The notes under the pieces: generated by a model | Seen by the model: only the letters and a program-made list of their open reading frames with translations | Told to the model about the DNA's origin: nothing | The model's database searches: none | Translations under genes and position numbers: made by a program | DNA from: Armatimonadota bacterium | GTDB taxonomy: Bacteria; Armatimonadota; Fimbriimonadia; Fimbriimonadales; Fimbriimonadaceae | Direction: 5' to 3' | Length of the DNA stretch: 63,513 nucleotides | Assembly: GCA_029781035.1 (NCBI GenBank) | Contig: JAKOXK010000015.1 | Location: 1 to 63,513 of the forward strand | Shown here: piece by piece, positions 1 through 63,513 of the stretch | Numbering within the stretch: position 1 is the first letter of the stretch | Layout: each line of letters opens with the position of its first letter

Positions 1-129
1 GACGTACTTGTTCTTTTCATCAATGTGCCGCTTTGAGAAGAGGAGTCGTGACCCGTCAGGGGACAGCTGCGTATCCCCGATGAACTCCATGCGCAGTAGA
101 TCCTCTGCCTGAACAAGGCGCTTTGACAT
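1..129 (-). CDS. S9-family peptidase (prolyl oligopeptidase/acylaminoacyl peptidase type), N-terminus only
   Basis: Reading leftwards from ATG at 129, 43 codons run off the window edge. The peptide contains AEDLLRM, QLSPDGSRLLFSKRHID and EKN, the opening of the beta-propeller domain of S9C acylaminoacyl peptidases, where SPDG marks the first propeller blades. Such enzymes cleave short or N-acylated peptides, and the serine hydrolase domain would lie beyond the window. The start is supported by a TAACCT hexamer six bases upstream. Family assignment from 43 residues is good but not certain; another WD40-like propeller protein is the alternative. Confidence 0.75.
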   Translation of the reverse strand, partial: MSKRLVQAEDLLRMEFIGDTQLSPDGSRLLFSKRHIDEKNKYV

Positions 130-135
130 GTGACG

Positions 136-141
136 AGGTTA
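136..141 (-). promoter_or_regulatory. -10 element of a leaderless promoter, S9 peptidase
   Basis: TAACCT ends six bases before the ATG at 129, so transcription would begin at or next to the start codon. There is no Shine-Dalgarno sequence between them. Confidence 0.5.
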
Positions 142-214
142 CTGCCTCGGAGCCGGGCCAATGGGCCGACCCTCGTCTGGGGAACGAAGGGCGCGACGGG
201 CGCTTTTCGTCGGG

Positions 215-616
215 TCAGAACCCGGTCATTACGGGATCGATGACTTGCTTGGGATCGGTAGGCGGACTGCAGATGTGCCCAGCGGCTTTCGAGAGGGCGG
301 CGGTTTCCTTGAGAGCCTCTCGTACGTGGCAGATCACGCGTTGCGTCAGCTCCTCCGTGTCCAAGCCCTGTAGGTCTGTCCTGATGACGATCTGGAGTTC
401 CTGAGCCAGATTTGAGTTGTCGAACCCTCGGAGCGAATCAACCTTCACCATGGGGCCCATGACCGGGATAGGCATGAGCAAGGGGCAAAGGCCACCTCCT
501 GGGTTGAGCTGAAAGCTTGTGACGTAGGGCACAAGCTTGTGCTTCCCACTGTCGGGCCGAACCGGGGTGGTCGGACTTCCCAACACGATGCTGGCTACAA
601 TAATGCCCAGAGTCAT
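215..616 (-). CDS. hypothetical small exported protein
   Basis: A 133-residue protein starting at ATG 616, preceded by GGAG eight bases upstream. The first 15 residues (MTLGIIVASIVLG) are hydrophobic and could be a short signal or anchor. The rest is soluble and has two isolated cysteines. I recognise no family. It lies on the same strand as the S9 peptidase but 86 bases before it and probably has its own promoter. It could be a lineage-specific protein; coding status is moderately supported by start context and length. Confidence 0.45.
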   Translation of the reverse strand: MTLGIIVASIVLGSPTTPVRPDSGKHKLVPYVTSFQLNPGGGLCPLLMPIPVMGPMVKVDSLRGFDNSNLAQELQIVIRTDLQGLDTEELTQRVICHVREALKETAALSKAAGHICSPPTDPKQVIDPVMTGF

Positions 617-762
617 GGCTTAGCTCCGTCAGTCCAGTATTGTGGCAAATCTCCGCGTGCCTGAGGCCAATGGCCGCGAAAGTGTCATCAATAGAAGGTA
701 CGACGCCGTGAACGCTCGAAACGTTACGCTCCTTTTGTCTTGGTGTCGGAGGCCGCCTCTGT

Positions 763-768
763 CACAAT
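763..768 (+). promoter_or_regulatory. -10 element of a leaderless promoter, purS
   Basis: CACAAT ends six bases before the purS ATG at 775. It matches TATAAT at four of six positions, and its spacing matches the other promoters here. Confidence 0.4.
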
Positions 769-774
769 CTGCCC

Positions 775-1008
775 ATGGTCACTGTGCGCGTGTTCATCAC
801 TTTGAAGCCGTCTCTGCTCGACTCGGCCGGACGCACTGTGGCGGAGTCGCTCCACAAGTTGGGGTTCGACCAAGTCGAAGGGGCCCGGATCGGAAAGATG
901 ATTGAACTCCATCTTCGGGAGTTCGACGATCAAGGGGTCAAAGCCATGTGCGACAAACTCCTGGCGAATCCGGTCATTGAGGACTATCGCTATGAGGTCG
1001 TCGCGTGA
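775..1008 (+). CDS. purS: phosphoribosylformylglycinamidine synthase subunit PurS
   Basis: A 77-residue protein with the PurS pattern: MVTVRVFITLKPSLLDSAGRTV at the start, a central LHKLGFDQVEGARIGK stretch and a C-terminal ANPVIEDYRYEV. PurS bridges PurL and PurQ in the split form of FGAM synthase, step four of de novo purine synthesis. Its stop overlaps the GTG start of purQ by four bases, so the two are translationally coupled. purL is not in the window. Length and motifs fit the family; confidence is high. Confidence 0.93.
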   Translation: MVTVRVFITLKPSLLDSAGRTVAESLHKLGFDQVEGARIGKMIELHLREFDDQGVKAMCDKLLANPVIEDYRYEVVA

Positions 1009-1688
1009 ACGTCGCGATTATTCGGTTCCCAGGCTCTAACTGCGATCAAGACGCTCTTTGGGCCTTGCGTGGGCCGGTCGGCGTTGAGGCCGAATACGTC
1101 TGGTACGAATCGACCAGCCTCCAAGGCTTTGATGCCGTGTTCGTCCCGGGTGGGTTTTCGTACGGCGATTATCTGCGTTGCGGCGCGGTGGCCGCTAGGG
1201 CGCCGATCATGGCTGAAGTCGGCCGTTTTGCGGCTGAAGGGAGGCCCGTCATCGGCGTCTGCAACGGATTCCAGGTTCTTTGCGAGGCTGGCCTGTTGCC
1301 TGGCGCTCTTCTGCTCAACGAGAAGCAGAAATTCCTGTGCCAAGACGTGTGGCTCCGCGCGGATAGCCGTCGGTCGGTGTGGACAAAGGACGTCGACCAG
1401 CTCCTACGTGTTCCGATCGCCCACGGCGAAGGACGGTTCGTCTGCGACGCAGACACCTTGGCTCGGCTTCAAGACCACGACCTGGTGGCTTTCCGTTATG
1501 TGGATCAGGAAGGTAGGACCACCCCCGAAGGCAATCCCAACGGTTCCATGGATTCAATCGCCGGTGTCGTGAACGATCGGGGAAACGTGCTGGGTCTCAT
1601 GCCCCACCCTGAGCGGGCGTCGAATCCACTTTTGGGCTCGGTGGACGGCCTCGTGATCCTACGGGCTTTGGCGTACGTCTCTGCCTGA
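1005..1688 (+). CDS. purQ: phosphoribosylformylglycinamidine synthase glutaminase subunit PurQ
   Basis: A 227-residue class I glutamine amidotransferase that supplies ammonia to PurL for FGAM synthesis. The N-terminus (IIRFPGSNCDQDA) and VPGGFSYGDYLRCGA are diagnostic of PurQ. The nucleophile is Cys86 in GVCNGFQVL, and the His201/Glu203 pair lies in MPHPERAS near the end. The GTG start at 1005 overlaps the purS stop (GTGA). The split PurS/PurQ arrangement is typical of Gram-positive bacteria and many other phyla, and differs from the single large PurL of gammaproteobacteria. Confidence 0.96.
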   Translation: MNVAIIRFPGSNCDQDALWALRGPVGVEAEYVWYESTSLQGFDAVFVPGGFSYGDYLRCGAVAARAPIMAEVGRFAAEGRPVIGVCNGFQVLCEAGLLPGALLLNEKQKFLCQDVWLRADSRRSVWTKDVDQLLRVPIAHGEGRFVCDADTLARLQDHDLVAFRYVDQEGRTTPEGNPNGSMDSIAGVVNDRGNVLGLMPHPERASNPLLGSVDGLVILRALAYVSA

Positions 1689-1780
1689 CAGAGGGCACGC
1701 TGGAACTCAGAACTGTTTGTCCGGGTACCATTCATGCCTCCAACCGAACCAATTCTTTTCCGAGAATTGTCCCTAGAACG

Positions 1781-2530
1781 ATGATGAGATTAGCTGTCAC
1801 GATCGCGATGCTGTCATCAGCCGTCCTTTCGATGGCCCAGTCCGAGGCCGGACGGGTTATCGGCAAGCTTGGCCAGACGATTGACGAGGCGCCGATCCGA
1901 TCAGCTGCGAGCAGTAAAGCGCGCGTATACTACAACACCAAGAAGTACCAGTACCTCATCGTTAACGCCACCAAGCACGAAGGTTGGCTCTCGGTAGTCT
2001 TGCAGAACGGCCGAAGCGGCTACATCGAGGCCGACAAAGTGGCCAAGTTGCCGTACGATGTGCGCGTCAAGTCTCAACCCGATCCCGAGACTCCGACAGC
2101 CCCTTCGACGCGGTCGGCCGGTAACTCGACCTCTCGGTCGGGCACAGCCAAGCAGCAGATGCTTGATTACTCCTTCCAGTTCATCGGGACGCCGTACAAG
2201 TACGGTGGCACCGACATGCAGAAGGGTGTCGACTGTTCAAGCTTCGTGCAACAGCTGTTCGGCAAAATCGGTGTTGACCTCCCGAGGACGGCTCGCGAGC
2301 AAGTCTTGGTCGGCCACCCCGTCGAACGACTCGAAGAGCTTCAGCCGGGTGATAGGCTCTACTTTTGGGACAGCAAACGAGGCTATGTGGGCCACACCGG
2401 CATCTTCCTTGGTTTCCGGGATGGACACGCCTTCTTCATCCACTCAAGTTCCAGCCGCAAGGGCGTCGAGACGGACGATCTCGCTAACCCGAAGTGGCGG
2501 AAGATCCTTTTTGCTGCACGCCGAGACTGA
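1781..2530 (+). CDS. secreted SH3-domain NlpC/P60 cysteine peptidase
   Basis: 249 residues: a signal peptide (about 1-20, ending SMAQ), a bacterial SH3-like region (25-92), a Ser/Thr/Pro-rich linker (95-122) and an NlpC/P60 domain (125-249). Catalytic Cys152 lies in GVDCSSFVQ, His205 in GHTGIFLG and the polar third residue His221 in FIHSSSS. Such enzymes cut D-gamma-glutamyl-diaminopimelate bonds in peptidoglycan stem peptides. The convergent dgcN/dgcA-like pair next door could use the released dipeptides, although that link is inference. Two ATGs are adjacent, and I took the first. Confidence 0.9.
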   Translation: MMRLAVTIAMLSSAVLSMAQSEAGRVIGKLGQTIDEAPIRSAASSKARVYYNTKKYQYLIVNATKHEGWLSVVLQNGRSGYIEADKVAKLPYDVRVKSQPDPETPTAPSTRSAGNSTSRSGTAKQQMLDYSFQFIGTPYKYGGTDMQKGVDCSSFVQQLFGKIGVDLPRTAREQVLVGHPVERLEELQPGDRLYFWDSKRGYVGHTGIFLGFRDGHAFFIHSSSSRKGVETDDLANPKWRKILFAARRD

Positions 2531-2539
2531 GTGGTGCCA

Positions 2540-3568
2540 TCAAGCCATAACGGCGTCCACAAGGACTTGGCCACCGCTTCGCACGGGGTCGCACACCGGC
2601 AGTCCGGTCTCTTGATGTGCGGACTCGACCGCTTTTTGTGCCTCCATGGGTGATAGATGTCCGGTGTTAAGGGCGATGGCCGCGACCTTGGCTTGGGGAA
2701 AGACGCCGCATGCCGCCGCTAAGTCCTCGTAGAGCTTGGAGATCTTGGTGAGGGGCGGGACGGCAACCCACGGGTGCCTCGGAAGATGAGTCATTCCAGC
2801 CCGGTGACAAAGGACCATGTGTGTCGGGCACGATCCCCTGAGCAGCGGCAAGTTCGCGGAACTGCTCGGGTGGATCAACGAACCTTGTCCCTCAATGATG
2901 GTCAGTTCAGAACTTGGGTATTGGCAGACTTCACGCTCAATAGCTCCCGATGCGAAGTCGAGGCGCACCGCATCCAGCGCGACTCCAGCTCCACTGATCA
3001 CAATGCCAATCTGACCAGTCGCGACGAAAGCAGTCTCAATGCCCCGTTCGCGGGCTGACTTGGCCATTTCAAGTCCAGCCGTCATCTTCCCCACGCTCAT
3101 GTCAGTGCCAATCATCAGCACGCGCCGGTTCGCTAGGTGGCGGGCTTCTGCCTTGCCGACCCCAAGACCCTCTGGTTCGCACCGGACGTCCCAGACAAAC
3201 TGGCCGTCCGGCAGTTGGGGGTACCGGGGAGCCAAGCGATCGTGAAGCCCGTTCACCAAACTCATTCCCAGCTCAATGGCGCGGTCCAGTGCCGGAGACC
3301 ATTCCGCAGGGATCAATCCTCCCGGCGGCGCTATTCCGAGAACCAGCACATTGGCACCCAACTGCGCCGCATCGTCCGTCGTCGCCACGATTGGACAGTC
3401 TCGATCGATTCCTGTGAGGAACCTTGAATCCTCGCCCGCGTGGGTCGGATCAATCATGCAGACCACGGTGTTCTGCGAATACCGCAAGATGCCAAGACCC
3501 ATCTTCCCCGTCCGATTCTCAAACGCTTGATCCATGTAAAGCGCGAGGCGGTGGTCGGAGCGGAGCAT
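2540..3568 (-). CDS. DUF1611 family protein, DgcN-like
   Basis: 342 residues with an N-terminal alpha/beta domain (about 25-145) and a P-loop-like segment GTDMSVGKMT (154-163), followed by GATGQIG- and EGQGSL-type motifs of DUF1611 proteins. It follows the epimerase gene by 24 bases on the same strand, forming a two-gene operon. From memory of the literature, DUF1611 DgcN paired with an enolase-superfamily DgcA converts D-glutamate to L-glutamate through an N-acetyl intermediate. The pairing here supports that role but does not prove the substrate. An older reading is a generic nucleotide-binding protein. Confidence 0.8.
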   Translation of the reverse strand: MLRSDHRLALYMDQAFENRTGKMGLGILRYSQNTVVCMIDPTHAGEDSRFLTGIDRDCPIVATTDDAAQLGANVLVLGIAPPGGLIPAEWSPALDRAIELGMSLVNGLHDRLAPRYPQLPDGQFVWDVRCEPEGLGVGKAEARHLANRRVLMIGTDMSVGKMTAGLEMAKSARERGIETAFVATGQIGIVISGAGVALDAVRLDFASGAIEREVCQYPSSELTIIEGQGSLIHPSSSANLPLLRGSCPTHMVLCHRAGMTHLPRHPWVAVPPLTKISKLYEDLAAACGVFPQAKVAAIALNTGHLSPMEAQKAVESAHQETGLPVCDPVRSGGQVLVDAVMA

Positions 3569-3592
3569 AGGCCCGAGAGTACCTGCCAGTAT

Positions 3593-4639
3593 CTAGCCTT
3601 CACCTTCGAGAAGGGTGCTTCCGTGGCCCGGCTTCTCTGATGGTTGGACGATGCCCTCTTCAAGGGTGCATCCCTGGGCTGGATCGGGTGACAGGTTGAG
3701 GTGCGAATCAAGATCGATGTGGTCGAACAAGGCGCCGATCGAGGCTCCCGCCGAGATTGCGATAGACGACTCACCCATACAACCAATCATCGTGCCGAGG
3801 CCATGGGCGCGCGCTGTTGCCACGAGACGGAGCGCCTCCGTGATCCCGCCAGTCTTCATCAACTTCAGGTTTACTCCATCGCACCTGTCGGCAATGTTCG
3901 GCACATCGTGACTGGTTTGGACGCTCTCGTCGAGAAAAAGCGGAAGTGATCGGTGACGGAAGAGTTCGGGCAGTTCATCCTCACACCCTGCGGCCAGCGG
4001 CTGCTCGACGTAGTCGCAACCCTGGTCGGCTAGCCAGCCGATCATGGTCTTGGCATCGGCCAATGACCATCCACCGTTGGCGTCGACCCTGAGGCGGGGC
4101 GAGAACGGCTTCGCCGCCTCCTGTGCTGCGAGGTACGACTCCACGTCCGACTCGATTCCGGCAGGATTGCCCAACTTGATCTTCAAGCACTTCGCCTTGG
4201 TTACCTCGAGAATCTCGGGAACCCGCTCCCGAATGACAGGAACAGGATTAATGCCCAAAGTCACGCTGGTCGGTACTGATGGCCGGTCGAGCCCGAGCAG
4301 TTGATAGAGTGGCATCCGCGCTCGCTTGCCGATCCAATCCCACAGAGCCGTGTCGAGTGCGGCCATTGCCGCCGGATTCAGACGTTCATGCGCCATTGCC
4401 TCCCAGACACGGGCCGGTCCGCGCCGAAGGTCGACCCGGTCCACCACCTGGCGCAACTGGGACTCTGCCTCGGCAGCGAGCGTTTCGTCAAATCCCGTGC
4501 CCGGAGCGCATTCGCCGACCCCTGTGTGGACCCCGTCGCTGACAAAAGCGAAAAGATTGAGGCTGCCCGTACTGGTTCCTCGACTGATCTGGAGTGGGTA
4601 ACGCTTGGTGACCTTGACTGTCTTGAATCGGACCGTCAT
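3593..4639 (-). CDS. dipeptide epimerase / N-acyl amino acid racemase-like enolase-superfamily enzyme (DgcA/AEE type)
   Basis: 348 residues, muconate-lactonising subgroup of the enolase superfamily. Catalytic lysines lie in LKIKLG (153-155). Metal ligands are Asp186 (VDANGGW), Glu212 (VEQP) and Asp237 (DES), with Lys259-Lys262 in KLMKTGG opposite and a GCMGES loop near 300. These match L-Ala-D/L-Glu epimerases of murein peptide recycling and DgcA. First gene of an operon with DUF1611; its promoter hexamer TAGGCT lies seven bases before the ATG. Dipeptide versus N-acetyl-glutamate specificity cannot be told from sequence. Confidence 0.88.
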   Translation of the reverse strand: MTVRFKTVKVTKRYPLQISRGTSTGSLNLFAFVSDGVHTGVGECAPGTGFDETLAAEAESQLRQVVDRVDLRRGPARVWEAMAHERLNPAAMAALDTALWDWIGKRARMPLYQLLGLDRPSVPTSVTLGINPVPVIRERVPEILEVTKAKCLKIKLGNPAGIESDVESYLAAQEAAKPFSPRLRVDANGGWSLADAKTMIGWLADQGCDYVEQPLAAGCEDELPELFRHRSLPLFLDESVQTSHDVPNIADRCDGVNLKLMKTGGITEALRLVATARAHGLGTMIGCMGESSIAISAGASIGALFDHIDLDSHLNLSPDPAQGCTLEEGIVQPSEKPGHGSTLLEGEG

Positions 4640-4646
4640 TGGTCAG

Positions 4647-4652
4647 AGCCTA
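4647..4652 (-). promoter_or_regulatory. -10 element of a leaderless promoter, epimerase operon
   Basis: TAGGCT ends seven bases before the ATG at 4639, with no Shine-Dalgarno sequence between. Confidence 0.5.
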
Positions 4653-4689
4653 CCTGGGACGGGTTGGGGTCCGGTCAAGGCACGTCCCC

Positions 4690-5433
4690 TCAAAGCAGGC
4701 TGCGAAGGTCCATCCCGCCATTCAGGCCAGCGGGGATCACGGTCTCGACCCCTGTCAAGACGAGGAACGTGTCGCAGCCAGCGGCTTGACCGCAAGCGAT
4801 GTCCGTGTCGAGACGGTCACCCACTACCAGAGTCTCTCCCCGATCGACGCCTGCTTCTTCCATGGCCCACTCGGCTATCCCGGGCATGGGCTTTCCAATC
4901 ACAGTCGGTTGGCAGCCGCTAGCGGTCTCGATGCTGGCCACGATCGCTCCAGCACCCGGTTGAAGTCTGCCGCCTTCCAGCGGAAATGTCGCGTCCAGGT
5001 TGGTCGCTAGGAACTCGGCGCCGTTCCTGACAAACGTGGATGCCTTTTCAAGCCACTCATAGCTGAAAGTTCGGCAGATTCCGGCGACGACGGCATCAGG
5101 TCGGTTCTGCCCAAGGTTGACGCCGCTCTCTTCGAGCGTCTTGGCGAACGGTTCCTCACCGACCAAGAAGACTTCCCGGTATTTCCGCTGAAGGCAGTAG
5201 CGCGCCGACAACGGTCCCGAACCGTAAACCCAATCAGGCTGGCTTGGCACTCCCATGTGGGTCAGAATCGCGGAGACTTGGATCGCCCGCGCGGCGGAAT
5301 TGTTGGTCAGAAAGCGAACCATAGATCCCCTACGGAGGATTTCGGTGATGATCTGAGGTACGTGGGGCAAGACTTGTCGGCCACGATAGATCGTCCCGTC
5401 TAGGTCGAACAGGTACAGGCCGTACTGCTTCAC
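4690..5433 (-). CDS. HAD-superfamily phosphatase, NagD/PNPase-like
   Basis: 247 residues from a GTG at 5433 that overlaps the stop of the prenyl synthase (GTGA). HAD motif I is FDLDGT with Asp10/Asp12, motif II TNNS (43-46), then GKPMPG (180-185) and motif IV VGDRLDTDI (204-212), with the large C2 cap of the NagD family between. Members dephosphorylate sugar phosphates, nucleotides or phosphoglycolate; the substrate is unknown here. Its coupling to menG and prenyl synthase hints at isoprenoid-phosphate or housekeeping salvage, which is speculation. A longer start lies inside the upstream gene and is rejected. Confidence 0.85.
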   Translation of the reverse strand: MKQYGLYLFDLDGTIYRGRQVLPHVPQIITEILRRGSMVRFLTNNSAARAIQVSAILTHMGVPSQPDWVYGSGPLSARYCLQRKYREVFLVGEEPFAKTLEESGVNLGQNRPDAVVAGICRTFSYEWLEKASTFVRNGAEFLATNLDATFPLEGGRLQPGAGAIVASIETASGCQPTVIGKPMPGIAEWAMEEAGVDRGETLVVGDRLDTDIACGQAAGCDTFLVLTGVETVIPAGLNGGMDLRSLL

Positions 5434-6440
5434 GCCTCGCGCCCAACCACAAACGTTGCGACCGACTGGAGCAGCGATCGATAGTGCGAGGGCGGGACAC
5501 TGGACAGGCTGTCCAGAGCCAATCGAGCCTCTCGGTCCGCTGCCTCTTCGGCCGTTCGAAAGGCCCCGCGCTCGTCCATCCACCGTGCGATTTCTTCGAG
5601 TTCAGTGTCGGTGACTCCATTGCCAAAGCGGGACTCCGTGGCGACCGCTTCGGTTGAGTCGAGCCGCTCTCGAAGATAGATGAGGGGAAGCGTCGCCTGC
5701 CCGTCACGAAAGTCGGTCGCCCTCGGCTTCCCCGTCTTCGTGTGGTCGCCGCGATAGTCGAGGAGGTCGTCGACAATCTGGAACGCCATACCGAGGTGGT
5801 GACCGTAGCGCGTCAGAGCGTCTTCCTCAGCCGTCGATGAGCCTGCGACCATGGCGCCGACCCGACACGCGCAAGCGATGAGGGACGCTGTCTTCTTCTC
5901 CAGGACGTCGCGGTGTTCGGCTTCTCCGAGGTCAAAATGCCCTCGGCACTCCAGTTCACGGACCTCGCCTTCGGCCAGATCCACGACCGCCCCACTGACA
6001 GCACGAATAATACCGAGGTCTCCGTCCATGGCCAGCAGCCGCATCGCTCTTGCCAGAAGCACGTCGCCGCTCAGGATCGCCGCCGTATTGCCGTGTAGGC
6101 TTGCAGCCGTCGGGTGGCCTCGGCGAGTGTCAGCTTCGTCGATCACGTCGTCATGCACCAAGGTTGCCATGTGAACCATCTCGAGGCTCGACCCGAGTTT
6201 GACGAGCCGTGATGGATCGACCGGGCGACCAGTCGCGAGGGCCGAAACGACGACCAGTGCAGGCCGGAGCCGCTTCCCACCAGCCTGCAGCGTGACGCTC
6301 CCGACGCTCTCGACGGTGGCGACAACGCTTCGGGTTTGCTCCGCGAGCTCGCTTTCCACCGAGCTCATCAGTGCGGAAAGATCCGTGATCACGTTGTCGG
6401 GAACCTGGCACTTGAGGGCACCGAAGAGTCCAGCCGTCAT
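5430..6440 (-). CDS. long-chain polyprenyl diphosphate synthase (menaquinone side chain)
   Basis: 336 residues, trans-prenyltransferase fold. The first Asp-rich motif is DDVID (97-101) and the second DDLLD (224-228), with GGKRLRP at 54-60 binding IPP. The residue five before the first motif is Ala92; a small residue there generally allows long products (C35-C40), so a heptaprenyl/octaprenyl synthase is inferred. The ATG at 6440 shares a base with the menG stop (TGATG). Together with menG it would build and methylate menaquinone at the membrane. Confidence 0.88.
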   Translation of the reverse strand: MTAGLFGALKCQVPDNVITDLSALMSSVESELAEQTRSVVATVESVGSVTLQAGGKRLRPALVVVSALATGRPVDPSRLVKLGSSLEMVHMATLVHDDVIDEADTRRGHPTAASLHGNTAAILSGDVLLARAMRLLAMDGDLGIIRAVSGAVVDLAEGEVRELECRGHFDLGEAEHRDVLEKKTASLIACACRVGAMVAGSSTAEEDALTRYGHHLGMAFQIVDDLLDYRGDHTKTGKPRATDFRDGQATLPLIYLRERLDSTEAVATESRFGNGVTDTELEEIARWMDERGAFRTAEEAADREARLALDSLSSVPPSHYRSLLQSVATFVVGREA

Positions 6441-7156
6441 CACCGCTTTGTTCCCCAGTGCATGGCGACGTTTCCGAAGTACAGTTTTCTGAATCCCACG
6501 GACGTGAGTCCAGCTGCTTCGAGCAGCTGCGCCAACTCGACTGCATCCACGAAACGGGACGTGCTCTTTGGCAGGTACGCATAGGCCTCGGGTTTTCCGA
6601 AAAGTCTGCCGAGAAGAGGTACAAGGAAGCGGAACGCCTTGTCTGAGACCCAACCGGCCCAACCCTTGGATCGGGTCATGTCGAGACAGGCGAACCGGCC
6701 CCCTGGTCGAAGTACGCGCGCTGCCTCGCCGATCGCGGCGTTCAAGTCCGGCACGTTCCTCAAGCCCCAGCCCACTGTCACGGCGTCAAAGCTAGCTGAG
6801 GCAAACGGGACTAAGCACGCGTCACCGAGAAGCAGGCCCGCTTTAACCTTGGGGACCGCCAGCCTTAACATCGGCTCAGCGAAGTCCAAGCCGGCGACGG
6901 TTCCCTCGGTGCCGACCGCTCGTCTGAGTGGGATCAGGAAGTCACCTGTCCCGCAACAGAGGTCCAAGGCGCGGGCCCCGGGACTGAGACTCAGGCGGCG
7001 CACGGCTGCCGAACGCCACCGACGGTGCATGCGACAGCTCATCAGGCTGTTGAGAAGGTCGTAAGTGGGCGCGATCTCAGAGAACATGCCCTTGACGGCC
7101 TGTCTTTTCTCTTCGCCCTCCACTGCCCACGGCCTCTTGTCAGCCTGTGTCGCCAT
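6440..7156 (-). CDS. menG: demethylmenaquinone methyltransferase MenG/UbiE
   Basis: 238 residues of the UbiE/COQ5 family. The N-terminal FSEIAPTYDLLNSLMS signature, SAM-binding LDLCCGTGDF, the VGWGLRNVPD segment and YLPKSTSRF are all present. It transfers a methyl group from S-adenosylmethionine to demethylmenaquinone. First gene of an overlapping operon with prenyl synthase and a HAD phosphatase. No ubiquinone gene is present, so the menaquinone role is preferred. A TAGAAT hexamer lies 11 bases before the ATG. Confidence 0.93.
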   Translation of the reverse strand: MATQADKRPWAVEGEEKRQAVKGMFSEIAPTYDLLNSLMSCRMHRRWRSAAVRRLSLSPGARALDLCCGTGDFLIPLRRAVGTEGTVAGLDFAEPMLRLAVPKVKAGLLLGDACLVPFASASFDAVTVGWGLRNVPDLNAAIGEAARVLRPGGRFACLDMTRSKGWAGWVSDKAFRFLVPLLGRLFGKPEAYAYLPKSTSRFVDAVELAQLLEAAGLTSVGFRKLYFGNVAMHWGTKR

Positions 7157-7167
7157 GCTTAGTCGTC

Positions 7168-7173
7168 ATTCTA
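7168..7173 (-). promoter_or_regulatory. -10 element with very short leader, menG operon
   Basis: TAGAAT ends 11 bases before the menG ATG, predicting a leader of about five bases. Confidence 0.5.
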
Positions 7174-7281
7174 CCGAAGGTGCCTCCTGAAGTTTCAGAA
7201 CAAAGTGAAACTTAGGCGTTTGTCACCAGCATGGGGCGACAAATGCGCTCCGGCGCAACCCTGAGGTCTTTCCTGGCATAG

Positions 7282-7287
7282 TAATGT
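7282..7287 (+). promoter_or_regulatory. -10 element of a leaderless promoter, NfeD/flotillin operon
   Basis: TAATGT ends six bases before the ATG at 7294. Confidence 0.5.
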
Positions 7288-7293
7288 AGTGGA

Positions 7294-7896
7294 ATGTTCG
7301 CTGCGTACATTGTGGCGGCCATAGTGGGTGGGGGCTTAATCTTGTTCGCGGCATTTGCGGGATTAGGGTCCCATGCCGACGTCAGCCATGGAGATATCGG
7401 ACACGAGGCGGGGCCCCAGCATTTGGAGGCTCAAGACTCGGATCACGGTTCCGACGGCGACCAGGGCGCAGGAGCCGTCTGGCTACCCTTCTTCTCCATT
7501 CGGTTTTGGACTTACACGATCGCGACGTTCGGGCTTGTCGGCTCGATCCTCACCTTGACACGCGTATGCCCTGAACCCTTGACTCTCGTCATCTCGGTGT
7601 GTTCGGGAGTCTTCATGGGAGTTCTGGCGGCCTTCATCGTCCGAATCTTGGGATTGGCGGCGCGCACGAGCGAAGCGGCGGAGACAGACTTCATGGGTGC
7701 CATGGCGAAGGTCACCGTCGCCATCCGCGATGGGCTTCCGGGCAAAGTCCGCACCACCGTGCGCGGAGACATCATCGATCTCGTTGCCTTGAGTGACTCC
7801 GGGGGCACGATCGAACAGGGCCAAGAGGTCATGATCGTTGGGATCGAAGGGGACAAAGCCCGAGTGGCTTTGCAGTCGGAGTACTTGGGAGAATGA
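7294..7896 (+). CDS. NfeD/YqiJ-like membrane protein
   Basis: 200 residues: an N-terminal transmembrane helix (3-25), a His/Asp-rich loop (27-58), two further helices (about 67-88 and 94-118) and a C-terminal beta-rich OB-like domain (130-200) with IVGIEGDKARV. This matches short NfeD-type partners encoded next to flotillins. It stands nine bases before two flotillin genes, so it probably organises the same membrane microdomain. The His-rich loop might bind metal, which is speculation. Promoter hexamer TAATGT lies just upstream. Confidence 0.75.
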   Translation: MFAAYIVAAIVGGGLILFAAFAGLGSHADVSHGDIGHEAGPQHLEAQDSDHGSDGDQGAGAVWLPFFSIRFWTYTIATFGLVGSILTLTRVCPEPLTLVISVCSGVFMGVLAAFIVRILGLAARTSEAAETDFMGAMAKVTVAIRDGLPGKVRTTVRGDIIDLVALSDSGGTIEQGQEVMIVGIEGDKARVALQSEYLGE

Positions 7897-7905
7897 TCCA
7901 ATCAA

Positions 7906-9195
7906 ATGATAGGTGACTTGTTACACATGTCGGGAGGGGTGGGCATGGCCGTCCTCGGGGGCATCGCCGTCCTGGCCTTTCTCATCTTGTTCATCATTTT
8001 CGTGCAGATATTTCTGCGCATTTGCGGCCCCAACGAGGCTCTGATCCTCTCGGGATTCCTCAGCAGTAGCGAGGTCGATGGTAGGAAGCGAGGCTTTCGA
8101 CCAGTCATCGGAGGCCGTTGTTTCGCCATTCCTGGCTTTTCGAAAGTCGACCGCATGTCGTTGGCCCTTATGGAGGTTCCCATCGCCGTTCGCAACGCGT
8201 ACTCGCAGGGCGGGATCGCGATGAACGTCGAGGCTATGGCGAACGTGAAGATCAGCAGCGACGAACGAGTCATTGGGAACGCTGTCGAGCGGTTCCTTGG
8301 CCGAAGCCAAGACGAGATCAAGCGCGTTGCGAAGGAAACACTTGAAGGTCATCTGCGCGGAGTCGTTGCAACCTTGACCCCTGAGCAGGTCAATGAGGAC
8401 AGACTCGTTTTCGCCGACGCGTTGACCAAAGAGACCGAACAGGACCTCCAGAAACTAGGGCTTCATCTAGACACCCTTAAGATCCTGCACGTCAGCGACG
8501 AGGTGGGCTACTTGGACGCCACGAGCAGAAAGGCCATCGCCAACGTCATCCGCGAGGCCGAGATCGCTGAGTCGGACGCGCGGAGGGCCGCGGAACAGGC
8601 GGAAGCGGAGAACACGGGACGCGGGAACGTAACGAGGGCCAATTCTGAGAGTGCGATCGCCAAGCTCAAGAACGAGTTGCGAACGATCCAGGCGGACTTG
8701 CTGGCCAAGATCAACAGCGAAGAGGAGCGAACGTCCGCTGCAGCCAAGGAGGCCAGGGCGATCGCAGAACAGCAGCTCCAGAAGGTAAGGGCCGAACTCG
8801 AGGGAATCCGTCTTCAAGCCGACAGGGTGCTTCCGTCTGAGGCCGAACGCCAAGCCCAGGAGTATCAAGCTCGCGGCCAGGCTGCGATCATTCGCGAGCG
8901 TGGTCGAGCTTTGAGCGAGGCGCTGACCCTCATGTATGAGGCGTGGCACGAAGCCGGGCCAAGCGCCAAACAGATCACCCTGATCGAGGAACTCGACAAG
9001 CTCCTGGGCGCTGCGACCGAAGGCGTGCGCAAAGTGCAGGTCGAGAACCTGCAGGTCATCGACAGCGGTGACGGCCAAACGTTGCCGAACTACTTCGCTG
9101 GATTCCCGCTGATGCTCGGCACAGTGTTCGATGCGATCGAAAAGACGACCGGCATCGATATTCCCGGTGCCGTCAGTGGCAAGGAGAGTCAATAA
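7906..9195 (+). CDS. flotillin-family SPFH protein, copy 1
   Basis: 429 residues: an N-terminal membrane helix (about 14-37), an SPFH/band-7 domain (40-200) including NAVERFLG and TLEGHLRG, then a long Ala/Glu-rich coiled coil (210-340) and a C-terminal oligomerisation region. The pattern matches bacterial flotillins (FloT/YqiK), which form membrane scaffolds. Start ATG 7906 follows the NfeD-like gene. Its neighbour downstream is a diverged paralog; the two may form hetero-oligomers, an inference from adjacency. Confidence 0.85.
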   Translation: MIGDLLHMSGGVGMAVLGGIAVLAFLILFIIFVQIFLRICGPNEALILSGFLSSSEVDGRKRGFRPVIGGRCFAIPGFSKVDRMSLALMEVPIAVRNAYSQGGIAMNVEAMANVKISSDERVIGNAVERFLGRSQDEIKRVAKETLEGHLRGVVATLTPEQVNEDRLVFADALTKETEQDLQKLGLHLDTLKILHVSDEVGYLDATSRKAIANVIREAEIAESDARRAAEQAEAENTGRGNVTRANSESAIAKLKNELRTIQADLLAKINSEEERTSAAAKEARAIAEQQLQKVRAELEGIRLQADRVLPSEAERQAQEYQARGQAAIIRERGRALSEALTLMYEAWHEAGPSAKQITLIEELDKLLGAATEGVRKVQVENLQVIDSGDGQTLPNYFAGFPLMLGTVFDAIEKTTGIDIPGAVSGKESQ

Positions 9196-10629
9196 ATGGA
9201 CGTTGGAGCCATCATCATGTTCGTCTTGGGAGTGCTGGTCACCCTCGTGGTGCTGCTCGCTCTCAGCCTGCGCGCCCTCTTTTATGTGTGCGCGCCCAAC
9301 CAGGTGCTCATCTTCAGTGGGCAAAACCGCCGTGTAGGTGGTCGGGCGGTCGGTTATCGGGTACTGAAGGGTGGCAACACGTTGCGCCGGCCCTTCATAG
9401 AGAAGGTCGATACCCTTGACCTGTCGAACATGATCATCGAGTTGAACGCGACGGGAGCGTACGCCAAGGGCGGGATCCCGCTCAACGTTCAGGGTGTCGC
9501 AAACGTCAAGGTGGCAGGTCACGAGCCCGTAATCAACAACGCGATCGAGCGCTTCCTGGGCAAGTCAAGGGCCGAGATCATGGGAATCGCCAAGGCGACT
9601 TTGGAGGGTTCGCTCCGAGGTGTCCTGGCCACTCTCACGCCTGAGCAGATCAACGAAGACCGCAACCTCTTTGCTGAGAAGCTTGTTCAAGAGGTCGAAC
9701 AAGACATGACCTCGCTGGGGCTGGTCGTGGACACCTTGAAGATCCAGAACATCACAGACGATGTCAAGTACCTGGACTCGATCGGTCGAATCCGCAATGC
9801 TGAGCTTCTGTCCGCAGCACGCGTGGCCGAGGCTCAGGCCAGGGCGGACGCCGTCGTCCGTGCCGCTGAAAACCAACTCCAGGAGGTTCAGGCTCAGATC
9901 ACAGCCCAGATCAACGTCGCCAAGGCTGACGCTGACAAACGGCTGACCGATGCGTTGACGCGCCGAGACGCCGTTGTGGCCGAGGAAAGGGCCTCGGTCG
10001 CGGCCCTCGTGGCGCAGGCCGAGGCCAGCATTTCGGTGCAGAACGCTCGACTTGAGCAAGTCAGACGGCAGTTGGAAGCCGACGTGATCCAGCCCGCCAA
10101 GGCCGAATGCGAGGCCAATGACCAGAAGGCCGCGGCTGATGTCGCGCCGATCATCGAAGACGGTAAGGCGCGTGCTGAAGCCCTCAGGAAGATGGCTCGC
10201 TCGTGGAAGGATGCAGGAGATCAGGCCAGAGAGATCTTCGTCCTTCAGAAGATCGAGGTCATCATCAAGCAACTCACGGCCACGATCTCAGACACGAACG
10301 TGGAGAAACTGACGTTGATCGACGCCAAGGCCGCGGCGGGAAGCTCCATGAATCCAGCCAGGCTGATGGCCCTGAACGAGCAGTTCAAACAGGTATTCGG
10401 GTTTGACCTCGCTGAGAAGCTTCAGGGAATAGTCCCGACGGCACCTGGCGCAGCAAAGCCAGCTGGGACTTCGGTGATCGAACCGACATTCAAGGTGGTG
10501 AAGGAGCCTGAGGCCCACGAGCCAGAACCCATCGACCCTGCACAACCTCCTCCGATCCAGGAAACCCGCAGGGTCGCCAAACTGACCTTCAATAAGCCTG
10601 AGTCAAAGCCAAAACCACCAAACGGTTAA
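9196..10629 (+). CDS. flotillin-family SPFH protein, copy 2
   Basis: 477 residues with the same plan as the preceding gene: a membrane helix (5-30), SPFH domain with NAIERFLG, ATLEGSLRGVLATLTPEQ and NEDRNLF, coiled coil (about 205-330), and an extra Pro/Lys-rich tail (about 410-477) that copy 1 lacks. Its ATG follows the first flotillin stop directly. Sequence similarity is clear in the SPFH domain and weaker in the coiled coil, which points to an old duplication. Its stop overlaps the convergent ABC gene. Confidence 0.85.
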   Translation: MDVGAIIMFVLGVLVTLVVLLALSLRALFYVCAPNQVLIFSGQNRRVGGRAVGYRVLKGGNTLRRPFIEKVDTLDLSNMIIELNATGAYAKGGIPLNVQGVANVKVAGHEPVINNAIERFLGKSRAEIMGIAKATLEGSLRGVLATLTPEQINEDRNLFAEKLVQEVEQDMTSLGLVVDTLKIQNITDDVKYLDSIGRIRNAELLSAARVAEAQARADAVVRAAENQLQEVQAQITAQINVAKADADKRLTDALTRRDAVVAEERASVAALVAQAEASISVQNARLEQVRRQLEADVIQPAKAECEANDQKAAADVAPIIEDGKARAEALRKMARSWKDAGDQAREIFVLQKIEVIIKQLTATISDTNVEKLTLIDAKAAAGSSMNPARLMALNEQFKQVFGFDLAEKLQGIVPTAPGAAKPAGTSVIEPTFKVVKEPEAHEPEPIDPAQPPPIQETRRVAKLTFNKPESKPKPPNG

Positions 10630-11399
10630 CATCCCGTTGGAAAAACGAAGGTCCTGTCTCCGGCCTGGGCAGACGCGAATCTCAGGCCATAGACTTTTTC
10701 GTGCCACCCATCCCGAACGGCTTCCTCAAGTGTACCGATGAATAGTGCCTGGCCGTCGTGAAGGAGCACGGCTCGGTCACAGCAGCCCATGGCCCAGTTG
10801 AGGTCATGAGAGCTGACAAGGATCCCTTTGCCTTCGTACTTTTGCCTCACCAGAAGGTTGGCAATTTCCACTTGGTGCTTGGGGTCTAGGTGCGTCGTGG
10901 GTTCGTCGCAGAGGAGCAAAGGGGACTCCTGTGCCAAGGCTCTGGCGATCAGCGCCCTTTGCGCTTCACCTCCGCTCAGAGTGCTTATCATTCGGTCGGC
11001 AAAGATCTGACAGTCGGCGTCCGCCATGGCCCGTGACGCCGCTTCGTGGTCTCTGGCCGTCTCGAAAAGGCCGTCTGAGTGGGCGAGCCTTCCCATTAGC
11101 GTTATCTCGTGGACGGTGAAGTCAAAAGGGTGGTCTTCCGTTTGTGGCACATAGGCCACCTTCAGGGCGCGCTCCTTGACGCTCATGGATCCGACGTTTC
11201 GTCCGTCGATTGAGACAGATCCTTGCCAGGCGTCAATGGCGCCGCACGCTGCCTTGAGCAAAGTGGTCTTTCCGGATCCGTTCGGCCCGAGCAATGCCAC
11301 GACCTCTCCGGGAAAGACTTCAAGGTCGATGCCCGACAACACGGTCTTAGATCCATACCCCGTCGACAGTCCGTTGACGGCGACCAACGGTTCAGCCAA
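10626..11399 (-). CDS. ABC transporter ATP-binding protein, FecE/ZnuC-like
   Basis: 257 residues from a TTG at 11399, preceded by GGAGG nine bases upstream and overlapping the exporter stop by eight bases. Walker A GPNGSGKT (38-45), signature LSGGEAQ (141-147), Walker B LLLCDEP (161-167) and the switch region SSHDLNW are intact. Sequence type resembles ATPases of iron-siderophore, haem or zinc importers. No matching permease or binding protein is adjacent, so its membrane partner is unknown. It is translationally coupled to an exporter that has its own ATPase, which is odd. Confidence 0.85.
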   Translation of the reverse strand: MAEPLVAVNGLSTGYGSKTVLSGIDLEVFPGEVVALLGPNGSGKTTLLKAACGAIDAWQGSVSIDGRNVGSMSVKERALKVAYVPQTEDHPFDFTVHEITLMGRLAHSDGLFETARDHEAASRAMADADCQIFADRMISTLSGGEAQRALIARALAQESPLLLCDEPTTHLDPKHQVEIANLLVRQKYEGKGILVSSHDLNWAMGCCDRAVLLHDGQALFIGTLEEAVRDGWHEKVYGLRFASAQAGDRTFVFPTGC

Positions 11400-13362
11400 G
11401 TTCGCCGCCCTCCAGGATTCCACTCGAAAAGGCCGCGTACATTCCCGCGTACACGCCATCGTGGACCATCAGTTCCTGATGGCTCCCGCTTTCAACGATC
11501 TCACCTCGTCTCAGGACGAGGATTCGGGTCGCCCGGGCTGCGGTGGTCAACCGGTGTGCGATAAACAGCGTCGTCTTCTGGCACATGAGTTCGGTCAAGG
11601 CCCCGGTAACCGCCCGTTCGCTCACGGCGTCCAAGTTGCTGGTCGCTTCGTCCAAAAGCAGCACGAGAGGGTCACGAACCAGGGCACGAGCAATCGCAAG
11701 GCGCTGTCCTTCCCCGCCGCTTAGGCGCACCCCGCGTTCTCCCAAAACGGTCATGTAACCGTCTGGTGTGGAAGACACGAACCCGTCGGCATGCGCCATT
11801 TCAGCAGCGCGTTTGACCGCATCGTCAGGGGCGTCGGCATCGCCCAAGCGGAGATTGTCCAAGATCGTCCCGGCGAACAAGAACGTCTGCTGAGGCACGA
11901 CACCGAACAGCCTCCGGTACCAAGGCGTCCGCAGTTCGCGGATGTCCACACCGTCGAGTAGGATCTGACCCGATGTGGGATCGTAAAACCTCAGAAGCAG
12001 GTCGGCAATAGTGCTCTTGCCCGCGCCGCTCGGTCCAACTAGGGCAAGGGACGTTCCCGGCTCGATCACGAAGCTGACGTTGTTCAAGGCCCGGGTGCCG
12101 TCGGGGTATTCGAAGGTCACGTTCCTGAACTCGATCCGACCGCTTGGAGAAGGCAACTCGACTCCATCGTCGCGTAGATGCTCTTCGGGGACGTCGAGCA
12201 CTTCGCCGTAAATCCGGTCCGCGGCAGCCTGGACCTGGTTGTAGGTGTTGTTCACGTTGGCCAGGCTCCGCGCTCCCTGGTTGATGATGTCGAGCGCGTA
12301 CGTGAGGGCCACGATCTGACTGATCTGCAGATCGCCGACCCTGGCCAGCATGCCGCAGATATAGAGGACGACGGCGAGCGCCACAGCACCGATCAACTCG
12401 ACCATAGGCCTGAGCTGGGCGAACCGGCGAATGGCCCGGAGCTGGCTTTCAAACTGCCGCTCGACCAGAGCCCGGTATAGGCCACCGACCCTCTGCTCTG
12501 CGGCGAAGGCCTTGACGACGCGCACACCAGACAGGGCTTCTTGCGACATGGCCGTCAGGTCGCTCAGATCGTCTTGCACCCGGCTCTGGGCCGCCTTCAT
12601 CTTCTTGCCGTTCTGGTGGACGAACCACGCCATCACGGGGATGAACAGCAGTGAGATCAGGGCCAGCTTCCAGTTGATGAAGAAGATGGCTCCCAGCGAC
12701 AGGATCCCTTTTGTCGGCCCGTCGATACTGTCGCGGATCAACGTGACCGCGTTCTGGTACACGTTGATGTCGTTGGTCAAGACGCTCTGGATGCCGCCTG
12801 TGTGCTTCTCATTGAAGTAGCTGATTGGCAGGCGTTGGAGCCGGTTGAACAAGCGGATGCGCAGGTCGCTTGCGAGCGCGGCTGCCGCCTTGCTCAGGTA
12901 GTACGCCTGGCCCCTCGTGAAGAAGTACTTGAGCAAGAAGAAGCCGACGACGATCATGCAGACGAAACCGAGGCGCCTAAGGGCTTGGTCTTGCCGAACG
13001 GTCGCCTGCTCCTTGGTCTCCGATCGTTCACTCTGAGCTCTGACCTTACTCACAGCCTCTCGCAGTTGCTCAACCGGCACTTTGAGCTCATGGCTGAGAG
13101 CGTCTTCGTTCGGAAGCGATGTCTGAATGTCGATTTTGACGGGGGCTGAATCCTGAATCGCCTGTATGGCTTCTTTAGTCAGCGGGATCATGGCCGCCGT
13201 CAGCATGCTGGTGACCGCGACGCATACGAGGCCCTTGAGGATCGTCTTCCTCTGGGTTTTGAGTTCTGCGCCTATGCGCCGGTCAAAAGGTCGGAAAAGC
13301 CGCATGCCGAGCCTCGCGAGTTTACGCCCAAGGGGAGTCCTCTGTTCGGGTTGGCACGACAT
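11392..13362 (-). CDS. ABC exporter, fused permease and ATPase (MsbA/multidrug type)
   Basis: 656 residues. A first membrane helix (about 45-65) is followed by an unusual charged, helical insert of about 65 residues (SERSETKEQAT) before the second helix. The six-helix exporter domain then runs to about 380, and the nucleotide-binding domain holds Walker A GPSGAGKS, Q-loop PQQTFLF, signature LSGGEGQR, Walker B VLLLDEATS and the H-loop AHRL. Likely a lipid or drug exporter working as a homodimer; the substrate is unknown. Its start abuts a divergent gene at 13361. Confidence 0.9.
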   Translation of the reverse strand: MSCQPEQRTPLGRKLARLGMRLFRPFDRRIGAELKTQRKTILKGLVCVAVTSMLTAAMIPLTKEAIQAIQDSAPVKIDIQTSLPNEDALSHELKVPVEQLREAVSKVRAQSERSETKEQATVRQDQALRRLGFVCMIVVGFFLLKYFFTRGQAYYLSKAAAALASDLRIRLFNRLQRLPISYFNEKHTGGIQSVLTNDINVYQNAVTLIRDSIDGPTKGILSLGAIFFINWKLALISLLFIPVMAWFVHQNGKKMKAAQSRVQDDLSDLTAMSQEALSGVRVVKAFAAEQRVGGLYRALVERQFESQLRAIRRFAQLRPMVELIGAVALAVVLYICGMLARVGDLQISQIVALTYALDIINQGARSLANVNNTYNQVQAAADRIYGEVLDVPEEHLRDDGVELPSPSGRIEFRNVTFEYPDGTRALNNVSFVIEPGTSLALVGPSGAGKSTIADLLLRFYDPTSGQILLDGVDIRELRTPWYRRLFGVVPQQTFLFAGTILDNLRLGDADAPDDAVKRAAEMAHADGFVSSTPDGYMTVLGERGVRLSGGEGQRLAIARALVRDPLVLLLDEATSNLDAVSERAVTGALTELMCQKTTLFIAHRLTTAARATRILVLRRGEIVESGSHQELMVHDGVYAGMYAAFSSGILEGGELG

Positions 13363-14047
13363 GTGTCATACGATCACCACGAAACCCCGGCTCACCTTCA
13401 ACGTCAAAGCTCTTGTGTTGGTCCTAATCGTTGCAGCAGCACTGGCTGGGCCGGGCTACGGCCTCCCGACAACAAAGGACGTTGAGCGAACACTCTCTCA
13501 AGTGGCCTTGCCCAAGGGGTATTTCGAATGGGCGCACGAAACGCGGGTCAGTCAGTTTTCCCTAAGTGACAGCGTGTGGAAGGCGGTGGGCCACAATGGA
13601 CCGCAGAAGGGCGACTACGTGATAGCGAGGGTGTTTTTTGCGAGCGAGCCGAAGCCAAAGTCGCCCTCTGGAACGAAGAACTCGCCAGGACGCATCAATT
13701 TTCAGATCCAATTTCACACGTCCGCCGCATCAGCCGCCAACCAAGCGTGGCTCTTCTGGAGCGGCTATAGAAAACAAAGCAGCCAGCCCGATCCAGAAGG
13801 GACCATCACGGGACGGAAGATACACGCCAAGGCGTGGCACTTCTGGAGTCAGAACGGGCCTCCAGGCACGATCGTAATCCAAGAGGGCGCGGTCATGGTC
13901 CGCGCAACGTACCAGCCTCCTGCAAGTTGGCACGGAAAGGGAATCCGGTTCGAGCCAATGACGGGCGCGGCTGCCAAGAAAGTGGAGGACATGGCAATCT
14001 CGCTGTTTGAAGCGGCCAGGAATCTGTCAGAGAGTAATCGCGACTAG
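13361..14047 (+). CDS. secreted hypothetical protein
   Basis: 228 residues with a clear signal sequence (residues 15-35, ending AGPGYG). The mature part has several Trp-rich segments (WLFWSGYRK, AWHFWSQNG) and ends in a charged helix. I recognise no family. The ATG at 13361 lies within the first codon region of the divergent ABC exporter, so the two start points touch. A slightly later start cannot be excluded. A small periplasmic protein is likely; function unknown. Confidence 0.55.
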   Translation: MCHTITTKPRLTFNVKALVLVLIVAAALAGPGYGLPTTKDVERTLSQVALPKGYFEWAHETRVSQFSLSDSVWKAVGHNGPQKGDYVIARVFFASEPKPKSPSGTKNSPGRINFQIQFHTSAASAANQAWLFWSGYRKQSSQPDPEGTITGRKIHAKAWHFWSQNGPPGTIVIQEGAVMVRATYQPPASWHGKGIRFEPMTGAAAKKVEDMAISLFEAARNLSESNRD

Positions 14048-14102
14048 GTCGCCTACCGGTTTCCTGGCGTGCCCTGCGAGGGGCTGCCCCTGGTTTCGTG
14101 AA

Positions 14103-14108
14103 TACTGT
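14103..14108 (+). promoter_or_regulatory. -10 element of a leaderless promoter, metallophosphoesterase gene
   Basis: TACTGT ends five bases before the ATG at 14114. AATACT, seven bases before the ATG, is an alternative reading. Confidence 0.45.
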
Positions 14109-14113
14109 GCGCC

Positions 14114-15073
14114 ATGACTCGTCGCGATTTCGTGGCTCGGGCCTGTGCTGCTAGCTTCGTCCGTTACGTTCCGCTGAGGCTCGATCGCCCGGCCACGCCT
14201 CTGAAACTCGCCGTCATTGCGGACCTGCACCACGGTCTCGCTCCTGACGCACTGTCTCGGCTCCGAGCGTTTGTGGAGGCCGCCAAGAAGCGCCCCGGAA
14301 TCGACGCTGTTCTGCAACTCGGCGACTTCTGCTACTCCTTACCGGAGTCGGGAGAGTGTGTAGACCTCTTTGACAGCCTCAAGCACCCGCGATACCACGT
14401 TTTGGGCAACCACGACATGGACAAGTGCGACAAGAAGGGTGCGATGACATTCTGGGGAATGCCGTCGCGGTACTATGCCAAGTCGCTCGGGGCATACCGG
14501 CTTGTCGTCCTCGACCTCAACCACTTCAAAAAGGACGGCCACCTCGTCAGCTACGCCTATGGCAACTACTTCACTGAAGGTGCCGCCTGCAACTGGGCCG
14601 ATCCTGAACAACTCGAATGGCTGTCTGACGAACTCCATACTTCGAAACAGCCCGTGATCTTGGTCTCGCACCAGCCGCTTGGATTTGCAGAACCGGGTCA
14701 ACCGATACCGGAGGAACAGCAGGTCATTCTGAAGATCGTCAATGACGCGTCCAAAGCGAATCCAAATGGCGCTGTCGCAGTCAGCTTGTTCGGACACTTG
14801 CACGTGGACCGGCTTGAACGTGTGGAAGGAGTGCCTTACTACTGTCTGAACTCTGCCAGTTACTTTTGGTACCAGGGCATGAGGGCCTACACAAAGCCCC
14901 TGTACGCGTTCTTGGAGTTCGACGGCGATGGAGTTCTTAAGATCGAGGGAATCCGGGGCGAGTTCCGTGAACCTCCACCCCCAGCGTCGGGTTCCGTGAT
15001 TGGAAGGTCAGCATCGATCGGGGACAGAGGGGTTGAATTGTCGAGAAAGCCCGACCGTGTTCGTTCCTGGTAG
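14114..15073 (+). CDS. exported calcineurin-like metallophosphoesterase
   Basis: 319 residues beginning MTRRDFVARACAAS, which resembles a twin-arginine signal. The metallophosphoesterase blocks are present in order: DLHH, GDFCYS, GNHD, SHQP and GHLH, giving the dinuclear metal site. It probably acts outside the cytoplasm on a phosphoester; the substrate is unknown. A Pro-rich patch (EPPPPAS) precedes the tail. The following GH84 gene overlaps its end, so the two may be co-transcribed and act on the same polymer or glycan. Confidence 0.85.
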   Translation: MTRRDFVARACAASFVRYVPLRLDRPATPLKLAVIADLHHGLAPDALSRLRAFVEAAKKRPGIDAVLQLGDFCYSLPESGECVDLFDSLKHPRYHVLGNHDMDKCDKKGAMTFWGMPSRYYAKSLGAYRLVVLDLNHFKKDGHLVSYAYGNYFTEGAACNWADPEQLEWLSDELHTSKQPVILVSHQPLGFAEPGQPIPEEQQVILKIVNDASKANPNGAVAVSLFGHLHVDRLERVEGVPYYCLNSASYFWYQGMRAYTKPLYAFLEFDGDGVLKIEGIRGEFREPPPPASGSVIGRSASIGDRGVELSRKPDRVRSW

Positions 15074-16421
15074 CGTTGCACTTGTGATCACCGTCCTGAC
15101 TTGCCTCGTTCTCGGAGCGTTGCCACTGGGAGACAGACCGCTTTCACAGGTCCGTGCGGTCGAACCGCTTTCCGATTGGCCGTCGTTGCCCAAGAGCCGA
15201 AAGGCCATGCCGACGCCCTATCGCAAGGGACAGGCGTTCTCCGGGTTCAAGCTCAGGGGAATCAAAGGCTGGGGTTGGACACCCGAGCAGTACTTAGCGG
15301 AGATTCCTGTGCTGGCGAAGTACCGCATGAACTTCCTCATGAACTGCTACCTATCGATGTACACCGATCCGGAGAAGTACATCAACAACTGGTGGGAGCC
15401 GATCCCAGGTTCCAAGAGGGCTCAGTACGAGAAGGTCGTCAAGTCGTGTCAAAAGCACGGGATCCAGTTCTGCTTTGCTCTCAACCCGCAACTGAGCAGC
15501 AGCCGGCCTTACGACTACTCCCGTCCAGACGATTACGCTGCACTCTGGGCCCACTATCGGTGGATGCAGGGGCTCGGTGTGAAGTGGTTCAGCTTGTCAC
15601 TTGACGACATCGACACACACGGAACGGCTCCTGGAAGGCTTGCTGAGGAGCAAGTCGGGCTCGCGAACAGGCTCGTCCATGAGCTACAGGACCACGACCC
15701 CGAGGCCAAACTGATCTTCTGTCCGACCTATTATTGGGGCATTGGCACCGAAAGCGAACCCGGCCCCTACTGGGACGTTCTGGCGAAGCAACTCGACTCA
15801 CAAGTGATCTTGTTCTGGACGGGTCCCAGCGTGTATTCGTTGACCGTGACTCGCGCTCAGGCAAAGGGGTTTAAGGATCGTGTCCGACACGAGGTCGTGC
15901 TTTGGGACAATTACCCCGTCAATGATCGGAACGCGACGATGCACCTTGGGCCGTTGGTTGGTCGTGACCCCGAATTGCCCAGTGTGCTCGACGGATATAT
16001 GTCCAACCCCATGGCGCACGAGAGCGAGATCAACAGACTCCCTCTGATCACATGCGCCGATTTCGCTTACAACCCCCAAGCCTACGACCCGGATCGTTCC
16101 ATAGGGCAGTCGATTCTCGACACTGGGACAACACGGGCTCAGAGACAGACTCTGCGCGACTTGGTGTCCCTTTATCCTGGCCGTTTGAGGCGACGAGTCG
16201 AAGGAAGCCAGACACAGTGGCCCGTCGAAGACTTCCGGCTGCTGTCTTCCAGCCACTCCGGTAGGGATAGGGCCCTGCAACTCCTCAGGAAACTGGAGTC
16301 AGTGGACGCTGGGCTCAAGGCCTACTTTCCCGGTCGATTCGCACCCTGCAAGTCCCTTGTGGACGCCCATCTCGCCCGACTGAAGAAGGAGTTCGCTGCG
16401 GCCTTTGGGCAGCCACGCTGA
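15057..16421 (+). CDS. GH84-like beta-N-acetylglucosaminidase
   Basis: About 454 residues from GTG 15057 (TTG 15033 and 15000 are alternatives). A hydrophobic export segment is followed by a TIM-barrel domain starting at RGIKGWGW. The double aspartate Asp183-Asp184 in SLSLDDID is the catalytic pair of GH84, and LWDNYPVND matches the later substrate-binding strand, where an Asn in this motif holds the sugar. GH84 enzymes remove beta-linked GlcNAc. The start overlaps the metallophosphoesterase stop. Its family is fairly clear although no C-terminal binding module follows. Confidence 0.8.
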   Translation: MFVPGSVALVITVLTCLVLGALPLGDRPLSQVRAVEPLSDWPSLPKSRKAMPTPYRKGQAFSGFKLRGIKGWGWTPEQYLAEIPVLAKYRMNFLMNCYLSMYTDPEKYINNWWEPIPGSKRAQYEKVVKSCQKHGIQFCFALNPQLSSSRPYDYSRPDDYAALWAHYRWMQGLGVKWFSLSLDDIDTHGTAPGRLAEEQVGLANRLVHELQDHDPEAKLIFCPTYYWGIGTESEPGPYWDVLAKQLDSQVILFWTGPSVYSLTVTRAQAKGFKDRVRHEVVLWDNYPVNDRNATMHLGPLVGRDPELPSVLDGYMSNPMAHESEINRLPLITCADFAYNPQAYDPDRSIGQSILDTGTTRAQRQTLRDLVSLYPGRLRRRVEGSQTQWPVEDFRLLSSSHSGRDRALQLLRKLESVDAGLKAYFPGRFAPCKSLVDAHLARLKKEFAAAFGQPR

Positions 16422-16514
16422 ACTCGTGGTTCGTGTATGTCACGAATCGACTATTGGAGGGGCCGGGTTTCAGGTCTCACGGATAATCCCCGGGGGACGA
16501 CACCGTGACACGCC
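16422..16514. other. short convergent intergenic region with a small hairpin
   Basis: Between the convergent GH84 and DUF389 genes, TTCGTG (16430-16435) and CACGAA (16441-16446) form a six-base stem with a five-base loop. No T-run follows, so terminator function is uncertain. Confidence 0.35.
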
Positions 16515-18167
16515 TCACTGTCCGTGAGGAGCCGCTCTGGCCCACCCACCAACTTCGGCGGTCCCGACAAGGGTCGTCCTGACTGCCAGCGTGATCGTCG
16601 GATCGACATAGGCCCTCAGGTCGCTTTGGTACTGCTTGACTTGGTCGGGGCGCACCAGCTCAGGAGACTCGACTACGGCCGTGACGATCGTCTCTGTTGG
16701 GGTTCGCTCAAGCTTGACCTCCTTGAGTTCGGCACCAGGTATGTCACGGATCCTTGAACCCAGCGCTTCCTGAAGGCGCTGCCGGAGTGCGGATTGAGCT
16801 GCCGTGAGGGTTGTGTCCGGCTTGACTGTTTCGTACAGGTAGCGCGTCGCATCGGCGTCCCGTGTGATCACGGAACGCACGGTGAGAAACGCCCGCTTCC
16901 CAAGAGCTTCGGCCAGAGCAGCCTGTATCAAAGCCACTTGGTCAGGGGAGACGGCGACTGGCGTCCTGACGATGGCCGTGAATCGCGTGGCCTCTGTCGA
17001 CTGAGTCTTGAAGATGTTGACCAATGTAGCGCCGGGTATGTCCTTGAGGTGCTCCTTGACCGCAGCGGTCGCGTCTTTCAGCAGTACCTCGTCCTTCTTC
17101 TGCGCGGCCATAGCCCCGATCTCAGCCTGGCTGAGAAAAACCTGGCCGTCCCGGTCCGCGTCGAATGAAGAGAGTGACCGGATCACAAGATGAATGTCCG
17201 GCCGACACTGCTGACGTAGGACGTTCTCGATCGTAGCCACTTGGAGCGGATCAAAGGGTTGTGGAGTCAGTGCCACTGCGACAACTTGGTACCCGTTCTC
17301 CGTCGGCCCCTGTTGGAGGATCCGGTCGAATTGACCTCCGGTTCGGGCTCCGATCTCTCGCGACAAAGTGGCGTTGAGCTTCTGCTGGAACGACCGGTCC
17401 TTTGCCAGTGTCATCAGCGTGGACGTCATGAAGGCGCCCACACCTAACAGGAGGATCAGCGAGGGGATGAACCGAACGATCCGGTCAGGCCGTGTGCGGT
17501 TTCGCAGCTCTTGAAACTCGGCGACGCCATATGCGAAGAAGACGACGCCAGCGGCAATCTGGATAGCGAGGAAGTTGGCGAAGAAGAGGAGGAAAGCCCC
17601 CCAGGCGTTGCCGAACTCACGGAAGGCCAGGAAGAGTCCGCAAGTGGCGAGCGGCGGTACTAGAGCGACTGAGATGGCCACCCCTGCCAAGGCCCCGCTT
17701 ACGCGGCTGTCCACCATGGCGTAGGCGCCGGCCAGACCTGAAGCTGTCGCGATCAAGAGGTCGTACAAGGTCGGCGTTGTTCGGGCTAGCATCTCGGTCG
17801 ATACTCCCAGTTGTATGGGGCCCAGGCCAATGAGCCAACCGATGAGTATCGCCAGAGTGACGCCCAGGATTTCAGCGGTGAGAGCCCGTACGAGGAGTCG
17901 GTTGTCGCCCGCGTCCAACGCATACGCGCTGGCTGCAATAGGCCCCATGAGGGGAGCGATGATCATGGCTCCAATGATCACCGCCGCACTGTTCGCCAGC
18001 AATCCGTATCCTGCAATGACCGTTGAGAGGACTAGCAGTATCCAAAACCGGCGGGTCGGGCCTCCGGCATCACAGATGGCTTGCCTCACTTCCTGCCTCT
18101 CCTTGTCAGAGAGACTGACGATGGGTCGCCAATCACGACGCTGTGAACCTTGAGTCGTTGATCCCAC
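16515..18167 (-). CDS. DUF389 membrane protein with three C-terminal repeats
   Basis: 550 residues. The membrane half (about 40-255) holds the DUF389 signature NSAAVIIGAMIIAPLMGPI (59-77) and AVSISLVPPLA-like VAISVALVPPLAT (163-175), with about six helices. The C-terminal half contains three related soluble segments (about 264-333, 361-435 and 453-533), each with a TP/SP..VxPDQV helix and a VR-x-x-x strand, resembling BON-like repeats. Function of DUF389 proteins is unknown. The GTG start is preceded by TAGGCT five bases away. Confidence 0.85.
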   Translation of the reverse strand: MGSTTQGSQRRDWRPIVSLSDKERQEVRQAICDAGGPTRRFWILLVLSTVIAGYGLLANSAAVIIGAMIIAPLMGPIAASAYALDAGDNRLLVRALTAEILGVTLAILIGWLIGLGPIQLGVSTEMLARTTPTLYDLLIATASGLAGAYAMVDSRVSGALAGVAISVALVPPLATCGLFLAFREFGNAWGAFLLFFANFLAIQIAAGVVFFAYGVAEFQELRNRTRPDRIVRFIPSLILLLGVGAFMTSTLMTLAKDRSFQQKLNATLSREIGARTGGQFDRILQQGPTENGYQVVAVALTPQPFDPLQVATIENVLRQQCRPDIHLVIRSLSSFDADRDGQVFLSQAEIGAMAAQKKDEVLLKDATAAVKEHLKDIPGATLVNIFKTQSTEATRFTAIVRTPVAVSPDQVALIQAALAEALGKRAFLTVRSVITRDADATRYLYETVKPDTTLTAAQSALRQRLQEALGSRIRDIPGAELKEVKLERTPTETIVTAVVESPELVRPDQVKQYQSDLRAYVDPTITLAVRTTLVGTAEVGGWARAAPHGQ

Positions 18168-18172
18168 GGCTA

Positions 18173-18178
18173 AGCCTA
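18173..18178 (-). promoter_or_regulatory. -10 element of a leaderless promoter, DUF389 gene
   Basis: TAGGCT ends five bases before the GTG at 18167. Confidence 0.45.
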
Positions 18179-18232
18179 AATGGTACTCAACGAACGGAGA
18201 GCCGGCCGACAGGGGCGCTCATTGACAGGACG

Positions 18233-20170
18233 TCATTCCTCGATCTGATCCAGGATCTTGCCAATGTTAGGGTCGTTGTGGGTCGCCTCTCGGATCTGTT
18301 TCACCAGCGCGCTCGCCTCGTCGTTCTTGCCCACCCATCGGGCGGCTTGGGCCAAGTTGACGGCCACGGTCAATGAACCACCCATGTGGCCCATGGCGTT
18401 CCGGAGGAAGTGGTACGCGTCCTCGTCCCGACCTTGTCCATGCAGGGAGGCGGCCCCGAGCGCATAGGCTGGCTCGCACCCTGGGAACAGTGTCAGCAGC
18501 GAGTTGACTGCCTGTTCCGCTTCTTTGTACTCGCCGGTCCGATTGTAGGCGTCCGCAAGGTGTAGCCAAAGTTCCCAAAAATCCGCGAGCCAGTTTCGCA
18601 GCGGTTTTAGTTCCTTTAGGGCACCTTCGAAATCCCCTTCCTGGAGTTTCTTCGCCGCATCGTCGACCGCTTGGACCCGTTTGGGTTGCTCCAACCGGAG
18701 GAGCCAAGCCTGAGTCTGAGCCTTGGTGTTCAGGTCTATGTCGAGCGCTAACACCTCCTTGAGCACCTTCGGCACCTCAAAGGCGCGGTTGGCGTTCTGG
18801 AGGGTTTGGGCGTATTCGAGCAAGACGGGCACTTCCTTGGGCGCGACCTCAATAACGTCCTCATACAAGTCCATGGCTCGGTCAAAATCACCTTTCTGGG
18901 CGAGGTACGAGGCATAGAACCGCTTGGGGATCGTTGCGTCCTCGAGCGTGGCAAGTGCGTTCTCGAACACCTTGACGCCCTCTTCCTCTTTGCCGGCCTG
19001 GATCAAGGACATGGCGTAGTTCGTATGGAAGTGCGGGTTTTTCGGGTTTCCATCAAGCGCTTCCTTCCAAAGTGCGGGCACTTCATGGGACCGACCCGTT
19101 TGACCGAGGACTTGGGCCAACATCGGAAGGCTCGGTTTGTCCGGACCCTCCAACTCCACAGCCCGCTTGAAATTGCGCTCGGCGTTGGCTGGCATGCCCA
19201 TGCCCATCTGGGCCATGGCCAAACGCGACAAGACGGGCGCCTCGTCATTGGCTGAGGCGGCCGCCTGAGCCTCCAACTCCTTTGCCAAGTTCTCGTCACC
19301 CTTCGATTTGGCTGCCTCAGCGTCCTTCTTTAACTTCGCCGCGCGCATTTGGAGCTTGACCACGGCTTTCTCCATGTTGTCGGCCGCTCCTTGGGCGTTT
19401 CCGACTGCACCATAAAAGTCTCCGAGTCCGAACCATCCTCTGGGATCGTCAGGTTCCTTGTCGGTCAACGCCTTCAGCGTCTTCTCGATCAGGTCTGCGT
19501 TGCCGATTCGGTGCTGGGTGCAGAGCCGGCACAGATTCAGAAGCGCGATATAGGGCGCCTCCCAGTCAGGGTCCTTTTCCTGGGCGGAGGCCAACGACTC
19601 AAAGGCCGGGGTTGGGTCGAACTCCCTCGCTACCATGCCTTGGGACTTCTCGATGTACTGGACCGCGTCAAAACCGATCATGAACAGTTCGAACGCGCCC
19701 GGATCGTTGGTACCGAACAGGTTCTCGTCGACATCCAGCTCCTTGGGCATCTGCCCGCCCAGTTGGCCGACCAGAAGTTCGACGAATCCGCGTGCCGGCC
19801 CAAAAATCCCCCCCGGCAAATAGGGGAAATCCTGTTGCTCAGACGGGTTCTCCTCGTCCTTCTCGAACACTCTGAGCGTCACGGCCCCGCCTCCGCCATC
19901 CCTTTCGGCCAAGAGCCCATCGACGAGGCGTTCCATCGGAGCTTGCTGGAAGAACTGCTTGACCATCTCGACTTCGTTCAACGCCTCGCTCGGGTTCACC
20001 ATTGCGAACCGGGTCACACCTTCGTCCGGAAACTGCGCCATGTAGTTGACCGCATGGATCTCTTGCTGGGTCACGTTGCGTGCGATCTCGCATGCGAAGT
20101 TGGCCAGTTGACGGGCTAGAGCTGGCCGAGTGTTCGGCCCGGCGTTCAAAGGAAGGACAGCAATCTGCAT
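18233..20170 (-). CDS. large TPR-repeat protein
   Basis: 645 residues without a signal peptide. The N-terminal 150 residues form an unrecognised domain starting MQIAVLPLN. From about 190 to the end the protein is a TPR solenoid: successive A-x-x-Y/F-P pairs such as WFGLGDFYGAVG, NYAMSLIQAGKEEEG, FDRAMDLYEDV and WLHLADAYNRTGEYKEAE. A charged Lys/Glu/Ala helix interrupts it near 285-320. Likely a cytoplasmic protein-protein interaction scaffold; the partner is unknown. Confidence 0.8.
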   Translation of the reverse strand: MQIAVLPLNAGPNTRPALARQLANFACEIARNVTQQEIHAVNYMAQFPDEGVTRFAMVNPSEALNEVEMVKQFFQQAPMERLVDGLLAERDGGGGAVTLRVFEKDEENPSEQQDFPYLPGGIFGPARGFVELLVGQLGGQMPKELDVDENLFGTNDPGAFELFMIGFDAVQYIEKSQGMVAREFDPTPAFESLASAQEKDPDWEAPYIALLNLCRLCTQHRIGNADLIEKTLKALTDKEPDDPRGWFGLGDFYGAVGNAQGAADNMEKAVVKLQMRAAKLKKDAEAAKSKGDENLAKELEAQAAASANDEAPVLSRLAMAQMGMGMPANAERNFKRAVELEGPDKPSLPMLAQVLGQTGRSHEVPALWKEALDGNPKNPHFHTNYAMSLIQAGKEEEGVKVFENALATLEDATIPKRFYASYLAQKGDFDRAMDLYEDVIEVAPKEVPVLLEYAQTLQNANRAFEVPKVLKEVLALDIDLNTKAQTQAWLLRLEQPKRVQAVDDAAKKLQEGDFEGALKELKPLRNWLADFWELWLHLADAYNRTGEYKEAEQAVNSLLTLFPGCEPAYALGAASLHGQGRDEDAYHFLRNAMGHMGGSLTVAVNLAQAARWVGKNDEASALVKQIREATHNDPNIGKILDQIEE

Positions 20171-20181
20171 TTGTGGCGCCG

Positions 20182-20187
20182 AGTGTA
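20182..20187 (-). promoter_or_regulatory. -10 element with very short leader, TPR gene
   Basis: TACACT ends 11 bases before the ATG at 20170, as for menG and sufC. Confidence 0.4.
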
Positions 20188-20265
20188 CCGGGCACCACAG
20201 AGAGGACGTCGGACAATTCGGACAGGGCAGACCAGACGCTCTATCGAACTTGGGCGGATTCGGCG

Positions 20266-20271
20266 TATAAT
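20266..20271 (+). promoter_or_regulatory. consensus -10 element, Y-family polymerase gene
   Basis: A perfect TATAAT ends six bases before GTG 20278. No good -35 is visible at the usual spacing. Confidence 0.6.
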
Positions 20272-20284
20272 AGACATGTGTCTA
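20271..20284. promoter_or_regulatory. palindromic operator candidate over the polymerase start
   Basis: TAGACA-TG-TGTCTA is an exact 6-base inverted repeat around a 2-base centre. It begins on the last base of the TATAAT hexamer and covers the predicted transcription start and the GTG codon. A repressor bound here would block initiation. LexA is the obvious candidate for a damage-inducible polymerase, but the motif is not one I know as a LexA box. Confidence 0.45.
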
Positions 20285-21594
20285 GCATTCCGCTGATGCC
20301 CGCAGATGCGAAGGACACGCGTCCGCTCCGGGTTCTGTTCTTGGACCTGAATTCGTATTTCGCCAGTGTCGAGCAGGCTGAGCGGCCCGAACTGAGAGGC
20401 AAGCCGATCGCCGTCGTTCCTCTGATGGCCGACACGACGTTCGTCATTGCTGCCAGCTATGAAGCGAAGCGCTTTGGTGTCAAGACAGTGATGCGAGTCG
20501 ATGAAGCCAAAAGACTTTGCCCCGATATCGAGTTGGTTCAGGCCCGAGCGCCGCTCTATGTCCACTATCACCGATGGGTCATCCAAGTGCTTGAAACGAT
20601 CCTGCCTATAGACCGGGTCTGCAGCATCGATGAGATGCGGTTCCAGTTGCTCGGGCTCGAGCGTCAGCCGGCGATGGCCCGAGAGATCGCCTTGAGGATG
20701 AAAAAGGCGATCTATGACCAGATCTCCCCCGCTCTAACGTGCAGCGTCGGCATTGCGCCCAACAGCTTCCTAGCCAAGGTAGCGACAGAGATGCAGAAGC
20801 CGGACGGACTGGTCCTTCTCCAGGCGAGCGATCTCCCAAACAGGCTCCAAACGCTCCGATTGACCGACTTTCCAGGAATCAACCGGCGTATGGAAGCTCG
20901 GCTTAAAGCTCACGGCATATTCACGACCACTGACCTCGTGAACAGGTCCGAGCGCGAGTTGATCGTCGCCTTCGGGGGCTATCACGGGGGTCGGTGGTGG
21001 TCGATGCTGAGGGGCTACGACGCTGGGCACGACATCGAAGAGGGAAAGACACTGTCCCATTCGCATGTCCTACCCCCCAACCTCCGGACCGACCAAGGTT
21101 GCCGCGAAGTCCTCTTACGCTTGGCCCACAAGGCGGCAGCGCGGCTCCGGTCTAAGGGCCTCTGGGCGACGAACCTCAGCGTCCATGTGAACGGCCGCAA
21201 GCCTTGGAATGCGCATTGTTCACTTCCACCAACCCAAGACAGCGTGACCGTGACCGAACGGTTGCTTGAGATGTGGGAGAGCCGCAACTATGAGAGCCCG
21301 CTGAGCGTTGGCGTCGTTTTCAGCGGGTTGCTGCAACCCGAACAAGTCACGCCGAGCCTCTTTGACGATACGGTCAACCGCGCCAAATTGAGTCAAGCGG
21401 TGGACCGGATGAACCAGAAGTTCGGGAAAAACACCGTCTTTCTGGCCTCGCTTGAGAAGGTCAAGGACAAGGCCGATGAGAAGATCGCCTTCAACAAGAC
21501 GTGGTTGTTCAGCGAAGGAAAGGGCGACAACGTATGGGTCGATACGTTCCGTGGTTCGAGAAAGGTCGAGAAGCAGCGCCAGGGACAGCCCTAG
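20278..21594 (+). CDS. Y-family translesion DNA polymerase (DinB/UmuC type)
   Basis: 438 residues from GTG 20278 (ATG 20296 is the alternative). The catalytic carboxylates are Asp23 in FLDLNSYFASVE and Asp118-Glu119 in SIDE. The steric-gate aromatic is Phe28 in NSYFAS, and Asn25 replaces the Asp of DinB, as in UmuC. Palm, fingers, the helix-hairpin region (LTDFPGINRRMEARL) and little finger follow. QVTPSLF near 356-362 looks like a sliding-clamp binding motif. It would copy past DNA lesions. Its stop codon shares CTAG with the convergent ABC gene. Confidence 0.88.
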   Translation: MSSIPLMPADAKDTRPLRVLFLDLNSYFASVEQAERPELRGKPIAVVPLMADTTFVIAASYEAKRFGVKTVMRVDEAKRLCPDIELVQARAPLYVHYHRWVIQVLETILPIDRVCSIDEMRFQLLGLERQPAMAREIALRMKKAIYDQISPALTCSVGIAPNSFLAKVATEMQKPDGLVLLQASDLPNRLQTLRLTDFPGINRRMEARLKAHGIFTTTDLVNRSERELIVAFGGYHGGRWWSMLRGYDAGHDIEEGKTLSHSHVLPPNLRTDQGCREVLLRLAHKAAARLRSKGLWATNLSVHVNGRKPWNAHCSLPPTQDSVTVTERLLEMWESRNYESPLSVGVVFSGLLQPEQVTPSLFDDTVNRAKLSQAVDRMNQKFGKNTVFLASLEKVKDKADEKIAFNKTWLFSEGKGDNVWVDTFRGSRKVEKQRQGQP

Positions 21595-22361
21595 GCTGCG
21601 TCCTCTTTGGGGCTGTACTCGAAGCGCGAAAAGCGCCAAAGGCACAGCCACCAAAGGACGCCCACCAGGACGAAGAGCATCGTCCATGCCAGACCCGGTG
21701 CGAGTGACTTTGGGGCTAGCGCGCCTGCTATCACGTCACCAAGCGACGGTCCGCCAGCGACCTCAGTATGGGGGGCTGCCGATCTGAGGTAGGTCAGGAT
21801 GGAGACATAGAACATGTCGCCGGGCATGTTCGGAACGAACGTCTCCCAACCGAACGCAAAGAGCAGGGACAGGATCAGTGACCGCGATAGCAGAAGGCTC
21901 AGGAGCACGAAGAAGCCCATATACGCCGCCACGCCGACACCCATGACCGCGACGTCTTGAAAGAAGCGCCCGTTGATAAACACGCCGAGCCCGAGGACGG
22001 CTAGTCCTGCAGCAACCAGTGAGAGGAATGAGATTGCGAAAGAGACGGCACAAGCCGCAAGCATCCTGCCCACGAGCAGGAGGTGGCGAGGGACAGGACG
22101 GGTGATGAGAAAGACGATGGTCTTCTGCTCGACTTCCTGACTGATGACCATGGTGCCGAACACGGCGGCCGCAAGGGCCACGACCCTCAACACGACCGCC
22201 TGCTGAACTCTGTCGAACGAATCGGCGGCGGTCAGGTCGGCGGCCAAAACCGCCCAGACTTTCGAGATCAGGAAGACCATGCCGACAACGGCGAGCCACG
22301 CGGCAGACCTCTGAGGTCGCAGAAAGTCCTTGAGACTCGTCTTGAAAATGAAGCCTGTCAT
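21591..22361 (-). CDS. ABC-2 type transporter permease
   Basis: 256 residues with six predicted membrane helices, starting with an amphipathic stretch (FKTSLKDFLRPQRS) and including ISQEVEQKTIVFLITRPVPR, the cytoplasmic coupling segment of ABC-2 permeases. The ATG overlaps the upstream ATPase stop (ATGA). Last of a four-gene operon made of two ATPase/permease pairs. Substrate unknown; related cassettes handle drugs, lipids or gliding-type functions. Confidence 0.8.
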   Translation of the reverse strand: MTGFIFKTSLKDFLRPQRSAAWLAVVGMVFLISKVWAVLAADLTAADSFDRVQQAVVLRVVALAAAVFGTMVISQEVEQKTIVFLITRPVPRHLLLVGRMLAACAVSFAISFLSLVAAGLAVLGLGVFINGRFFQDVAVMGVGVAAYMGFFVLLSLLLSRSLILSLLFAFGWETFVPNMPGDMFYVSILTYLRSAAPHTEVAGGPSLGDVIAGALAPKSLAPGLAWTMLFVLVGVLWWLCLWRFSRFEYSPKEDAA

Positions 22362-23275
22362 CGTTCCACCAGGTACTGGAAGACCGACTCCAGGTTGTTG
22401 TCAGGGCTCTCCAGGCCAACGATCGGGACGCCTTCCTCCAAAACGAGCCGGGGCAGTTCGCCATAGAACCTGTCTGGCTCTCGCGTCTGAACCTCGAGCG
22501 ACCGGCCATCAACGCCCAGTTGCGTCGACAGGACGAATGGAAGGCACATCAGATGCGCAGCCAGACGTCGGGGTTCTGACGATTCAATGCGAATCCGGTG
22601 CGGGTGTCGGTCGATCAGGCTCCGGATTGTCCCGAGATCGCCGCCAGCCAAGAGTCGCCCTCGGTGGAGCAGGAGGATCGAGCGAGTCATCTGCTCGACT
22701 TCAAAGAGGACGTGAGAGCTGACAATGACGGCCTTTCCCGCAGCGGCGAGGTGTCCAAGGACGTCCATGAACTGCCTGCGACCCACCGGATCGAGGCCGT
22801 TCAGCGGCTCATCCAACAGCAAGATGTCGGGATCGTGAACGATGGCCTGTGCGAGCTTTATCCGCTGTCGCATTCCCTTGCTGTAGCTCTTGAGGACCTT
22901 GTCGGCCCGGTCGGTCATGCCAACGAGGCCGATGGACTCGCGGCTACGGAAACGAGCCTCGGTGTCCGGGTAACCCGAGAGACAGGCGGTCCGGAAGACG
23001 AACTCCTCACCGCTCAGGTGCTCGGGAAAGGCGTCCATGTCGGGGCAGTACCCAAGCCGTTTGTAGACCTCTGGGTTGGCGAACGGATCCATGCCGAATA
23101 CCTTGACCGACCCGGTGGTCGGCCGGAGCTGGCCGGTGATCAGCCGCATGAGGGTGCTCTTGCCGGCCCCGTTTTGGCCCAAGAGGGCGGTCACACCAGC
23201 ACCGATCTCGCAGCTCACGTCATTGACTCCGATGACTTGGCCGTACCACCGGCTGACGGCTTCGAGTGCAATCAC
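22358..23275 (-). CDS. ABC transporter ATP-binding protein (ABC-2 cassette B)
   Basis: 305 residues from a GTG that overlaps the preceding permease stop (GTGA). Walker A GQNGAGKS, signature YSKGMRQR, Walker B ILLLDEPLNG and the H-loop SSHVL are present, followed by about 80 residues that probably contact the permease. It pairs with the permease encoded immediately downstream. Upstream reading frame in this phase overlaps the permease gene and is not coding. Confidence 0.88.
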   Translation of the reverse strand: MIALEAVSRWYGQVIGVNDVSCEIGAGVTALLGQNGAGKSTLMRLITGQLRPTTGSVKVFGMDPFANPEVYKRLGYCPDMDAFPEHLSGEEFVFRTACLSGYPDTEARFRSRESIGLVGMTDRADKVLKSYSKGMRQRIKLAQAIVHDPDILLLDEPLNGLDPVGRRQFMDVLGHLAAAGKAVIVSSHVLFEVEQMTRSILLLHRGRLLAGGDLGTIRSLIDRHPHRIRIESSEPRRLAAHLMCLPFVLSTQLGVDGRSLEVQTREPDRFYGELPRLVLEEGVPIVGLESPDNNLESVFQYLVER

Positions 23276-24237
23276 TTGACCACCTCGACTGCACGGATGC
23301 GGCGCCAAGCAAGGGCGATTCCCACCAGGGACAGTAGGGCCATCGGAACGAGCACGAACGCCGGTGGTGGAGCGTGCATCTGGGGCATGCCCCCGGCCTT
23401 GCCGACAAACGGTGCCGACCCGTCGGTTCCCAGCACGACTTTGGCCCATCCGATCTGAAGTCCGTCGAACGATAGGTGGTACAGCCTCTCCGCGATGTCT
23501 CCCAACTGGGGGTTCGCATGGTGTCGCCTCGTTCCTTGGGATACGGACCACGCGATGAACATGAGGAACGAGAAGAAGGTGAGCAGGAAGAAGGCGGCGG
23601 CGTAAGCGGCTCCGGCCATCCGCCCCTGATTGAACAGTGAACTGACTCCCAGGATGACAGACGTCTGGAAAACGGCCGCCACCGTCACCATCGCGAGGAG
23701 CCTCATGCCCAGCCAAGGATCGTTGCTCACAAACCCGTATTCGCGAAAGTTGAGCAGGCCGTACAAGTAGAAGAACGCTGTAGGGATCGCCATGCCGACG
23801 AGCAATGGCACGAATCCCCCCATCCACTTGCCAAGCAAGTAGTCGACCTTGCGGCAAGGCTTGCTCAAGTAGACAAGGAGTGCGTTCGTACCATTGTCGT
23901 TGGCGATGGCACCGGCCCCGACAAGCAGCGAAAGTGAGAGCCACATGATCTGGCCGTATGTGAAGCCGGTCAGGAAGTGGTCTTTCCAGGGCACGTTGCC
24001 AAAGAATTGCTCCGCCATCGGCCCGGCTCTACGGGTGATGTCGAGTTGCTCGATCACGTAAAGGAACGCGATCATGACGAGGTAATACCAAGCGGCAAAC
24101 CCGGAGAAAACCCAGAAGCTCTTCTTCTTGAATGCCGTGCGCCAACCCATCCTTGCGATGACGAGCCATCGGCTCCCGACGGCCAAGTGCGAGCCAGAGT
24201 ACGTCCGATAGCTGAGATCGGCAATCGGCTCAGGCAT
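23272..24237 (-). CDS. ABC-2 type transporter permease (cassette A)
   Basis: 321 residues from ATG 24237, with GGAGG six bases upstream and an eight-base overlap with the preceding ATPase gene. It has about six membrane helices, a long extracytoplasmic loop after the first one (ITRRAGPMAEQFFGNVPW) and NALLVYLSKPCRKVDYLLGKW, the coupling-helix segment. It works with the ATPase encoded upstream. Substrate unknown. Confidence 0.8.
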   Translation of the reverse strand: MPEPIADLSYRTYSGSHLAVGSRWLVIARMGWRTAFKKKSFWVFSGFAAWYYLVMIAFLYVIEQLDITRRAGPMAEQFFGNVPWKDHFLTGFTYGQIMWLSLSLLVGAGAIANDNGTNALLVYLSKPCRKVDYLLGKWMGGFVPLLVGMAIPTAFFYLYGLLNFREYGFVSNDPWLGMRLLAMVTVAAVFQTSVILGVSSLFNQGRMAGAAYAAAFFLLTFFSFLMFIAWSVSQGTRRHHANPQLGDIAERLYHLSFDGLQIGWAKVVLGTDGSAPFVGKAGGMPQMHAPPPAFVLVPMALLSLVGIALAWRRIRAVEVVK

Positions 24238-25150
24238 CGACGGCCTCCATAAAAGCCTCCTCAAGTGACCGGACAGCCAAGGAGAGGCGCCGAATTTGGG
24301 CGCCTGACTGGGAGGCGGCCTCGAACAACATGCGGGACGTGTTCTCGGGATCTTCCAGACCCTCGAACCGGAATCGTTGTCCGTCCCCTTCGATCAGGCT
24401 GAGGCCACGGTCTGCGCAAGTCTCAGCGAACCCGTTGGCCGGCGCACGCAACTCCACGTCCATGGGATGGCCGTCGACTCGCTTGAGATCCTTGATCAGC
24501 CCTTCAGCCCGGAGAGTGCCTCCGAGCAAGACGATGACGTGGTCACAGGTGCGTTCGATGTCGGGGAGCAGGTGGCTGCTGACGAGCACGTTGACGCCCT
24601 TCTCGTGGGAGACCGAACGAACCAGGTTCAACATCTCTTCGCGCCCCAGGGGGTCGAGGCCGTTCGTCGGTTCGTCGAGAAGCAGGAGCTGGGGGCCGTG
24701 CACGAGGGCTTGTGCCAGCTTGATCCGCTGTTTCATGCCTGTCGAGTAGGTTTCAACGGGACGATAGCGGGCCTCTCCCAAACCGCAGTACTCAAGCACT
24801 TCGTGGGCGCGCCGGATCGACTGGTTCGCAGGGAGTCCACCGAGCTCGCCTGCGTAGGCGACGTATTGGACGGCGGTCAACCCGGGGATGTGGCAGTCTT
24901 GTTCAGGCATGTAGCCAATGTTTTGGCGGATCTGGAGATCGTGTCGTCCGATCTGTCGACCGAGGACTTGCCCCTGGCCCTGACTGGGGTCGACGAAGCC
25001 GAGAAGGGTCTTAATGAGGGTCGTCTTACCCGCCCCGTTGGGACCGAGCAGCCCGACGCAACCTTCGGGCACGTCCACGCTGAAATCGCGTAGGGCGACA
25101 AACGACCCGTACTGGACAGTGAGGTCACGGATCGAAGCGACGGGCGGCAT
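24230..25150 (-). CDS. ABC transporter ATP-binding protein (ABC-2 cassette A)
   Basis: 306 residues. Walker A GPNGAGKTT (about 35-43), Q-loop YMPEQD, signature YSTGMKQR, Walker B LLLLDEPTNG and the H-loop SSHLL are intact. First gene of the operon ATPase-permease-ATPase-permease, with every junction overlapping by four or eight bases, so subunits are produced in fixed ratio. The two ATPases are clearly related, suggesting one duplicated cassette or a heterodimeric transporter. No TANNNT hexamer is evident just upstream. Confidence 0.88.
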   Translation of the reverse strand: MPPVASIRDLTVQYGSFVALRDFSVDVPEGCVGLLGPNGAGKTTLIKTLLGFVDPSQGQGQVLGRQIGRHDLQIRQNIGYMPEQDCHIPGLTAVQYVAYAGELGGLPANQSIRRAHEVLEYCGLGEARYRPVETYSTGMKQRIKLAQALVHGPQLLLLDEPTNGLDPLGREEMLNLVRSVSHEKGVNVLVSSHLLPDIERTCDHVIVLLGGTLRAEGLIKDLKRVDGHPMDVELRAPANGFAETCADRGLSLIEGDGQRFRFEGLEDPENTSRMLFEAASQSGAQIRRLSLAVRSLEEAFMEAVDA

Positions 25151-25316
25151 GGTCGTGTTGGCTCGAAACCCAGTTACGGTGAAAGTGTGGCGCAGGATGA
25201 AGGGTACCGGGCCCTCGTCCTCGCCGATTCAACACTATCAGCAGGCCCTGATGTGGCGCAGTGGACCCTATTCCCCATTCAGCCGGTCTGTGCCGGATTC
25301 ACCGACAGGCTCTCGG

Positions 25317-25322
25317 TATCCT
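25317..25322 (+). promoter_or_regulatory. -10 element of a leaderless promoter, ndk
   Basis: TATCCT ends eight bases before the ndk ATG at 25331. Confidence 0.45.
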
Positions 25323-25330
25323 CGTGGGTC

Positions 25331-25747
25331 ATGGACGAGACCACACTGGTGCTCATCAAACCGGGCGGAGTCAGCCGCAATCTGATTGGAGAGATCACCC
25401 GCAGGGTTGAGGCTCGCGGCCTCAGGATCACGGGCTTGAAGCTCGTGCAGGCAGCCCGCGCGACGGTGGAGGAGCATTATGCCGAGCACAAGGAGCGGCC
25501 ATTCTTCAAGGACGTCTGCGACTATCTGACGAGCGGGCCGATCGTGTGCATGGCGGTCACGGGCACGAACGCGGTGAAGGCGATCCGGGCGATGATGGGC
25601 GCGACAAACCCGTTGGACGCCACGCCGGGCACGGTTCGTGGCGACCTGGCCCTGACCATCGACGACAACCTGACCCACAGTTCCAGCGACGACGGGGCTG
25701 CCGAGCGCGAACTCAAGCTCTGGTTCCCAGAAGGCACCGTCAGGTAA
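25331..25747 (+). CDS. ndk: nucleoside diphosphate kinase
   Basis: 138 residues, the normal length. Start MDETTLVLIKPGGVSRN contains the KPG motif. The catalytic phospho-histidine is His116 in NLTHSSSDD, and ATNPLDATPGTVRGD is the nucleotide-binding stretch. It equalises NTP pools using ATP. A longer upstream frame exists, but the family begins at this ATG, which also has a leaderless-type promoter. The end overlaps the convergent LuxR-type gene by eight bases. Confidence 0.95.
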   Translation: MDETTLVLIKPGGVSRNLIGEITRRVEARGLRITGLKLVQAARATVEEHYAEHKERPFFKDVCDYLTSGPIVCMAVTGTNAVKAIRAMMGATNPLDATPGTVRGDLALTIDDNLTHSSSDDGAAERELKLWFPEGTVR

Positions 25748-26378
25748 TCCTGGCCGGGCTCCGGGAGGGTCTGAGCACCGATTCGCTGACGACGAGCAGG
25801 GCGCGTGGCAGGGGCCCGGAGATTCCCCGTGCGTACCAGTCGCAAGGGGTGTTGCCGCCTGGGGCGACGAGGGCAGCACTGACGCGGCACCCTTCTTGGC
25901 GTCCGATGGCCTCTCTGAGCGAGCGTTCGAGGCACAGGGCGTCGGGCGACGAGACGAAGTCGGCGATACGGCTCTTATGGGGTTTGAGCGGTCTGACGAG
26001 GTCGGCGAAGGCGGAGGTGGCGGCGAGGACGCTGCCTCGGGAGTCCACGACCATGGCGGCCACCGGCAGTGAGCCGAAGACGTCCTCCAGTTTTTGGCAG
26101 GGCGGTCCGGTCTGGGTCGAGACGCCTTCGGCCACGAGTTGGACGGTCTTAAGGAGCAGGCGTTGGCACCGGAGCCGGGCATAGGCGGCGGCGAGCTCGG
26201 CGCGGCTGTTCATGTTGGTCTTGGCTCGGATCCTGGACCAGTAAGTCCCCAAGGTACCGGGTGCGATTTCGAGTCTTCGACAGATGTTGAGGTCGGTCTG
26301 GCCTTTGGCGGCGAGGCGGACGACGTCCATCTCACGGTGCGACAAAGCGTCCAAGGATGACGCGGATAGTAGTCCCAC
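25740..26378 (-). CDS. LuxR-type regulator with N-terminal HTH and PAS-like C-terminus
   Basis: 212 residues from GTG 26378, preceded by a GGGAG ribosome site. The LuxR helix-turn-helix is at the N-terminus (about 10-68: LSHREMDVVRLAAKGQTD through the recognition helix GTLGTYWSRIRAKTN and SRAELAA). Residues 95-205 look like a PAS fold (VFGSLPVAAMVVDSRGSVLAATSAF). This is the reverse of the usual LuxR order. The signal is unknown. It could regulate the sugar importer on the same strand upstream. Confidence 0.8.
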   Translation of the reverse strand: MGLLSASSLDALSHREMDVVRLAAKGQTDLNICRRLEIAPGTLGTYWSRIRAKTNMNSRAELAAAYARLRCQRLLLKTVQLVAEGVSTQTGPPCQKLEDVFGSLPVAAMVVDSRGSVLAATSAFADLVRPLKPHKSRIADFVSSPDALCLERSLREAIGRQEGCRVSAALVAPGGNTPCDWYARGISGPLPRALLVVSESVLRPSRSPARIT

Positions 26379-26765
26379 GGTTCTTCTCTCCCTTGCGCCC
26401 GCTTAGGAACGGGCACTTCACGATGTTTACATAAACCGTACAGTTTTGTCTAGGTGGTTTTGTCGTAGTAATTGATGACGACTGGAGCAGGGCGCCCTGG
26501 TTCGTCTCGGCTCGCCTGGAGCCCCGGGGTTTCCGCTCTCAGGTTTGGAGCCGGAAGACTCGCCGAATCGTCCTCTGGAGTGTTGGTGTTGAGACGCACC
26601 TTGAGGTCCCCGCCCGAACAACGTACTCTTGACATGTCAAATCGCCGGCCGAAACCGACAAGCACAGCCGGGCTGTTCTGCGACCAAGGTGAGAGAACGG
26701 CCGGCTCAGACTCGCTCGCCCAGGTTTCCGTCGACTGGCCCTGTGTCGAGGAACGTGGGAAGTCC
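26379..26765. other. 387-base non-coding region between the importer operon and the LuxR-type gene
   Basis: I see no gene here. It contains a perfect 12-base palindrome TTGACATGTCAA at 26629-26640 and, nearer the LuxR-type gene, GTTTA-CA-TAAAC at 26425-26436, which includes a possible minus-strand -10 (TATGTA) about 50 bases before the GTG. Either dyad could be an operator. Confidence 0.45.
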
Positions 26766-26774
26766 TCACTTCCC
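26757..26774 (-). terminator. hairpin across the stop codon of the importer operon
   Basis: GGGAAGT (26757-26763), CCTC loop, ACTTCCC (26768-26774) form a perfect seven-base stem spanning the TGA of the MalG-type gene. No U-run follows, so it may stop transcription weakly or protect the mRNA end. Confidence 0.35.
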
Positions 26775-28442
26775 CCCGAGGCCGCTGAGTTGGACGCCTT
26801 CGACGAAGTACTTCTGACCGAAGAGGAAGACGGCGAGAACGGGCAGTGTGGAGAGGGTGGCGAAGGCCATCATGAGTCCGAACTCGCCGCCTTTGTCTGA
26901 GCTGAAGAGTTGGACGGCGTAGGAGACGGGGAGCTTTTCGGCGGAGGAGACGTAAAGGAGTGGTCCCATGAAGTCGTTCCAGGCTCCCATGAAGGCCCAG
27001 ACGCCAATGACAGCGAGGGCGGGTTTGATCTGGGGAAGCATGACTTGCCAGTAGGTGCGCAGGGGATTGCAGCCATCGATCTTAGCGGCGTCTTCGAGCT
27101 CGACGGGGATGGTTTTGAAGAACTGCCGGAGAAGGAAGACGTTGAATGCGCTGGCGGTGAAGTGGGGGAGCCAGACGGGGACGAGGGTGTCCACGGCACC
27201 GAGCCACCTCCAGACGAGGAAGCGAGGAAGCATGGTGACGGCGGTGGGCAGCATCATGGTGGCGACGAGGAGTCCGAAGAGGGCGGAGCGGCCCGGGAAG
27301 CGCACGCGTGAGAACCCGTAGGCGACAAAGGAACAACTGAGGAGGGTGCCGACGACGGTGGTCAGCACAAGCCAGAGGGAGTTGCGCAGGTAGAGGAGCC
27401 CATGGCCGGTCTCAGGCGGGAGCCATTCGAGGGCTTCGGTGTAGTTTTGCCAGCGGAGCCCGGGGTGACGGACGTTCTGCGATTCGGACTGGGTTGTGGT
27501 GAACCGGCGTCCTTGAAGCGGGGGCGGGGAGAGCACTTCGACCTCGCGCTCGCCTCCAACGAGTTCGCGGCGGACGAAGGCGGTGACGGGCTGGCCCCGG
27601 TAGGTGGTGGTGACCACGGTGCCCAGTCGCTGTTCGGGCCGGGTGGTGGCGGGGTCGGTGGGGACACGCCAACCCATGAGGGGGTAGGGCCTCTCGACAT
27701 CGATCTCGGGGTGTGGTGTGTTCGCGGCGAGGGTGCCCCAGACCCGCTCTCCGCGCCAGACGGTGCTGACGTAGGGGCGGTCAGTATCAAAGTAGGCGTG
27801 GGTCTGGGTGACCATCGGCACCCAGATTAGGTGGTCGCCGGTGTTGTCGGACTGCTCTTTGAAGCTGGTGAGCAGGAGCCAAAGCAGGGGCAGGCAGAAC
27901 AGGGCGGAGCCCGCGACAAGGGCGAGGGTCACGGCGGCGTTACGGACGCGGTCGATTCCTCGCCGGTTCTGGGCGATCCGGGCCACGACGACGGTGCCTC
28001 CGACAAGGAGGGCGAAGAGCCCGGCCCCGGCGGCGGGCTCGATGCCGAGGGCCCCGCGCAGGAGCTTGGGGGGATCCATGTGGGCCTGCCAAGAGAGGCA
28101 GACAGCGATGAAGGCGGCCCATCCGAGCAGGGGTCGCCACCGCCACGCCCCCGTCACGCTCCCCAGACACAGACGAGGGAGGAAGATCAGGGCCGCCGAC
28201 AACAGGAGCCACGAGGGGAAGGGCATGACGGGGAACACGAGGGGTAGCCACAGCTTGGGGGTGGGTCGACCCAAGTCATGGGGGATGCCTGAACCGAAGA
28301 TCAGCCCGGCACCGCTTGCGATCCACCACCAGCGGGACCGCTCCCAACCGATTCGCACGACCTGATAAACAGCCCCCGCGAGCGCGCCGACGCCGAACCA
28401 GAGCAGGAGCGTCGACGCGAGGAAGAGGAGGCTGGCGCTCAC
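26766..28442 (-). CDS. sugar ABC transporter permease, MalG type, with N-terminal membrane extension and extracytoplasmic insert
   Basis: 558 residues from a GTG overlapping the upstream stop (GTGA). Residues 1-160 form an extra, mostly membrane-embedded region not found in MalG. The MalG core starts with a helix at about 168-192; residues 193-345 form an extracytoplasmic insert, and the remaining helices follow. The EAA loop (about 448-474, ELEDAAKIDG then LPQIKP) binds the ATPase. It would pair with the MalF part of the upstream fusion. No ATPase is encoded nearby. The same frame runs on upstream but is antisense-phase noise there. Confidence 0.85.
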   Translation of the reverse strand: MSASLLFLASTLLLWFGVGALAGAVYQVVRIGWERSRWWWIASGAGLIFGSGIPHDLGRPTPKLWLPLVFPVMPFPSWLLLSAALIFLPRLCLGSVTGAWRWRPLLGWAAFIAVCLSWQAHMDPPKLLRGALGIEPAAGAGLFALLVGGTVVVARIAQNRRGIDRVRNAAVTLALVAGSALFCLPLLWLLLTSFKEQSDNTGDHLIWVPMVTQTHAYFDTDRPYVSTVWRGERVWGTLAANTPHPEIDVERPYPLMGWRVPTDPATTRPEQRLGTVVTTTYRGQPVTAFVRRELVGGEREVEVLSPPPLQGRRFTTTQSESQNVRHPGLRWQNYTEALEWLPPETGHGLLYLRNSLWLVLTTVVGTLLSCSFVAYGFSRVRFPGRSALFGLLVATMMLPTAVTMLPRFLVWRWLGAVDTLVPVWLPHFTASAFNVFLLRQFFKTIPVELEDAAKIDGCNPLRTYWQVMLPQIKPALAVIGVWAFMGAWNDFMGPLLYVSSAEKLPVSYAVQLFSSDKGGEFGLMMAFATLSTLPVLAVFLFGQKYFVEGVQLSGLGGK

Positions 28443-30907
28443 GAGTCCACCTCGTAGTGGACGAACCTTCGGGCGAGGAGGAACTGGACTCCGGTGACCG
28501 CGAGGATGACGAGAAAGATGATCCAGGCCAGAGCGGAGGCGTATCCCATCCGAAAGTAACCGAAAGCGTTCGTGAAAAGCTGGTAGACGGGAACCGTCAG
28601 ACGGTCGCTCGCCACGGTGCCGGGAACGTTGGCGGCGACATAGACCGGGTCGAAGATCTGGATCGCGCCGATGAAACCGGTCGCCGCATTGAAGAAGACG
28701 AGGGGACTGAGTTGGGGGAGGGTCACCGACCAGAACTGCTGGGCAGGCCGAGCCCCATCGATCTGGGCGGCTTCGTAGAGCTCGTTCGGCACTCCTTTGA
28801 GGCCAGCAAGCCATACGATGAATCCAGACCCAGCTCCCCAGAGGCCCATCAGGATGAGGGCTGGTTTGGCCCAGGCTTCGGAACTCAGCCATCCGGGCGA
28901 CGGTATGTCGAACCAGGGCCCGACCGTGACGTTCCAGGCGGCGTTCGCGAGTCCCATTCTGGGGTCGGGGCTGAGGATCCACATCCAGAGGACGACGGTT
29001 GCTATCCCTGGCACGACGGCGGGCAAGTAGTAGAGGGTGCGGAAGAGGGCCGCTCCGCGACGGACAGCGTTGAGGAGGAGAGCGACGGAGAGTCCGGTGA
29101 CGAGTCCGAGCGGCACGCCGATGCCCGCTATGTAGAAGGCGTTCGTGAAAGACTGGATCAGGACGGCCCGGTCTTGTACAGCGACTTCGTTGAAGTTCTT
29201 CCAGCCCACCCAGCGCGAGGGTTCGAGCACGTTCGACTGAGTAAAGGCCAGCACCATCGAGACGACCATCGGCCCAGCGGTCAGCACCAGGAAGCCGACC
29301 ACCCATGGAGCGACAAAGAGGTAGCCCCACAGCGCTTCTTTGCGTCCGAGCTTTCCGAGCCCGCCTGAATGCTTGCGGGCGATCAGAAGGACTCCGCCGA
29401 GGACGACTCCGAGCAGGCCGGTCGCCGTCGCCGGGGCGAGATTGGCGACGGGGTACCGGTCTTCGTCGTTGACCTCGTCGAGGATGCGCTGAACGTTTTG
29501 ACTGGCGGTGGCCAGGGCTGCGTCCACGGTGGCTTTGCCGTGAAGGGCTCTGTCGGCGGCAGTGTTCTCTTCGTCCCAGAGCACCTTGCCCGCGAAGGAC
29601 ACGGGCCTCACTTTGGACACGGGAAGGAGACGGAAATGCCACTTCACGGCCTCGGCGAGCGCCGGGTTCTTGGGCATGAAGTCTTTGAGCGACTGGTCGG
29701 TGGCGCGCACTTGGGCCGTGAGGCGGGGAAAGGTCATCTGTCCACGCGTCCGGTTGAGGGCGTCTTGCTGTCGACCCTCCAACATCCGGGCCTCGTAGCT
29801 GGTGACCCATTTGATGAACTTCCAAGCGGCTTCTTGGTGGCGGGCGCCGTGTGGAATGCAGTAGGCGTATCCGCCCGTCCAACTGGTCCAGACGCTTGCG
29901 ACGTCCTGGAAGCGCCCACGCCGGTGGAACCGGTCATCGGGAACGGGCGGTGGCCCTGAACCGAAGTCGAGCCTGGGAGCATAGCGGGCGATGCCTCCAA
30001 GGGCCCAGTCTCCGTCGATCTTCATCGCGACCTGGCCGGTGAAAAAGGCGTCGTTTCCCTCACCTCGGAACGTGGACTGGTACCGGTCGGCGTTTTCGGC
30101 CCCGCCCAGGACATCGTAACACTTCTTCATGAACTCCAGAGCCTCTCGGGCCGCTGACGAGTCGAGCGTACAAGCCTTTCCGTCGGGACTGAGGAGCCGG
30201 GCATCGTTGAGCGTGGCGTACATCGCGAACCAGGCGTTGCCGAAGTTCGGAATGAAGCCGGCTCGCTTGAGGGTGCCGTCAGGGTTCTTCTCGGTCAGAA
30301 CGCGGCTGTAGGCGAGGAGTTCGGACCACGTTCGAGGTGCCCGGTCGGGATCGAGGCCGGCCGAACGGAGCGCGCGGGCCTTCTCGCGGAAGAGGGCCCT
30401 GTTCCAAACGAAGATACGGTCGTCAGCCATCCAGGGAATTCCGTAGACTTTGCCCTTGTAGCTGGCCTCGTCCCATGTTTCAGGGTAGTACTGGTCCGCA
30501 GTCGGTGTGCGCGGATCCCTTCCTTGGTCACGGGCGATCAAGGGATCGAGTGGCTCGAACGCTCCTCGCGCGGCCCAGTCGGCGAGTGTGAACCGGTCTT
30601 GGTAGACGACGTCGGGCGGAACTTTGCCGACGATGGCTGTCATCAGCTTTTGCGGGTTCATCCCTCCCGAGCCCATCATCAGGGTCTGGACGTGAATGTC
30701 AGGGTTCTGGCGCTCGAACTCGCGGAACACGTCCGCCTGTCCTTTGTCGTTCGGTCCGAGCGTAACTCCCCAGACGATGAGGTTGGTCCGATGATCTCGT
30801 GTATGCCCGCATCCCTGAGCACAGAACAGGGAGGACAACGCCAGACCCGTCCAAACGGCCAAGACCGACTTGTCGCGCCACCATTTGCTCGGCCTCGTTG
30901 CCACCAA
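28439..30907 (-). CDS. fusion of extracellular sugar-binding protein and MalF-type permease
   Basis: 822 residues (TTG 30907; GTG 30904 is equally possible). An N-terminal export helix ends at a lipobox-like AQGC (Cys33). Residues 40-480 are a family-1 solute-binding protein (IVWGVTL, PPDVVYQD, GIPWMADDRIFVWNR, GQVAMKIDGDW). A helix at about 491-510 leads into a MalF permease (525-822) with EAA loop EAAQIDG and LPQLSP (711-735). Binding protein and permease thus form one chain. Imports a sugar or oligosaccharide; which one is unknown. Confidence 0.88.
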   Translation of the reverse strand: MVATRPSKWWRDKSVLAVWTGLALSSLFCAQGCGHTRDHRTNLIVWGVTLGPNDKGQADVFREFERQNPDIHVQTLMMGSGGMNPQKLMTAIVGKVPPDVVYQDRFTLADWAARGAFEPLDPLIARDQGRDPRTPTADQYYPETWDEASYKGKVYGIPWMADDRIFVWNRALFREKARALRSAGLDPDRAPRTWSELLAYSRVLTEKNPDGTLKRAGFIPNFGNAWFAMYATLNDARLLSPDGKACTLDSSAAREALEFMKKCYDVLGGAENADRYQSTFRGEGNDAFFTGQVAMKIDGDWALGGIARYAPRLDFGSGPPPVPDDRFHRRGRFQDVASVWTSWTGGYAYCIPHGARHQEAAWKFIKWVTSYEARMLEGRQQDALNRTRGQMTFPRLTAQVRATDQSLKDFMPKNPALAEAVKWHFRLLPVSKVRPVSFAGKVLWDEENTAADRALHGKATVDAALATASQNVQRILDEVNDEDRYPVANLAPATATGLLGVVLGGVLLIARKHSGGLGKLGRKEALWGYLFVAPWVVGFLVLTAGPMVVSMVLAFTQSNVLEPSRWVGWKNFNEVAVQDRAVLIQSFTNAFYIAGIGVPLGLVTGLSVALLLNAVRRGAALFRTLYYLPAVVPGIATVVLWMWILSPDPRMGLANAAWNVTVGPWFDIPSPGWLSSEAWAKPALILMGLWGAGSGFIVWLAGLKGVPNELYEAAQIDGARPAQQFWSVTLPQLSPLVFFNAATGFIGAIQIFDPVYVAANVPGTVASDRLTVPVYQLFTNAFGYFRMGYASALAWIIFLVILAVTGVQFLLARRFVHYEVDS

Positions 30908-30912
30908 TGGCT

Positions 30913-30918
30913 ATCCTA
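30913..30918 (-). promoter_or_regulatory. -10 element of a leaderless promoter, sugar importer operon
   Basis: TAGGAT ends five bases before TTG 30907 and eight before GTG 30904. Confidence 0.45.
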
Positions 30919-31005
30919 CACCTTGTCCAGCCGCCTAAGTCTCCTCGGAGAGCGGCGACACCCGTCCCATTTGCCCTAGATCGGGCATGGGTCGCTGACG
31001 CCAGG

Positions 31006-31011
31006 TACCTT
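31006..31011 (+). promoter_or_regulatory. -10 element of a leaderless promoter, rlmI
   Basis: TACCTT ends seven bases before the GTG at 31019. Confidence 0.45.
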
Positions 31012-31018
31012 GTGATCC

Positions 31019-32179
31019 GTGATAGGCGTCGTCCAACTGAAGCGCGGTAAGGAGCGCAAGATCCACAACTTCTACCCGTGGGTGCAGCGCGGGGAGTGTC
31101 GGGCCGACGGGGTCGAGGACGGAGCCGTCGCCCGTTTGGTCGATGCCGACGGCAAGTTCCTTGCGGTCGGAACTTACAACGCGAAGAGCCGGTTCCAATT
31201 CCGGGTCTATTCACTCGAAGACGAGCCTCTCGACAGGGGTTTCTTCGCCAAGAGGTTCCTGACCGCGATCGAACTGCGTCAAGGGCTGGTCAAAGGCACG
31301 AACGCCGAGCGGGTTGTCTTCAGCGAAGCGGACGGTCTGCCCGGCCTTATCGTTGACCGGTACGCAGGCCACCTGGTGGTGCAAGTCCGCTCTCTTGGCG
31401 CGGAGCGTTTACGTGAGGAGTGGTTGCCTGCGCTGATCGAGACTTCGGGCGCGGTGAGCATCCGAGAGAAGAGCGAAATGGCCGGCCGTGAAGAGGAGGG
31501 TTTGGAGGCAGTCACCGGGCCATTGTTCGGAGAGCCGCCAGCGACGGTCGAGATCGAGGAGGACGACTTCCGTCTGACCGTGCCGATCGAGACCGGTCTC
31601 AAGACAGGTTATTACCTCGACCAACGTGAGACGCGTCGCCGTTTCGAGAAACGCGTGGAGCCGGGCCAAAAGATCCTTGACTGCTTCTGCTATACGGGGT
31701 CCTTCACATTGAGGGCAGCAAGGGCTGGCGCCGTCGCCTACGGCGTGGACGTCCATCGGCCCGCCTTGGAGACGGCACGGGAGAATGCCAAAGCGAACGG
31801 GCTTGAATCGGTCTTTGTCGAGTCGAACGCTTTCGAGTACCTGGAATCAGACGCACTGGGCCCCTACGACTGGATCATCTTGGATCCGCCTGCCATCGCC
31901 AAAACATTCGAAAAACGTGACTCGCTCAAGTGGGCAGTCTGGAAGCTCGTCCACAACGCGTTGCCGATCCTGAAACCGGGCGGACGCCTGATCGTGTGTT
32001 CATGTTCGTATCAGCTCGGATTGCAGGAGTTGGTCGAGACGTGCCGACTTGCCGCCAGTGACCGTCATACGAGGCTGTTTCTTGAGGACGTGACGTTCCA
32101 GGACAGAGACCACCCGGCACCGATCCATTTCCCCGAAGGGCTTTACCTCAAGTGCGCATGGCTTCGTAAAGGGCCTTGA
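31019..32179 (+). CDS. RlmI-like 23S rRNA cytosine-5 methyltransferase
   Basis: 386 residues from GTG. An N-terminal PUA domain (1-75, with KGKERKI-like start and HNFYPWVQRGE) is followed by the central region and a Rossmann methyltransferase domain: GYYLDQRETRR, LDCFCYTGSFTL (SAM binding), DVHRPALETA and ILDPPA, with CSCSY near the end. The family methylates C1962 of 23S rRNA in E. coli; the exact target here is inferred. Stands alone, facing a convergent VanZ gene. Confidence 0.88.
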   Translation: MIGVVQLKRGKERKIHNFYPWVQRGECRADGVEDGAVARLVDADGKFLAVGTYNAKSRFQFRVYSLEDEPLDRGFFAKRFLTAIELRQGLVKGTNAERVVFSEADGLPGLIVDRYAGHLVVQVRSLGAERLREEWLPALIETSGAVSIREKSEMAGREEEGLEAVTGPLFGEPPATVEIEEDDFRLTVPIETGLKTGYYLDQRETRRRFEKRVEPGQKILDCFCYTGSFTLRAARAGAVAYGVDVHRPALETARENAKANGLESVFVESNAFEYLESDALGPYDWIILDPPAIAKTFEKRDSLKWAVWKLVHNALPILKPGGRLIVCSCSYQLGLQELVETCRLAASDRHTRLFLEDVTFQDRDHPAPIHFPEGLYLKCAWLRKGP

Positions 32180-32194
32180 CCACCAGTTTCCATG

Positions 32195-32650
32195 TCAAGT
32201 TTCGAATGTGAGTACACGGTGTCGGGCCGCCCAGATTGAGCAGACGCAGAGGGCCAAAAGGGCTCCGATGCCATCAATCAGCCAGTCGGTGATGCGTCCA
32301 CCGCGGCGGGGAACAAAGGTTTGGTGGTATTCGTCGGTGGCAGCGTAGACCATGGTGGCGACAAAGGCGATCCCAAGGGCCGCCTTCGGTTGCTTCCATT
32401 GAGATCGGACCATTGCCGAGAACATCAGGGTTGAGAACGCCGCGAACTCGAGGACGTGCCAGCCCTTGACGAACAGCCACCACCACGACCGCCAAAAGGT
32501 GCCGAACTGGTCTTCAGTCAATCGGACAGGGGAAGCCGAAGACACTCCGTGGACAAACTGCCTGGTGGAAACCACCGAGCACGATGTCACAAAGATGACA
32601 AGCGCCCAAACAACCACAGGAACCGCGTGCTTTCTCCCGGAGCGCTCCAC
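32195..32650 (-). CDS. VanZ-like membrane protein
   Basis: 151 residues from GTG 32650, with four predicted helices. The VanZ signature DEYHQTFVPRRGG followed by TDWLIDGIGA is intact. VanZ was named for teicoplanin resistance, but most homologues have no proven role. Promoter hexamer TAGGAT lies eight bases upstream. Nothing nearby suggests glycopeptide resistance. Confidence 0.85.
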   Translation of the reverse strand: MERSGRKHAVPVVVWALVIFVTSCSVVSTRQFVHGVSSASPVRLTEDQFGTFWRSWWWLFVKGWHVLEFAAFSTLMFSAMVRSQWKQPKAALGIAFVATMVYAATDEYHQTFVPRRGGRITDWLIDGIGALLALCVCSIWAARHRVLTFET

Positions 32651-32658
32651 GGAGGCGC

Positions 32659-32664
32659 ATCCTA
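32659..32664 (-). promoter_or_regulatory. -10 element of a leaderless promoter, VanZ-like gene
   Basis: TAGGAT ends eight bases before the GTG at 32650. Confidence 0.45.
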
Positions 32665-32690
32665 CCTGTGGTGGACGGCTTCTGGGCTGT

Positions 32691-33572
32691 TCATGCGCGC
32701 ATCAGCAGGACGTTGTAGGGTTCCTTGACGACCTCGTGAAGCGCTACGCTGCCGACGAGGAGACGTTCGACAAAGCCGTGTCCTTGCGCCCCCATGACTA
32801 GCAGGTCGGCCCGAGTGTCCCGCATGGTGTGCCCGATGACTTCTCGAGGCTCTCCTTCTGATAGAACCGTGTCCACCGGAACGCCGAACTCCTCGAGTCT
32901 GTGTGCGATCTGCCGGTGCCGCTCCTCCAATTTCGCGTGGATTTTGTCGAGAGTTTCGCCGGCAAGCTCCGGGTTGATTTGCTCAGCCACCGCCACGATC
33001 GACGGATCTGTCGTGTCTGCTGTCACGAGAATGATCCTCCCAACGCCCGCAGGTCTCCAGGAAACGAGCTTCTCCACCACCCGGTCGCAGTAGGCGCTGA
33101 GGTCGTGTGCGACCACGAGCGTCATTGGGCCTGCGGTCTGCGGCGCCTTCTTGGCGATCAGGACCGGTAGCGGGCAGTCAGAGGCAAGAGCCCGCGTCAC
33201 GTGACCGGTGAACATCGCCTCGAGCATCGTCTTCTGTTGGGCGCCCACGGCGATCAGGTCGGCCGCATGCTCTTTAGCGACTCCTATCAGAGAACTTACT
33301 TTCAAGCCAAGCGCCACTTCAGTGGTAGCGGGGATTTTGCTCGCTTTTGCGACGTCGGCCACAGTCTGTCGGCCAGCCTCAAGAAGATCCTCAAGGATCT
33401 GGGCCATGGGATGCGTCGCGGTCAGTTCGGGGAACGCACCGTCGGGCATCACGGGCTCGACCACGTTCAGCAAATGGACCGTGGACTCGGGAAAGCTGAG
33501 CCTCGCGACGAGATCCAAGGCGGGCCGGAACGATCCGGCAAGGTCGATACCGACGACGACTTTCACGCTCAT
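32691..33572 (-). CDS. tandem-domain universal stress protein
   Basis: 293 residues with two Usp domains (about 1-140 and 150-293). The second has the ATP-binding motif GAQGHGFVERLLVGSVA; the first has a degenerate version (GAQQKTMLEAMFTGHVT). Such proteins bind ATP and help in stress survival, with no defined reaction. A GGAG ribosome site lies about 12 bases before the ATG. It is separated from the neighbouring genes by short gaps and its co-transcription is unclear. Confidence 0.9.
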   Translation of the reverse strand: MSVKVVVGIDLAGSFRPALDLVARLSFPESTVHLLNVVEPVMPDGAFPELTATHPMAQILEDLLEAGRQTVADVAKASKIPATTEVALGLKVSSLIGVAKEHAADLIAVGAQQKTMLEAMFTGHVTRALASDCPLPVLIAKKAPQTAGPMTLVVAHDLSAYCDRVVEKLVSWRPAGVGRIILVTADTTDPSIVAVAEQINPELAGETLDKIHAKLEERHRQIAHRLEEFGVPVDTVLSEGEPREVIGHTMRDTRADLLVMGAQGHGFVERLLVGSVALHEVVKEPYNVLLMRA

Positions 33573-33602
33573 TTCTGCTTACTCTCCGCTGGAATCACAC
33601 GT

Positions 33603-35960
33603 TCATTCCTCAACGGGCCAGACTCGCCACTGCTGAACGCCTGAGGCCCAACCCTTCTGCATCTGGACGGTCAGTCGCAGGCGTGTCGTCGCTATGGGCT
33701 TGAACCGCACATCGCACCAGGAATCGATCTTGACCGGATAGTCAGCGTCAATGGTCCTCCAAGTTCCTTTGTCGTCGAATTCGAGCTTCCATGACTGGGG
33801 AATACGGCACTCGCCCCGGCCCGTGTCGTCAAACCAATAGACTTGGACACGGTCGGTGGTCACTGCTTTCGGCCACTCGTACTGGATCCACTCCTGCGTT
33901 CCCTTGTGGTCCCACCAATGGGCGCATTGGGCAGGTTGTTCTCCGCTGGATTTCGGTTCGTGCCCGTCATTGGCTCCCTTAGGTTGCGAGTTCCAATTCA
34001 CAAAGGACATCTCGACCTTGGCTTCGCGCTCGAGGCCCGATATGACCGGTGACGCTGGCGACGTGGGGATCCATACCTCCATGGGGCCCGCCTCACGGTT
34101 GTCCCATGCATAGTAGGGGATGAGCTTGATGTCCGTCCTGTCTGGCTGGACAGCTTCACTGTACAAACCGCCCGGCCAACGCTGGTTGTCGGCCGAGAGG
34201 CCTTGAGTGGTGAGCGTGACGACACCGCCGAGCAGTTGCGGTTCCCTGGTCACTTTGAACGAAGCTCCGTACGGCACCGCGATCGATCCCAGTGGCGCCT
34301 TCGCGTCCACTTGCTCTGCGCAATAGACGAGTGGGCCCCGCATATAGGCGATTTTTCCGAGATCGTCGCTGACCTGCGGGTTTGCCTGGATGGGGCGGAC
34401 GTCCATTTTGAGCGATAAAGTCACTTGATCGCCTTCTTTCCAGGTTCCGTTGATACCGACATACCCGTTCTCCTGCTTCGGGGCAGAAGACTTGTGGCCG
34501 TTGACGGATACCGAGTAGTCGGAGCACCAGCCTGGAATCCGGAGCATAAGGCCAAAGGGAGTCGACTTGGCGGGATGAAGGGTCATGGAAACGTTGCCGT
34601 CCCATGGGTAGGCGGTCTTGACGTCCATCTTGACTGGTGCCTGCCCGATCTGGCATTTCACGCTGCCCTGGATGAAAAGGTTGACCCACAAGGCATCAGG
34701 GGAAGTCGCGTAGGCATAGCCCCCGAGCTGGGCCAAGGTGCGCGCCTCGTTCGGAGGGCAACAGGCGCAGCTGAACCAGCCCTGTCGGTGATGGCCGCCG
34801 CCGCTGGCGAGCGGGTTCACGTAGAAGTACTTGGTGCCGTCCAGCGAGTACCCAGCAAGAACGCCGTTATAGAGGACACGCTCCATGACGTCGGCATACT
34901 TGCCGTCACCGTAGAGCAGGGCCAACCTGTAGTTCCACATGGCCATGGCCACCGAGGCACATGTCTCTTGGTAAGCGGTCAGGTTCGGCAGGTCGTAGTC
35001 GACCGTGAAGCCCTCGTTGCTGGCGCTGGGTCCGATCCCGCCGGTTACAAACATCTTCTTCGTCACTGTGTCCTTCCAGACCCGGTTGACCATGGTGAGG
35101 AGACCTTCGTCATTGGACTCGCGCGCCACATCGACGACACCGGACATCAAATAGCCCGCCCGGACCGCGTGCCCAACGATCTGAGTCTGTTGCCTGATCG
35201 GGAGGTTGTCTTGGTTGTACGTCCACTCTTCAGGCACGTACGTCTTGTTCTCTTCTTTCGCAAAGAAGCCCGAGCCACGGCTGTCGATGAAGAACTTGGC
35301 GAGCCGGAAATAGTCTTGATTGCCAGTGGCTTTCCACAGCTTGACGAGTGCGAGTTCGATCTCGGGGTGGCCCGGATAGCCCATTCTTTGTCCAGGGCCG
35401 TTGCCGAACGTCTTGCAGAGCAAGTCGGCGTACCGCGTGGCGATGTTCAGCAACGTCTTCTTGCCCGTCGCCTCGTAGTGCGCTACGGCTGCCTCGAACA
35501 GGTGTCCTGCGCAGTACAGCTCATGGTTCCAGGCCAAGTTCGTGAAGCGCTTGTCCGGCTCGTTCACTTCGTAGTAGGTGTCTAGGTATCCGTCTTCGCG
35601 TTGCGCGGCAGCGATCTTGGCGATGATGGCGTCGACCTTCTTCTCCAAGACGGGATCCGGGTCAGTCGCCAGGCTGTATGAAATGGCTTCAAGCGTCTTG
35701 TAGAGATCCGAGTCCATGAAGACGGGACCCATGTAGCCGGTGTGGGCCCCTTCGGCTGCTAGTTCGAAGTCCTTGATGTTGCCGGCTTTTCCCAGCGAAT
35801 CCAGGCTGTGCGGCAAGCTGACCTTTCGGTTCTTGTCGCGCCGTGGCGACCAAAACTGGTCTGAAATCGTGACTTGAGTGAAAGGTACGGGATCCAGCTT
35901 GATGAGACGCGTGTCCGCCGTCACGCCCGCGACCGCTATTGCCAGAGCGGTGAAGACCAT
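33603..35960 (-). CDS. GH127 beta-L-arabinofuranosidase-like glycosidase
   Basis: 785 residues with a short export signal (1-15). The (alpha/alpha)6 domain carries the GH127 zinc/thiol site: Glu332 and Cys334 in YQETCAS, and Cys398-Cys400-Cys401 in SCACCPPNE. These match the Glu and Cys residues of the known arabinofuranosidase HypBA1, where a cysteine is the nucleophile. C-terminal beta domains follow, ending in a jelly-roll binding segment. Probable substrate is arabinose-containing plant glycan; specificity is inferred from family only. Confidence 0.88.
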   Translation of the reverse strand: MVFTALAIAVAGVTADTRLIKLDPVPFTQVTISDQFWSPRRDKNRKVSLPHSLDSLGKAGNIKDFELAAEGAHTGYMGPVFMDSDLYKTLEAISYSLATDPDPVLEKKVDAIIAKIAAAQREDGYLDTYYEVNEPDKRFTNLAWNHELYCAGHLFEAAVAHYEATGKKTLLNIATRYADLLCKTFGNGPGQRMGYPGHPEIELALVKLWKATGNQDYFRLAKFFIDSRGSGFFAKEENKTYVPEEWTYNQDNLPIRQQTQIVGHAVRAGYLMSGVVDVARESNDEGLLTMVNRVWKDTVTKKMFVTGGIGPSASNEGFTVDYDLPNLTAYQETCASVAMAMWNYRLALLYGDGKYADVMERVLYNGVLAGYSLDGTKYFYVNPLASGGGHHRQGWFSCACCPPNEARTLAQLGGYAYATSPDALWVNLFIQGSVKCQIGQAPVKMDVKTAYPWDGNVSMTLHPAKSTPFGLMLRIPGWCSDYSVSVNGHKSSAPKQENGYVGINGTWKEGDQVTLSLKMDVRPIQANPQVSDDLGKIAYMRGPLVYCAEQVDAKAPLGSIAVPYGASFKVTREPQLLGGVVTLTTQGLSADNQRWPGGLYSEAVQPDRTDIKLIPYYAWDNREAGPMEVWIPTSPASPVISGLEREAKVEMSFVNWNSQPKGANDGHEPKSSGEQPAQCAHWWDHKGTQEWIQYEWPKAVTTDRVQVYWFDDTGRGECRIPQSWKLEFDDKGTWRTIDADYPVKIDSWCDVRFKPIATTRLRLTVQMQKGWASGVQQWRVWPVEE

Positions 35961-36224
35961 GTCCTATCTTGGCGCATCTACCGGAGTCGGTCGCATTTCG
36001 GACCCGCGACGGCAAGACAGGTTGTTGGGGCATTCCAACTCCATCTCCCAGTCAGGTACCCGGCGGCGTGGGTGCAGAGCCTTGTGTCGCGGCATCGGAA
36101 GCTGCCTGATTCGGCAACGCCGGAGGAAACGCCGACCTTGGCCAACAGTCCCGTCTGTTCGCGAACCAGCACAGAACTCTCCTCTTTTGTCCCGGTTTCC
36201 CGATGAACTGGGGCGACCGGGCCG
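35961..36224. other. divergent intergenic region between GH127 and suf
   Basis: I see no supported gene in this stretch. It holds the upstream region of both divergent units; the suf promoter is at its right end. Confidence 0.4.
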
Positions 36225-36230
36225 TACAAT
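36225..36230 (+). promoter_or_regulatory. -10 element with very short leader, suf operon
   Basis: TACAAT ends 11 bases before the sufC ATG at 36242. This places the operon start at sufC and leaves no room for sufB upstream. Confidence 0.5.
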
Positions 36231-36241
36231 AGGACATTCCC

Positions 36242-37006
36242 ATGCTCGAAGTCCGCGATCTCCATGCCTCCGTCAGTGAGGAAGGCACCAAGATCCTCAA
36301 AGGTGTGAATCTCAAAGTCGGCAAAGGCGAGGTTCACGCCATCATGGGCCCCAACGGGTCCGGTAAGTCCACCCTTGCCAACGTGATCGCTGGTCGAGAC
36401 ACCTACGAAGTGACCCGAGGCGACGTTCTCATCGATGGTCATTCGATCCTGGAACTGGAACCCGAAGAGCGGTCCCACAAGGGTCTCTTCCTCGCGTTCC
36501 AGTATCCCGTCGAGATTCCCGGCGTCAGCAACGCCTACTTCCTGCGCACGGCCCTTAACGCCAACCGAAAGGCTAGGGGACAAGGCGAGATGGACGCCAT
36601 TCAGTTTCTCAACTACATCAAGGACAAGGTGAAGCTCCTAGGATTGCCGCAGGAAATGTTGAGCCGTTCTGTCAATGAGGGGTTTAGTGGAGGCGAAAAG
36701 AAGCGGAACGAGATCTTCCAAATGGCGGTGCTGGAACCAAGCCTCTGCGTCTTGGACGAAACCGACTCGGGTCTGGACATCGATGCCTTGCAGACAGTCG
36801 CAAACGGCGTGAACGCTCTGCGCTCGCCGGACCGTTCTTTCCTCGTGGTCACCCACTACCAAAGGCTGCTGAACTTCATCGTCCCAGACTTTGTCCATGT
36901 GATGATGGATGGTCGCCTCGTCAAGAGTGGCGGCAAGGAACTGGCCCTTGAACTCGAAGAGCGCGGGTATGGCTGGATCGAGGCGGAACTCGCCTCCAAG
37001 GCGTGA
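36242..37006 (+). CDS. sufC: Fe-S cluster assembly ATPase SufC
   Basis: 254 residues. Walker A GPNGSGKS (36-43), Q-loop AFQYP, signature [11 protein letters not shown], Walker [12 protein letters not shown] and H-loop VTHYQRLL are all typical of SufC. It drives conformational change in the SufBCD scaffold that builds Fe-S clusters. First gene of suf; overlaps or abuts sufD. Unusually, sufB is not adjacent. Confidence 0.96.
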
Positions 37007-37011
37007 TCGAC

Positions 37012-38361
37012 ATGAGCACGGTGACGCGTCGGTATGAATCACAGTTGGACTCGCTGACTGAGACAGCGGAGCGCATCGCTGACGACGGCCCCGAGTGGCT
37101 GCAGGAAGCTAGGAGACTCGCCCGTCGTGTCCATGCCGAGCACGGCGTTCCTTCCACCCGGGCTGAGGAGTGGAAGTACACGTCCTTGCGCCGCTTCGCT
37201 GAGACCCGTTGGAGCCTCGCGGCGAGGCATGTCGCCACCTCGTCTCTGGCCGTTCCTGGGTACGTCGAGGGCGCTGTCCGTATCGTCATGGTGAACGGGC
37301 GCTTCGATCATGGCTTGAGCTCGACGGACGGAGTTGAACACGGTGTCACGGTTCGGCCGCTCCAGGACGCCATCGCCGCAGGCGATGAACTCGTCAGATG
37401 GCATATGGGCCAGGCTGGACCCGAGGCGACACAAACCGTCGACCGAGAGATCCGGCCTGACGTGTACCCCTTGGCCGCGCTCAACACGGCGCTCTTTGAA
37501 GACGGCGTTTTCATCCATGTGGCGGCGGGTTCCGGCGGCGACGCGCTCGTGGAGATCGTCCACGTTCTGGCCGATCCCTCCGAGACGGCCATGGCCCTGC
37601 CACGCACATTGATCATCGTGGAAAAGGGTGGGCGCGCCAAGTTCGTTGAAACGTACGTGACGGAAGCTGACAGCCCGGGTGCGGTGCTGCCTGTCACCGA
37701 GGTTTTCTTAGGTGAAGGAGCGGTCGTCGAACACGTGAGGGTTCAGGATCAGGGCCCGAGTTCGACCCATATCGCCCTCTGGCAGACTCGACAGCACGCC
37801 CGGAGCGAGTACCGGAGCTACAACGTCTGCTACGGCAGTCAGTTGGCGCGGGTGGATCAGGGAATTTGGCTTGGTGGAGAGGGAACAGAGACCCGCCTCG
37901 ACGGTGTCGTATGCGCCAATGGTGAGCAACATATCGACAGCCACACGCGGCTTGATCACGCCATGCCGAACGCGAACAGCTTCGAGATCTACAAGCAGAT
38001 CGTGGATGACAGCGCGACGGTCGTTTTCAACGGCAAGATCTTCGTTCATCAGGATGCTCAAAAGACCGACGCTAAGCAGACAAACCAGGCCCTGTTGCTT
38101 TCGCCGAAGGCGACGATCGACTCCAAGCCCCAGTTGGAGATCTTCGCCGACGACGTGAAGTGCACACACGGGGCGACGGTCGGTCAGTTGGAGGACACAC
38201 CGATGTTCTATATGCGGCAGCGCGGTGTCCCGCGGGACGCTGCCGAGGCCGTTTTGGTGTACGCGTTCGCCGCCGAAGTTTTGGAACTGATTACGGTCGA
38301 CGCCGTGCGCGTGGCGCTCGAGACAAAGCTCTACGAGAAGCTGGGCGTAGACCTGAAGTAA
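37012..38361 (+). CDS. sufD: Fe-S cluster assembly protein SufD
   Basis: About 449 residues from ATG 37012, which has AAGG nine bases upstream (GTG 37003, overlapping sufC, is the alternative). The N-terminal PSTRAEEWKYTSLRRF segment identifies SufD rather than SufB. The beta-helix core includes DQGPSSTHIALWQTRQ and GVVCANGEQHIDSHTRLDH, and the C-terminus holds KCTHGATVGQLEDTPMFYMRQRG. It forms the SufBC2D scaffold. SufD of this form normally works with SufB, which must be encoded elsewhere. Confidence 0.9.
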   Translation: MSTVTRRYESQLDSLTETAERIADDGPEWLQEARRLARRVHAEHGVPSTRAEEWKYTSLRRFAETRWSLAARHVATSSLAVPGYVEGAVRIVMVNGRFDHGLSSTDGVEHGVTVRPLQDAIAAGDELVRWHMGQAGPEATQTVDREIRPDVYPLAALNTALFEDGVFIHVAAGSGGDALVEIVHVLADPSETAMALPRTLIIVEKGGRAKFVETYVTEADSPGAVLPVTEVFLGEGAVVEHVRVQDQGPSSTHIALWQTRQHARSEYRSYNVCYGSQLARVDQGIWLGGEGTETRLDGVVCANGEQHIDSHTRLDHAMPNANSFEIYKQIVDDSATVVFNGKIFVHQDAQKTDAKQTNQALLLSPKATIDSKPQLEIFADDVKCTHGATVGQLEDTPMFYMRQRGVPRDAAEAVLVYAFAAEVLELITVDAVRVALETKLYEKLGVDLK

Positions 38362-38385
38362 GGCCGGACGTCCGGCCAGGCAGAC

Positions 38386-39645
38386 ATGATGGACACAAAG
38401 GTCGGATCGATCGATGTAGACGCCGTGCGGGAACAGTTCCCTGCGCTTCACCAACTGGTGAATAATCACCCTTTGGCCTATCTCGACAACGCGGCGACGA
38501 CCCAAAGGCCTGAATCCGTCTTGCAGGCGATGGACAACTTCTATCGGAGAGACAACGCCAATGTCCACCGTGGTGTCCACACTTTGTCTCAAAGGGCGAC
38601 CGACGAGTTCGAGCACGCGCGTGCCACCGTGGCCCGATTCGTTGGTGCCCGCCATGACCACGAGATCATTTTCACCAAAGGGTGTACCGAGGCGCTCAAC
38701 CTGGTCGCTTTCAGTTGGGGGCGGTCCAACTTGGGGCCAGGCGACGTCGTGCTCGTTTCGAACCTGGAGCACCATGCCAACTTCGTGCCATGGCAGGTCG
38801 TGACTCAAGCGACCGGGGCCCGCATGGTACCGATTCCGATCCATGACGACTGTTCGCTCGACCTGACGGCCTACCGGAGCCTTCTCGAGGGCGGAGACGT
38901 GCGGATGGTCGCAGTGAAGCACGTCTGCAATGCCACAGGTACCGTCAACCCCGTGGCCGAGATGTCGCGTCTGGCCCATGAACACGGGGCTCTTGTCACT
39001 GTTGACGGGGCCCAGGCCCTTGCCCACCAAAGGGTGAATGTCGAGTCGTTTGGTGCCGACTTCTACTCGATGGCTGCCCATAAAGTGTACGGTCCAATGG
39101 GGATGGGAGCCCTCTACGGCCGCGAGGAACTGCTTGAGGCGATGCCCCCGTATCAGACAGGCGGAGGGATGATCCGGTCCGTGTCGTACGAGCGAACGAC
39201 GTACGCCGGACTTCCTGACAAGTTCGAGCCTGGGACACCGTACGTCTCGGGTGCCATTGGGTTTGCGGCCGCGCTCGCATGGGTCGAAAGGGTCGGGATC
39301 GACGCCATCGCGCAGCACGAGCGGTCTTTGACCGAGGCAGCGACGCTGGCCCTTCAGACGGTTCCCGGTCTTCGCCTCGTCGGGACAGCAGCCGGAAAGG
39401 CGGGGATTCTGAGTTTCGTGATGAATCAGGTTCATCCTCACGACGTGGGAACGATACTCGACACCCAGGGAGTGGCCGTGCGGAGCGGCCACCATTGCTG
39501 TCAACCTTTGATGGCCAGGTTGGGCGTCAACGCGACGACCCGGGCCTCGCTGGCTGTCTATAGTACTGAGGAGGATCTCGAGAGGCTCCGGGTTGGTCTG
39601 CTCGAGGTCGTACGTGTTTTCGGGGGGCCCAATGGGCTTGACTAG
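38386..39645 (+). CDS. sufS: cysteine desulfurase SufS
   Basis: 419 residues, PLP fold-type I. The PLP lysine is Lys233 in AAHKVYGP; His130 in EHHAN stacks on the cofactor, and the persulfide-bearing Cys371 is in SGHHCCQP. LDNAATTQRP and NVHRGVHTLS are family hallmarks. It passes sulfur to SufU, encoded next. Two ATGs are adjacent at the start. Confidence 0.96.
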   Translation: MMDTKVGSIDVDAVREQFPALHQLVNNHPLAYLDNAATTQRPESVLQAMDNFYRRDNANVHRGVHTLSQRATDEFEHARATVARFVGARHDHEIIFTKGCTEALNLVAFSWGRSNLGPGDVVLVSNLEHHANFVPWQVVTQATGARMVPIPIHDDCSLDLTAYRSLLEGGDVRMVAVKHVCNATGTVNPVAEMSRLAHEHGALVTVDGAQALAHQRVNVESFGADFYSMAAHKVYGPMGMGALYGREELLEAMPPYQTGGGMIRSVSYERTTYAGLPDKFEPGTPYVSGAIGFAAALAWVERVGIDAIAQHERSLTEAATLALQTVPGLRLVGTAAGKAGILSFVMNQVHPHDVGTILDTQGVAVRSGHHCCQPLMARLGVNATTRASLAVYSTEEDLERLRVGLLEVVRVFGGPNGLD

Positions 39646-39690
39646 GCCCTCAGGGAACGAATCTATACCGTGGCGGCGTGATATCCTACT

Positions 39691-39698
39691 AGAGGAGG
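39691..39698 (+). promoter_or_regulatory. strong Shine-Dalgarno-like AGAGGAGG ahead of sufU
   Basis: The motif lies 35 bases before the chosen sufU ATG, and only a TTG at 39701 follows closely (two-base spacing). Either a longer SufU starts there or the motif has another role. Confidence 0.3.
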
Positions 39699-39733
39699 TG
39701 TTGCGGAGCGGCCCGAACACCGCCACAGCCCAA

Positions 39734-40219
39734 ATGGATCTGACAGACCTGTACCAAGAGATCGTCCTTGATCACGGGAAGAACCCGCGCAACAGAAGGG
39801 AGATGCCGGACGCCAACCGGACGGCAGAGGGCTACAACCCGCTCTGCGGCGACCAGATCAAAGTGTGGATCAAAGTCGAGGGTGGGATCGTGGTCGACGC
39901 AAGTTTCACCGGTCAAGGCTGCGCGATCAGCCAAGCTAGTGCGAGCATGATGACCCAGGCCCTCAAAGGCCAAAGCGAGGCTGAAGCCGAGCGGCTGTTC
40001 GAAGCTTTCCGAGGTGCCGTGACGGGGGGATCGATGGGCTCAGGGTGCGACCATGAGGAGGAACCGACTTGTGACGAGGCTGCGATCCAAGACGAGCTCG
40101 GAATCCTGAGCTGTCTGACCGGTGTGAGGAACTACCCCAACCGTATCAAGTGCGCCACTCTCGCTTGGCATGCCATGCACTCAGCTCTGACGGCTGGTGA
40201 GAGAGTGAGCACGGAATGA
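39734..40219 (+). CDS. sufU: SufU zinc-dependent sulfurtransferase
   Basis: 161 residues. Zinc ligands of SufU are present: Cys38 and Asp40 in PLCGDQ, Cys63 in GQGCAIS and Cys140 in RIKCATL. SufU accepts persulfide from SufS and relays it to the scaffold. ATG 39734 gives MDLTDLYQEIVLDHGKNPRN, the normal family start, although a strong ribosome-site-like sequence sits further upstream. Extra cysteines around 105-113 (GCDHEEEPTCDE) are less usual. Confidence 0.92.
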   Translation: MDLTDLYQEIVLDHGKNPRNRREMPDANRTAEGYNPLCGDQIKVWIKVEGGIVVDASFTGQGCAISQASASMMTQALKGQSEAEAERLFEAFRGAVTGGSMGSGCDHEEEPTCDEAAIQDELGILSCLTGVRNYPNRIKCATLAWHAMHSALTAGERVSTE

Positions 40220-40225
40220 ACGACC

Positions 40226-40582
40226 ATGCCTGAAGCCGTACCGTCCCCGCAGCCAGCCGAGCTCAACCCGATCCAGCGGTCGCTCCTTGAAGGCGAGATC
40301 GCGGAGTCGATCCGCACCGTGTACGACCCGGAGATCCCCGTCAACGTTTTCGACCTAGGACTTATTTACGCGGTTGACGTCCTGCCGGATGCGAGCGTGG
40401 ACATCAAGATGACGCTCACGAGCCCGGCATGCCCCGTCGCAGGAACGCTCCCTGGCGAGGTCGAGGAGGCCGTTCGGCGGACTCCCGGTGTGACGGATGT
40501 CAGGTTGGAGTTAGTGTGGGATCCCCCCTTCTCCATAGATCGGATTCCCGAACACATTCGGCTTGAACTGGGCCTGTACTGA
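40226..40582 (+). CDS. sufT: SufT, MIP18/DUF59-family Fe-S maturation protein
   Basis: 118 residues with the MIP18 pattern: VYDPEIPVNVFDLGLIY, LTSPACPVAGTLPGEVEEAV (conserved Cys) and VWDPPFSIDRIPEHIRLELG. SufT helps mature Fe-S proteins or supports SUF under high demand. It follows sufU by six bases. The short N-terminal extension (to about residue 15) is variable in the family. Confidence 0.9.
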   Translation: MPEAVPSPQPAELNPIQRSLLEGEIAESIRTVYDPEIPVNVFDLGLIYAVDVLPDASVDIKMTLTSPACPVAGTLPGEVEEAVRRTPGVTDVRLELVWDPPFSIDRIPEHIRLELGLY

Positions 40583-40607
40583 ACAAAAAAGTGGAAACGA
40601 CCAAAAT

Positions 40608-40624
40608 ACAGTTGACACAACAGT
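40608..40624. promoter_or_regulatory. inverted repeat upstream of the Rrf2 regulator gene
   Basis: ACAGTTG-ACA-CAACAGT: two seven-base arms with one mismatch pair. It includes TTGACA (40612-40617), a consensus -35. Binding here would repress, so autoregulation by the Rrf2 protein is plausible. Confidence 0.4.
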
Positions 40625-40664
40625 CCAGTTTGCGGCGTAGGAAGATTCCGAGGCAGACGACAGA

Positions 40665-41144
40665 ATGAAGTTCAGCGCTCAAGAAGAATATGGTTTGAGG
40701 TGCCTAGTGGCACTCGCCCGTGAGGGCGAAGGTGGTTTCCTGACGATTCCGGAAATCAGCAGGCGAGAAGGACTCACTCCTTCTCACGTAGCAAAGCTGT
40801 TGAGCATCCTGCGCAAGGCCGGATACGTCAAATCGACCCGCGGACAGCTGGGGGGCTACAGCCTCGGCAAAGAGCCGAACGACCTCTTGGTCAAGAACAT
40901 CCTCCGGGCCTTGGGCGGCCGACTGTATGGAGAAGGATTCTGCGAGCGGCACTCGGGCATCTTGCCAGAATGCGTCCACGGAAGCGATTGTATGTTGAGG
41001 CCACTCTGGAGCAGTGTCCAGTCCGCCGTCGACCATGCGCTCGAAGGTCTTACTGTCGCCGATATTCTGGCAGGAACGATCGAGAACGGGAAGTTGAACG
41101 TCCAGGGCAGTCGCCAGCGCCTGGCTGTCAGCACAGCCTCATAA
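40665..41144 (+). CDS. Rrf2-family Fe-S-type transcriptional regulator
   Basis: 159 residues. The winged helix-turn-helix (about 1-65: MKFSAQEEYGLRCLVALA, ISRREGLTPSHVAKLLSIL, KSTRGQLGGY) is Rrf2 type. Three cysteines, Cys93, Cys103 and Cys109, in FCERHSG-ILPEC-VHGSDC probably hold an Fe-S cluster, with C-x9-C-x5-C spacing rather than the C-x5-C-x5-C of IscR. Lying inside suf, it probably senses cluster status and controls the operon. A dyad upstream is a candidate operator. Confidence 0.88.
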   Translation: MKFSAQEEYGLRCLVALAREGEGGFLTIPEISRREGLTPSHVAKLLSILRKAGYVKSTRGQLGGYSLGKEPNDLLVKNILRALGGRLYGEGFCERHSGILPECVHGSDCMLRPLWSSVQSAVDHALEGLTVADILAGTIENGKLNVQGSRQRLAVSTAS

Positions 41145-41146
41145 CG

Positions 41147-41497
41147 TTGTTAAACCAGCCCTTTCCCATAGAGATCACTTCCGATGCCTTTGAGCAACTG
41201 AGAAAGCTGAAAGAACGGAAAGGGCTGGCGACTTCGCTCATCCGAATTGGAGTCAAAGGGGGCGGCTGTAGTGGCCTGGAGTATGTTCTCAGGCTCGACG
41301 ATACGGAACGCGCCGACGACCTGGTGGGAGGCGACGCGTCTCTTCGTGTCGTTTGCGACCCCAAGTCGGCTAAGTTCCTGGCCGGCTCGAAGCTTGTTTG
41401 GACCGGCAACCTGCTGACCGGCGGATTCAAGTTTGAAAACCCGAACGCCGAGCGGTCGTGCGGCTGCGGCACCAGCTTTACTCCCAAGCGTGTCTGA
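41147..41497 (+). CDS. A-type Fe-S carrier (IscA/SufA/HesB)
   Basis: About 116 residues from TTG 41147, two bases after the regulator stop. The three carrier cysteines are in GGGCSGL and CGCGTSF at the C-terminus. ITSDAFEQLRKL and SLIRIGVKGGGCSGLEY fit the family. It carries 2Fe-2S or 4Fe-4S clusters to target proteins. No good ribosome site is seen, so the start is uncertain by a few codons. Confidence 0.85.
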   Translation: MLNQPFPIEITSDAFEQLRKLKERKGLATSLIRIGVKGGGCSGLEYVLRLDDTERADDLVGGDASLRVVCDPKSAKFLAGSKLVWTGNLLTGGFKFENPNAERSCGCGTSFTPKRV

Positions 41498-41510
41498 AGG
41501 GGGATCCGTC

Positions 41511-41843
41511 TCAAAACAAGCGGGAGCCGTTGGGGACGGGTCTCTCGGGCACAGCCAGGACGACCGCGCCAGCTTCATCGGGGAAGCCGGTCACAAGGCA
41601 CTCGCTGAGGAAGGGCCCTATCTGCTTCGGGGGAAAGTTGATGACAGCGACGACTTGTCGGCCGACCAGTTCTTCCGCTGGATAGTGGATCGTGATTTGG
41701 GCACTTGACCGACGGACACCGGCGTCACCGAAGTCCACCCAAAGCCTGTAGGCAGGCTTGCGGGCTTCTGGAAACGACTCGACTCTGACGATCGTGCCCA
41801 CTCGGATGTCGACTCGCTCAAAGTCCTGCCAGGTTATGTCCAT
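41511..41843 (-). CDS. csaA: CsaA-like tRNA-binding-domain protein
   Basis: 110 residues, a lone EMAP/tRNA-binding OB fold: [32 protein letters not shown] and [23 protein letters not shown] match CsaA closely. Described as an export-linked chaperone in Bacillus and as a dimeric tRNA-binding protein. It has a CACAAT promoter hexamer eight bases upstream and faces the suf operon. Confidence 0.92.
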
Positions 41844-41851
41844 GTCAGACC

Positions 41852-41857
41852 ATTGTG
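41852..41857 (-). promoter_or_regulatory. -10-like element of a leaderless promoter, csaA
   Basis: CACAAT ends eight bases before the csaA ATG, the same hexamer as ahead of purS. Confidence 0.4.
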
Positions 41858-41865
41858 GACCGGGC

Positions 41866-42333
41866 TCAGAAGTTCATATGCTCGTCTGGTGCGGGTGGTC
41901 GGCCCTTGAGACTCCTCATCCGCTCAGCAAAACGCCGGAACAAGTGCCAATAGTCACTGTCGGGCTCAAGCCCGGTCCAAAAGTGCTGACTCTGGTCCAC
42001 GAGCTCGACGTACCACCCGAACATGAGCCGTGCCACTTCCGGTTTGAGCAATCCCGAGTTCACGAGCAAGCCGACTTCCTCGAGGAATCCGACAAGATTG
42101 CGTCGGTCCTGGATCGAGATGTTGGCGAGCGTGGGGTCGTCGGTGGTGACGAGGTCGAGGATGTGGCGAAAGGTCGGAGACTCCTGGAACCGCCGGCGCA
42201 TATGGACAAAGGTCTCGGCGCGTTCCTGCTTTCCACGCCTACGGTACTCCATGGTGCCCGTCACGAAGGTGATGAGTGCAATGGCACCGGCGATCACGAT
42301 GGAAATGTCCTTGAGGATGTCCAGGGTCAGCAA
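41866..42333 (-). CDS. hypothetical single-helix membrane protein (DUF4760-like)
   Basis: 155 residues from TTG 42333. A membrane helix (about 8-27) is followed by a basic stretch ([15 protein letters not shown]) and a helical cytoplasmic domain with [16 protein letters not shown] and a C-terminal Trp-rich helix. It resembles small DUF4760-type proteins of unknown function. Promoter hexamer CATAAT lies eight bases upstream, which supports the TTG start. Confidence 0.6.
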
Positions 42334-42341
42334 GATGAACG

Positions 42342-42347
42342 ATTATG
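42342..42347 (-). promoter_or_regulatory. -10 element of a leaderless promoter, hypothetical membrane protein
   Basis: CATAAT ends eight bases before TTG 42333. Confidence 0.45.
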
Positions 42348-42397
42348 GTGCCGGGCACTGGCCCAGTCGGCAGGACGCGGACATCCCGGTTAGCTCG

Positions 42398-42856
42398 TTA
42401 CTGAAACGCACACCATGAGAACAGCGCCGCCCATTCGACGCGCTGCAGGTGCACTCCTTCGGGATCAGAGGTTCGCGCCATCTCAACGAGCCTTGAGGGG
42501 TCGAACCCGGGGATCCGGTTGATCACAGGATGCGCTCCAGCCTGTCGGTACCAATAGAGAGAGTTCGCAAATTCGCCTTCGCGCCGATGAAGGATCGCAT
42601 GCCAGAAACTTCCAGTCTGTGAAGCCATCGACTGGCATATCGAATGGCTGGCGTCGAGCTCATCGACGTACAGCCAGAGACCGGCGACAAGAGCTGGTTT
42701 CATGCTGACGAGCGGATGGGCGGCGAGCCCTCGGACGATCTTCAGGACGACTTGGTCGGCACGAGCCTGGACAACAAGCTGACTCATAGCTTTGTCCAAA
42801 GGGAGGGCCTGAAAGAGGGGTTCAACAGCCTCTGACACTTGCGGAGGGATCGTCAC
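42398..42856 (-). CDS. conserved hypothetical protein with HRREG / YWYRQAGAHP motif
   Basis: About 152 residues from GTG 42856; earlier starts would run into the divergent permease. The conserved part is WHAILHRREGEFANSLYWYRQAGAHPV followed by a charged helix. I recall this pattern in proteins of Planctomycetes and Armatimonadota, where it has no assigned function. Predominantly helical, cytoplasmic. It sits head-to-head with a MalG-type permease gene. Confidence 0.6.
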   Translation of the reverse strand: MTIPPQVSEAVEPLFQALPLDKAMSQLVVQARADQVVLKIVRGLAAHPLVSMKPALVAGLWLYVDELDASHSICQSMASQTGSFWHAILHRREGEFANSLYWYRQAGAHPVINRIPGFDPSRLVEMARTSDPEGVHLQRVEWAALFSWCAFQ

Positions 42857-42929
42857 GACGGTGAAATTACCTCGCAGCCATGCGCTTCCCGGGAGCCTGG
42901 AGTCAGCCGCCGGTCCGAGATGCGCAACA

Positions 42930-44519
42930 ATGACGACAATGTCCCTGGTGGGAAAGGTCGGGCGAAAACGGGCGAGGGCGCGCATCGCGATGGCGATCGT
43001 GTACGCGTTGCTCGTTGTCGGCGCCATCACCACCCTCTATCCGTTCGCCTTCATGTTGACGACAGGGTTCAAGGGACCGACCGATCAGAACGACAACAAG
43101 TTGATTCCAGGGTACTGGCGCGACGACACGGAACTCCTGGCCAAATACCGCGACGACAAGTACGCCGGAGACGTCAATGTCATCGCGTCGAATGACGTGG
43201 GCCGAGATGCCACGCCCAATATACTTGCCGCATACGACGGATTCCTCCAGAACCTACCGCTTGATCAGTGGATGGCAGGGTTCCGAGTCCCCGCCAACGG
43301 GATCACGAGCCGACTATCGATCCTTTGGCAAGCCTTCCTGCGGAAGAAGTACCGTGACGTGTCAGTCCTCAACAGCGCGTACAACGACCTCAACCAAGCC
43401 TTTCAAGAAGTCACAGTCCCCTTTGAAGCGTGGGAGCGGAAGAATTGGACGCCACCGGTCGGGCGCAAGTGGGAAGACTGGATCGAGTTCAAAAAGTCGC
43501 TCCCGAACGAGTTCCGGATTCCTGTCCGCACCGAGTGGATGTGGCAGGAGTTTGTAAGAAGCAAGTACCGCAACCGGATTGAGAGCGTCCCTGAATCCGT
43601 TCGTAAAGGCGCAAGGTCATTTGCCGAACTTCGCTATTACGGCACGAGGCAACCATCGGAGCCGACCGGTGCTGGTCTGCCCGTGATACAGAGTGGGGCC
43701 TTGGTGGACGAGTTCAGGACCCATCTCCCGCAGCAGTTCAGGGCCGAGTCCGTTGAATCCGAGTGGTGGAGGCTCTCAAGAACGTCTGTCATGCCGATCG
43801 CGGGATCCGAGGCGTCGTGGGTGCGGACGCACAACGGTTCGATCAAGGCCGAGTTCACGTGGCGGAACTACTACTATGTCCTTGACTACATGGCCCTTCA
43901 CGGAAGGGCGCTCTGGAACACCGCCCTCTTCTGCCTGCTTGCGATCGCGACTCAACTGATCGTGAACCCACTTGCCGCCTATGCGTTGTCGCGGTTCCCG
44001 ATGAAGGCGACGGCGAGGATTCTCCTGTTCTTGCTGGCGACCATGGCTTTTCCAGCCGAAGTCGCGATGATCCCCTCATTTCTACTGCTCAAGAGTCTGG
44101 GGTTGCTCAATACATTCGCCGCTCTCGTGTTGCCAGGCGCCGCCAGCGGCTACACGATCTTTCTCTTGAAGGGCTTCTTCGACTCGCTGCCGCAAGAGGT
44201 CTTCGACTCCGGACAGGTCGACGGCGCCCCTGAATGGGTCATGATGCTCCGCTTGGCCATTCCACTCTCCAAGCCGGTCTTGGGCTACATCGCCCTGCTT
44301 GCGTTTATGGGCGCGTATGGCTCGTTCATTTACGCGTTCCTGGTTTGCCAAGACTCGAGGATGTGGACCCTGATGGTGTTCGTCTATCAACTGCAAGTCA
44401 CCTCGCCGAAGGCGGTGGTAATGGCCGCCGTCACGCTGGCCGCAGTGCCGACGTTGGTGGTTTTCCTCGCATGCCAGCGGGTGATCATGCGCGGCATAGT
44501 TTTACCGGGAGAGAGATGA
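42930..44519 (+). CDS. sugar ABC transporter permease, MalG type, with a 270-residue extracytoplasmic insert
   Basis: 529 residues from ATG 42930 (42939 possible). Helix 1 is at about 20-45. Residues 46-315 form a large Trp/Tyr-rich extracytoplasmic domain with two similar motifs: WQAFLRKKYRD (133-143) and WQEFVRSKYRN (205-215). The MalG core follows, with EAA loop (about 419-445, LPQEVFDSGQVDGAPE). No binding protein, MalF or ATPase is adjacent; the next gene is a CPBP protease overlapping by ATGA. Sugar importer subunit, partners encoded elsewhere. Confidence 0.85.
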   Translation: MTTMSLVGKVGRKRARARIAMAIVYALLVVGAITTLYPFAFMLTTGFKGPTDQNDNKLIPGYWRDDTELLAKYRDDKYAGDVNVIASNDVGRDATPNILAAYDGFLQNLPLDQWMAGFRVPANGITSRLSILWQAFLRKKYRDVSVLNSAYNDLNQAFQEVTVPFEAWERKNWTPPVGRKWEDWIEFKKSLPNEFRIPVRTEWMWQEFVRSKYRNRIESVPESVRKGARSFAELRYYGTRQPSEPTGAGLPVIQSGALVDEFRTHLPQQFRAESVESEWWRLSRTSVMPIAGSEASWVRTHNGSIKAEFTWRNYYYVLDYMALHGRALWNTALFCLLAIATQLIVNPLAAYALSRFPMKATARILLFLLATMAFPAEVAMIPSFLLLKSLGLLNTFAALVLPGAASGYTIFLLKGFFDSLPQEVFDSGQVDGAPEWVMMLRLAIPLSKPVLGYIALLAFMGAYGSFIYAFLVCQDSRMWTLMVFVYQLQVTSPKAVVMAAVTLAAVPTLVVFLACQRVIMRGIVLPGER

Positions 44520-45232
44520 TCGAAGGACTCGGCCAGGAGTCTCCAAGTCGCCGTCTTCAATGGCTGGAAATCTGGGTCGTCATCAGCTTGACGGTGGCGC
44601 CTTACCTCTTCCGGGCCATCTTTAGGGGACTAATAGGCAATCGCGAAGTCCTTCTCGGCTTCGAGTTCTGGGCCGCTCAGCATGTGCTGTCGTCAGCCGG
44701 GCCGATTCTGGCCACTCTCTACATCATCTTGCGTAGTAAAGAGGGTCTGGCGGGATTCAGTTTGGTGCCCCCACGGTTCGGGAGGGACTTGTTGCTGGCG
44801 ATCGCCCTGCTCGCCGGGCTCTATTTGTGTTCCACCATGGGACTTGCCGTGGGACACATCCTCAATTACGTGTTCCACACGGGCACTGGCGCCGCCGATC
44901 TTCGACCCATGTTCCCGAGGCCGAGTTGGGCAGACCTTCCCACCCTGATCGTTATGTCGGCGATCAATGGAGTCGGCGAGGAGCTCACAATGAGAGGGTT
45001 CCTAGTGAACCGATTGCGTGGACTCCTCAGCCAGAAGTGGGTCGCCTATGTCGTTCCAAACGTGCTCTTCGGTTCCTACCACCTGTATCAAGGCGTCACA
45101 CCGGCGATCTCGTACACCGTCTGGGGAATGCTCGTGACCATCGTGATGCTGGAATCCAAGTCACTTTGGCCCGCCGTCCTCTCTCATGCGGCAGCCGACG
45201 TGTTCGGATTGCTTCAGTTCCTCAAGGTCTGA
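44516..45232 (+). CDS. CPBP-family intramembrane metalloprotease, copy 1
   Basis: 238 residues, about seven helices, starting at an ATG that overlaps the permease stop. The CPBP/Rce1 motifs are EELTMRG (motif 1, two Glu and Arg), a His in FGSYHLYQG and a His/Asp region LSHAAADVFG. Such proteases act within membranes on peptides, prenylated proteins or bacteriocin precursors; substrate unknown. Translational coupling to a sugar permease is unusual. Confidence 0.85.
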   Translation: MIEGLGQESPSRRLQWLEIWVVISLTVAPYLFRAIFRGLIGNREVLLGFEFWAAQHVLSSAGPILATLYIILRSKEGLAGFSLVPPRFGRDLLLAIALLAGLYLCSTMGLAVGHILNYVFHTGTGAADLRPMFPRPSWADLPTLIVMSAINGVGEELTMRGFLVNRLRGLLSQKWVAYVVPNVLFGSYHLYQGVTPAISYTVWGMLVTIVMLESKSLWPAVLSHAAADVFGLLQFLKV

Positions 45233-45302
45233 ACCTCTGATTCGCGCCGCCGAAGTCGGATTCGCCTTGTGCCATGATGTTCGCCACGTCAGAGGGCAAG
45301 CG

Positions 45303-46046
45303 ATGAGTGAAAACGAGGAGCCGTTCGCCGCTTCCGACCGACTATCGAGTTGGGAGCTTGGCTTCTACATCTTGTACTTCGGTGCGGGTTACTTTCTGAT
45401 TGCGTTGGTCGGGCTCTTCTCTGATCCTCTGGCACTACGGTCCCGCGACCTCAGTAGCTATCTCAGTCTGAGCGTCCGCGAGGCCATGAACATCCTCCTC
45501 GTGCTCTACCTCATGTGGAGGACCGGACGACCTTGGGATTCGTTCGGATTGCGTCGTTGTCCTGCCTTGACGTTCCTGTGGGCTGCCATTGCCCTGGCCC
45601 TCGCGCACTATGCAGGCGCCTTTCTGCTGAACCGGCCATTGCGGGACGGCTTGGTCTACAACGCTATGGACCGACCACCCTGGCTTGGACCCCAAACTTT
45701 CGGGGCACCGCCGCCACTCGCCTTCGGAATTCCCGTGATCTTGACCTATGTAGTCCTCAGTGCTGCGTTCCAGGAGTTCGCTTTCCGGGGTCTCCTTCTG
45801 AGCCGATTGACCGAATACCTGGAGTCACCCTCGAAAGCTGCCATCGGTTCATCGATCATCTTCACCCTCCTTCATGCCTATCAGGGTCTGGCGTCTTTGC
45901 CAGAGCACTTCTTGTTCGGTTGGGTGGCGTGTCTTCTGGTGCAGAAGACGCGTTCCGTCTGGCCACTCGTCGCGGCCCATTTCGTGGTGAACGCGCTGCT
46001 GTACCTCAGGCCGTATCTGATGATGGGGATGGCGACCAGCCGCTAA
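45303..46046 (+). CDS. CPBP-family intramembrane metalloprotease, copy 2 (variant motif)
   Basis: 247 residues from ATG 45303 with GAGGG six to seven bases upstream. Motif 1 reads QEFAFRG, with Gln in place of the first Glu; motif 2 His lies in LLHAYQG and the last motif is AHFVVN. The substitution may reduce or alter catalysis, although QE variants are known in the family. Only distantly similar to the preceding copy. Its end overlaps convergent pyrD by 41 bases. Confidence 0.8.
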   Translation: MSENEEPFAASDRLSSWELGFYILYFGAGYFLIALVGLFSDPLALRSRDLSSYLSLSVREAMNILLVLYLMWRTGRPWDSFGLRRCPALTFLWAAIALALAHYAGAFLLNRPLRDGLVYNAMDRPPWLGPQTFGAPPPLAFGIPVILTYVVLSAAFQEFAFRGLLLSRLTEYLESPSKAAIGSSIIFTLLHAYQGLASLPEHFLFGWVACLLVQKTRSVWPLVAAHFVVNALLYLRPYLMMGMATSR

Positions 46047-47034
46047 GCTGCAGTCCCCGGACAAGCTCCGGGACGAACTTTGGTCCGCCATAGACCCAAC
46101 CGGTGTAGACCTGAAGGAGATCGGCTCCTAGCTCGAGCTTTCGGGCGGCATCGTCGACACTCATGATCCCTCCAACCCCGATGAGGACCGTCTTGGCGTC
46201 GCAGTGCCTTCGCAAGAAGGCAATCACTTGGTCCGAAAGCCGAGTCAACGGCGCGCCACTGAGGCCCCCTTCTTGCTGTGGGTCCGAAGACAGGTCGGGT
46301 CGCGAGAGAGTCGTGTTCGTTGCGACGATCCCAGTCAGTCCAAGCGTTTGGACGACGTCGGCGACATCGGCGAGCGCTGCTTCACTGAGGTCTGGCGCGA
46401 CTTTGACGAACAGGGGCGTGTTCGTGTCGATGTCCTTGAGGGCCGAGAGAATCTTGAGCAGCGGTTCTTTGTCCTGAAGGCCCCTTAGGCCGGGTGTGTT
46501 GGGGGAGCTCACGTTGACAACCACGTAGTCGGCCCTCGGTGCCAGCAGTCTGAACGAATAGGCGTAGTCCTGATCAGCTTCCTCGATCGGGGTCACCTTG
46601 GACTTCCCAATGTTGATCCCGACGGGAATCGTCGAGTCAGAGTCGTCCAATCGCTGGGCACAGGCGTCGGCTCCCTCGTTGTTGAACCCCATGCGGTTGA
46701 TCAGAGCTCGGTCATTCACCAACCGGAACAGGCGGGGAGGCAGGTTTCCAGGCTGGGGATGCCGTGTCACTGTTCCGACCTCGACAAACGAAAAACCGAG
46801 GTCTGCCCAGTGATCAAGCGCGACGCCATCTTTGTCGAAACCGGCCGCTAAGCCCACAGGGTGAGCGAACTTCACTCCGAACAGGGTCTTGCCAGCGTCC
46901 AGACTGGGCTCCGAGTCTGTCGCCTTGACCCAACCGTTCGCAACGGCCCAAAGTCCGAGTTTGTGGGCGACTTCAGGGTCAAGGCGAAAGAGGAGCGGTC
47001 GCAGAACCTGGCGGTAGAAGCTTGCCTCGCTCAC
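46006..47034 (-). CDS. pyrD: quinone-dependent dihydroorotate dehydrogenase (class 2)
   Basis: 342 residues. The N-terminal helical extension (FYRQVLRPLLFRLDPEVAHKL) marks the membrane-bound class 2. FMN site and catalytic Ser lie in VVVNVSSPNTPGLR; GLAAGFDKDG and FVEVGTVTRHPQPGN are family blocks. It oxidises dihydroorotate to orotate with electrons to menaquinone, linking it with menG here. GTG start with GAGGG upstream, 46 bases after the ChaN-like gene on the same strand. Confidence 0.95.
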   Translation of the reverse strand: MSEASFYRQVLRPLLFRLDPEVAHKLGLWAVANGWVKATDSEPSLDAGKTLFGVKFAHPVGLAAGFDKDGVALDHWADLGFSFVEVGTVTRHPQPGNLPPRLFRLVNDRALINRMGFNNEGADACAQRLDDSDSTIPVGINIGKSKVTPIEEADQDYAYSFRLLAPRADYVVVNVSSPNTPGLRGLQDKEPLLKILSALKDIDTNTPLFVKVAPDLSEAALADVADVVQTLGLTGIVATNTTLSRPDLSSDPQQEGGLSGAPLTRLSDQVIAFLRRHCDAKTVLIGVGGIMSVDDAARKLELGADLLQVYTGWVYGGPKFVPELVRGLQLSGWSPSPSSDTA

Positions 47035-47080
47035 CAGGCCCTCGGTCCGTCATCACGGAAAAGTGTCCGACCAGTCCGTG

Positions 47081-47941
47081 TCACTCGGCTCCCGGCGGGG
47101 CCGCGAACACAAAGTCGCCCAAGCCGCGGCTGACTTCGCGAGCCTTGTCCGTGTCCACACAGGTGATGGTCAACGATCTTTCGCCAGTCCGCTGGCGGAT
47201 GCGCCAGTTGATGCCCTGCTCGTACATCACATGACCGCTGCCGACGCAGATGACCATCACCCGCCTCGGGTTCTTCGACTCGTTCATGAAGTCCAGGGCA
47301 CTGTTGGCCATGCCTACGTCCCAAACGACCATGGCCGCGTACATGTTGTCGGCGCCCGTGGAAGGGTGTCCACCGATCATGGCGTCGAATATCGTGCGGT
47401 GGGTCTTGTTCGTCAAGTCGAGGGGAGTTGGCACCCAGTGACTTTGATCGGTCGTCAGCGCGCTGGGGCCCTTCTGCCCGACCTGCCGTACCCAGTCTCG
47501 GGGAACGTTGAGGGCAGCCATCGGCAACTTGTTGTCACGGATCACGTCGAAGACGGGCTTGTAGAGCTTGTATGGAAACCCCCACTGTTTCTTCCAGTCG
47601 GCGTTCTTTTGGAATTCCTCGTCGGTCCACCATCCCATCGAAAACGGATTCAGGTTCTTTTGGTTGTCGCGAGTAAACATCTCGAATCCGACGCAGACGT
47701 CCCGTCCCCGCTTGATCAGGGCACTGATGATATCGGCCTGCGCCCGATGGTCGTCCGGGTTGTTGTGCGACTCGCCCACGAAGACGAACCGGATCCCGTC
47801 CGCGGCGGCTGCGATATCGTCAGGGTTGACGGCCTTGCCGGACTTTGTGTCGGTGTAGCCTTTTTCAACAGTCAAATGCCCCTTTGTTCCAATGTCGAGC
47901 AACAGGGGATCCACTTGGGTCGCCTGCATGAAAGCGAACAT
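47081..47941 (-). CDS. ChaN-like iron-regulated protein
   Basis: 286 residues. FVFVGESHNNPDDHRAQADI (about 52-71) with clustered His and Asp, and GFEMFTRDNQ, match the ChaN/DUF399 family, which binds haem or acts at the outer membrane in some species. The end (VICVGSGHVMYEQGINWRI) also fits. Only a short hydrophobic start is seen (MFAFMQATQ), so a cleavable signal is doubtful. Substrate and role unknown. Confidence 0.8.
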   Translation of the reverse strand: MFAFMQATQVDPLLLDIGTKGHLTVEKGYTDTKSGKAVNPDDIAAAADGIRFVFVGESHNNPDDHRAQADIISALIKRGRDVCVGFEMFTRDNQKNLNPFSMGWWTDEEFQKNADWKKQWGFPYKLYKPVFDVIRDNKLPMAALNVPRDWVRQVGQKGPSALTTDQSHWVPTPLDLTNKTHRTIFDAMIGGHPSTGADNMYAAMVVWDVGMANSALDFMNESKNPRRVMVICVGSGHVMYEQGINWRIRQRTGERSLTITCVDTDKAREVSRGLGDFVFAAPPGAE

Positions 47942-47980
47942 GGCCCATTGTCGTTCGCGAGGCCATCCGAAGTCAACAGG

Positions 47981-47986
47981 TACGAT
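47981..47986 (+). promoter_or_regulatory. -10 element of a leaderless promoter, lipoprotein/GH2 operon
   Basis: TACGAT ends eight bases before the GTG at 47995. Confidence 0.45.
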
Positions 47987-47994
47987 TCAGCGCT

Positions 47995-48588
47995 GTGAGG
48001 AACGTCCTGGCTTGGCTCGTGTGTTCGGCCGTCGTTCTGAGCTTGTGTGGGTGTCGGGGGAGGAGCCCATCGGACGTCTACAAACCTCCGGTCGAGGGAT
48101 CGAGCAAGCCCGCGCCCCAAGATCCAGACCAGGCCCTCGCCGAACAGCTCCGCTCCGGCACCGTTCAGATGGCAGCAGCCAGCGACTCGATCCAAGATGC
48201 GCTCAAGGAGGCGAAGCGCGCTGTGGCGTCCCTGAAGGGCGACCTGAAAGACGCCGCCCAGGAAGTCGTCGACTACATCGATGATGCTGGCGCGACCGTG
48301 GCCGACGCCTGTGCCGACCCTCCGGCTTTGGACGACGTCAAGAAGGACTTTGCCGCCGCCGACGACGTCAGGAAGCACCGCATTGCCGCTGGCAACGACG
48401 CCTACACGGGCCTTCAAGAAGCCGCCGGCTCTGTGAGCGACCTTCAAGATCAGGTGGAAGGGCTGAGTACTCTGAGCGACTTACTCAAGATCGCGATCTC
48501 CGACGTCAGCGACGCGATCCAAGCCTACGGTGGGACTGTCCAGAGCGATGATGACGTCCCTGTGAAGGACAAGGAAAGTGAACACTAG
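47995..48588 (+). CDS. small helical lipoprotein, hypothetical
   Basis: 197 residues. A signal helix ends at lipobox LCGC (Cys20), followed by a Pro/Ser linker and a long helical domain rich in Ala, Asp and Lys (about 45-180), probably a coiled coil. I recognise no family. The GH2 gene overlaps its end by 11 bases, so the two are coupled. It may anchor or support surface glycan use, an inference from the neighbour only. Confidence 0.6.
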   Translation: MRNVLAWLVCSAVVLSLCGCRGRSPSDVYKPPVEGSSKPAPQDPDQALAEQLRSGTVQMAAASDSIQDALKEAKRAVASLKGDLKDAAQEVVDYIDDAGATVADACADPPALDDVKKDFAAADDVRKHRIAAGNDAYTGLQEAAGSVSDLQDQVEGLSTLSDLLKIAISDVSDAIQAYGGTVQSDDDVPVKDKESEH

Positions 48589-50842
48589 TTCGCTTACCTG
48601 GACTGTGGACTATGGAGCCGGGCCGCAGCCCTGTTCTGTCCCTCACGCTTGGCGCCAGGACGTCGATGTCCGGTGGGAAGGGCCGGCGGTCTACCGCACC
48701 AAACTCGCTGTCGAAACCGAAGACCAGTGGTTGGTGTTTCACGGGGTCTCCTACCGTGCCATTGTGTCCTTGAACGGCGAGGTCGCCATCGATCACAAAG
48801 GAATCTGGGACGCCTTCTCTGTCCGTCTTCCTGTTGGGTTAGTCGACGTCAGGGTCGAAGTCGTCAAGAACGGCGGCGCCACGTATCCGGTCAAGGATGT
48901 CCTGTCTGGATTCCTGCCGTATGTCTTTCACACCTTTGGAGGCATCTTCCGGGAAGTCGAAGTCGTTCACAGCGATGCTCAGCCCTTTGGCGACGGCTCA
49001 GGAAATCTGATCAAGAGCCCCAGAATCGGCGTTGCGGGAACGAAGCTCTTCATCGACGGCCAGCCTTGGTTCATGCGCGGGGTCCTCACCTGGGGCTGGT
49101 ACCCGGCTGTCGGCGCGCCTCATCCGCCGATGGAACTGGTCCGAGACGAGGTGCGGCGCGTCAGGGACCTCGGCTTCAATACTGTCAAGTTTTGCCTCTG
49201 GCTCCCGCCGCACCACTATCTCCAGGTTCTCGAAGAAGAGGACATGTGGGCTTGGGTGGAACTTCCGCTCTGGATGCCTACCGGCGACGAGGAGAAGCTG
49301 GAGGCGATGTTCGCCGAGGTCGAGCGCATCGTGCGCCAGTACCGGCATCACGACCGGATCGTGTGTTGGACCTGTGGTTGCGAACTGTCGGAGTCGACGC
49401 CTCATGGGTACCGCAAGCGCCTGTTCGAGATGGTCCGCGAACTGACCGGTTGCCCACTGGTCAAGGACAATAGCGGCGGGTCCGAAATGTATGGCGGCGA
49501 CTTGCGGGAATACGGAACGTTTTACGACTTCCACCCCTATTGCGACACGATGTTCTATCCGCCCGTCTTGGACTCACTCATGCCGGGGCCACGCAAGACG
49601 ATGCCTGTGATGCTGGGTGAGTTCAACGACTACGACGTCTACCGGCCGCTGGCCGGGCTTCGCGAGCGACGTCCCTTCATTTCTGATCCCGAGCACCCTT
49701 GGATCAACCGTGAGGCGGCATCCATTCGGTCTTGTGAGAACTATTGGGCATCTTCCGACCCGCGTCTCAACGATCAGGGAGTCCGATGGCTGCACGACCT
49801 GCCCAGCGTACTGGCCGATCCGCAAAAGGAACTGCCGCCGGACATTGAGGAGCATTTGTCAGAAGAGTCGAGAAGCCGCTGTGGCTGGATCCGTGAGTTC
49901 GTGACAAACGAAGTGGCAGCCCGGGATGCGATTGCAGGTTACATCGTGACCGGAATCGCCGACACGCCCATCTCCAAGTCGGGGGTTCTCGGTGACCCCT
50001 TGCACTCGCCTGGAAGCCGGGACCTCAGCGGTGTCTTTGATGATCTCACCTTCTTCGTCGTGCCATTTCGCATGCCGCCTTGGGTCGATGGCGGCAATCG
50101 TCCGGGTTGGTGGGACTCGAGCCGCCGCTTCACGGGCACTCAAACGATTCAGATCGGGGCACGCTCGGTGAGAGGCTTCTCGGGCGAGATCCATCTCATC
50201 TGGGAAAACGACCTATATGAGGCGCAAAGCGTTCATGTCTCTTTGCCTCCAGACACACCAGCCGTTGTGGCGGATCTTACGATCGAGCTCCGTGAGGGAC
50301 CCGCCACGTTGTGGATCAAGGCAGAGGGTCGTGACAAGCTTTTCGGCTTTCAGGGTTACGAGACTCTCGAGTGGAAGCAGCTACCACAATGGAGCGTTGA
50401 GGATCCGCTTGGACTTGTGGGCGGAAACAGAACGGGCGAAGGGGAGGGAGTGGTCACTTGCACCGGGAGTCTGCCGTCTCAGGGAGTTGCCTTGCTCTCG
50501 GTGGACGGTACCGTGGCTCTTCCTTTCTGGCGCGAGAACGTCAGTTGGAATCAGAGTGGCGAACGCTTTCTGGGATGCTGGGACGACTTGCTTCCCGTTT
50601 CCACTGACCGTGCGATCGACCCGACCTGGCTTGACTTTCGACTACCCGGCGCCGAATGGCTTCTGACACGTGTCGACACCCGCACCTACGCGCGCCACCC
50701 CTACCTGGCCCGCAAAGGCCACACCGTCGTCACCACGCTTCGGCCGTGGGGCGGGCTGGGTGCCCAACCGTACGGCCTGGCCCACAATCCAGCCGGGTGT
50801 GAACTTCTACGCATCCTGATGAGTCTGTCCGCAAGCGGCTAA
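48578..50842 (+). CDS. glycoside hydrolase family 2-like protein (beta-galactosidase/glucuronidase fold)
   Basis: 754 residues from GTG 48578, with no signal peptide. N-terminal jelly-roll and Ig-like domains (1-150), a TIM barrel (about 155-480) opening with FIDGQPWFMRGVLTWGWYP, and C-terminal beta domains. The acid/base region reads CGCELSES, where most GH2 enzymes have Asn before the Glu; the nucleophile is probably the Glu in MLGEFND. It hydrolyses a glycan; substrate unknown. The Asn-to-Cys change makes activity or specificity uncertain. Confidence 0.75.
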   Translation: MNTSSLTWTVDYGAGPQPCSVPHAWRQDVDVRWEGPAVYRTKLAVETEDQWLVFHGVSYRAIVSLNGEVAIDHKGIWDAFSVRLPVGLVDVRVEVVKNGGATYPVKDVLSGFLPYVFHTFGGIFREVEVVHSDAQPFGDGSGNLIKSPRIGVAGTKLFIDGQPWFMRGVLTWGWYPAVGAPHPPMELVRDEVRRVRDLGFNTVKFCLWLPPHHYLQVLEEEDMWAWVELPLWMPTGDEEKLEAMFAEVERIVRQYRHHDRIVCWTCGCELSESTPHGYRKRLFEMVRELTGCPLVKDNSGGSEMYGGDLREYGTFYDFHPYCDTMFYPPVLDSLMPGPRKTMPVMLGEFNDYDVYRPLAGLRERRPFISDPEHPWINREAASIRSCENYWASSDPRLNDQGVRWLHDLPSVLADPQKELPPDIEEHLSEESRSRCGWIREFVTNEVAARDAIAGYIVTGIADTPISKSGVLGDPLHSPGSRDLSGVFDDLTFFVVPFRMPPWVDGGNRPGWWDSSRRFTGTQTIQIGARSVRGFSGEIHLIWENDLYEAQSVHVSLPPDTPAVVADLTIELREGPATLWIKAEGRDKLFGFQGYETLEWKQLPQWSVEDPLGLVGGNRTGEGEGVVTCTGSLPSQGVALLSVDGTVALPFWRENVSWNQSGERFLGCWDDLLPVSTDRAIDPTWLDFRLPGAEWLLTRVDTRTYARHPYLARKGHTVVTTLRPWGGLGAQPYGLAHNPAGCELLRILMSLSASG

Positions 50843-50857
50843 AAGCCGTTGGTGGTG

Positions 50858-52102
50858 TCAGGCACCGCTCATCATGCGGCCAAAGTAACCCGTGTAGAAC
50901 GTGACGAGAATGTAGAGGACATAGGCAGCCACGAAGAGCAAGCAGACAATCCCTATGATCTTGGCAGCCATCTGTGCCTTGGTCTGTCCTTCGTCCTCGT
51001 AGTACTCTGAGACTTTGACAAGCATCTCATCCATGTTTCCCGTCGTCTCACCGGTGCGGGTCATGTCGATAACCAGAGGCGAGAACGCCCCTGACGACGC
51101 AAAAGTGTCGGTGACTCCTCGGCCCTCTTTGAGCTGGTTTGAGATGGGAGCCACGCGTGAACGGACGGCTTCATTGCCGCTCGCGTCGGCCGCCAAGACC
51201 ACTGCCCGCGGCAGGTCTACTCCGCCCTTGTAAAGGGCCCCGAACGCTCGACCAAACTTCGCCATGGCAAACCCGTGCACCATGCCACCCACGCCGGGGA
51301 TGGTGAGGACCGTTTCGTCAAACCGCTGCCGGATGTGTGGCTGTGGCAACGCGAACTTGACGAAGAGCCATGCCCCAACCCCAACAACGGCGGCAACGAG
51401 CCAGATGAGCCAAGGCACGGGCAGCCCAGCGCCGCCAGGAGCCAGAACCTGAATGAGCCCGTTGCCACCGAGCACGATAATGATGGAGAACAGCACGGTG
51501 AGCTTCGGCATCGCGGTCTCGCGCCGGATCATGTTGCGAAGCTCCACATCGCGCTGGATGTATTCACTGAGTTGGTTGCACTGTTCAGCGAGGAAGCCTC
51601 CCTCTTCACCGACCCGAAGCATGCTCATCATGAGAGGATTGAAGACTTCGGGGTAGCGCTGAAACCCCGCGCTGATCGGTCTGCCCGCGATGACGTGCTC
51701 TTTCGTCTCACGCAAGATCGAGGCTAGCTTTCCATTGTTGCTCTGTCGGCTCAAGGTCTCAAGGGCGTCTGCCGGATTGATTCCCGCATTGAGCAGGGTG
51801 CCCAGCTGACGGAACATGAACTGGAGCGCCTGCAAGGGCACCGCGTTGACGACCTGACCGGCTACACGTGTCTCAAATGTGCTCCGAGCTTCGGTCGGCG
51901 GTGGCTTGGGCACTTCGAAGACGGGTTGAACGGCCGGAGGAACACTTTCAGCTCCCACTGTGCCGGGGGCCAGGCCGAGTTGTAAGACCGTCACGCCCTG
52001 CGAGCTCAAGCGCTGGGCGACAGCATCCAGGGACTCACCATGAGCGACCCCAGAAACCGCTTGCCCCTGCGCGTCTTGACCCGAGTACTGGAAGATCGGC
52101 AT
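50858..52102 (-). CDS. type II secretion / type IV pilus inner-membrane protein (GspF/PilC), copy 1
   Basis: 414 residues: an N-terminal PilC-type domain (1-45, MPIFQYSGQDAQGQAVSG), a Pro-rich linker, then two T2SS-F repeats (about 90-210 and 280-390) each beginning FMFRQLGTLLNAG- or AKFGRAFGALYKGG-like, with three membrane helices. It forms the platform of a pilus or secretion system. Two bases separate it from a second F gene, so the two are in one operon with folK. Confidence 0.88.
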   Translation of the reverse strand: MPIFQYSGQDAQGQAVSGVAHGESLDAVAQRLSSQGVTVLQLGLAPGTVGAESVPPAVQPVFEVPKPPPTEARSTFETRVAGQVVNAVPLQALQFMFRQLGTLLNAGINPADALETLSRQSNNGKLASILRETKEHVIAGRPISAGFQRYPEVFNPLMMSMLRVGEEGGFLAEQCNQLSEYIQRDVELRNMIRRETAMPKLTVLFSIIIVLGGNGLIQVLAPGGAGLPVPWLIWLVAAVVGVGAWLFVKFALPQPHIRQRFDETVLTIPGVGGMVHGFAMAKFGRAFGALYKGGVDLPRAVVLAADASGNEAVRSRVAPISNQLKEGRGVTDTFASSGAFSPLVIDMTRTGETTGNMDEMLVKVSEYYEDEGQTKAQMAAKIIGIVCLLFVAAYVLYILVTFYTGYFGRMMSGA

Positions 52103-52104
52103 TG

Positions 52105-53520
52105 TCAGTTGTCCACCATGTTGTCGACCTGTTTCATCATCGAGTTCACATAGCCGCTAAAGAACACATCCATCGAGATGATGTAGAAGACGCCGCTGAT
52201 CAGCAAAACGACTGCGAACAGTGAGTAGCCGATAAGGGATTTGGACCTTTGAACGTCCTGTGCGGCCAAATCGGCCGAGTGGTTCAGTGACTGCGGCAGG
52301 TTCCCGGCCATCTCGCCCGTGAAGAAGAGCGATTGGTGGTCGGGCGGGAACAAGCCCGAGCGTGCAGCGATTTCCGACATCTTCGTCCCCTCGTTTGTGT
52401 ACAGGCCAGTCGCTGCGGCCCGCTCGGCAAAGGCTACGTTCGGAACGGCGTGGGCAGCCAACTCCCAGGCCTTGTTGGGGTGAATGCCTCCCGCAGAGAG
52501 TTTGGAGAGGTTCCATCCAAGCGAAGCGATGCACTCGCTCTGCCCATAGCGGCCCACGAGCGGCACCTTGAGCGCCAACCCGTGCCGCAATCGCCTCGCC
52601 TCGGTGCGCTTCATGGCAATGGCGAGCCAAAGATAACCAACTGTGAACGCCAGGAAAAGGATGCCTGCCGGTCCCAGAAAACCCGCGCCAATGTCGTGAA
52701 GAAGAAGACCGAAGCGAGCGCCAAGAGACGGGAGAGGCCCCGTACTTTTGGCTTCTGACGTCAAGGTGGCGTCGAGTCCGCGGGCCACAGCCATGGAGAG
52801 CGGCACTCCGAGGAAGCTGGACACGAGGAACCACCGCATGATGCGCACTTTCCAGGCCATCCGGTGATCCTCGCGGAACGCTTCGGCCAGGTGCTCACAA
52901 GCTTCGGGAAGATAGCCTCCCGTCTCGCCGGCCCGCACCTGACCCACGGCACCAGGAGGAAACACGTCTGGAAAGCGCTCCATCGCATCGGCCAGACTCC
53001 CGCCTTCGCTGGCGGAATGCGCCAGATTAGTCAGCGCCTCTTTGAGGTGCTGTTTCGTGGCCCGGCGAGAAAGCTCGGCGAAAACCTCGGCTGCACCAAT
53101 CCCCGACCGGACCAGATTGCCCATGTTCACAAAGAGGAAGTGGAGGTCGATCCGACTGGCGCGCTTTGTGCGGATGACACCGCGCAGGGGTGCTGAAGCC
53201 GGACGCGTCATCGTTGGCTGCCGCTGGATAGGCGGGTTTACGCCTGAGGGAGCGGCGACGGGCGGAGCGGCGCTGAGGGGCGCACGTTGCACGGGTGCGG
53301 ACGATCCTGACATTTTGGGCTTTGCAGGACTGGGAAGCCTCGTTGCTGCGGGTGCCGCTACGGGCCGTTCCGGAGATCCGGGGACAGTCCGGCTAAAGCT
53401 CTGGATGCGCAAACCCTGCCCGGAGAGGCGGACGATCAGTTCGTTCTCCGTGCTGGCGTCCAGGACTCCCTGAACTTGCTTGCCGGTGCTGTCAACCGCG
53501 CTGTACGAAAACCGGGGCAT
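52105..53520 (-). CDS. GspF/PilC-like inner-membrane protein, copy 2
   Basis: 471 residues from ATG 53520, which overlaps folK by 29 bases. N-terminal PilC-type domain (MPRFSYSAVDSTGKQVQG), a long Pro/Ala-rich linker (about 50-115) and two T2SS-F repeats (about 128-250 and 325-440) with FVNMGNLVRSGI and VRAGETGGYLPE. It differs clearly from the adjacent copy, especially in the linker. Two different F proteins side by side may form one heteromeric platform. No GspE, GspD or pilin gene is near. Confidence 0.85.
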   Translation of the reverse strand: MPRFSYSAVDSTGKQVQGVLDASTENELIVRLSGQGLRIQSFSRTVPGSPERPVAAPAATRLPSPAKPKMSGSSAPVQRAPLSAAPPVAAPSGVNPPIQRQPTMTRPASAPLRGVIRTKRASRIDLHFLFVNMGNLVRSGIGAAEVFAELSRRATKQHLKEALTNLAHSASEGGSLADAMERFPDVFPPGAVGQVRAGETGGYLPEACEHLAEAFREDHRMAWKVRIMRWFLVSSFLGVPLSMAVARGLDATLTSEAKSTGPLPSLGARFGLLLHDIGAGFLGPAGILFLAFTVGYLWLAIAMKRTEARRLRHGLALKVPLVGRYGQSECIASLGWNLSKLSAGGIHPNKAWELAAHAVPNVAFAERAAATGLYTNEGTKMSEIAARSGLFPPDHQSLFFTGEMAGNLPQSLNHSADLAAQDVQRSKSLIGYSLFAVVLLISGVFYIISMDVFFSGYVNSMMKQVDNMVDN

Positions 53521-54037
53521 CTGCGACTCGCTCCACCGCTTGAGATTGTATGTCAGGCAGCGTAAGCAGGGCGCCCACGCTGCCGTATCCATTGAGAGTC
53601 CAATTGGGTGCGATTTCGTTCAGAGGCTCGAGGACGAACCGTCGCTCCTGAGCTCGCGGGTGAGGCACGATAGGTGGCCCCGACTCGATCTGCACCCCTT
53701 CGATATCGATGATGTCGAGGTCGATCTCGCGCGGACCGTTGACGAAGCGCCGCAAGCGGCCGACTTCGCGCTCGATCCTCTTCAGCTTCCGAAGAAGGGA
53801 AACCGGATCCTCCTTCGTGATGAGGATCAGCGCTCCGTTCAGGAATTCAGGCTGGCCTTCAACGTACATCGGCGCGGTCGCGTAGATGCCGCTGACCCTT
53901 TCGACGTTGCCCAGGTCACTGATCCGACAGATGGCCTCCGCGATTAGGGCTTCCCGGTCGCCCAGGTTCGAGCCGAACGCAATGAGGGCACGGCGCGTCG
54001 TGATAACTGGGTGTTCTTTGGAAGGGCTCCGCATCAT
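53492..54037 (-). CDS. folK: 2-amino-4-hydroxy-6-hydroxymethyldihydropteridine pyrophosphokinase
   Basis: 181 residues. IAFGSNLGDREALI and the HPPK signature RRFVNGPREIDLDIIDI (catalytic Asp pair) are present, then IVPHPRAQERRFVLEPLNEIAP. It activates the pterin for folate synthesis. First gene of an operon with two F proteins; start ATG 54037 overlaps a divergent gene. Alternative start at 54034. Confidence 0.94.
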   Translation of the reverse strand: MMRSPSKEHPVITTRRALIAFGSNLGDREALIAEAICRISDLGNVERVSGIYATAPMYVEGQPEFLNGALILITKEDPVSLLRKLKRIEREVGRLRRFVNGPREIDLDIIDIEGVQIESGPPIVPHPRAQERRFVLEPLNEIAPNWTLNGYGSVGALLTLPDIQSQAVERVADAPVFVQRG

Positions 54038-54527
54038 CGGCCTCTGTATTCTGGCCTCAATCGTCTTCGGAGTGGTGCACGATCTTTGCTCTGTACTAGT
54101 CTGTTGGCAGTACCTAGGAGTCTATCATCCCTCCATCGGGACGCAGTCCCCATTGTTACTGGCGGTTTGCTGGGGCATTCTGGCCACCTGGTGGTTTGGG
54201 GCCGCTTCGGGCGTGGCCCTTGCCGTGTCAATGCGGATTGGATCCATGCCCCGGTTGACTTGGAGCGAACTGACTCGCCCATTGATCATCGCCTTGGCGT
54301 GGATCCTCGGTCTCGGCTTGGCAACGTGCTGTACCGTCTACTGGGTCGCGGGAATCGGCGTGCCGCAGCCGGTAAAGGAATTTGACCGAAGGCTGGTGGC
54401 GACGGCTCTCATGCACTCTCAAAGCTACCTATTGTCGGCGGTCGCTACCATCGCCCTGAGTGTCTGGGCTTTGGTCAAACGTGTACGGATGGCGAGAAAC
54501 CCTCGTGTTTCGGTGCCCTCTCCATGA
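54000..54527 (+). CDS. hypothetical four-helix membrane protein
   Basis: About 175 residues from GTG 54000 (TTG 54018 possible), with four predicted helices (about 11-33, 50-78, 95-118 and 145-165). No family recognised. It overlaps the divergent folK start by up to 37 bases and the convergent gpsA end by 53, so either its limits are imprecise or it is not a real gene. Coding status rests on hydrophobic periodicity and length. Confidence 0.4.
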   Translation: MITGCSLEGLRIIGLCILASIVFGVVHDLCSVLVCWQYLGVYHPSIGTQSPLLLAVCWGILATWWFGAASGVALAVSMRIGSMPRLTWSELTRPLIIALAWILGLGLATCCTVYWVAGIGVPQPVKEFDRRLVATALMHSQSYLLSAVATIALSVWALVKRVRMARNPRVSVPSP

Positions 54528-55470
54528 GTTGCCAGACGGAGGCCCTGGGATCAAGCTCACCGTTCATCACCCCTTGGACGACGCCTGTGATCGGCAACTC
54601 GACACCTAGCTTCTTGCCAAGTTGAAGGGCCAGTGCCGTTGTCGTCACGCCTTCAGCCACTTGACCAATCCCAGCGAGGATGGCCTCGAGCCCTTTTCCC
54701 TGCCCGAGCCCGTACCCGACGCGGTAGTTACGAGAGAGTCGGCTGTTGGCCGTCGCAAAGAGGTCGCCGACACCGGCAATGCCCAAGAATGTCTCGAGCT
54801 TCGCACCCAGGGGGAGACCGATCCGCGCCATTTCGCTCAACCCTCTCGCCAAGACGGCGCCTTTTGTGTTGTCTCCAAATCCGAGACCGTCCGACATTCC
54901 CGCCGCGATCGCCATCACGTTTTTCATCGCACCCGCCACCTCGACGCCGCGCACGTCGCTGCCGGTGTAGACCCGGTAGGTGCGGCAATGAAAAGCGTCG
55001 CGGGCGAGGCAGGCAGCTTGCTCGTCGGTGCTCGCCGCCACGGCGACAGTCGGTACACCTTGGGCAAGTTCAACCGCCAGGTTGGGACCGCTGAGGACCA
55101 CGATCCTCGATCCCTGGCAAGCAGCGGCGACCTGATCCGAGAGCAGTGATTCGCCTCCCGGCGCTAGGCCCTTGCTAGCGAGGACCAAGACTTCAGATCG
55201 ACAGGTGTGAGGGAGAAGTTCGTTGACCGCACTGCTGGGAACCGCCACGACCGTCATGTCTGCTGATGGCAGCCCATGGGAAAGGTCGGCGACCTCGACT
55301 TCCTCGGGCAAGACGAACCCGGGCAAGTACCGTAGGTTCTCGCGGCGGGACACTAACGACTCAAGGGCTTCGGATTCGCGCCCCACGAGCCGGACTGCAT
55401 TCCCGTTCCGACCGAGCACGATTGCCAGTGCCGTGCCCCAGCTTCCTGCCCCGACAACCGTCACGACCAT
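54475..55470 (-). CDS. gpsA: NAD(P)-dependent glycerol-3-phosphate dehydrogenase
   Basis: 331 residues from ATG 55470. VVGAGSWGTALAIVLGRNG is the NAD-binding loop; SGPNLAVELAQGVPTV, Lys in GAMKNVMAIAAGMSDGLGFGDNTKGAV and RNYRVG are GpsA blocks. It makes sn-glycerol-3-phosphate for phospholipids. A TAAACT hexamer seven bases upstream supports the start over a longer frame. A hairpin-repeat copy lies just beyond the promoter. Confidence 0.95.
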   Translation of the reverse strand: MVVTVVGAGSWGTALAIVLGRNGNAVRLVGRESEALESLVSRRENLRYLPGFVLPEEVEVADLSHGLPSADMTVVAVPSSAVNELLPHTCRSEVLVLASKGLAPGGESLLSDQVAAACQGSRIVVLSGPNLAVELAQGVPTVAVAASTDEQAACLARDAFHCRTYRVYTGSDVRGVEVAGAMKNVMAIAAGMSDGLGFGDNTKGAVLARGLSEMARIGLPLGAKLETFLGIAGVGDLFATANSRLSRNYRVGYGLGQGKGLEAILAGIGQVAEGVTTTALALQLGKKLGVELPITGVVQGVMNGELDPRASVWQLMERAPKHEGFSPSVHV

Positions 55471-55477
55471 GTGCCGG

Positions 55478-55483
55478 AGTTTA
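55478..55483 (-). promoter_or_regulatory. -10 element of a leaderless promoter, gpsA
   Basis: TAAACT ends seven bases before the gpsA ATG. Confidence 0.5.
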
Positions 55484-55491
55484 CAGGAACC

Positions 55492-55547
55492 GGGGAGCAG
55501 CGCGCGTCCCCGCGCGCCCAAAGCAACGGGCAGCTGTTCACCACCTG
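55492..55547. repeat. single copy of the GC-rich hairpin repeat
   Basis: Same unit as the array at 57715-57970: GGAGCAGC, then a GCGCGCG-TCCC-CGCGCGC hairpin, CCAAA, and a diverged tail with CTGTTCACCACCT. It lies just after the GH gene at 55584 (downstream side), in the same orientation as that array. Confidence 0.7.
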
Positions 55548-55583
55548 ACTGAGGCCCGAGCACCTAGACGGCTGCACCCCCAC

Positions 55584-57665
55584 TCAGGGCGCGACTCCGA
55601 TTTGCTCGACCCGCACCTTCCACTCCTTCGGAAAGCCCGGCGCATGACGATGGGGCGCGCCATCCCAGCCTGCCGCCATCATCGCCACGGCATAAAGCAA
55701 ACCCCCGTTCGACGGGAAGTATGGGAACGGCCCGCCCGTCGCCAAGCCCCGAGCGTCGAAGTCGAACCCCGGGTTTTTCGTGGTCAAGAGGTCGACCGCC
55801 TTCTCGACGTGCCCCAGCCGGGCCGCCGCCATCGCCAGCATGGGGAAGTCCCAACCCCACGTGCGGTTGAACTGCCACGACTGCAGGACCCGGTCGAACG
55901 TCCTCGAGAAAGTCGCACGGTCGACCCCGTCCCCCGGCAACATCCCGAACACCCCGGTCAAGCCCGGGTGCTCGAAGTTGTACTGCGACCACATCTCCGG
56001 GATCCCTTGGTATGTCTCGTACACGCCGTCTTCGACAGGCAGGGGCGCCAGGTCTTTCAGCACCGCCAGCCACTGGGGTTTCGGGGCGAGCCCGAGCCTC
56101 CGGTACCAATCGCACGCGGCTCGAAGCCCGAACCGCCAATAGGCGAGTTCAAAGGTCGGGTTCCGGGTCACCTTCGCGGCGGTGTTTTCGGACATCAGCA
56201 CCATCGGAGGTTCGAGGTTGAAACGCCCTGTGACGGGATCCTTCACTGGCAGCGAGGCGAGGAAGTCGGCGGTGTCGCCGACGATTGCTTTCCATTTCTC
56301 GAGCGTCGTGCGCGTCGGGTGGGCGCGGTAGTCCAGCTGGGCAAAGTAGATCGGATGGGGCTGCTGCCACAGCAGCAACGCATGGATCTCGTGCGGCCAC
56401 TCAACGCCGTTTGGCCCAATGCACTTCGGCCATCGCGCACCGTCAAAACCCTCGTCGCTGGCGCGCTTGACGGCGATCGGCAGGAGCTTCTTGTACTGCG
56501 CCACACTTTGATCAAAGACCGGCCAACGGTTCCAGAGCGCCCAATGCGCGGCGTGCCACCAGACCATCTCCATGTGGTACTTGCCGTACCAGCCGTTGTT
56601 TACGAGCCCGCTTTCCTGCGGCCACAGGGATCCCGACTCGTTGACCTTCATGAGGTACTGCGAGAGGACTACGCGCCTTTCGAGCTCGTGGGCGCGGGGG
56701 TCTTTCGTGCCCGAGAAGTCGATGGCGCCGCCCGACTTCCAGAACTCGGGCCACGCTTTGCGTGAAGCGGCGAAGACCTCTGTGGCCCCGACCTGCGGAC
56801 CCGTAGCCCCTGTGGGCGAGAACCCGCACGTGAAGACGATCTTCGAACCGAAGGCCGGCACGAGCCGCACCTCCCGCGCGGATTCGACAGCCGTCAAAGG
56901 AGTCTGCCAACCGAGCCGGTAATAGGTATCGTCGCTGTCCAAGTGGCGGACCAGCTCCAGCGCACGGTCCGACCGTTTGACGACCTTGAGCTCGCTGGGG
57001 TGGTCTTGGTCACCGACGAAGTTCGCGAACTGCAGGGGGTTGTTCCCCGGCGCTTTCAGAAACACCTCCAACCGGCCAGCCTGGACAAGCGGCGACTCGA
57101 TGACGAAGGCGAGGAGGTCTTCTCGCGGGTGGCACGACGTTTTGACCGTCACCCAGTCGCCGTCGACGCGAAACCGGCTCGTGACAACGCCTGCCCAGAG
57201 GTCGAGGGTCTGGAGCGTTTCCGTGAGGTCGGCGGCGGTCGCGGTGCGGCCGTCACGGGTTCGGATCCGGAGGCCCAGACGGGCGAGGTTGACCCTGTGC
57301 GGGTTGGCGGCCAGCCACTCCGAGAGCGCCGGGTGTTCAGGGTCCGGCATGGGGTAGGTCACGTCTCGCCCGGCCGTCTTCCAGACCTGCCCTTTGAACT
57401 CGTCGGGCGTCTCGCCGGGCGGAAGCGGGCTGGTGTGCCAGCCCCAGTTCGACAGCGTGTTGAAAGGAACGAACGACTGCATGCCGGTGATGTCCATGCC
57501 GTAGGCGAACTCCCCGTTCCCCACCTGCAAGGGGTGCTCGGTGTCGAGCTGGGTCAGCCGGACGATGTGCCGCGAAACGAGCGCTCGGCGGTCGATCGGC
57601 CGGGCTTCGCAGCAGCGCATGACTGCGAAAAGGAGGACGAGCAGGAGGATCCGCGCGCCGAGCAT
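55584..57665 (-). CDS. secreted six-hairpin glycosidase (GH65/GH95-like)
   Basis: 693 residues from ATG 57665: a signal peptide (1-20), an N-terminal beta-sandwich (about 25-270, VGNGEFAYGMDITGMQSF) and an (alpha/alpha)6 barrel with WYGKYHMEMVWWHAAHWALWNRW, NGVEWPHEIHALLLWQQPHPIYF and NRTWGWDFPMLAMAAARLG. The layout fits GH65/GH95-type enzymes; exact family and substrate are uncertain. The gene is bracketed by direct copies of the hairpin repeat, which may mark an inserted unit. Confidence 0.7.
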   Translation of the reverse strand: MLGARILLLVLLFAVMRCCEARPIDRRALVSRHIVRLTQLDTEHPLQVGNGEFAYGMDITGMQSFVPFNTLSNWGWHTSPLPPGETPDEFKGQVWKTAGRDVTYPMPDPEHPALSEWLAANPHRVNLARLGLRIRTRDGRTATAADLTETLQTLDLWAGVVTSRFRVDGDWVTVKTSCHPREDLLAFVIESPLVQAGRLEVFLKAPGNNPLQFANFVGDQDHPSELKVVKRSDRALELVRHLDSDDTYYRLGWQTPLTAVESAREVRLVPAFGSKIVFTCGFSPTGATGPQVGATEVFAASRKAWPEFWKSGGAIDFSGTKDPRAHELERRVVLSQYLMKVNESGSLWPQESGLVNNGWYGKYHMEMVWWHAAHWALWNRWPVFDQSVAQYKKLLPIAVKRASDEGFDGARWPKCIGPNGVEWPHEIHALLLWQQPHPIYFAQLDYRAHPTRTTLEKWKAIVGDTADFLASLPVKDPVTGRFNLEPPMVLMSENTAAKVTRNPTFELAYWRFGLRAACDWYRRLGLAPKPQWLAVLKDLAPLPVEDGVYETYQGIPEMWSQYNFEHPGLTGVFGMLPGDGVDRATFSRTFDRVLQSWQFNRTWGWDFPMLAMAAARLGHVEKAVDLLTTKNPGFDFDARGLATGGPFPYFPSNGGLLYAVAMMAAGWDGAPHRHAPGFPKEWKVRVEQIGVAP

Positions 57666-57714
57666 CTTGGCTTGGTTTCTACCCGTCGGGCGGCCGTCGG
57701 CGCACAACGACCCC

Positions 57715-57970
57715 AGGGAGCAGCGCGCGTCCCCGCGCGCCCAAACGAACGGGCAACTGTTCACACCACTTACCGACCCGCCCCCAAGGAGCAGCGCGCG
57801 TCCCCGCGCGCCCAAACGAACGGGCTACTGTTCACACCACTTACCTACCGCCCGGACGCCCCAAGGGAGCAGCGCGCGTCCCCGCGCGCCCAAACGAACG
57901 GGCTACTGTTCATGCCACTTACCTACCGCCCGGACGCCCCAAGGGAGCAGCGCGCGTCCCCGCGCGCCGG
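57715..57970. repeat. array of four GC-rich hairpin repeats (REP-like)
   Basis: Units begin at about 57717, 57788, 57866 and 57944, spaced 71, 78 and 78 bases. Each has GGAGCAGC, a perfect seven-base stem (GCGCGCG/CGCGCGC) with TCCC loop, then CCCAAACGAACGGGC and a CTGTTC-CCACTTACC tail; the last is cut short. There is no gene here. The units agree through their whole length, unlike CRISPR. Confidence 0.8.
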
Positions 57971-58058
57971 GGCCCAAGTTCGTGCGCCCAACCCTTGACT
58001 CGGAGATAGAGTGTAACCTTTCGAAACCGACACGAAGGGCGGCCGATCACGACGATCT

Positions 58059-58084
58059 GGCGCGCGGGGACGCGCGCTGCTCCC
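58059..58084 (-). repeat. inverted copy of the hairpin repeat at the mlaE stop codon
   Basis: The 26-base hairpin core in reverse orientation, its outer end touching the mlaE TAG. Reading in the mlaE direction, it lies right after the stop and could act as a terminator or mRNA-end hairpin. Confidence 0.7.
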
Positions 58085-58902
58085 TAGTGCCCCGCAAAAA
58101 GGAGCGCGGTGAGGAAGTAGTTGGCCACGTAGATGAGGACCATGCTGATGACCACCGTGTTCGTGGTAGCGCGGCCGACACCGACCGCGCCCTCCTTGGT
58201 CCGCAGGCCTTGTTGGCAGGCGACTACTGCAACGATGAGCCCGAAGGCTACCGTCTTCCACATGCCGTTGACGAAGTCACTGGGTTGGACGAACTGGCGG
58301 ATGGAGGACCAGAACGCTCCCTCTGGCACGCCGCCACGGTAGACCGAGACCACGAACCCGCCCAGCACACCACCGTACACGCCGACCATGGCCAGAACCG
58401 GCAGCATCGTGACGCAGGCGATGAGCCTAGGGATGACGAGGTAGTTGGTCGGGTGGACGTTGAGCGAGCGGAGGGCGTCCACCTGCTCGGTGACGGCCAT
58501 GGTGCCAATCTGCGCAGCCATCGCCGAACCCGCCCGCGCCGCGACCATGATTCCCGCCAGCACGGGCGCGATCTCGCGGGTGATGGCGAGGCCGACGGTC
58601 GCACCGGCCAGGCTCGTGGCGCCATAGCGGACGAGGAGCTCGGCGGAATACAGGCTGAGCACAGCCCCGCTGGCGAAGGTGGTGAGGGCGACGATGGGCA
58701 CGCTGGCCACACCGATGAAGGCCATCTGGTTGACGGTCTCGCCGACCTCGTGCGGCTTGCGGAAGATGCGGACGAGGGCGTCGACAAGGATCAGCACGCA
58801 CTCGCCGATAAAGGTGAGGCTCTCGCCGACGGCGCGCACGAGCAACCCGCCCGAGGGCCGCGCGCTCGGGGTCTTGGTGGCTGGTGCCGGCGTCGCCGCC
58901 AT
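58084..58902 (-). CDS. MlaE-family ABC lipid transport permease
   Basis: 272 residues from ATG 58902. MlaE/DUF140 fold: an interfacial N-terminal segment, then helices with ALTTFASGAVLSLYSAEL, ITREIAPVLAGIMVAARAGSAMAAQIGTM (the conserved coupling segment) and TEQVDALRSLNVHP. In diderms the family moves phospholipids between membranes with an MlaF ATPase and an MCE-domain protein, neither of which is adjacent. Promoter hexamer TATCCT is seven bases upstream. Confidence 0.9.
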   Translation of the reverse strand: MAATPAPATKTPSARPSGGLLVRAVGESLTFIGECVLILVDALVRIFRKPHEVGETVNQMAFIGVASVPIVALTTFASGAVLSLYSAELLVRYGATSLAGATVGLAITREIAPVLAGIMVAARAGSAMAAQIGTMAVTEQVDALRSLNVHPTNYLVIPRLIACVTMLPVLAMVGVYGGVLGGFVVSVYRGGVPEGAFWSSIRQFVQPSDFVNGMWKTVAFGLIVAVVACQQGLRTKEGAVGVGRATTNTVVISMVLIYVANYFLTALLFAGH

Positions 58903-58909
58903 AGGTGCG

Positions 58910-58915
58910 AGGATA
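58910..58915 (-). promoter_or_regulatory. -10 element of a leaderless promoter, mlaE
   Basis: TATCCT ends seven bases before the ATG at 58902. Confidence 0.45.
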
Positions 58916-58941
58916 CCGCCCACCGATCGTCCTGACCTGCA

Positions 58942-59877
58942 TTGACCACCCCTGTGTTGAACGGCGCCAACTCGGTGGCCTATACTCCTGGCATCTCGGA
59001 AAGGCGCGGCACCACCAGCACCTGGTCGCACGGCGGCATCAAGAACTACGACTACCAGAGCCGTGCCGACGGCTCGGTGGCGAGCGCCCGGCGCTACGAC
59101 GCTTTCGGCGACGGCAACACCCAGCTCAGCGGGCACCCCTGGATCGGGCCGTTCGGCTACGGCGGCCCGTTCGGCTACTACAGCACGGACTACGGCCCCC
59201 AGCCCATCGGGCTTGAGGCGGGCTACACCCCGACCGAGCCGATCAAGGAGGTCGGGCACCGGTGGTACGACCCGAGCATCGGAAGGTTCCTAAGTAGGGA
59301 TCCGGCGGAGAGCGGGAGGAATTGGTACGACTACTGCGACAATAGCCCTCTGGGCTATGCAGATCCAACGGGCCTGAATCTGACGGTTCTCGGGGGGAAT
59401 GCTGGAATTGAAGGCTGGGATTGGGTTGCTGAGCACGTCTTCGGTGTCGGAGGCAAAGTCATGCATAAGCCCACCAAAGCAGACCTCTTAGAGGCGATGA
59501 TAGAGGAGCCGGATGGCTCTGACGTGATGATTTGGGGCCATGGTGGCGAAGGCTACACATACGTTAATGACTCAGATACCATTCATGCTGAGGATCTAGC
59601 CTACGTCGCTGCCGAACGAAAGCGGCGAGGCAAGGGTAAGCTGGGTCACCTATGGATCAGATCCTGCAACACATGCCGTAGCGCTAAGTTCGTCAATGCC
59701 GCCGTCGATTGCGCCAAAGATGTCTTCGGTTTTACAACAATCACGACCGACGGGCCGATCCAGCATTGGAGTGCGCATGTTGATTCGGATCCACCGCCTC
59801 GCTATTGGTTCCCTTGGCACATTGGGAAAAAGGTCGATAAGAAGAAGAAAAAGAAGGCTAAACTCCCACATGGATAG
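58942..59877 (+). CDS. Rhs-core fragment with caspase-like C-terminal domain (cassette 1)
   Basis: 311 residues in frame from TTG 58942; no good start is visible, so this is probably an orphan Rhs tip. Residues 1-144 are the end of an Rhs/YD core: RRYDAFGD, GHRWYDPSIGRFLSRDP, DNSPLGYADPTGL. The remaining 165 residues, visibly poorer in GC, show SDVMIWGHGGEG (His200) and LWIRSCNTCRS (Cys242), the His/Cys layout of caspase-like peptidases (CHAT, C80, DUF4347). A Lys-rich tail ends it. Likely a toxin domain; the peptidase call is inference. Confidence 0.65.
   Translation: MTTPVLNGANSVAYTPGISERRGTTSTWSHGGIKNYDYQSRADGSVASARRYDAFGDGNTQLSGHPWIGPFGYGGPFGYYSTDYGPQPIGLEAGYTPTEPIKEVGHRWYDPSIGRFLSRDPAESGRNWYDYCDNSPLGYADPTGLNLTVLGGNAGIEGWDWVAEHVFGVGGKVMHKPTKADLLEAMIEEPDGSDVMIWGHGGEGYTYVNDSDTIHAEDLAYVAAERKRRGKGKLGHLWIRSCNTCRSAKFVNAAVDCAKDVFGFTTITTDGPIQHWSAHVDSDPPPRYWFPWHIGKKVDKKKKKKAKLPHG
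58957..59372 (+). repeat. Rhs-core direct repeat, copy 1
   Basis: About 415 bases nearly identical to 60454-60869 at a constant offset of 1,497 bases, diverging sharply after DPTG, where the variable C-termini begin. Confidence 0.85.
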
Positions 59878-60277
59878 TGAGAATCGCGCTGAATACGAGA
59901 GACAAGGTGTAAGGGGAAACTTTCTGCGGATGTCTTGTGCGGGAGGTGCAGTTCTCCTAGGGATTATTGCACTTGCTCTTGCATCGTGCATTGCCAAGTT
60001 CCGAGCGGCAAGCCAGCAGAGCATTTGGGCCACTGCAGTCGGCGCATTCGTAAATACGCAATACATGAAGACGGGGTCGGCAAGCGGTATCCTCGACGTT
60101 CCGACGTCGCTGGAGATGTGGCGCGGCATAGATCTATCACAGTACTACGTCGAGGAAGTCAACTATATGCCGCGCGGCCGCTACTATTGGTGCGTAATCG
60201 ATACGAAAGGCGCGAAATCGTTCGTGCTAGTGGATGCCAGCCTGTCGGTACGTGTGAAGGGCAAGTTGCGCCCGTAA
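59870..60277 (+). CDS. candidate immunity or accessory protein 1 (single-helix membrane protein)
   Basis: 135 residues. ATG 59870 overlaps the Rhs cassette-1 stop by eight bases. A charged cytoplasmic start, a membrane helix (about 22-42) and an extracytoplasmic domain of about 90 residues (IWATAVGAFV, EEVNYMPRGRYYWCVID). No family recognised. Position, coupling and low GC fit an immunity protein for the upstream toxin. Placement outside the inner membrane would suit a periplasmic toxin. Confidence 0.55.
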   Translation: MDSENRAEYERQGVRGNFLRMSCAGGAVLLGIIALALASCIAKFRAASQQSIWATAVGAFVNTQYMKTGSASGILDVPTSLEMWRGIDLSQYYVEEVNYMPRGRYYWCVIDTKGAKSFVLVDASLSVRVKGKLRP

Positions 60278-61344
60278 TGTTCGGGGTTGGCCAGCGTGGC
60301 CTGGCTGCAGGGATCATAGAGTCTTCAGAGTCGCCAATGGGTGCTGGGGGCCGTGGCCCAGCTTGGCAACGCGCCTTCCATCGTGTGCCGCCCGCCACAG
60401 TTCCGTTGCAAGCCGGCGGGCTGGGCGCGACCTCGCCGGTGGTGAGCGAGTGGCTGAACGGGGCTGAGTCGGTGGCCTATACTCCTGGCATCTCGGAAAG
60501 GCGCGGCACCACGAGCACCTGGTCGCACGGCGGGCTCAAGAACTTCGACTACCAGAGCCGGTCGGACGGCTCGGTCGCGAGCGCGCGGCGCTACGACGCC
60601 TTCGGCGACGGCAACACCCAATTCAGTGGCCACCCGTGGATCGGGCCGTTCGGCTACGGCGGCCCGTTCGGCTACTACGGCACGGACTACGGCCCCCAGC
60701 CCATCGGGCTTGAGGCGGGCTACACCCCGACCGAGCCGATCAAGGAGGTCGGCCACCGGTGGTACGACCCGAGCATCGGGCGGTTCCTGAGCCGGGATCC
60801 GGCGGAGAGCGGGAGGAACTGGTTCGCCTATTGTGACAACGATCCAATCAGTAATGTTGATCCCACCGGTTGCTACGATGAGAGGATCTACAGTAGACTG
60901 GCAAAATACTGGGGGAAGAAGATCGCCGACTGGTATAAGAAGGACAAAGCAAAAGCAAAGTCCGTCGACCTTAAAGTTGGCAAGCGCAAGAGACGTACCA
61001 AAACGGAGAAGAACCCTGACATATCAGACGAAGCCCTGGATGAAGTTCTGACCGAGGAATTTGGAAAATCTGAACGCGAGCCTGAGCGAGCGTCTACTGA
61101 GGACGATCCTCCGATCTTCGTAAGAAGACCAATTCGAGGAGAGCCAGAAGGTGGCTCTGTTGATCCGAGCCACGAGGGAGATGCCATGATAGCCACGCTA
61201 GCGGGTATTCTGGCTCCTCTGATTTTCGTTCTCCCAGAGTGGCTATTCGCGCCGGCCGCACGCGGCGGGCCAGTACTAGTGGGAAGCTCTGCTGCTGCGG
61301 CAGCGAAGGGAACCAACCGTCGATCTTCAAGAAAGCGAAAGTGA
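60277..61344 (+). CDS. Rhs-core fragment with unrecognised C-terminal domain (cassette 2)
   Basis: 355 residues; ATG 60277 shares a base with the preceding stop (TAATG). Residues 1-60 are GC-rich and may be more Rhs core or novel. Residues 61-198 repeat the core of cassette 1 (RRYDAFGD, HRWYDPSIGRFLSRDP, VDPTG). From 199 it changes to a low-GC, Lys/Glu-rich region (KKDKAKAKSV, KRKRRTKTEK) and a hydrophobic stretch (about 304-325) with an AAAAA-containing tail. No known toxin fold is seen. Confidence 0.6.
   Translation: MFGVGQRGLAAGIIESSESPMGAGGRGPAWQRAFHRVPPATVPLQAGGLGATSPVVSEWLNGAESVAYTPGISERRGTTSTWSHGGLKNFDYQSRSDGSVASARRYDAFGDGNTQFSGHPWIGPFGYGGPFGYYGTDYGPQPIGLEAGYTPTEPIKEVGHRWYDPSIGRFLSRDPAESGRNWFAYCDNDPISNVDPTGCYDERIYSRLAKYWGKKIADWYKKDKAKAKSVDLKVGKRKRRTKTEKNPDISDEALDEVLTEEFGKSEREPERASTEDDPPIFVRRPIRGEPEGGSVDPSHEGDAMIATLAGILAPLIFVLPEWLFAPAARGGPVLVGSSAAAAAKGTNRRSSRKRK
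60454..60869 (+). repeat. Rhs-core direct repeat, copy 2
   Basis: Partner of 58957-59372. Recombination between the two would delete immunity 1 and swap C-termini. Confidence 0.85.
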
Positions 61345-61922
61345 GGCGATGGAGTGTGCTAAAGGTATTTGCAGACACGAGTGTGCGAAGCATCGCCGAT
61401 AGATACGGATACTTTCCTGCGACATTCCGAGTCGTCCTCGCGTCGAGCCGTGGAATCGAGGGCATCTGGGCCAGAGTCACGTTTGCCTCGGCCGAGGGCT
61501 ACAGTTGCTCAGCACGCGCGAAGATAGGCAGCGTGCTTGTGGGTATTGAGGAAATCGGGTTCCTCGGAGAGCGCCTACTGAGAGCTCTGGAGGGGCTGGA
61601 TGAAGCGGATGGAACGGATACAAACGTGAGCGGCGTCCGTATGGCAGAACCCTATGTCCTTCGAGGAGGACAGACCCACTTGTTCGACCTGTACGTGCGT
61701 AAAGAAAGTAACCCGAGGGTTAGCCCTCGGATTATCCTAAGAATCATCATCTGTAGGAGGTTCCGCGCCTTACCAAGATCCGGAAAGAACATGTGGAACT
61801 CATTTTCGGATGAGATGTGGTGTTCGGCTGACGAATTACGGTCTTTCGCGCACGACCTATGCGAAGGAGCATCGAGGATTATCCGGGAACGTGAGGAGCG
61901 CGGTGGACACTGGCCACCGTAA
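61341..61922 (+). CDS. candidate immunity protein 2
   Basis: 193 residues from a GTG overlapping the cassette-2 stop (GTGA); GTG 61356 is an alternative. Predicted soluble, mixed alpha/beta, with SYRYG-like RSIADRYGYFPATFRVVLASSRG and a C-terminal helix (SADELRSFAHDLCEGASRI). No family recognised. Gene order and coupling suggest immunity to the cassette-2 C-terminus. GC is low, like the C-terminal region before it. Confidence 0.5.
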   Translation: MRRWSVLKVFADTSVRSIADRYGYFPATFRVVLASSRGIEGIWARVTFASAEGYSCSARAKIGSVLVGIEEIGFLGERLLRALEGLDEADGTDTNVSGVRMAEPYVLRGGQTHLFDLYVRKESNPRVSPRIILRIIICRRFRALPRSGKNMWNSFSDEMWCSADELRSFAHDLCEGASRIIREREERGGHWPP

Positions 61923-62055
61923 CGCACTGCCAATCATTATCGCCTTTGTTGTCGTCGTGCTTGGATTCGGCGTCTGGGTTTGCCTTCAATCCTTCTGTCG
62001 GACTCGAAGTTCCGTTCCGGAGTCCCTCAGGGAACATCGGTTTCCTTGGGGCTAG
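61903..62055 (+). CDS. small single-helix membrane protein
   Basis: 50 residues from GTG 61903 (AGGAG just upstream), overlapping the preceding gene by 20 bases. Helix at about 8-29 (LPIIIAFVVVVLGFG), then a short basic tail. Too small for family assignment; may be part of the immunity module or a remnant. Confidence 0.4.
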   Translation: MDTGHRNALPIIIAFVVVVLGFGVWVCLQSFCRTRSSVPESLREHRFPWG

Positions 62056-62344
62056 TTCTGTATTTAGACTGGAGGACTTCGGCTGCTTCCCTCATTGACT
62101 GGTCAAGTACGTGACCGTATAGATTTGAAGTGAGGGCGATCTGAGAGTGGCCGAGGTATCGGCTGACTTGGTGGAGGTTCAGGCCAGCCATGAGCATGAA
62201 GGTCGCGGCACTGTGCCGGAGGGAGTGCATGCCGGTCATCGGGGGCCGTGGCATGGTCTGGCAGCGGGAAGCTCCACCCCTCTCGAGCCTCTTACGAACC
62301 TCGCTGCAGACCATGTCTCCAACATGGATCGACGGGTGAGCAGA
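62027..62344 (-). pseudogene. tyrosine recombinase, C-terminal catalytic fragment
   Basis: In-frame from 62344, where an upstream TAG (62345-62347) cuts it off. HSLRHSAATFML, YLGHSQ and LYGHVLDQ supply the box II His-x-x-Arg, the His and the Tyr nucleophile region of phage-type integrases. The missing piece of the catalytic domain and the box I Arg are on a separate fragment beyond a palindromic insertion. Probably inactive. Confidence 0.8.
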
Positions 62345-62349
62345 CTAAG

Positions 62350-62640
62350 GCGCTCCCCCCGGGTCGGGTGGCACGATTATGCCGTTGGTCTGGCGATGGC
62401 AGGCCAGCACTGAAGGCAAGCATAGTCGTGCGCTCCCAGCGCCCTCAGAGGCGGGCACGGTCGACTTCGAACTGTCGACGGGCCAGCCCGCCGTTCGCTC
62501 GAGGGGGTGCTGCCTCGGGGCGGGCCTTGAGGGTGCAGGGCACACGACTATGACAGGGCTGCTCTTTCGTGAGCGTCACTCTGTAGCGGCCCGGCCCTTC
62601 CATAATCGTGCCACCCACGGGAGGATGGCCTCACGCTCCG
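62350..62640. repeat. nested inverted repeat splitting the recombinase gene
   Basis: Outer arms GGGTGGCACGATTATG (62366-62381) and CATAATCGTGCCACCC (62601-62616) are exact 16-base inverted copies. Inner arms CATAGTCGTG (62421-62430) and CACGACTATG (62543-62552) pair exactly and extend imperfectly inwards. The whole could fold into one long hairpin of about 250 bases. No transposase frame is seen. Resembles a non-autonomous (MITE-like) element. Confidence 0.65.
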
Positions 62641-62665
62641 ATTGAATTCAGTCACCCACCAAGGA

Positions 62666-62992
62666 TCATCGTGCGGCCACCCGTCCGCTCGCTTCACCTA
62701 TTCGGCACCCTGTGGCAAGCGTGAACTTGACCAGGTCCTCGATCCAGGAGCCTTGGAGGGCGGTCAGGAGCGCCTGGACCTGCTCCGCGTCGAAGTAGAC
62801 CTTCTTGTTCCGGGTGACCTTCGGGGCGAACATCTTGGTCACCGGGTTGCCGCCGCAAAGGCCCATCTTCATGGCCACGTTGAGCGCGGCCCTCAGAGTC
62901 CTTCTGGTGGCGTTGAGCGTGTTCTTGCTCGCTCCCTGCTCCTCGAGGATCCGCATCATCTGGGTTACGTCGGTCGCCCGAAGTCGACTCAC
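62666..62992 (-). pseudogene. tyrosine recombinase, N-terminal fragment
   Basis: 108 residues from GTG 62992. SAM-like core-binding domain (VTQMMRILEEQGASKNTLNATRRTLRAAL) followed by the start of the catalytic domain to box I TGCRIGEA (catalytic Arg), after which the frame diverges and stops. The N-terminal arm-binding domain is also missing: the fragment starts 33 bases from the asnS stop. Together with 62027-62344 it is one broken integrase. Confidence 0.78.
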
Positions 62993-63025
62993 CCAGGTTC
63001 CGCAGGAACAGCCCAGGCTCGCGCC

Positions 63026-63513
63026 CTAGAACTCGGCCTGGCCAGGCGCGCGGTGGAAGGGGATGACGTCGCGGATGTTCTTCATCCCCGTCACGTACAT
63101 GATCAGCCGCTCGAAGCCGAGCCCGAAGCCCGCGTGCGGCACAGATCCGAAGCGCCGCAGGTCGAGGTACCACCAGTACGCCGACTTGTCCAGACCTAGA
63201 GCGTCGATGCGGCCTTCGAGGGCGGCGAGGTCATCCTCCCTCTCGGAGCCGCCGATCAGTTCGCCGATGCGGGGAACCAGCACGTCCATGGCGCGCACCG
63301 TCTTCCCGTCCGCGTTCTGTTTCATATAAAACGCCTTGATCTCTTTCGGATAGTCCGTGAGGATGACGGGGCGGCCAACCTTCTTTTCAGTCAGCCAGCG
63401 TTCGTGCTCGCTCTGAAGGTCGCTGCCCCAGCCGACGGGGTACTCCCAACTCTCGCGGCTTTTCACCAAGAGGTCGACGGCTTCCGAATACGTCATCCGC
63501 TCAAAGCCTGAAT
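63026..63513 (-). CDS. asnS: asparaginyl-tRNA synthetase, C-terminal part
   Basis: The last 162 codons; the gene continues beyond the right edge. [38 protein letters not shown] and motif 3 [29 protein letters not shown], ending RAPGQAEF, identify class IIb AsnRS. It charges tRNA-Asn. The recombinase remnant begins immediately after its stop codon. Confidence 0.95.

Follow-up and report, generated by a model that had tools for sequence, protein, structure and literature searches.

Orphan rhs-CT/rhsI and cdiA-CT/cdiI modules have been described in Enterobacteriaceae, where a core of variable length is joined to an unrelated C-terminus, an immunity gene overlaps or follows the tip, successive modules stand in tandem arrays and translation starts are weak or missing (PMC3150448, PMC3967940, PMC2935791). 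They are typically placed downstream of a full-length rhs gene, although not all descriptions require it. According to the model developed for Enterobacteriaceae, tips are displaced by homologous recombination (PMC2935791); Jackson et al. reported that this recombination is confined to tips of one core clade (PMC2935791), and recombination arms an orphan module (PMC3967940). Initiation signals are missing from most orphan modules, and E. coli EC93 makes orphan immunity (PMC3150448). An orphan rhs toxin of Salmonella is expressed from internal promoters, with low-level translation from a CTG, and belongs to a type II toxin-antitoxin pair (PMC7043789). Polymorphic toxins are already on record as including a class of Tox-Caspase peptidases (PMC3482391).

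We analysed a window of 63,513 bases, the whole of contig C50 of an assembly (3.42 Mb, 98 contigs, 96% complete) from an Armatimonadota bacterium, most likely an uncultured one. In this window two Rhs tips follow one another, each with a small gene directly downstream of its C-terminus (8-nt and 4-nt overlaps) as in orphan rhs-CT/rhsI modules. Such a tandem orphan rhs-CT/immunity array is an already known kind of object. Coordinates of array genes and palindromes refer to the plus strand. As the original prediction had it, two copies of an Rhs core are present: the aligned Rhs_assc_core fragments (58957-59373 and 60454-60870, 417 bp each) match NCBIfam TIGR03696 above its cut-off (E = 3.2e-13 for tip 1, 8.8e-14 for tip 2), end in DPTG, the DPxG motif of Rhs proteins, and differ by 47 nucleotides and 13 amino acids (91% amino acid identity), with a direct repeat (58958-59257/60455-60754) of 93% nucleotide identity that is far beyond chance. 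Homology of the tips to full-length Rhs proteins of relatives begins somewhat earlier, giving core fragments at 58936-59373 (tip 1) and 60415-60870 (tip 2). In a full-length Rhs query of 1141 residues, alignment with the tips did not begin before residue ~1013, indicating that they are C-terminal fragments; the full YD-repeat shell and the N-terminal export/loading region are absent from both in this comparison. While the cores are alike, the C-termini of the two tips are unrelated to each other, and the predicted drop in GC was confirmed in the C-termini (0.53) and small genes (0.55-0.56) compared to the cores (0.66-0.67), with a GC3 of 0.87 in the cores versus 0.52-0.57 in the C-termini. No Pfam family scored above cut-off for any of the five genes of the array.

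The C-terminus of tip 1 (CT1, 59374-59877) has relatives on three orphan tips (L170, 52% identity; L133, 37%; L150, 29%). Another, less close, sits on a full-length Rhs of genome G007 and is recognised by weak similarity, shared His and Cys residues and the same partner architecture. A GHG motif (containing H56 of CT1) and C98 are invariant across the family. An AlphaFold model built from four sequences (pLDDT 72.9) found its best solved-structure matches in C11 protease, legumain, GPI transamidase, SAVED-CHAT and caspases, all of clan CD; the top Foldseek matches likewise all belonged to clan CD (best E = 4.9e-4), and VIA-align gave Z scores of up to 8.5 (legumain) and 8.3 (SAVED-CHAT). Sequence profile searches of the PDB remained below threshold, though the best match for A1 was a CHAT protein. 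Because of the clan CD matches of the model and the invariant His and Cys, CT1 is most likely a caspase-like cysteine peptidase. It would thus share with Tox-Caspase toxins a caspase-like domain at the C-terminus that carries His and Cys (PMC3482391), but Pfam does not recognise its sequence, and the small membrane-anchored protein that partners it belongs to no listed family. This partner, imm1 (59870-60277), codes for 135 amino acids with a single N-terminal membrane segment and matches no Pfam or NCBIfam family. A small protein anchored by an N-terminal membrane segment is encoded next to the toxin in all five CT1-family tips, and from its position and this repeated architecture imm1 is likely the cognate immunity gene of CT1.

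The second C-terminus (CT2, 60871-61344) is predicted to form a helical domain with an NPD(I/L) motif, one hydrophobic segment and a basic end. A search of 250 genomes returned no convincing match to CT2, and its relatives emerged only from tip-versus-tip comparison: they comprise the orphans L118 and L123 and the full-length Rhs L143, which have in common the motif, the hydrophobic segment and, mostly, the basic end. CT2 may be a membrane-acting toxin. In all four cases the next gene after the tip encodes a soluble protein of 140-193 amino acids (140-172 in the three relatives); here it is imm2 (61341-61922, 193 amino acids), likely the cognate immunity gene of CT2 to judge by position and repeated architecture. 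Similarity between imm2 and the small genes behind the other CT2-family tips was not significant, a search of 250 genomes of the phylum gave no convincing relative for imm1 or imm2, and BLASTP did not support either against its positional counterparts, the sequences being too diverged where tested; the putative immunity function of both is thus drawn from position and architecture, not from sequence similarity. Imm2 is overlapped by an ORF for a 50-amino-acid membrane protein with a strong Shine-Dalgarno sequence (61903-62055). The array thereby provides two candidate toxin/immunity pairs: in one the tip is caspase-like and its partner membrane-anchored, in the other the tip bears a membrane segment and its partner is soluble.

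To place the array among its relatives, we surveyed 67 named, mostly Armatimonadota loci together with three loci of this genome, one of them the window; the records matched by the Rhs core were mostly named Armatimonadetes, Fimbriimonadales/Fimbriimonadaceae or Chthonomonas. The survey held 131 distinct core ends, including 22 full-length-like genes and 90 orphans whose upstream sequence was long enough to class them as such. Orphan tips are, on this sequence survey, common in Armatimonadota, and C-terminal families occur on both orphan and full-length Rhs proteins (G007 for CT1, L143 for CT2). Orphan cores were 83-1499 nt long with no preferred breakpoint, as described for tip displacement in Enterobacteriaceae (PMC2935791); their start positions vary without pattern. 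Work on orphan Rhs tip arrays has dealt mainly with Enterobacteriaceae; these observations extend their range to the little-studied phylum Armatimonadota, in which they are apparently abundant and under long-term core constraint.

Unlike the orphan modules of Enterobacteriaceae (PMC3150448, PMC3967940, PMC2935791), the two tips have no full-length Rhs gene ahead of them, and the rest of the assembly has none either. The lack of one in the window had been noted in the original prediction and was confirmed. When the whole assembly was searched with a full-length Rhs of 1141 residues, only tips and fragments were returned, none being a full-length gene with the C50-type core, which carries a 15-residue insert, and a contig scan with the window core alone as query found nothing. 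The two other arrays of the genome end at contig breaks, so that an assembly gap could hide a full-length partner. Since recombination is reported to be limited to a core clade (PMC2935791), the tips of C50 are left without a visible partner. The suggestion that such tips form a reservoir for swapping is reasonable in itself, but this reservoir has no visible partner to serve in the assembly.

A further difference from the modules of Enterobacteriaceae (PMC3150448, PMC3967940, PMC2935791) is that the array occupies an insertion of its own marked by an integrase remnant, with a REP element between its modules. The block of ~4.1 kb (58903-63025) separates the minus-strand genes asnS (stop at 63026-63028) and an mlaE-like permease gene (start at 58902). 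In the one congener on which the polarity of the event rests, G003, the site is empty: in locus L081 only 2 nt separate the end of asnS (1462) from the start of the mlaE homologue (1465), and the flanks of the window align to this locus with nothing of the block between them. Within the block, convergent with the array, are two minus-strand pieces of a decayed tyrosine recombinase, a C-terminal one (62030-62314; Pfam Phage_integrase, E = 2.6e-9; 45% identity to an intact integrase on contig C31) and a middle one (62666-62992; 48% identity to residues 147-228 of the C31 integrase); the N-terminus is gone and an insertion lies between the two pieces. The intact integrase (C31:6177-7370), of the same family, is convergent with another array of this genome (C31:1-6000). 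Integrases beside two of the genome's arrays are the only unusual lead of the analysis, and should be taken as a lead, not a demonstration.

We consider it probable that the locus is a stranded orphan rhs-CT/immunity array whose toxins are probably silent and whose immunity genes are possibly expressed. Two C-terminal tips, each with its immunity gene, would have been displaced from full-length Rhs genes and now lie between asnS and mlaE, in an insertion associated with an integrase. In their present form the toxins have no export region, no Rhs shell and no start signals that could be used, and are probably neither made nor delivered. Each immunity gene has a start of its own and may be made, in which case it could protect against Rhs toxins that neighbours produce. 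To arm a toxin, its core would have to recombine with that of a full-length Rhs from its own core lineage, of which the assembly contains none.

Alternatively, the array and its dead integrase could be a relic that is decaying without present function, its frames open only because the loss is recent. The integrase is indeed broken, lacking its N-terminus and carrying inserts, a REP has inserted between the modules and no partner Rhs is found in the assembly. Against this, all four main frames of the array are open, about nine in ten orphans among relatives also retain open frames, and the two cores show a dN/dS of 0.12 (non-synonymous divergence 0.05) despite a synonymous divergence of ~0.43, although this low ratio could predate displacement. 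Core pairs in other loci, orphan-orphan as well as orphan-full, likewise mostly had a non-synonymous divergence about one tenth of the synonymous one. The cores are thus not drifting and the tips not decayed, and the possibility raised at the outset that the cores are frameshifted, decayed remnants was not borne out. We regard the relic as an unlikely account of the locus.

Less likely still, the tips could be made inside the cell as short forms and act as toxin-antitoxin modules whose overlaps couple the synthesis of their components. This was close to the view taken in the original prediction, whose tandem, undecayed tip/immunity modules stand, while its use of coupling as evidence for expression does not. 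The four overlaps it listed are all present when the sequence is read directly: ATG 59870 overlaps the stop of tip 1 (59875-59877) by 8 nt, TAATG at 60275-60279 places ATG 60277 in the frame of core 2, CT2 and imm2 share the 4 nt of GTGA (61341-61344), and the ORF that begins with GTG 61903 shares 20 nt with the end of imm2 (stop at 61920-61922). In the survey, however, a small gene started between −45 and +60 nt from the tip stop behind 81 of 90 orphans and behind 19 of 22 full-length-like genes, and overlapped the tip in 47/81 orphans (26 by 4 nt) and 10/19 full-length-like genes (5 by 4 nt). Being as common behind full-length Rhs as behind orphan tips, the overlaps are an ordinary design with nothing peculiar to short forms, and they do not speak for short-form expression. 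Nor did coupled translation of core 2 from the imm1 stop hold up. ATG 60277 lies 138 nt upstream of any Rhs homology, its frame traverses the REP (60346-60418), and the 138-nt leader is non-coding-like by its GC3 of 0.59 (GC by codon position 0.74/0.63/0.59; GC3 of genes here 0.85-0.88). Because this frame crosses a mobile repeat, TAATG is best read as a coincidence; in a GC-rich array, overlap at a start codon makes only a weak case for coupled translation. No Shine-Dalgarno sequence precedes either ATG 60277 or TTG 58942, the sole possible upstream start of tip 1 (duplex energies of −2.1 and +0.3 kcal/mol, respectively, compared to a random median of −3.0), and a promoter scan found promoter-like sites only at chance level.

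What favours short forms, besides the overlaps and the purifying selection on the cores, is an internal start. ATG 59461 within CT1 has a strong Shine-Dalgarno sequence (−9.5 kcal/mol, random 5% quantile −7.1), and with the Salmonella precedent (PMC7043789) this makes expression of a short form from inside the tip possible. The two cases are alike in pairing an orphan toxin with an immunity gene and in that internal expression is conceivable, but no conserved internal promoter or start is evident here: ATG 59461 is not kept in the closest relative L170, and orphan starts in relatives are patternless. The low dN/dS does not prove that short forms are translated either, since the divergence may predate displacement or have been held down by gene conversion. 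In our view the toxin-antitoxin account is improbable, and the stranded array with probably silent toxins fits the locus better.

It is a rather doubtful proposition, again drawn from the intact integrase of C31 and the decayed one of C50, that in this lineage small tyrosine-recombinase islands spread tip/immunity modules that lack any Rhs delivery gene; were it true, recipients would gain spare tips together with immunity ready for use. A search of the other 66 array loci as fetched, among them this genome's own C97 array, did not find the integrase family, and the stretches read at the C97 array and at a third array of another core clade (C31:33-37 kb) held no integrase. No direct repeat of 9 nt or longer is shared between the end of asnS and the upstream flank of the array.

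That the integrase moves tip/immunity units as integron-like cassettes flanked by palindromic recombination sites seems hardly tenable and is rejected, because the bulged-base palindrome found here and between successive tips in C31, as well as after the C97 array, proved to be a REP with a RAYT, and because, for all the convergence of a tyrosine recombinase with two arrays (intact in C31, decayed here), there are no attC R boxes (GTTRRRY/RYYYAAC) in alignment A7, the insertion ends share no 9-mer, the integrase family is confined as above and orphan core lengths are variable. The palindrome between imm1 and core 2 spans 73 bp, with a 14-bp stem and a bulged G, and scores 63.8 bits with covariance model R1, which was built from 12 copies including this one; a second copy overlapping the integrase remnant (62241-62317) was excluded from the model and scores 50.0 bits. 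Both sides have changed in 5 of the 14 stem pairs. R1 has 17 copies in this genome and 26, 5 and 9 in three congeners, thus occurring in 4/4 genomes of the genus and in 0/17 genomes outside it. The copies are dispersed in mixed orientation and form inverted pairs, and in congener G002 they flank a REP-associated tyrosine transposase (RAYT; NF047646, 101.8 bits, cut-off 80). The palindrome is a REP. It has in common with known REP and RAYT systems (PMC3733652, PMC8266576) the bulged palindrome, dispersed copies, inverted pairs and, in a congener, a RAYT flanked by copies; usual REPs are given as 20-40 bp, and those here are larger, at 73-76 bp.

Both Rhs cores of the window (58957-59373 and 60454-60870) carry a 15-residue insert, around PQPIGLEAGYTPTEP, which is lacking in the full-length cores of five relatives aligned with the window cores. 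Within CT1, the caspase-like C-terminus of the first tip, an internal ATG at 59461 is preceded by a strong Shine-Dalgarno sequence (GGAGG). Initiation at this codon would release a predicted free toxin domain of 138 aa; comparison with L170, the closest CT1 relative, showed that the internal start is not conserved there.

Rhs tip arrays hold 7 of the 17 copies in this genome of a genus-restricted REP family, a bulged palindrome modelled at 74 nt. Copies lie at window positions 60346-60418 and 62241-62317, at 1395, 2702, 4059 and 4226 of L009, and at 7353-7426 of L010; L222 is a further locus of the family. In the congener genome G002, a RAYT gene sits between REP copies.

L009 (C31:1-6000), the second tip array of the genome, comprises four tips, most with membrane-type C-termini, and is convergent with an intact tyrosine integrase gene (L009 6177-7370); contig C31 begins within this array. 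A third array, with an Rhs core of a different clade, occupies L083 3382-7363 (C31:33381-37362). Three of its tips share the N-terminal stretch LSVVYTVVNGVVYSEDRGG, and one tip gave a sub-threshold match to phospholipase A2.

The decayed integrase of the window is interrupted by a MITE-like element of ~250 bp (62366-62616), whose ends are directly visible in the sequence as 16-bp perfect terminal inverted repeats, GGGTGGCACGATTATG. Downstream of mlaE, the stretches 57707-57968 and 58059-58085 hold tandem repeats of 71-78 nt with the core AGGGAGCAGCGCGCGTCCCCGCGCGCC and, close by, an inverted copy.

Rhs genes with Armatimonadota-type cores also occur at L143 and L144, in records titled Methanoregulaceae archaeon (SJ84), which possibly represent a mixed or mislabelled bin.
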